Shown piece after piece: positions 1-13,480 of a stretch of DNA of 13,480 nt; the first letter of the stretch is position 1, and every line of letters begins with the position of its first letter. Below the pieces are notes generated by a model. The model was given only the letters and a program-made list of their open reading frames with translations. It did not search any database and had not been told where the DNA came from. The DNA is from a bacterium (GTDB lineage: Bacteria > DYJV01 > JALVYZ01). The stretch lies in NCBI GenBank assembly GCA_027037705.1, contig JALVYZ010000142.1, positions 1 to 13,480 of the forward strand. Reading direction: 5' to 3'. The translations under genes were made by a program, and so were the position numbers.

Positions 1-421
1 AATTTAGTCCAATTATATTCGGTATAGCTGTATTTGCTTGTTAATAAGAGGTTTTTAGAATATTTAAAATATTGTTTTAATGGCACATTATAAATATTAA
101 TTTTAACATGACAATGTTTATAGTGTTTATAGTTATAGTCAATTGAGTTAGGTTATGTCATTTTGATTAAATAAATAATTCTAATTTCTTGGATTATTGG
201 AAATTTTTTGCTTCTGGCTAAGTGATTCGTTGGCATAAAATTTTATGTAACTGCAAAATATTTCCTTGGTTCATTAACAAGCATTTTTCTAAATCATAGA
301 TTTTTAACAAATTTATATTAAAAGCTAATTAAAACGTCTCATTACCAGTGATTATATATGCACCATTAATTATAAACTAAAGCTGTTAAATAAAAACAAT
401 ATTAAAAATTAAGGAGATGGT
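1..421. other. AT-rich region without a supportable gene
   Basis: I read both strands and found no open frame with a start, ribosome binding site and recognisable protein. The stretch is very AT-rich and stop-dense. Small structures present are a 9-bp tandem duplication (TGTTTATAG at 115-123 and 124-132, followed by a partial copy) and a 14-bp perfect palindrome CATAAAATTTTATG at 234-247. The only functional element I trust is the AAGGAG ribosome binding site at 411-416, which serves the antitoxin start at 422. A promoter for the toxin-antitoxin pair should lie here, but I could not pick a convincing -35/-10 pair. Confidence 0.6.
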
Positions 422-659
422 ATGGACATAGAAAAAAATAATAGAAGATTTTAATAGTTTACCTCCAGAAGGTCAAAAAACTTTAATAAATTTTATTGAA
501 TTTTTGAAAATTAAATATTCTAAAGTCAAGGCTAAAAAGACCCAAAAGCAATCATCTCTAAAAAGAAGTAAATTTATAGGAATCTGGAAAGATAGGGGAG
601 ATATGAGGAACAGTGAAAAATATGTGATTGATTTAAGGAAAAGGGAATGGAGAAATTAG
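422..659 (+). pseudogene. VapB-type antitoxin with a +1 frameshift in an A7 run
   Basis: From ATG 422 the literal frame stops after ten codons (TAA at 452-454). If one A is removed from the seven-A run at 432-438, the frame runs to TAG at 657-659 and encodes 78 aa. The restored protein begins MDIEKIIEDFNSLPPEGQKT, an N-terminus like DUF2281-type antitoxins, and ends with a pattern (F-I-G-x-W-K-D-R-x-D-M, then L-R-K-R-E-W) that I know from VapB partners of PIN toxins. AAGGAG at 411-416 is ideally placed. The restored frame overlaps the toxin start by 13 bp, the usual arrangement. Its role would be to neutralise the toxin and repress the operon. The break may be a real inactivation, a homopolymer sequencing error, or a site where slippage restores the frame. 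No other start in the restored frame would give a full protein. Confidence 0.72.
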
Positions 660-1018
660 ATTATTTATTAATTGATACAGATATTTTAATAGATGCTGGT
701 CGTGGAATAGAAAAAGCAATTGATTTTCTTGATAAGCAAAATAAAAAATATAAACTTGCAATAAGCATTATAACAGAAATGGAATTAATAGTGGGATGCA
801 GAAATAAAAAAGAATTAAAAGAGCTTGAAAATTTTTTAGAGAACTTCCAAGTAATTCCTTTAAATTCAGAGGTTTCACAATTAGCAGTAGAATTATTAAA
901 GGAATATAGATTAAAATCAGGTTTATTAATAGCTGATGCTTTAATTACAGCTACTACAATATATTTTAACTATTATTTTGCAACAAAAAACCAAAAACAT
1001 TTTATGTCAATAAGGTAA
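647..1018 (+). CDS. vapC: PIN-domain ribonuclease toxin, VapC family
   Basis: This 123-aa protein is the length of a single PIN domain. The acidic metal-binding positions are visible: D10 in LLIDTDILID, E44 in ITEMELIVG, and D97 in LIADALITATT, followed by the C-terminal T-x-N-x-K-H-F signature (T113, N115). PIN toxins of the VapC class are Mg-dependent RNases, many cutting tRNA or rRNA. The target cannot be told from sequence. AAGGAA at 635-640 lies six bases before the ATG, and the start overlaps the end of the antitoxin frame. All catalytic positions are intact although the antitoxin frame is broken. Family assignment is firm; target and activity are unknown. Confidence 0.9.
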   Translation: MEKLDYLLIDTDILIDAGRGIEKAIDFLDKQNKKYKLAISIITEMELIVGCRNKKELKELENFLENFQVIPLNSEVSQLAVELLKEYRLKSGLLIADALITATTIYFNYYFATKNQKHFMSIR

Positions 1019-1020
1019 AT

Positions 1021-1098
1021 AACTACAAAATGTATATTTAGCATTTTCACATTCAAGAACTTACGGACCACGTATCACTAATTACGAACTACAAATGT
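1021..1098 (+). repeat. Heptamer array bounded by a short direct repeat
   Basis: Between vapC and the phosphodiesterase gene, five degenerate 7-bp units run in exact register at 1061-1095. Examples are TTACGGA, CCACGTA and TTACGAA; the shared core is YAC at positions 2-4 with A at position 7. The segment is also bounded by near-identical copies of AACTACAAAATGT (1021-1033) and AACTACAAATGT (1087-1098), which differ by one A. Short tandem heptamers of this kind occur between genes in several bacterial groups, with no agreed function. The array reaches to within ten bases of the next start codon, which lacks a ribosome binding site. Confidence 0.6.
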
Positions 1099-1104
1099 TA
1101 AACA

Positions 1105-2715
1105 ATGAATTTAAATGCATTAAAGTATAAGTTTATTCGTTGGTTGTTTAATTTTCCAAAATTTAGAGCTCCTCAAAGAGGGTTTATAATAATCCAGATA
1201 GATGGATTATCATTTGAGACCTTTGAAAAAGCATTAAATAAAAATTATCTCCCTAAAATAAAGAAAATATTAAAAAGAAATTATAATTATAAAAAATTTT
1301 TATCAGGGATACCCTCAAATACACCTTATTTTCAAAAAGTTCTTTTTTATGGTGATTTAGAAAAATATCCAGGATTTAGATGGTATGACAAAAAATTAAA
1401 AAAATATTTTTCTTTTAAATTGCCTGAAACTGCAGAAATTGAAGAAAAAAAAATTAAAGATAAAAATTTTGAAGGAATTTTAAAAAATGGGGCATCTTAT
1501 TTTAATCTCTTCTCAGGAGATGCTTCAAGAGCATATTTAACATTAAGTCAAATTTTTAAAACAGACTTAACAACTAATATTTCAGCATTTAAGTTATTTA
1601 CAATAATTTTATTAAATATCCCAGCATTAATAAAAGTTGTATTTTGGAGCATTGTTGAATTATTTAATGAAATTTTTGATTTTCTTTTCTATAAATTAAG
1701 CCACTTACCACAGAGAGATTTTAAATTTTATCCTTTTTTAAGAATTTTTAATAATGTAGTTATTAATGAATATATAACCCAAGGAGCAATGGTAGAAATT
1801 ATATGTGGAACTCCAAAGATATATGTTACTTATAATGCTTATGATGAAGCAGCGCATCAAAGAGGTGTAATATCAAAAAGTTCATTAAATATTTTAAGAC
1901 TGATTGATAAGTCTGTTTGGAGGATTTTTAAATTAAGCCAAAATAAAAAAAATTTCAGGAAATATGATTTTTTTATTCTTTCAGACCATGGTCAAATGCC
2001 TTCTATTCCTTTTAGCTTTATATTTAGAAAAAATTTTGAAGATATAATTCATAGTTATAAAGAAAAAATTTCTACTGTAGGGGAAGAAAAAGAAACTCAT
2101 ATTTTATCTGTTATAGAAAAGATAAAGAATCTTTCAAGAAAAAAAAAGATTCCTCGATTTATCTATAATTTATTTCCAGATTTAGAGAATAAAAAATACC
2201 AGGATATTGAAATTCATAAAGATTCTAAAATAAAAATTATTAATTTTGGTACATTTTCGCAAATTTATTTTACAGATTATCAAGAAAGATTGGCATTTGA
2301 AGATATAAATGAAAAATTTCCATTAATTTTATTGGAAATTTTGAGCCATAAGAGTGTAAAATTTCTTTCTGTAGTTGATAAAGATAATAATGTAATTTTT
2401 TTGGGTAAAAATGGTTTTTTAAAAGTTAAAAATGATAAAATTATAGATTTTTCAGGTGATTTGCCATTTGAAAAAAAATTTATAAAAGAATTGAATGATT
2501 TAACTTTATGCGAAAAAGCAGGAGATATCTTAATTTTTGGTAATATAATCAATGGTAAAATTGTAAATTTTGAGGGGCAATTAACAGCTCATGGCACGTT
2601 TTATGATGATGAGATGTCCTGTTTTATTCTTTATCCAAAATATAGAGAAAAATTCATAAAAAAAGTTAATAAAACTTATGACTTACATATTTTTTTCAAA
2701 AATACCTATGTTTGA
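1105..2715 (+). CDS. Type I phosphodiesterase / alkaline phosphatase superfamily protein
   Basis: This 536-aa protein has the metal-site pattern of the nucleotide pyrophosphatase/phosphodiesterase branch of the alkaline phosphatase superfamily. D33 lies in IIIQIDGLS, the likely nucleophile T73 in GIPSNTPYFQ, D247 and H251 in YDEAAHQRG, D294 and H295 in LSDHGQ, and the late H496 in LTAHGTF. A hydrophobic insert at about 160-200 (FTIILLNIPALIKVVF and following) matches the layout I recall from bacterial members of this family. It may sit on the membrane surface or act as a reentrant segment. There is no signal peptide. The substrate is unknown; these enzymes cleave phosphodiesters or phosphomonoesters. 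ATG 1105 has no clear Shine-Dalgarno because the repeat array abuts it, so the start is less certain than the fold. It precedes gatA by 50 bp on the same strand, where gatC often lies. Confidence 0.85.
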   Translation: MNLNALKYKFIRWLFNFPKFRAPQRGFIIIQIDGLSFETFEKALNKNYLPKIKKILKRNYNYKKFLSGIPSNTPYFQKVLFYGDLEKYPGFRWYDKKLKKYFSFKLPETAEIEEKKIKDKNFEGILKNGASYFNLFSGDASRAYLTLSQIFKTDLTTNISAFKLFTIILLNIPALIKVVFWSIVELFNEIFDFLFYKLSHLPQRDFKFYPFLRIFNNVVINEYITQGAMVEIICGTPKIYVTYNAYDEAAHQRGVISKSSLNILRLIDKSVWRIFKLSQNKKNFRKYDFFILSDHGQMPSIPFSFIFRKNFEDIIHSYKEKISTVGEEKETHILSVIEKIKNLSRKKKIPRFIYNLFPDLENKKYQDIEIHKDSKIKIINFGTFSQIYFTDYQERLAFEDINEKFPLILLEILSHKSVKFLSVVDKDNNVIFLGKNGFLKVKNDKIIDFSGDLPFEKKFIKELNDLTLCEKAGDILIFGNIINGKIVNFEGQLTAHGTFYDDEMSCFILYPKYREKFIKKVNKTYDLHIFFKNTYV

Positions 2716-2765
2716 CATTTTATATAAAAAGTGATAGCTAATGCTAAATTTTTATGGAGGGAATT

Positions 2766-4199
2766 ATGGAAATATTAGACAGGTCAATTTTTGAATTACA
2801 TAATATGTTAAAGAATAGAGAGATTACATCTCAAGAATTAACTAATAAATTTTTAGAAAAAATAGAAAATTTGAATAAAAAGATAAATGCTTATATTACA
2901 ATTTGTGAAGATATTGCAATAGAACAGTCTAAAAAGGCAGATGAAAAAATAAAAAATGGAAATATTTCATATTTAACAGGAATTCCATTAAGTATTAAAG
3001 ATTTAATTTGTACAAAAGGGATAAGAACAACTTGTGGTTCTAAAATGTTAAATAACTACATTCCAACTTATAATGCCACAGTTTATGAAAAATTATTAGA
3101 GCAAAATATTGTTACTCTTGGTAAAGTTAATATGGATGAATTTGCAATGGGCTCATCAAATGAAACCTCATATTTTGGACCAGTTAGAAATCCTCATGAT
3201 TTAGAAAGAGTTCCTGGTGGATCAAGTGGTGGTAGTGCTGCTTCTGTAGCTGCAAATATGTGCGCTGCTTCATTGGGTTCTGACACAGGGGGTTCAATTA
3301 GACAACCAGCTTCATTTTGTGGGGTAGTGGGATTGAAACCAACTTATGGTAGAGTTTCTCGTTATGGTCTTGTTGCATTTGCTTCATCTTTAGATCAAAT
3401 AGGCCCAATAACAAAAAATGTTGAAGATTGTGCAATATTGATTCAAGCAATTAGTGGATATGATGAGAAAGATTCTACTTCAGTGAATATAGAAGTTCCA
3501 GATTATTTAAAAGATTTAAAAAAAGAATCTTTAAAAGGACTAAAAATTGGAGTGCCAAAAGAGTATTTTATTGCTGGAATTAATGAAGAAGTTGAAAAAT
3601 GCATAAAACATTTATTAAATATTTTAGAAAAAGAGGGTGCTGAAATTATTGAAATTTCTCTTCCCCATACTGAGTATGCTGTTGCAACTTATTACATTAT
3701 TGCGCCTGCTGAAGCAAGTTCAAATTTAGCTCGTTATGATGGTGTTAAATTTGGTTATAGAGCTGAAAATTATGAAGACTTACTTGACATGTATAAAAAA
3801 ACCAGAGCAGAAGGTTTTGGAGATGAAGTAAAAAGAAGGATAATGATAGGCACTTATGCGTTAAGTTCTGGATATTATGATGCATATTATTTAAAAGCAG
3901 CTAAAGTTAGAAATTTAATAAAACAAGACTTTCAGAATGCTTTCAATGTTGTTGATGTGATTATGTGCCCAGTTAGTCCAACAACTGCGTTTAAAATAGG
4001 AGAAAAAATAGATAATCCTCTTGACATGTATTTAAATGATATTTTTACAATTCCTGTAAACTTAGCAGGACTTCCAGGCTTGAGTTTACCAGCAGGAAAA
4101 GATTCAAATAATTTGCCAATAGGATTGCAAATTATAGGGAATTATTTTCAAGAGAATAAATTACTAAATATTGCATACAATGTGGAACAATGCCTGTAA
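2766..4199 (+). CDS. gatA: Aspartyl/glutamyl-tRNA(Asn/Gln) amidotransferase subunit A
   Basis: GatA is the amidase subunit of GatCAB. It releases ammonia from glutamine, which GatB uses to convert Glu-tRNA(Gln) or Asp-tRNA(Asn) to the amidated form. The Ser-cisSer-Lys triad is clear: K78 in [11 protein letters not shown]153 in [10 protein letters not shown], and S177 in [11 protein letters not shown] prefer ATG 2766 (477 aa) over the ATG at 2754 because GGAGGG at 2756-2761 is a proper ribosome binding site for 2766 and lies inside the longer reading. The C-terminus ends NVEQCL, roughly nine residues earlier than GatA proteins I remember, where a His/Lys/Pro-rich tail normally follows. The stop overlaps the start of the next small gene by 10 bp. 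No gatC is visible nearby. Confidence 0.97.
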
Positions 4200-4399
4200 A
4201 AAAATATAAAACCTTTGAAGAAGCTGAAAAAGATTTATGGGTTTTCAATCCAGATAAAAATTATTATAAGAAGTTAAGAACAATTTTGAATTTTGATATT
4301 ATGATAAATGTTAAAAAATTTCCAAGAGGAATTTATAAGTATAAAACTTTTGAAGAAGCTGAAAATCATAGATGGAAAACTCTAATAGAACATTATTAG
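4190..4399 (+). CDS. Small uncharacterised protein paired with a nucleotidyltransferase
   Basis: This 69-aa basic protein carries a KYKTFEEAE motif twice, at residues 5-13 and about 50-58. Between them are a segment with [11 protein letters not shown] and a [11 protein letters not shown] stretch. I recall small proteins of this pattern (W-x-F-x-P-D-x-x-Y-Y, then Y-P-R-G-I-x-K-x-K-T, E-E-A-x-x-H-R) beside nucleotidyltransferase genes, but I know no function. There is no signal peptide or membrane segment. Its ATG overlaps the gatA stop, its end overlaps the next start by 28 bp, and it lacks a good Shine-Dalgarno, so translation is probably coupled to gatA. A toxin-antitoxin-like role with the downstream gene is inference. 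Confidence 0.75.
4205..4230 (+). repeat. Direct repeat inside the 69-aa gene (copy 1; copy 2 at 4340-4365)
   Basis: The 26-bp stretch at 4205-4230 recurs at 4340-4365 with one mismatch (C at 4213 against T at 4348). The offset of 135 bp equals 45 codons, so both copies read the same peptide, YKTFEEAE. A second copy of the peptide motif may be normal for the family, but near identity at the DNA level suggests recent duplication or gene conversion within this gene. Recombination between copies would remove 45 codons in frame. Confidence 0.85.
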
Positions 4400-4863
4400 A
4401 TTATTTATTAAAAATTGTAAAAGAATTCAATGAAAATGAAGTTAAATATGTTTTATGTGGAGGACTTGCTGTAATTCTTTATGGGATGCCTCGTTTTACA
4501 GAAGATATTGATTTCATGATTGCAGTTGACAAAGAAAATATTGAAAAAATAATAAAAATTTTAAAAGGAATTTTTAACAACGATAAATATATTGACGAAC
4601 TAAACTGTGAAGATTTTAAAAAGTATTCTGTAATAAGATATGGTACACCTGAAGGGTTTTATATAGATTTTATTTATAAAATTGGAGAGGTTGCAGAATT
4701 TAAAGAAATTTATAAAAGTAGGGAAATAATAACAATTGAAGGTGTTGATATTTCAATAATTAACAAAAAAGATTTATATAGATTAAAAAAGAATACTGTT
4801 AGATTCATTGACAAAAATGATGCATTATTCCTAAAAAAATTATTAGAAAACAAAAAGGAGTGA
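4372..4863 (+). CDS. MNT/DUF6036-like nucleotidyltransferase
   Basis: This 163-aa protein has the minimal nucleotidyltransferase signature: G30-G31 in YVLCGGLAVILYG, then PRFTEDID with D45 and D47 as metal ligands, and a third carboxylate D99 in GFYIDFIYK. The C-terminal KNDALFLKKLL resembles the K-D-x-x-D-A end of the MNT/DUF6036 group. Known relatives include toxins that add nucleotides to tRNA 3' ends, antitoxins that AMPylate a partner toxin, and orphans; sequence alone does not separate these. The start overlaps the 69-aa gene by 28 bp. The AAGGAG for gatB (4855-4860) lies in this gene's last codons, so the module is built into the gat operon. There is no HEPN gene beside it, which argues against a standard MNT-HEPN pair. 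Confidence 0.85.
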   Translation: MENSNRTLLDYLLKIVKEFNENEVKYVLCGGLAVILYGMPRFTEDIDFMIAVDKENIEKIIKILKGIFNNDKYIDELNCEDFKKYSVIRYGTPEGFYIDFIYKIGEVAEFKEIYKSREIITIEGVDISIINKKDLYRLKKNTVRFIDKNDALFLKKLLENKKE

Positions 4864-4866
4864 AAC

Positions 4867-6300
4867 ATGGAATTTGAAGCAGTTATTGGATTAGAAGTTC
4901 ATGCCCAGTTATTAACTGAAAGTAAAATATTCTGTTCTTGTTCAAATAAATTTGGAGATAATCCAAACGAAAATACCTGTCCTGTATGTACAGGTCAACC
5001 AGGTTCATTGCCAGTTTTAAACAAAAAAGCTGTTGAATATGCTATCAAAGCTGGCCTTGCTACTAATTGTAAAATTGCCAATAAAAGTGTTTTTGCAAGA
5101 AAGCATTATTTTTATCCAGATTTACCTAAAAATTATCAGATTTCTCAATATGAATTGCCTTTATGCGAAAATGGTAAAATTAAGATTTTGGTAAATAATG
5201 AAATTAAAGAAATTGGAATTACAAGGATTCATATGGAAGAAGATGCTGGGAAGTTAAGTCATGAGGGTAGTGACCCAAACTCAAGTTATGTTGATTTTAA
5301 TAGAACGGGTACTCCATTAATTGAGATAGTTAGTGAACCAGATATTAGAACTCCAGAAGAGGCAGTGGAATATTTAAAAATTTTAAGATCAACTTTGATG
5401 TATCTCGGCATATGTGATGGAAACATGGAAGAAGGTTCATTTAGATGTGATGCTAATATTTCTGTCAGACCAAAAGGAGAGAAAAAATTAGGAACAAAAA
5501 CAGAACTAAAAAATATGAACAGTTTTAGAAATATTCAAAAAGCTTTAGAATATGAAATAAGAAGACAGATTGAAGTTATTGAAGATGGAGGGAATGTAGT
5601 TCAAGAAACAAGATTATGGAATCCAGATAAAGGAATTACCGAAACAATGAGAAGAAAAGAGGAAGCGCATGATTACAGATATTTCCCAGAACCAGATTTA
5701 ATTCCTTTAATTGTTGAAAATGAATGGATAGAGGAAATTAAAAAAACTTTACCTGAGTTGCCTTTTGAAAAAATGATGAGATTTATGAATGAATATGGTT
5801 TAACAAAAGATGAAGCTGACACATTAACAACATCAATTGAAATTGCAGATTTTTATGAAAATACAGTTAAAATTTGTAATGATGCAAAAGCAGCATGTAA
5901 CTGGATAAAAGTGGAATTACTTGGTCTTTTAAATTCAGAAGATAAGGATTTTAAAGATGTTACTTTAACACCTGAGCATATTGGAAATTTAATAAATTTA
6001 ATAAAATCAGGAAAAATTAGTGGTAAAATAGCAAAATCTATTTTTAAAGATATGTATTCAACAAATAAAATGCCTGAAGAGATTGTTAAAGAGAAAGGTC
6101 TTGAGCAGATTAGTGATGAAGGGAAATTAAAAGAAATTATTTCTGAAATTATAAAAAATAATCCAAAACAGGTTGAACAGTTTAAAGGCGGAAAAACTAA
6201 AGTTCTTGGTTTTTTTGTTGGGCAGGTTATGAAAGCAACAAAAGGGCAGGCTAACCCTCAACTTGTAAATAAATTATTACAAGAAATGCTTAATTCATGA
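4867..6300 (+). CDS. gatB: Aspartyl/glutamyl-tRNA(Asn/Gln) amidotransferase subunit B
   Basis: GatB binds the misacylated tRNA, activates its carboxylate with ATP and accepts ammonia from GatA. It is full length at 477 aa. It opens with EAVIGLEVHAQL. The zinc cysteines are C23 and C25 (CSCSNKF) and C38 and C41 (TCPVCTGQPG), and ARKHYFYPDLPKNYQISQYE follows. The C-terminal tail domain ends with KQVEQFKGGKTKVLGFFVGQ, typical of the YqeY-like GatB tail that contacts the tRNA elbow. AAGGAG at 4855-4860 gives a six-base spacing to ATG 4867. The gene is separated from gatA by a 0.7-kb foreign-looking module, and its stop overlaps the next start (ATGA). Confidence 0.98.
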   Translation: MEFEAVIGLEVHAQLLTESKIFCSCSNKFGDNPNENTCPVCTGQPGSLPVLNKKAVEYAIKAGLATNCKIANKSVFARKHYFYPDLPKNYQISQYELPLCENGKIKILVNNEIKEIGITRIHMEEDAGKLSHEGSDPNSSYVDFNRTGTPLIEIVSEPDIRTPEEAVEYLKILRSTLMYLGICDGNMEEGSFRCDANISVRPKGEKKLGTKTELKNMNSFRNIQKALEYEIRRQIEVIEDGGNVVQETRLWNPDKGITETMRRKEEAHDYRYFPEPDLIPLIVENEWIEEIKKTLPELPFEKMMRFMNEYGLTKDEADTLTTSIEIADFYENTVKICNDAKAACNWIKVELLGLLNSEDKDFKDVTLTPEHIGNLINLIKSGKISGKIAKSIFKDMYSTNKMPEEIVKEKGLEQISDEGKLKEIISEIIKNNPKQVEQFKGGKTKVLGFFVGQVMKATKGQANPQLVNKLLQEMLNS

Positions 6301-7130
6301 AAAAAATAAAGATAATTATATTTTTGTTCGCATTTTTCTTTTTACCATACTTATATGCTACAGATTATAATTATATAGATTTTTATCCTAATATTGATCC
6401 TGTCAAGGACTTCGTAGATTCATTTGTCATGAAAATGAATAAATTAAATATAAATATTATAAATCTCAGGGATAAGAAAGTTTTTAATAATTCTAATGAA
6501 ATATTAAAAGCATTACAATCTGGAACTATTCAAATTGCTTTGGTTCCAGCTTATGCTATCAATAACAATTTAAACTATCCATTGTCTGAGATATTTTTTT
6601 TAAAAATGAAAACAATATCTGATGAATTAATGATATCATTTAGAGAAAAATTAATGGAATATGGAATTTTTTTATTAGATATTTACCCATTAGGAGCCTA
6701 TTCAATATATTCAAAAAATAAAATAAAAAAAGATAATACAGTTTTAGGAGTATTTATAAAAACTAAAAATTTTTTTAAAAAATTTTCAAATATTGTAATA
6801 ATTGATGATAGTGCGAATGTTAAAAATTTAATAAAAAAAGATATAATAAATGCAATATTTACACCTGATTTTTTCTTATATACTAATAATTTAATTGATG
6901 CAGATTTAAGTTATAAATACAAATTAAAGAATATTAACAGCTATTTAATGATAGTTGCGAATAGTTCATTCTGGAAGAATTTAGATTATAATCAAAAATC
7001 TATCATTTGGTCATTTATAATAAATTATGAAAAAAAATATATAAAAAATTTTTTAAAGTTTAAAATATATATAGATAATTTAATTTCTCAAAAATTACTT
7101 ATTCTCAATTTTAGAGATATTATACACTAA
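6297..7130 (+). CDS. Exported DctP-like (TRAP-type) solute-binding protein, divergent
   Basis: This 277-aa protein has a clear signal peptide (MKKIKIIIFLFAFFFLPYLYA, residues 1-21), so it should be periplasmic. Two stretches recall TRAP transporter binding proteins. ILKALQSGTIQIALVP at about 69-84 matches the 'L..G..D.A.VP' region. Residues 213-245 (INSYLMIVANSSFWKNLDYNQ onward) match the C-terminal part where the family reads 'V.N..FW..L....'. It is shorter than the usual 320-340 aa, and no permease genes are nearby. Its ATG shares bases with the gatB stop (ATGA), implying coupled translation, and its 3' end overlaps convergent rex by 36 bp. An orphan ligand-sensing or decayed binding protein is possible. 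I am confident it is exported, less so about the ligand-binding family. Confidence 0.65.
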   Translation: MKKIKIIIFLFAFFFLPYLYATDYNYIDFYPNIDPVKDFVDSFVMKMNKLNINIINLRDKKVFNNSNEILKALQSGTIQIALVPAYAINNNLNYPLSEIFFLKMKTISDELMISFREKLMEYGIFLLDIYPLGAYSIYSKNKIKKDNTVLGVFIKTKNFFKKFSNIVIIDDSANVKNLIKKDIINAIFTPDFFLYTNNLIDADLSYKYKLKNINSYLMIVANSSFWKNLDYNQKSIIWSFIINYEKKYIKNFLKFKIYIDNLISQKLLILNFRDIIH

Positions 7131-7745
7131 ATTATCAAATTCAGCTATAATAAATACATTTTTCAATAAAATATTGTCAGGGACTTTTATTTTGGTTGGT
7201 GCAAAGTTTAAAAAATATTTAATTCCCAATAAAATAAGTTTATTAACTACATCTTGAGCAACATCAGGAGGTGTAGTTATAACTGCAAAATCAGGATTTA
7301 TTTCTTTTATTTTTTTATTATCTAACTTTTTAAAATCTTCTACATATAGATTATCAAATACTTTTTGGCCGATTAAATCTTTATCATTATCAAAAACACC
7401 AACCCATTTATAACCACTTTCATGAAATCCTTTATAATGTAGTAATGCTTTACCTAAATTACCAAATCCAACAAGAATCATATTCCAAGTCGTATCCAGC
7501 CCTAATATTTTTTTAATGTCTTCCTGTAAAGTTTTTATATTATATCCTACTCCACGAGTTCCAAATTCTCCAAAATACGATAAGTCTTTTCTAATTTGAG
7601 TAGAATTAACACAACATGTATCAGCTAAATTTTGAGAAGAGACAACAATATTTCCTTCTTCTTCAAGTTTTTTTAAGCATCTTAAATAAATTGAAAGCCT
7701 TTTAATTGTTGCTTCTGGTATTTTAGGATATTTTCCTTTATACAT
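7095..7745 (-). CDS. rex: Redox-sensing transcriptional repressor Rex
   Basis: Rex is a homodimeric repressor that leaves DNA when the NADH/NAD+ ratio rises, releasing respiratory and fermentative genes. At 216 aa it has normal length. The winged helix opens with IPEATIKRLSIYLRCL, and the recognition region reads TQIRKDLSYFGEFGTRGVGY (residues 49-68). The Rossmann fold has GFGNLG at 93-98, with the acidic end FDND at 118-121. The ATG shares one base with the stop of the cytochrome gene (TAATG), and its GAGGAG ribosome binding site (7753-7758) lies in the last cytochrome codons, so the two are translationally coupled. The gene converges with and overlaps the plus-strand binding-protein gene. 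Two adjacent cysteines (C44, C45) sit between the DNA-binding helices. Confidence 0.97.
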   Translation of the reverse strand: MYKGKYPKIPEATIKRLSIYLRCLKKLEEEGNIVVSSQNLADTCCVNSTQIRKDLSYFGEFGTRGVGYNIKTLQEDIKKILGLDTTWNMILVGFGNLGKALLHYKGFHESGYKWVGVFDNDKDLIGQKVFDNLYVEDFKKLDNKKIKEINPDFAVITTPPDVAQDVVNKLILLGIKYFLNFAPTKIKVPDNILLKNVFIIAEFDNLVYNISKIENK

Positions 7746-8818
7746 TATTTTACTCCTCTTTTTTGTAGAAGTTGCTTCAAATTATTAATATTTTTTTCAC
7801 AGTCTTCTAATATAGAGATTGTATATTCATGGTTATGAACTCCAAAACTTCCATCATTTTTAATGAAGTTATAGTCTTCTTTCGCTAAATTATAGTATTT
7901 CATTAAGTTTTTAATCCCTTTTCCATCTCTTCTTGCAATAGCTATTTTTTCTCTGAGCTCAATCAATTCTTTTTTGATTTCTGGTAATTTCTCTTTTATT
8001 CCTTCCTGCATTTCTGCAATTTTTTCTGCTCCATATTCTTTATCGTCATGGCAATCTATACAGGATTGAACAACAGGTTTGAAATTAGTAATACTAAAAG
8101 GCTTTTTATTATAATTTGAATGACAATCAGTGCAGGATACATCATTATCTGCCATGCTATCTTTCTCGCCTTTTACATTTTTTAAACCTTTTCCATTATA
8201 CATTTTATCTTGAACAACATGGCATGTAGTACAATCTTTTACCGATACATCAACATCCTCTTTTTTATGACAATCTATACATAAATCTTTTCTTGCTACT
8301 TCATATCCATATTTTCTATTAGCATGAACCACAAATTCATGACATTTTGAGCACATCTCATTTCTAAATTCTGTGTCAGGAGAATGATGAGGGACATACA
8401 TTCCCATTACAACATCTTTTTCTCCAATATCTTTATGACATTTTAAGCATGCTTTATATGGAGCTTCTGCATGTGCTCTTATAATCTTTTGATAAATTTC
8501 GTATTTATTTTTAGCAAACATATATTTTACATGATAAAATCCTGATTTTCCACCATTGAAAATTTTAGCTTTTAATAATCCAATTAGTCCAGGTTCTGCA
8601 TGGCAATCCATGCATCCAGCTCTTTTATGTTCATCCCAATATGTAGCATGAGTTGATTTTTCCCATGTTTTATAAACATGTTTCATTTCATGACATGAAC
8701 CACAAAATTTTGGGTTCATTGTAAGTTCTAAAGCTCCAACACTAAAACCTATTAATACTAATATTAAAACATATATTATGAATTTATACTTCCATAAAGT
8801 TTTAAAAAGTGTTTTCAT
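7745..8818 (-). CDS. Octaheme NapC/NirT-type membrane-anchored cytochrome c
   Basis: This 357-aa protein has one N-terminal membrane anchor (about residues 12-30) and eight CxxCH heme sites, starting at C39, C69, C124, C156, C180, C196, C229 and C253. The first half matches NapC/NirT quinol dehydrogenases (NPKFCGSCHEM, then KSTHATYW and AGCMDCH). These take electrons from menaquinol and pass them to periplasmic or outer-membrane partners. The C-terminus (258-357) is helical and heme-free and carries GVHNHEY at 326-332, a motif I associate with the helical ends of larger multiheme cytochromes of the NrfA/hydroxylamine-oxidoreductase kind. Typical NapC has four hemes, so this is an extended form, comparable to inner-membrane cytochromes of metal reducers. 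AGGAGG at 8827-8832 supports the start. rex follows with coupled translation. The terminal acceptor is unknown. Confidence 0.93.
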   Translation of the reverse strand: MKTLFKTLWKYKFIIYVLILVLIGFSVGALELTMNPKFCGSCHEMKHVYKTWEKSTHATYWDEHKRAGCMDCHAEPGLIGLLKAKIFNGGKSGFYHVKYMFAKNKYEIYQKIIRAHAEAPYKACLKCHKDIGEKDVVMGMYVPHHSPDTEFRNEMCSKCHEFVVHANRKYGYEVARKDLCIDCHKKEDVDVSVKDCTTCHVVQDKMYNGKGLKNVKGEKDSMADNDVSCTDCHSNYNKKPFSITNFKPVVQSCIDCHDDKEYGAEKIAEMQEGIKEKLPEIKKELIELREKIAIARRDGKGIKNLMKYYNLAKEDYNFIKNDGSFGVHNHEYTISILEDCEKNINNLKQLLQKRGVK

Positions 8819-8842
8819 TAGAAAATCCTCCTTTTTTTGTTA

Positions 8843-8935
8843 ATGTGTAAATGCGTATATGCGATAATGCGTATATAAGTATTAATAAATGTTTTTTCAA
8901 AATCTACGCATTTTCGCATTTACGCATCTTCGCAT
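8843..8935. repeat. Two opposed arrays of 8-bp units forming a long imperfect hairpin
   Basis: The left arm (8843-8871) has units at exact 8-bp spacing: ATGTG at 8843, then ATGCG at 8851, 8859 and 8867. The right arm has CGCAT at 8907, 8915, 8923 and 8931, also at exact 8-bp spacing, with a further CG at 8939. The arms are inverse complements, so four 5-bp blocks pair in register (one G-T wobble) with mostly mismatched 3-bp spacers, around a 35-base loop. On the minus-strand transcript the structure ends about ten bases before the cytochrome ribosome binding site. It may be a dispersed genomic repeat, an mRNA structure or a protein-binding array. The short plus-strand open frame across it has no credible protein features. 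Confidence 0.85.
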
Positions 8936-8949
8936 TTTCGTTAAATCAA

Positions 8950-8969
8950 TAGGGGAAAATTTTCCCCTA
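8950..8969. other. Perfect 20-bp palindrome
   Basis: TAGGGGAAAA is followed directly by its reverse complement, giving a 20-bp dyad with no spacer. As RNA it would fold into a G/C-anchored stem with a small AT loop. Neither strand has a T-run immediately after it, so it is not a classic intrinsic terminator. As DNA it could be an operator for a dimeric regulator. It lies between atpE and the cytochrome gene, 58 bp past the atpE stop. It does not match the TTGTGA/TCACAA-type Rex box I know. Confidence 0.8.
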
Positions 8970-8992
8970 CTATACATCACAACACTAAAGTC

Positions 8993-9011
8993 GATTGGTA
9001 ATAAACCAATC
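8993..9011 (-). other. Stem-loop just downstream of atpE
   Basis: GATTGGT (8993-8999) and ACCAATC (9005-9011) are perfect inverse complements around a five-base loop. On the minus strand this stem begins 15 bases after the atpE stop codon. It is followed by GACTTTAG rather than a uridine run, so termination would be weak at best. It may mark or protect the 3' end of the atp transcript. Confidence 0.55.
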
Positions 9012-9026
9012 CATAATTACAATAAA

Positions 9027-9344
9027 TTAAACTTTTCCATAAAGCATAAACGCAATAACCAATGCATAAATGGCACAGGATTCTGAAAGAGCCATGGAGA
9101 TAATCATTAAAGTCATAATTCTTCCACCAATTGCTGGATTTCTTGATACTCCTAAGGTTGCTCCAAGTCCTGCAAGTCCTATTCCTATTCCACCACCACC
9201 AGCTCCTGCTGTGATTGCAATACCTGCACCAAGAGCAGCATAACTTCTGACTGCTTCAGAAGCACCTTCTCCTGCTAAAAGTGATACAGCAGACAACACA
9301 ATTAATCCAGCAACAGCTAACAAAATCCAGAAAGCTTTTTTCAT
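9027..9344 (-). CDS. atpE: ATP synthase F0 subunit c
   Basis: This is the c-ring proteolipid that carries protons during rotation. It is 105 aa, longer than the usual 75-90, because residues 1-24 form an extra hydrophobic N-terminus (MKKAFWILLAVAGLIVLSAV) resembling a signal peptide. The mature part has a glycine-rich first helix (GAGGGGIGIGLAG, about 47-59), the polar loop SRNP at 67-70 and the ion-binding carboxylate E88 in MALSESCAIY. The residue that is Gln in well-known sodium-binding rings is I55 here, which favours protons as the coupling ion. A strong AAAGGAGGTG ribosome binding site (9351-9360) follows the atpB stop directly, fitting the high translation needed for a multi-copy subunit. 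It is the last gene of the atp cluster. Confidence 0.96.
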   Translation of the reverse strand: MKKAFWILLAVAGLIVLSAVSLLAGEGASEAVRSYAALGAGIAITAGAGGGGIGIGLAGLGATLGVSRNPAIGGRIMTLMIISMALSESCAIYALVIAFMLYGKV

Positions 9345-9360
9345 AAATTACACCTCCTTT

Positions 9361-10047
9361 CTAATGGGATTCTTCTTCAACTGCTAATTGGATATAAACT
9401 AAAGAAAGCAAAGTAAATACATATGTCTGTAAAATTGCAACAAAGATTCCCATGCCGTAAAATACTGCTGGAATTAAAATTGGAACTAAATATAAAAATA
9501 CTAACAGCACCTTATGGTCACCATAAATATTTCCAAATAATCTGATTGCAAGTGATAATATTCTTGCAAAATGGCTCACCAATTCAATTGGGAACATTAA
9601 TGGAGCTAAAATTGGAAATGGTCCCATCATATGTTTTAAGTAATTAACAATACCCTGTTTCTGGATCCCATAAAAATTATAGATTATAAAAACAGTAATT
9701 GACATTGCAAAATTTGTATTGACATTTTCAGTTGCAGGATAGAATCCAGGAATTAAACCAAGAAAATTTGCAATTAAAATAAAAACAAATAAAGTTCCTA
9801 TTAGATAAATGTACTGTCTCCCTTTTTCTCCAAGTGATTCTTTTAATAAATTTTCAACAAATTCTGTAATTAGTTCATAAAAAGTTGTCCAGTTAAGCTT
9901 CTCATAAGGGATTAATCTTAATTTTTTAACAGCAGTTAAAACTGAAAAAATAATTATAATATCAGCAATAATTGTCCACATAATATGTTCTGGAATTTTA
10001 TTCAGCCCAGGAATAAGGTTTGTAAAAATAATAGGATGTTCAATCAT
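9361..10047 (-). CDS. atpB: ATP synthase F0 subunit a
   Basis: Subunit a is the stator membrane protein that forms the two half-channels for protons next to the c ring. At 228 aa it is of normal compact length with five to six membrane helices. The essential arginine is R169 in LSLAIRLFGNIYGDH, and the last helix has the conserved ILQTYVFTLLSLVYIQLA (residues 205-222). LIANFLGLIPGF at 91-102 is also typical of the family. AAGGAGA at 10054-10060 supports the start. It sits 15 bp after atpI and 16 bp before atpE. The b subunits and F1 genes are absent from the window, so the ATP synthase is encoded at more than one locus. Confidence 0.97.
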   Translation of the reverse strand: MIEHPIIFTNLIPGLNKIPEHIMWTIIADIIIIFSVLTAVKKLRLIPYEKLNWTTFYELITEFVENLLKESLGEKGRQYIYLIGTLFVFILIANFLGLIPGFYPATENVNTNFAMSITVFIIYNFYGIQKQGIVNYLKHMMGPFPILAPLMFPIELVSHFARILSLAIRLFGNIYGDHKVLLVFLYLVPILIPAVFYGMGIFVAILQTYVFTLLSLVYIQLAVEEESH

Positions 10048-10062
10048 TTCTTATCTCCTTTT

Positions 10063-10476
10063 TTAATTTATTGCTTTTTCCTGTTTGTAAATTTTTAATG
10101 GTAAAAAAATGATATTAGCTAAAAGAAAAATTAAAAAGCCAAGACTTAAACCACCAATAAACATTTTTACATTAACAAAATGAAATTTTAATAAAATAAA
10201 AATTATTGCTATAATTAAAAACATTTTGCCAATGAATAAGACCATTGAAAAAATTATTCTATCTTTATTTATCTTAGATTGTTTTTCTGAAAATTTTGCT
10301 ATTAGAAAGATTCCCAGCACATTAAGATAAATAATAAAACAACCTAAAGCAAAACTGAAGCTTTTAAAAAAAGAAAAGAAAAAAAGAAGAGAAAATAGCG
10401 ATATTATTGTTAATAAAGCTAATATATAAGATGTTTTTTTGTATAAGTCTACAATTAAATCTAAATTAAGATTCAT
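10063..10476 (-). CDS. atpI: ATP synthase subunit I (AtpI family)
   Basis: This 137-aa, four-helix membrane protein directly precedes atpB, the position of AtpI. The hydrophobic segments are at about 17-38, 42-60, 73-98 and 107-127. AtpI proteins help assemble the c ring or supply Mg/Ca; they are poorly conserved, so the call rests on size, topology and position rather than on motifs. Its start overlaps the end of atpZ by 11 bp and lacks a strong Shine-Dalgarno, suggesting translation coupled to atpZ. Confidence 0.82.
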   Translation of the reverse strand: MNLNLDLIVDLYKKTSYILALLTIISLFSLLFFFSFFKSFSFALGCFIIYLNVLGIFLIAKFSEKQSKINKDRIIFSMVLFIGKMFLIIAIIFILLKFHFVNVKMFIGGLSLGFLIFLLANIIFLPLKIYKQEKAIN

Positions 10477-10693
10477 TTTTAAATTCTTTATCTAATTTTT
10501 TTAAGATTCTTAAAAAACTTTTAATTGCCGCTCCAAATCCTACTAAAATTCCGAAAATAGTTAAATATGGAGATGTCTCGAATTTTTTATCAAGCCATAT
10601 TCCACCATATACTCCTACTCCGATACTAATCCCCATTTCTAATCCAAGTGTTGACAAATAAAGAAATTTTGTAAATATATCTTTTTTTTTCAT
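10466..10693 (-). CDS. atpZ: AtpZ/AtpI-family accessory protein of ATP synthase
   Basis: This 75-aa protein has two membrane helices: LGLEMGISIGVGVYGGIWLD (17-36) and the YLTIFGILVGFGAAIKSFL region (43-61). The 'G.....G...G.WLD..F.T.P...I.G...G...' spacing is the AtpZ pattern. With AtpI it is thought to form a Mg/Ca transporter or an assembly helper for the c ring. It is the first gene of the atp cluster, 46 bp after the DUF4254 gene. There is no good Shine-Dalgarno before ATG 10693. This and the candidate promoter close by would fit a very short leader, but that is unproven. Confidence 0.9.
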   Translation of the reverse strand: MKKKDIFTKFLYLSTLGLEMGISIGVGVYGGIWLDKKFETSPYLTIFGILVGFGAAIKSFLRILKKLDKEFKNES

Positions 10694-10706
10694 AAAAAGC
10701 TTGCAC

Positions 10707-10735
10707 CAAATATCACAAATAAACAGTTAAGTCAA
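10707..10735 (-). promoter_or_regulatory. Candidate promoter for the atpZIBE cluster
   Basis: On the minus strand TTGACT (10730-10735) and TATTTG (10707-10712) are separated by exactly 17 bp, with an upstream TG that would make an extended -10. The -35 is close to consensus; the -10 is poor beyond its TAT. It lies in the 46-bp gap between the DUF4254 gene and atpZ and would leave a leader of only a few bases. In AT-rich DNA such matches arise by chance. Confidence 0.3.
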
Positions 10736-10739
10736 TAAA

Positions 10740-11372
10740 TTATTTTTTATACAGAATTGGGTTAAGTGCTGGATTATTATACATTTTAAATTGATAATAT
10801 ATTTTGTGTTTTTTTTCACCAGATAAAATTTCATTTATTAAAATTTTAAGTGCTCCTATTAGGTCATCTCTTTGTAAATGCAAAATTTTAAGTTTATTCT
10901 TGCAGGTAATAATATGGTTTTCATCTACATCATCTCTCTCTGTTTGTTGTTTCATATGATAAATTTTCAATGAAAGAATTGTTAATCTGTCAACTATAGA
11001 GCCAGGGGTTTCAGAATTTGAGATTTCAGTTTTTGGAATAATTTTGTTTCTTTTCAAGAAATTATCTATTAAAATATCAAGATTTTCAATTCTATCATTC
11101 CTTAACTGATTTTCTTTATCTATTTTTCTTTTTACATTTGCAATTGTTGAGTCATTTGCATCTGGATCTCTTGCAAGATCTTCAAGATGCCACAAATTGT
11201 AATTTGCTTCTAAAATATCAATAATTGATTTTAAAAATTTATCATCAGATTCTATTTCCCTTCTAATTGGTAAATTTTCAAAAGGGATATCTTCTCCATC
11301 AATTTCATGCCACTTTTTTATATTTTCATCAAAGATCTTTATTAATTTTTCGCTATCTTTCAAAATCTCCAT
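10740..11372 (-). CDS. DUF4254 family protein
   Basis: This 210-aa soluble, charged and mostly helical protein has the DUF4254 hallmarks: NYNLWHLEDLARDPDA at 57-72, then VKRKIDKENQLRNDRIE at 80-96. The regularly spaced His, Glu, Asp and Arg residues look like a polar binding or active site, but I know no established function. The ATG overlaps the end of glnE by 20 bp and has GAGGGGG at 11376-11382 as ribosome binding site, so it is co-translated with glnE. There is no signal peptide. The family call is confident; the role is unknown. Confidence 0.88.
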   Translation of the reverse strand: MEILKDSEKLIKIFDENIKKWHEIDGEDIPFENLPIRREIESDDKFLKSIIDILEANYNLWHLEDLARDPDANDSTIANVKRKIDKENQLRNDRIENLDILIDNFLKRNKIIPKTEISNSETPGSIVDRLTILSLKIYHMKQQTERDDVDENHIITCKNKLKILHLQRDDLIGALKILINEILSGEKKHKIYYQFKMYNNPALNPILYKK

Positions 11373-13480
11373 TTTTCCCCCTCAAAAAAAATTTATTAAA
11401 TACATTTCTAACATCATTTTTAATTTTCATAAGTTTTTTTATTATATTTTTTTCAAATTTATCTATTTCAATTATATCTGTGTGTTTATTTTTACTTAAT
11501 CTTAAAATATTTTCAACTTTTCTCAATTCTCTGTATGAATTTATTAATGTTTTATAATCGTCTTTTTGCAGAATTTTATTTTTAAATAGTAAATCCAGAG
11601 CATTAAATGTATTTGACTCAATGATTTTATTTTTTAGCATTAAAATTTGAGTTAAAAATTCAATATCTATTATTCCTCCTTTCCCAGCTTTTATATTTAT
11701 TTTTTTTTCATTTTCTCTTCCCTCTTCAATCTCAATTCGCTTTCTTATTCTTAAAATCTCTTTAATATCTTCATCATTAATATTTCTTGACTTTACCAAA
11801 TCTTTTATAAAATTTTCAACTTCTAAATCGCCAATTATAGTCCTCGTTCTCAATAAAGCCTGTACTTCCCATATTTCAGAGCCTTTTTCATGATAGCTTT
11901 TAAACGAATCAAAAGAACACACAAGAGCACCTGCATTTCCAGATGGTCTTAACCTTGTATCAATTTCATAAGCTCTTCCATTTCTTGTTGTTACACTTAA
12001 AAATGAAATTAACCTTTGAAGAAACTTACTGAAATATTCAATGCTGGATAAACCATATTCAGAAATTGTATCTTTTTTATAAACTAAAATTATATCAAGG
12101 TCTGATGAAAAATTAAGCTCATTTCCTCCATATTTACCAAGTGCAATTATTGTAAAATCTGAATTAATATTACCAAACCTCTTTTTTACTTCATTTAAAA
12201 CAATTTCAACAGATTTTGTAAAAATTGCATCTGCAAGTGAGGTTAAATGATAAAGGGTCTCTTTTAATCTGTAAGAATTATTTAAAAATTTAATCCCAAT
12301 TCTTATGGTTTCTTTATGTTTAAAAATTCTTATAAGTTCCATAAAATCTTCATAATTATTTCCCTTTTTAAGAGTCTCCTCAAGCTCAATTATATAATCT
12401 GCAAGCCCTTTATCCTGTACAATGAAATTTGAAATGTATAATTCCTCAAAAATATCCATATATTTTGTTAAAATATCGCCAAGATACTCACTTTTTGAAA
12501 AAATATAAAGAATATTTTTTAAAATTTCAGGGTTATCATTTAGATAATTAATATAACCATATTTAAATTTTATTCTATCAAAAAGATTTGAAAAATAAGA
12601 GAAAATTTTTCCATGGTTATTTAATGGCTTTGAAAAATTTACTAAATTTGATATTAGCATATTGATTTCATTAATCTCTTTCTGACTCAATGGTTTCTTT
12701 GAATATGGGAATTTTAAATGAAAAAGAATCCCTGCAATAACTTCACTATCTGAAAATCCTTCATTTTTTAAATAGGAGATTAATTTATCTTTTTCACTTT
12801 TTTCAATAAAATCTACTATTTCTGAAAACTCTTTTTTATCGTTTTTTTCTTCTTCAAAAATAAAAAAATTATTAAAAATTTCATAAACTTTGCTTCTGTA
12901 ATTATTCAATTTTTTAAAAAACTCTTCTTTTGAGCTAAATCTAAGAATAAAAGCCAATAATTCCTGTTGTTCACTTGACTTTGGAATGTTTTGTGTTTGT
13001 TTTTCCTGATAAATCTGGATTGTGTGTTCAACTTTTCTTAAGAAAATGTATGCTTCAACCAAAAAGTCAATTTCTTCATCTGATAAGATTTTAAAATTCC
13101 TATTATGTTTTAAATTTTTAAAAAATTTTATTAAATTTTTTTCTCTAAGAGATTTATCTTTTCCACCATACATAAGCTGAATTGCCTGCATTATAAATTC
13201 AATCTCTCTTATCCCACCTTTTCCAAGTTTTATATTGGATTCATTATCTTTCGTTTCATTGTTAATCTTCTGTTTAATCTCCTTAATATCTTCTATTACT
13301 CCAAAATCTATAGATTTTCTATAAATAAAAGGCTCAAGTTCCTGAAGGAATTTTAATCCTCTCTCTATGTCTCCTGCGATTGGATTTGCCTTTAAAAGAG
13401 CGCCTCTTTCCCATGTTTTTCCCCAGATTTCATAGTAAAATAGTGCATTTTCACAGCTTACAAATAATGGACCATTTGAA
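11353..13480 (-). CDS. glnE: Bifunctional glutamine synthetase adenylyltransferase/deadenylase, 5' end beyond window
   Basis: GlnE adds AMP to glutamine synthetase when nitrogen is plentiful and removes it when scarce, under PII control. The frame stays open to the right edge, so the gene is cut by the window and not by mutation. About 708 C-terminal residues are visible of the usual ~950. The ATG at 13189-13191 is internal: upstream codons read FYYEIWGKTWERGALLKANP and then IKLGKGGIREIEF, the end of the N-terminal (deadenylylating) nucleotidyltransferase domain. The C-terminal adenylylating domain has LGKYGGNELNFSSDLDIILV (around 12090-12145), IDTRLRPSGNAGAL, then EIWEVQALLRTRTI and AGKGGIIDIEFL. 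Both domains therefore seem intact where visible. Its tail overlaps the DUF4254 gene. Confidence 0.96.
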   Translation of the reverse strand, partial: SNGPLFVSCENALFYYEIWGKTWERGALLKANPIAGDIERGLKFLQELEPFIYRKSIDFGVIEDIKEIKQKINNETKDNESNIKLGKGGIREIEFIMQAIQLMYGGKDKSLREKNLIKFFKNLKHNRNFKILSDEEIDFLVEAYIFLRKVEHTIQIYQEKQTQNIPKSSEQQELLAFILRFSSKEEFFKKLNNYRSKVYEIFNNFFIFEEEKNDKKEFSEIVDFIEKSEKDKLISYLKNEGFSDSEVIAGILFHLKFPYSKKPLSQKEINEINMLISNLVNFSKPLNNHGKIFSYFSNLFDRIKFKYGYINYLNDNPEILKNILYIFSKSEYLGDILTKYMDIFEELYISNFIVQDKGLADYIIELEETLKKGNNYEDFMELIRIFKHKETIRIGIKFLNNSYRLKETLYHLTSLADAIFTKSVEIVLNEVKKRFGNINSDFTIIALGKYGGNELNFSSDLDIILVYKKDTISEYGLSSIEYFSKFLQRLISFLSVTTRNGRAYEIDTRLRPSGNAGALVCSFDSFKSYHEKGSEIWEVQALLRTRTIIGDLEVENFIKDLVKSRNINDEDIKEILRIRKRIEIEEGRENEKKINIKAGKGGIIDIEFLTQILMLKNKIIESNTFNALDLLFKNKILQKDDYKTLINSYRELRKVENILRLSKNKHTDIIEIDKFEKNIIKKLMKIKNDVRNVFNKFFLRGKNGDFER

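Follow-up and report, generated by a model that had tools for sequence, protein, structure and literature searches.

A nucleotidyltransferase gene pair between gatA and gatB as a candidate MenAT1-like toxin–antitoxin module with a new family of small partner proteins

The nucleotidyltransferase (NTase) toxin MenT1 of M. tuberculosis extends tRNA acceptor stems. In MenAT1 (Rv0078B-Rv0078A), its gene lies downstream of a small gene for a 68-aa antitoxin (PMC10435456, PMC11375011), and its residues D41, K137, and D152 are essential for toxicity while a T39A variant is still toxic (PMC10435456). The gene pair described here has the same arrangement of a small gene upstream of an NTase gene. It also resembles MenAT1 in its NTase fold (as judged from the model of a homologue), in its catalytic set T/D/K/D, and in a small protein that is without a DNA-binding domain and whose relatives, like some relatives of MenA1, can occur with no NTase gene beside them. 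In contrast to MenAT1, the 69-aa small family has no detectable MenA1 homology and carries its own YKTFEEAE/PxGxYxFKTFEEA motifs, and the NTase is shorter and about 20% identical, with both toxicity and tRNA modification being predictions for the present pair. AbiE (AbiEi-AbiEii, type IV; PMC3985639) is related through its NTase, as ours passes the Pfam AbiEii cut-off and shows the hGG...RxTxDxD and C-terminal K/R/D motifs. However, the partner here has no AbiEi match in Pfam or PADLOC, and assignment to type IV was rejected because a protein of only 69 aa is without the AbiEi winged helix-turn-helix and C-terminal domain. The HEPN/MNT systems (type VII; PMC2701414, PMC7641770) are likewise mobile two-gene NTase modules, and Makarova et al. 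2009 reported that an MNT-HEPN module had inserted into the lysine operon of a Thermus thermophilus strain and is missing from that of another (PMC2701414). The present pair differs in having no HEPN partner and an NTase from another subfamily; type VII was rejected after no HEPN match was found in 26 small-family members and R-x4-6-H spacing proved not to be conserved across their alignment (A4). Finally, the TM1012/DUF6036 NTases share the fold (Z 10.8 to TM1012 for the homologue model) and the DUF6036 domain match, but have no function assigned to them. The NTase is thus of the known MenT/AbiEii kind, and the small partner family and the pair are undescribed. Our main reading, to which we give a probability of roughly 0.6, is that the pair is a MenAT1-like toxin–antitoxin module with a new antitoxin family that landed by chance in a gat operon.

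The window, by which we mean the whole 13,480-nt stretch of DNA that was analysed, carries the operon on its + strand; correct charging of tRNA depends on gatA and gatB. The gatA gene (aspartyl/glutamyl-tRNA amidotransferase subunit A; 2754-4199; TIGR00132, 680 bits, E 1.2e-204) probably starts at the ATG at 2766, 12 nt past the listed 2754 and preceded by an SD-like GGAGG (2756-2760). It is followed by the 69-aa ORF with two YKTFEEAE-type repeats (4190-4399), a proposed antitoxin supported by the common start and motifs of the 26-member alignment A4, by the 163-aa MenT1/AbiEii-like NTase (4372-4863), a proposed toxin, and by gatB (4867-6300; NF004014, 743 bits, E 1.4e-223). The original prediction of two genes between gatA and gatB is borne out, as both are real and on the + strand. 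Its description of overlaps at every junction holds for the first two (10 nt between gatA and the 69-aa ORF, 28 nt between the 69-aa ORF and the NTase) and not for the last, where 3 nt lie between the NTase stop and the gatB start. The gatB ribosome binding site is indeed inside the NTase gene, since the Shine-Dalgarno AAGGAG (4855-4860, + strand, read from sequence) falls within the last NTase codons, 6 nt upstream of the gatB ATG. A survey of gatA–gatB spacing had been suggested as a check. Where gatA and gatB are adjacent in 23 other genomes, 11-166 nt (median 56) separate their match ends, and the same measure gives 670 nt in the window. A search of 2600-6400 turned up neither an excess of sigma-70 promoter-like sites nor a + strand terminator. 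In G001, the sole relative at the order level, gatA and gatB are not adjacent and both module genes are absent; there, gatA is followed by what we take to be a Sua5-like gene, and gatB stands between genes that we take to be tlyA-like and hisF-like. GatA of the window ends nearly where that of this relative does, with little or no loss, and truncation of GatA by the insertion was ruled out on this ground. That the arrangement is an assembly chimera or a non-coding overlap is hardly credible. The assembly is a draft of 496 contigs and the junction recurs in no relative, but the frames are intact at both gat junctions, the starts are family-conserved, the gatB Shine-Dalgarno is well spaced, and GatA (72%) and GatB (70%) both match the same order-level relative. 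Elsewhere in the window, 3 kb from the module, an ORF for a PIN-domain (VapC-like) toxin (647-1018) is overlapped by a short ORF upstream of it (504-659), and the two form a possible second toxin–antitoxin pair (504-1018).

The NTase ORF is not a chance reading frame, because it passes the Pfam AbiEii (PF08843) gathering cut-off with 34.0 bits against 22.5 (E 3.7e-8); the homologue at L104 scores 28.0 bits. Weaker Pfam matches to DUF6036 (1.3e-5), DUF2204, and aminoglycoside adenylyltransferase each exceed their own cut-offs. The original prediction labelled the gene MNT/DUF6036-like; AbiEii/MenT1-like describes the enzyme more closely. With a profile of 20 homologues, MenT1 was the one clear solved relative (E 1.9e-5, positions 10-147 of 158), and in the profile alignment to 8an4 its T39/D41/K137/D152 align with T43/D45/K139/D150 of the window. 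Across the 20 NTase homologues (alignment A5), T43, K139, and D150 are invariant and D45 is nearly so; the catalytic-site residues of the window NTase are T43, D45, D47, K139, and D150. Because the MenT1 catalytic-site residues are aligned and conserved in this way, the enzyme looks intact. The fold was assessed on a homologue rather than on the window NTase, namely the model of a fusion protein at L078, which gave Z 10.8 to MenT1 (8an5_A; 152 residues, rmsd 4.4), with TM1012 sharing the top score at ~10.8. Pfam score, MenT1-equivalent catalytic residues, and this homologue fold all place the protein among AbiEii/MenT-like NTases. LnuA (Z 10.3) and ANT(2'')-Ia (Z 9.1), which are antibiotic adenylyltransferases, follow closely. 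Since LnuA scores so near MenT1 and TM1012, fold alone, here a modelled one, does not separate toxins from antibiotic-modifying enzymes. The only other NTase relative detected in the genome of the window belongs to a different clade (L172:1703-2351, contig C22); it is followed by an unrelated 63-aa ORF and so forms a different NTase and small protein pair.

Searches of Pfam, NCBIfam, PADLOC, PHROGs, and PDB gave no match for the 69-aa protein. The ORF is nevertheless not a chance one, because homologues are present in at least seven phylum-level groups, most with a common start. A scan of 84,980 species genomes returned 29 small-gene loci, distributed over KSB1/Calditrichota, Cloacimonadota, Desulfobacterota/deltaproteobacteria, Poribacteria, Ignavibacteria, Spirochaetia, and Aminicenantes. 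The double-motif family to which it belongs has two common motifs, of which the second is PxGxFKFKTIEEA. In the window gene, a 39-nt direct repeat (4202-4240 and 4337-4375, + strand; 85% identical, spacing 135) encodes both motif copies. The form of the second copy, PxGxYxFKTFEEA, is the only motif in single-motif relatives. These constitute a second class of small proteins with the motif PxGxYRFKTFEEADEW only, encoded upstream of an NTase and usually overlapping it. For the small protein, homology to MenA1, to AbiEi, or to any other antitoxin could not be detected; a PDB search with profile A4 retrieved no chain of MenA1 at E values up to 5, and short proteins can be missed in such a search. 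Modelled alone, the protein has a pLDDT of 81 and a pTM of 0.40, and Foldseek returned no significant PDB match for this model.

The 69-aa family is a fixed partner of this NTase clade. When 82 genomes of one phylum were searched with both profiles, taking 190 bits or more to define clade NTases, all 16 such NTases had the small gene adjacent, within about 45 bp. The next NTases, outside the clade, score 113 bits or less; six score 82-113 bits, and five of these, on checking, have a single-motif small gene upstream, the sixth (L157) being partly masked. The module is sporadic (18 of the 82 genomes), mostly one per genome, and scattered at unrelated sites. The distances within the NTase and small families correlate (Mantel r=0.84, 0/5000 permutations), and both genes show a dN/dS of about 0.2-0.3 in unsaturated Cloacimonadota pair comparisons, indicating purifying selection. 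In one genome the two are fused into a single 252-aa protein (L078). Of the fusion alignments, A9 was used, and A6-A8, A10, and A11 were left out for misplaced rows or lost conserved columns. The AlphaFold model reaches a pTM of 0.78. Given an NTase of 160 residues and a linker that is disordered, such a value would otherwise be hard to attain, and we infer that the position of the small domain against the NTase is predicted with some confidence rather than at random. The fusion also carries weight for a different account of the pair, in which the NTase works with an accessory or specificity subunit in accessory RNA, nucleotide, or antibiotic modification or in phage defence, and is no toxin. 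A fused toxin–antitoxin would stay permanently inhibited, and an enzyme with an accessory domain fits the fusion as well; purifying selection on both genes, the fold shared with LnuA and ANT(2''), whose scores are nearly the same, and a small protein with no detectable antitoxin homology count in the same direction. Against it, scattered and mostly single copies at unrelated sites, frequent decay of the NTase, and the MenT1 catalytic set suit a toxin pair better, and the phage and viral collections gave no phage match and no copy confirmed in viral contigs. We regard this account as rather unlikely.

Losses of one gene bear on the roles of the two. At about a dozen loci, the small ORF is open and the NTase is missing, shortened, or stopped. 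No NTase is left beside the small gene at L089/L130, L096, L137, and L183; the NTase is truncated at L090, L094, L098, L100, L142, and L185 and stopped at L097 and L174, with the small gene kept in each case. One and the same site between lptA and lptB is occupied by the module in L131, where the NTase is present, and in L130, where it is absent. Additionally, at L185:1501-1872 and L189:1498-1925 deletions took the catalytic half of the NTase and left the small gene joined to, or beside, the NTase tail. No NTase of the double-motif clade without a small gene was found at the loci examined. This asymmetry calls for caution, because most of the loci were found by way of the small gene and the NTase, at about double the length, is the larger target; in the 82-genome set, which is free of that bias, the asymmetry comes down to 4 cases versus 0. 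A small protein that is tolerated when free fits an antitoxin better than a toxin, and the repeated breakage or loss of the NTase while the small gene persists suggests that the NTase is the toxin and the small protein the antitoxin. The roles could conceivably be reversed as in HEPN/MNT, which is predicted to be the commonest such pair and in which the NTase is the antitoxin (PMC7641770); here the NTase would nucleotidylate a toxic small protein. This we consider improbable, because a free toxin would hardly allow the intact small protein to persist without any NTase at L089, L096, L137, and L183. The absence of both a HEPN match and a conserved R-x4-6-H motif from the small protein speaks against it too, as does MenT1 being the nearest solved structure to the NTase.

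The position of the pair invites a functional link to the gat genes. The NTase could modify tRNA-Gln or tRNA-Asn, or the pair could tune GatCAB output, and the position would then have been selected. According to the literature, MenT-type enzymes have tRNA acceptor ends as their substrate and GatCAB has charged tRNA, and the tight overlaps, together with the gatB Shine-Dalgarno inside the NTase, would couple expression. The tRNA 3'-end hint of the original prediction stands insofar as the nearest solved relative of the NTase has such an activity, but this does not link the NTase to GatCAB. No other copy of the module lies beside gat genes among the 29 loci from 84,980 species genomes, the 20 loci of the 82-genome survey, or the NTase matches in 97 other genomes, and the window is the sole instance; the original prediction had named such a result as grounds for refuting the link. 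Confirmed neighbours elsewhere include pyrG and kdsA (L076), ftsK and lolA (L097), lptA and lptB (L089), glyS (L080), the gene for a microcompartment shell protein (L135), and that for pyruvate dehydrogenase E1 (L132), with no common theme. Tight spacing is ordinary at module loci. A preference for co-directional operons is not established (upstream neighbours 34/38 vs background pairs 82/109, p=0.07; within 100 bp p=0.26). We therefore find a gat-linked function very improbable, and its most exotic extension, recruitment of this copy to control tRNA amidation, has no support. As all other copies were found at unrelated loci and none near gat, the position at gat is most plausibly incidental, and the simpler proposal of the original prediction, a mobile module that landed in the operon, fits. 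The gat site tolerates other inserts too, as in another genome a presumed thioester-reductase-like gene stands between gatA and gatB (G058; L020:2592-3746), and modules can stack at one site, as between pyrG and kdsA the module lies in tandem with what we take to be an MNT/HEPN-like pair (L076:4490-6872). A search for insertion ends or target duplications at the window module gave only the internal coding repeat and repeats of chance length, and one distant single-motif relative resides on an Azospira plasmid.

The NTase tree, built on 164 columns and thus to be read with care at its deep branches, gives an indication of the history of the module. The tree gathers every NTase-first member in a single clade (95/86), has the window as the first branch of the partnered group (97/88), and places L104 with the small-first group of single-motif type (98/92); L051, labelled 'other' in the tree, is small-first. 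The window order as a reversed copy was ruled out, as the window, L104, and the single-motif small-first group all lie outside the NTase-first clade. Because the NTase-first members form a single clade with the window outside it, the small-first order is probably ancestral and the window not rearranged, and the window copy may keep the deep state of the double-motif type. More broadly, a new antitoxin family with one or two copies of the PxGxYxFKTFEEA motif may keep MenT1-like tRNA NTases in check throughout a widespread class of toxin–antitoxin pairs, whose ancestral order would be small-first and whose NTase-first members would go back to a single switch. To this wider picture we give an even chance.

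Under the toxin–antitoxin reading, the module would be a self-contained, sporadically distributed two-gene pair. The free MenT1-like NTase would probably add nucleotides to RNA, with tRNA acceptor ends as the likeliest target, and slow translation, and the 69-aa protein would be its dedicated antitoxin, probably binding the NTase directly. The module lacks an obvious promoter or terminator; its co-transcription and translational coupling with gatA and gatB would follow simply from where it landed, and it would play no specific part in tRNA amidation. Even a striking place in an essential operon can thus be incidental. MenT/AbiEii-superfamily NTase toxins are common and not all have a recognised antitoxin; one uncharacterised NTase clade, present in at least seven phylum-level groups, now has a defined partner family with its own motifs and a fusion, and their partner relation is open to a standard co-expression assay.
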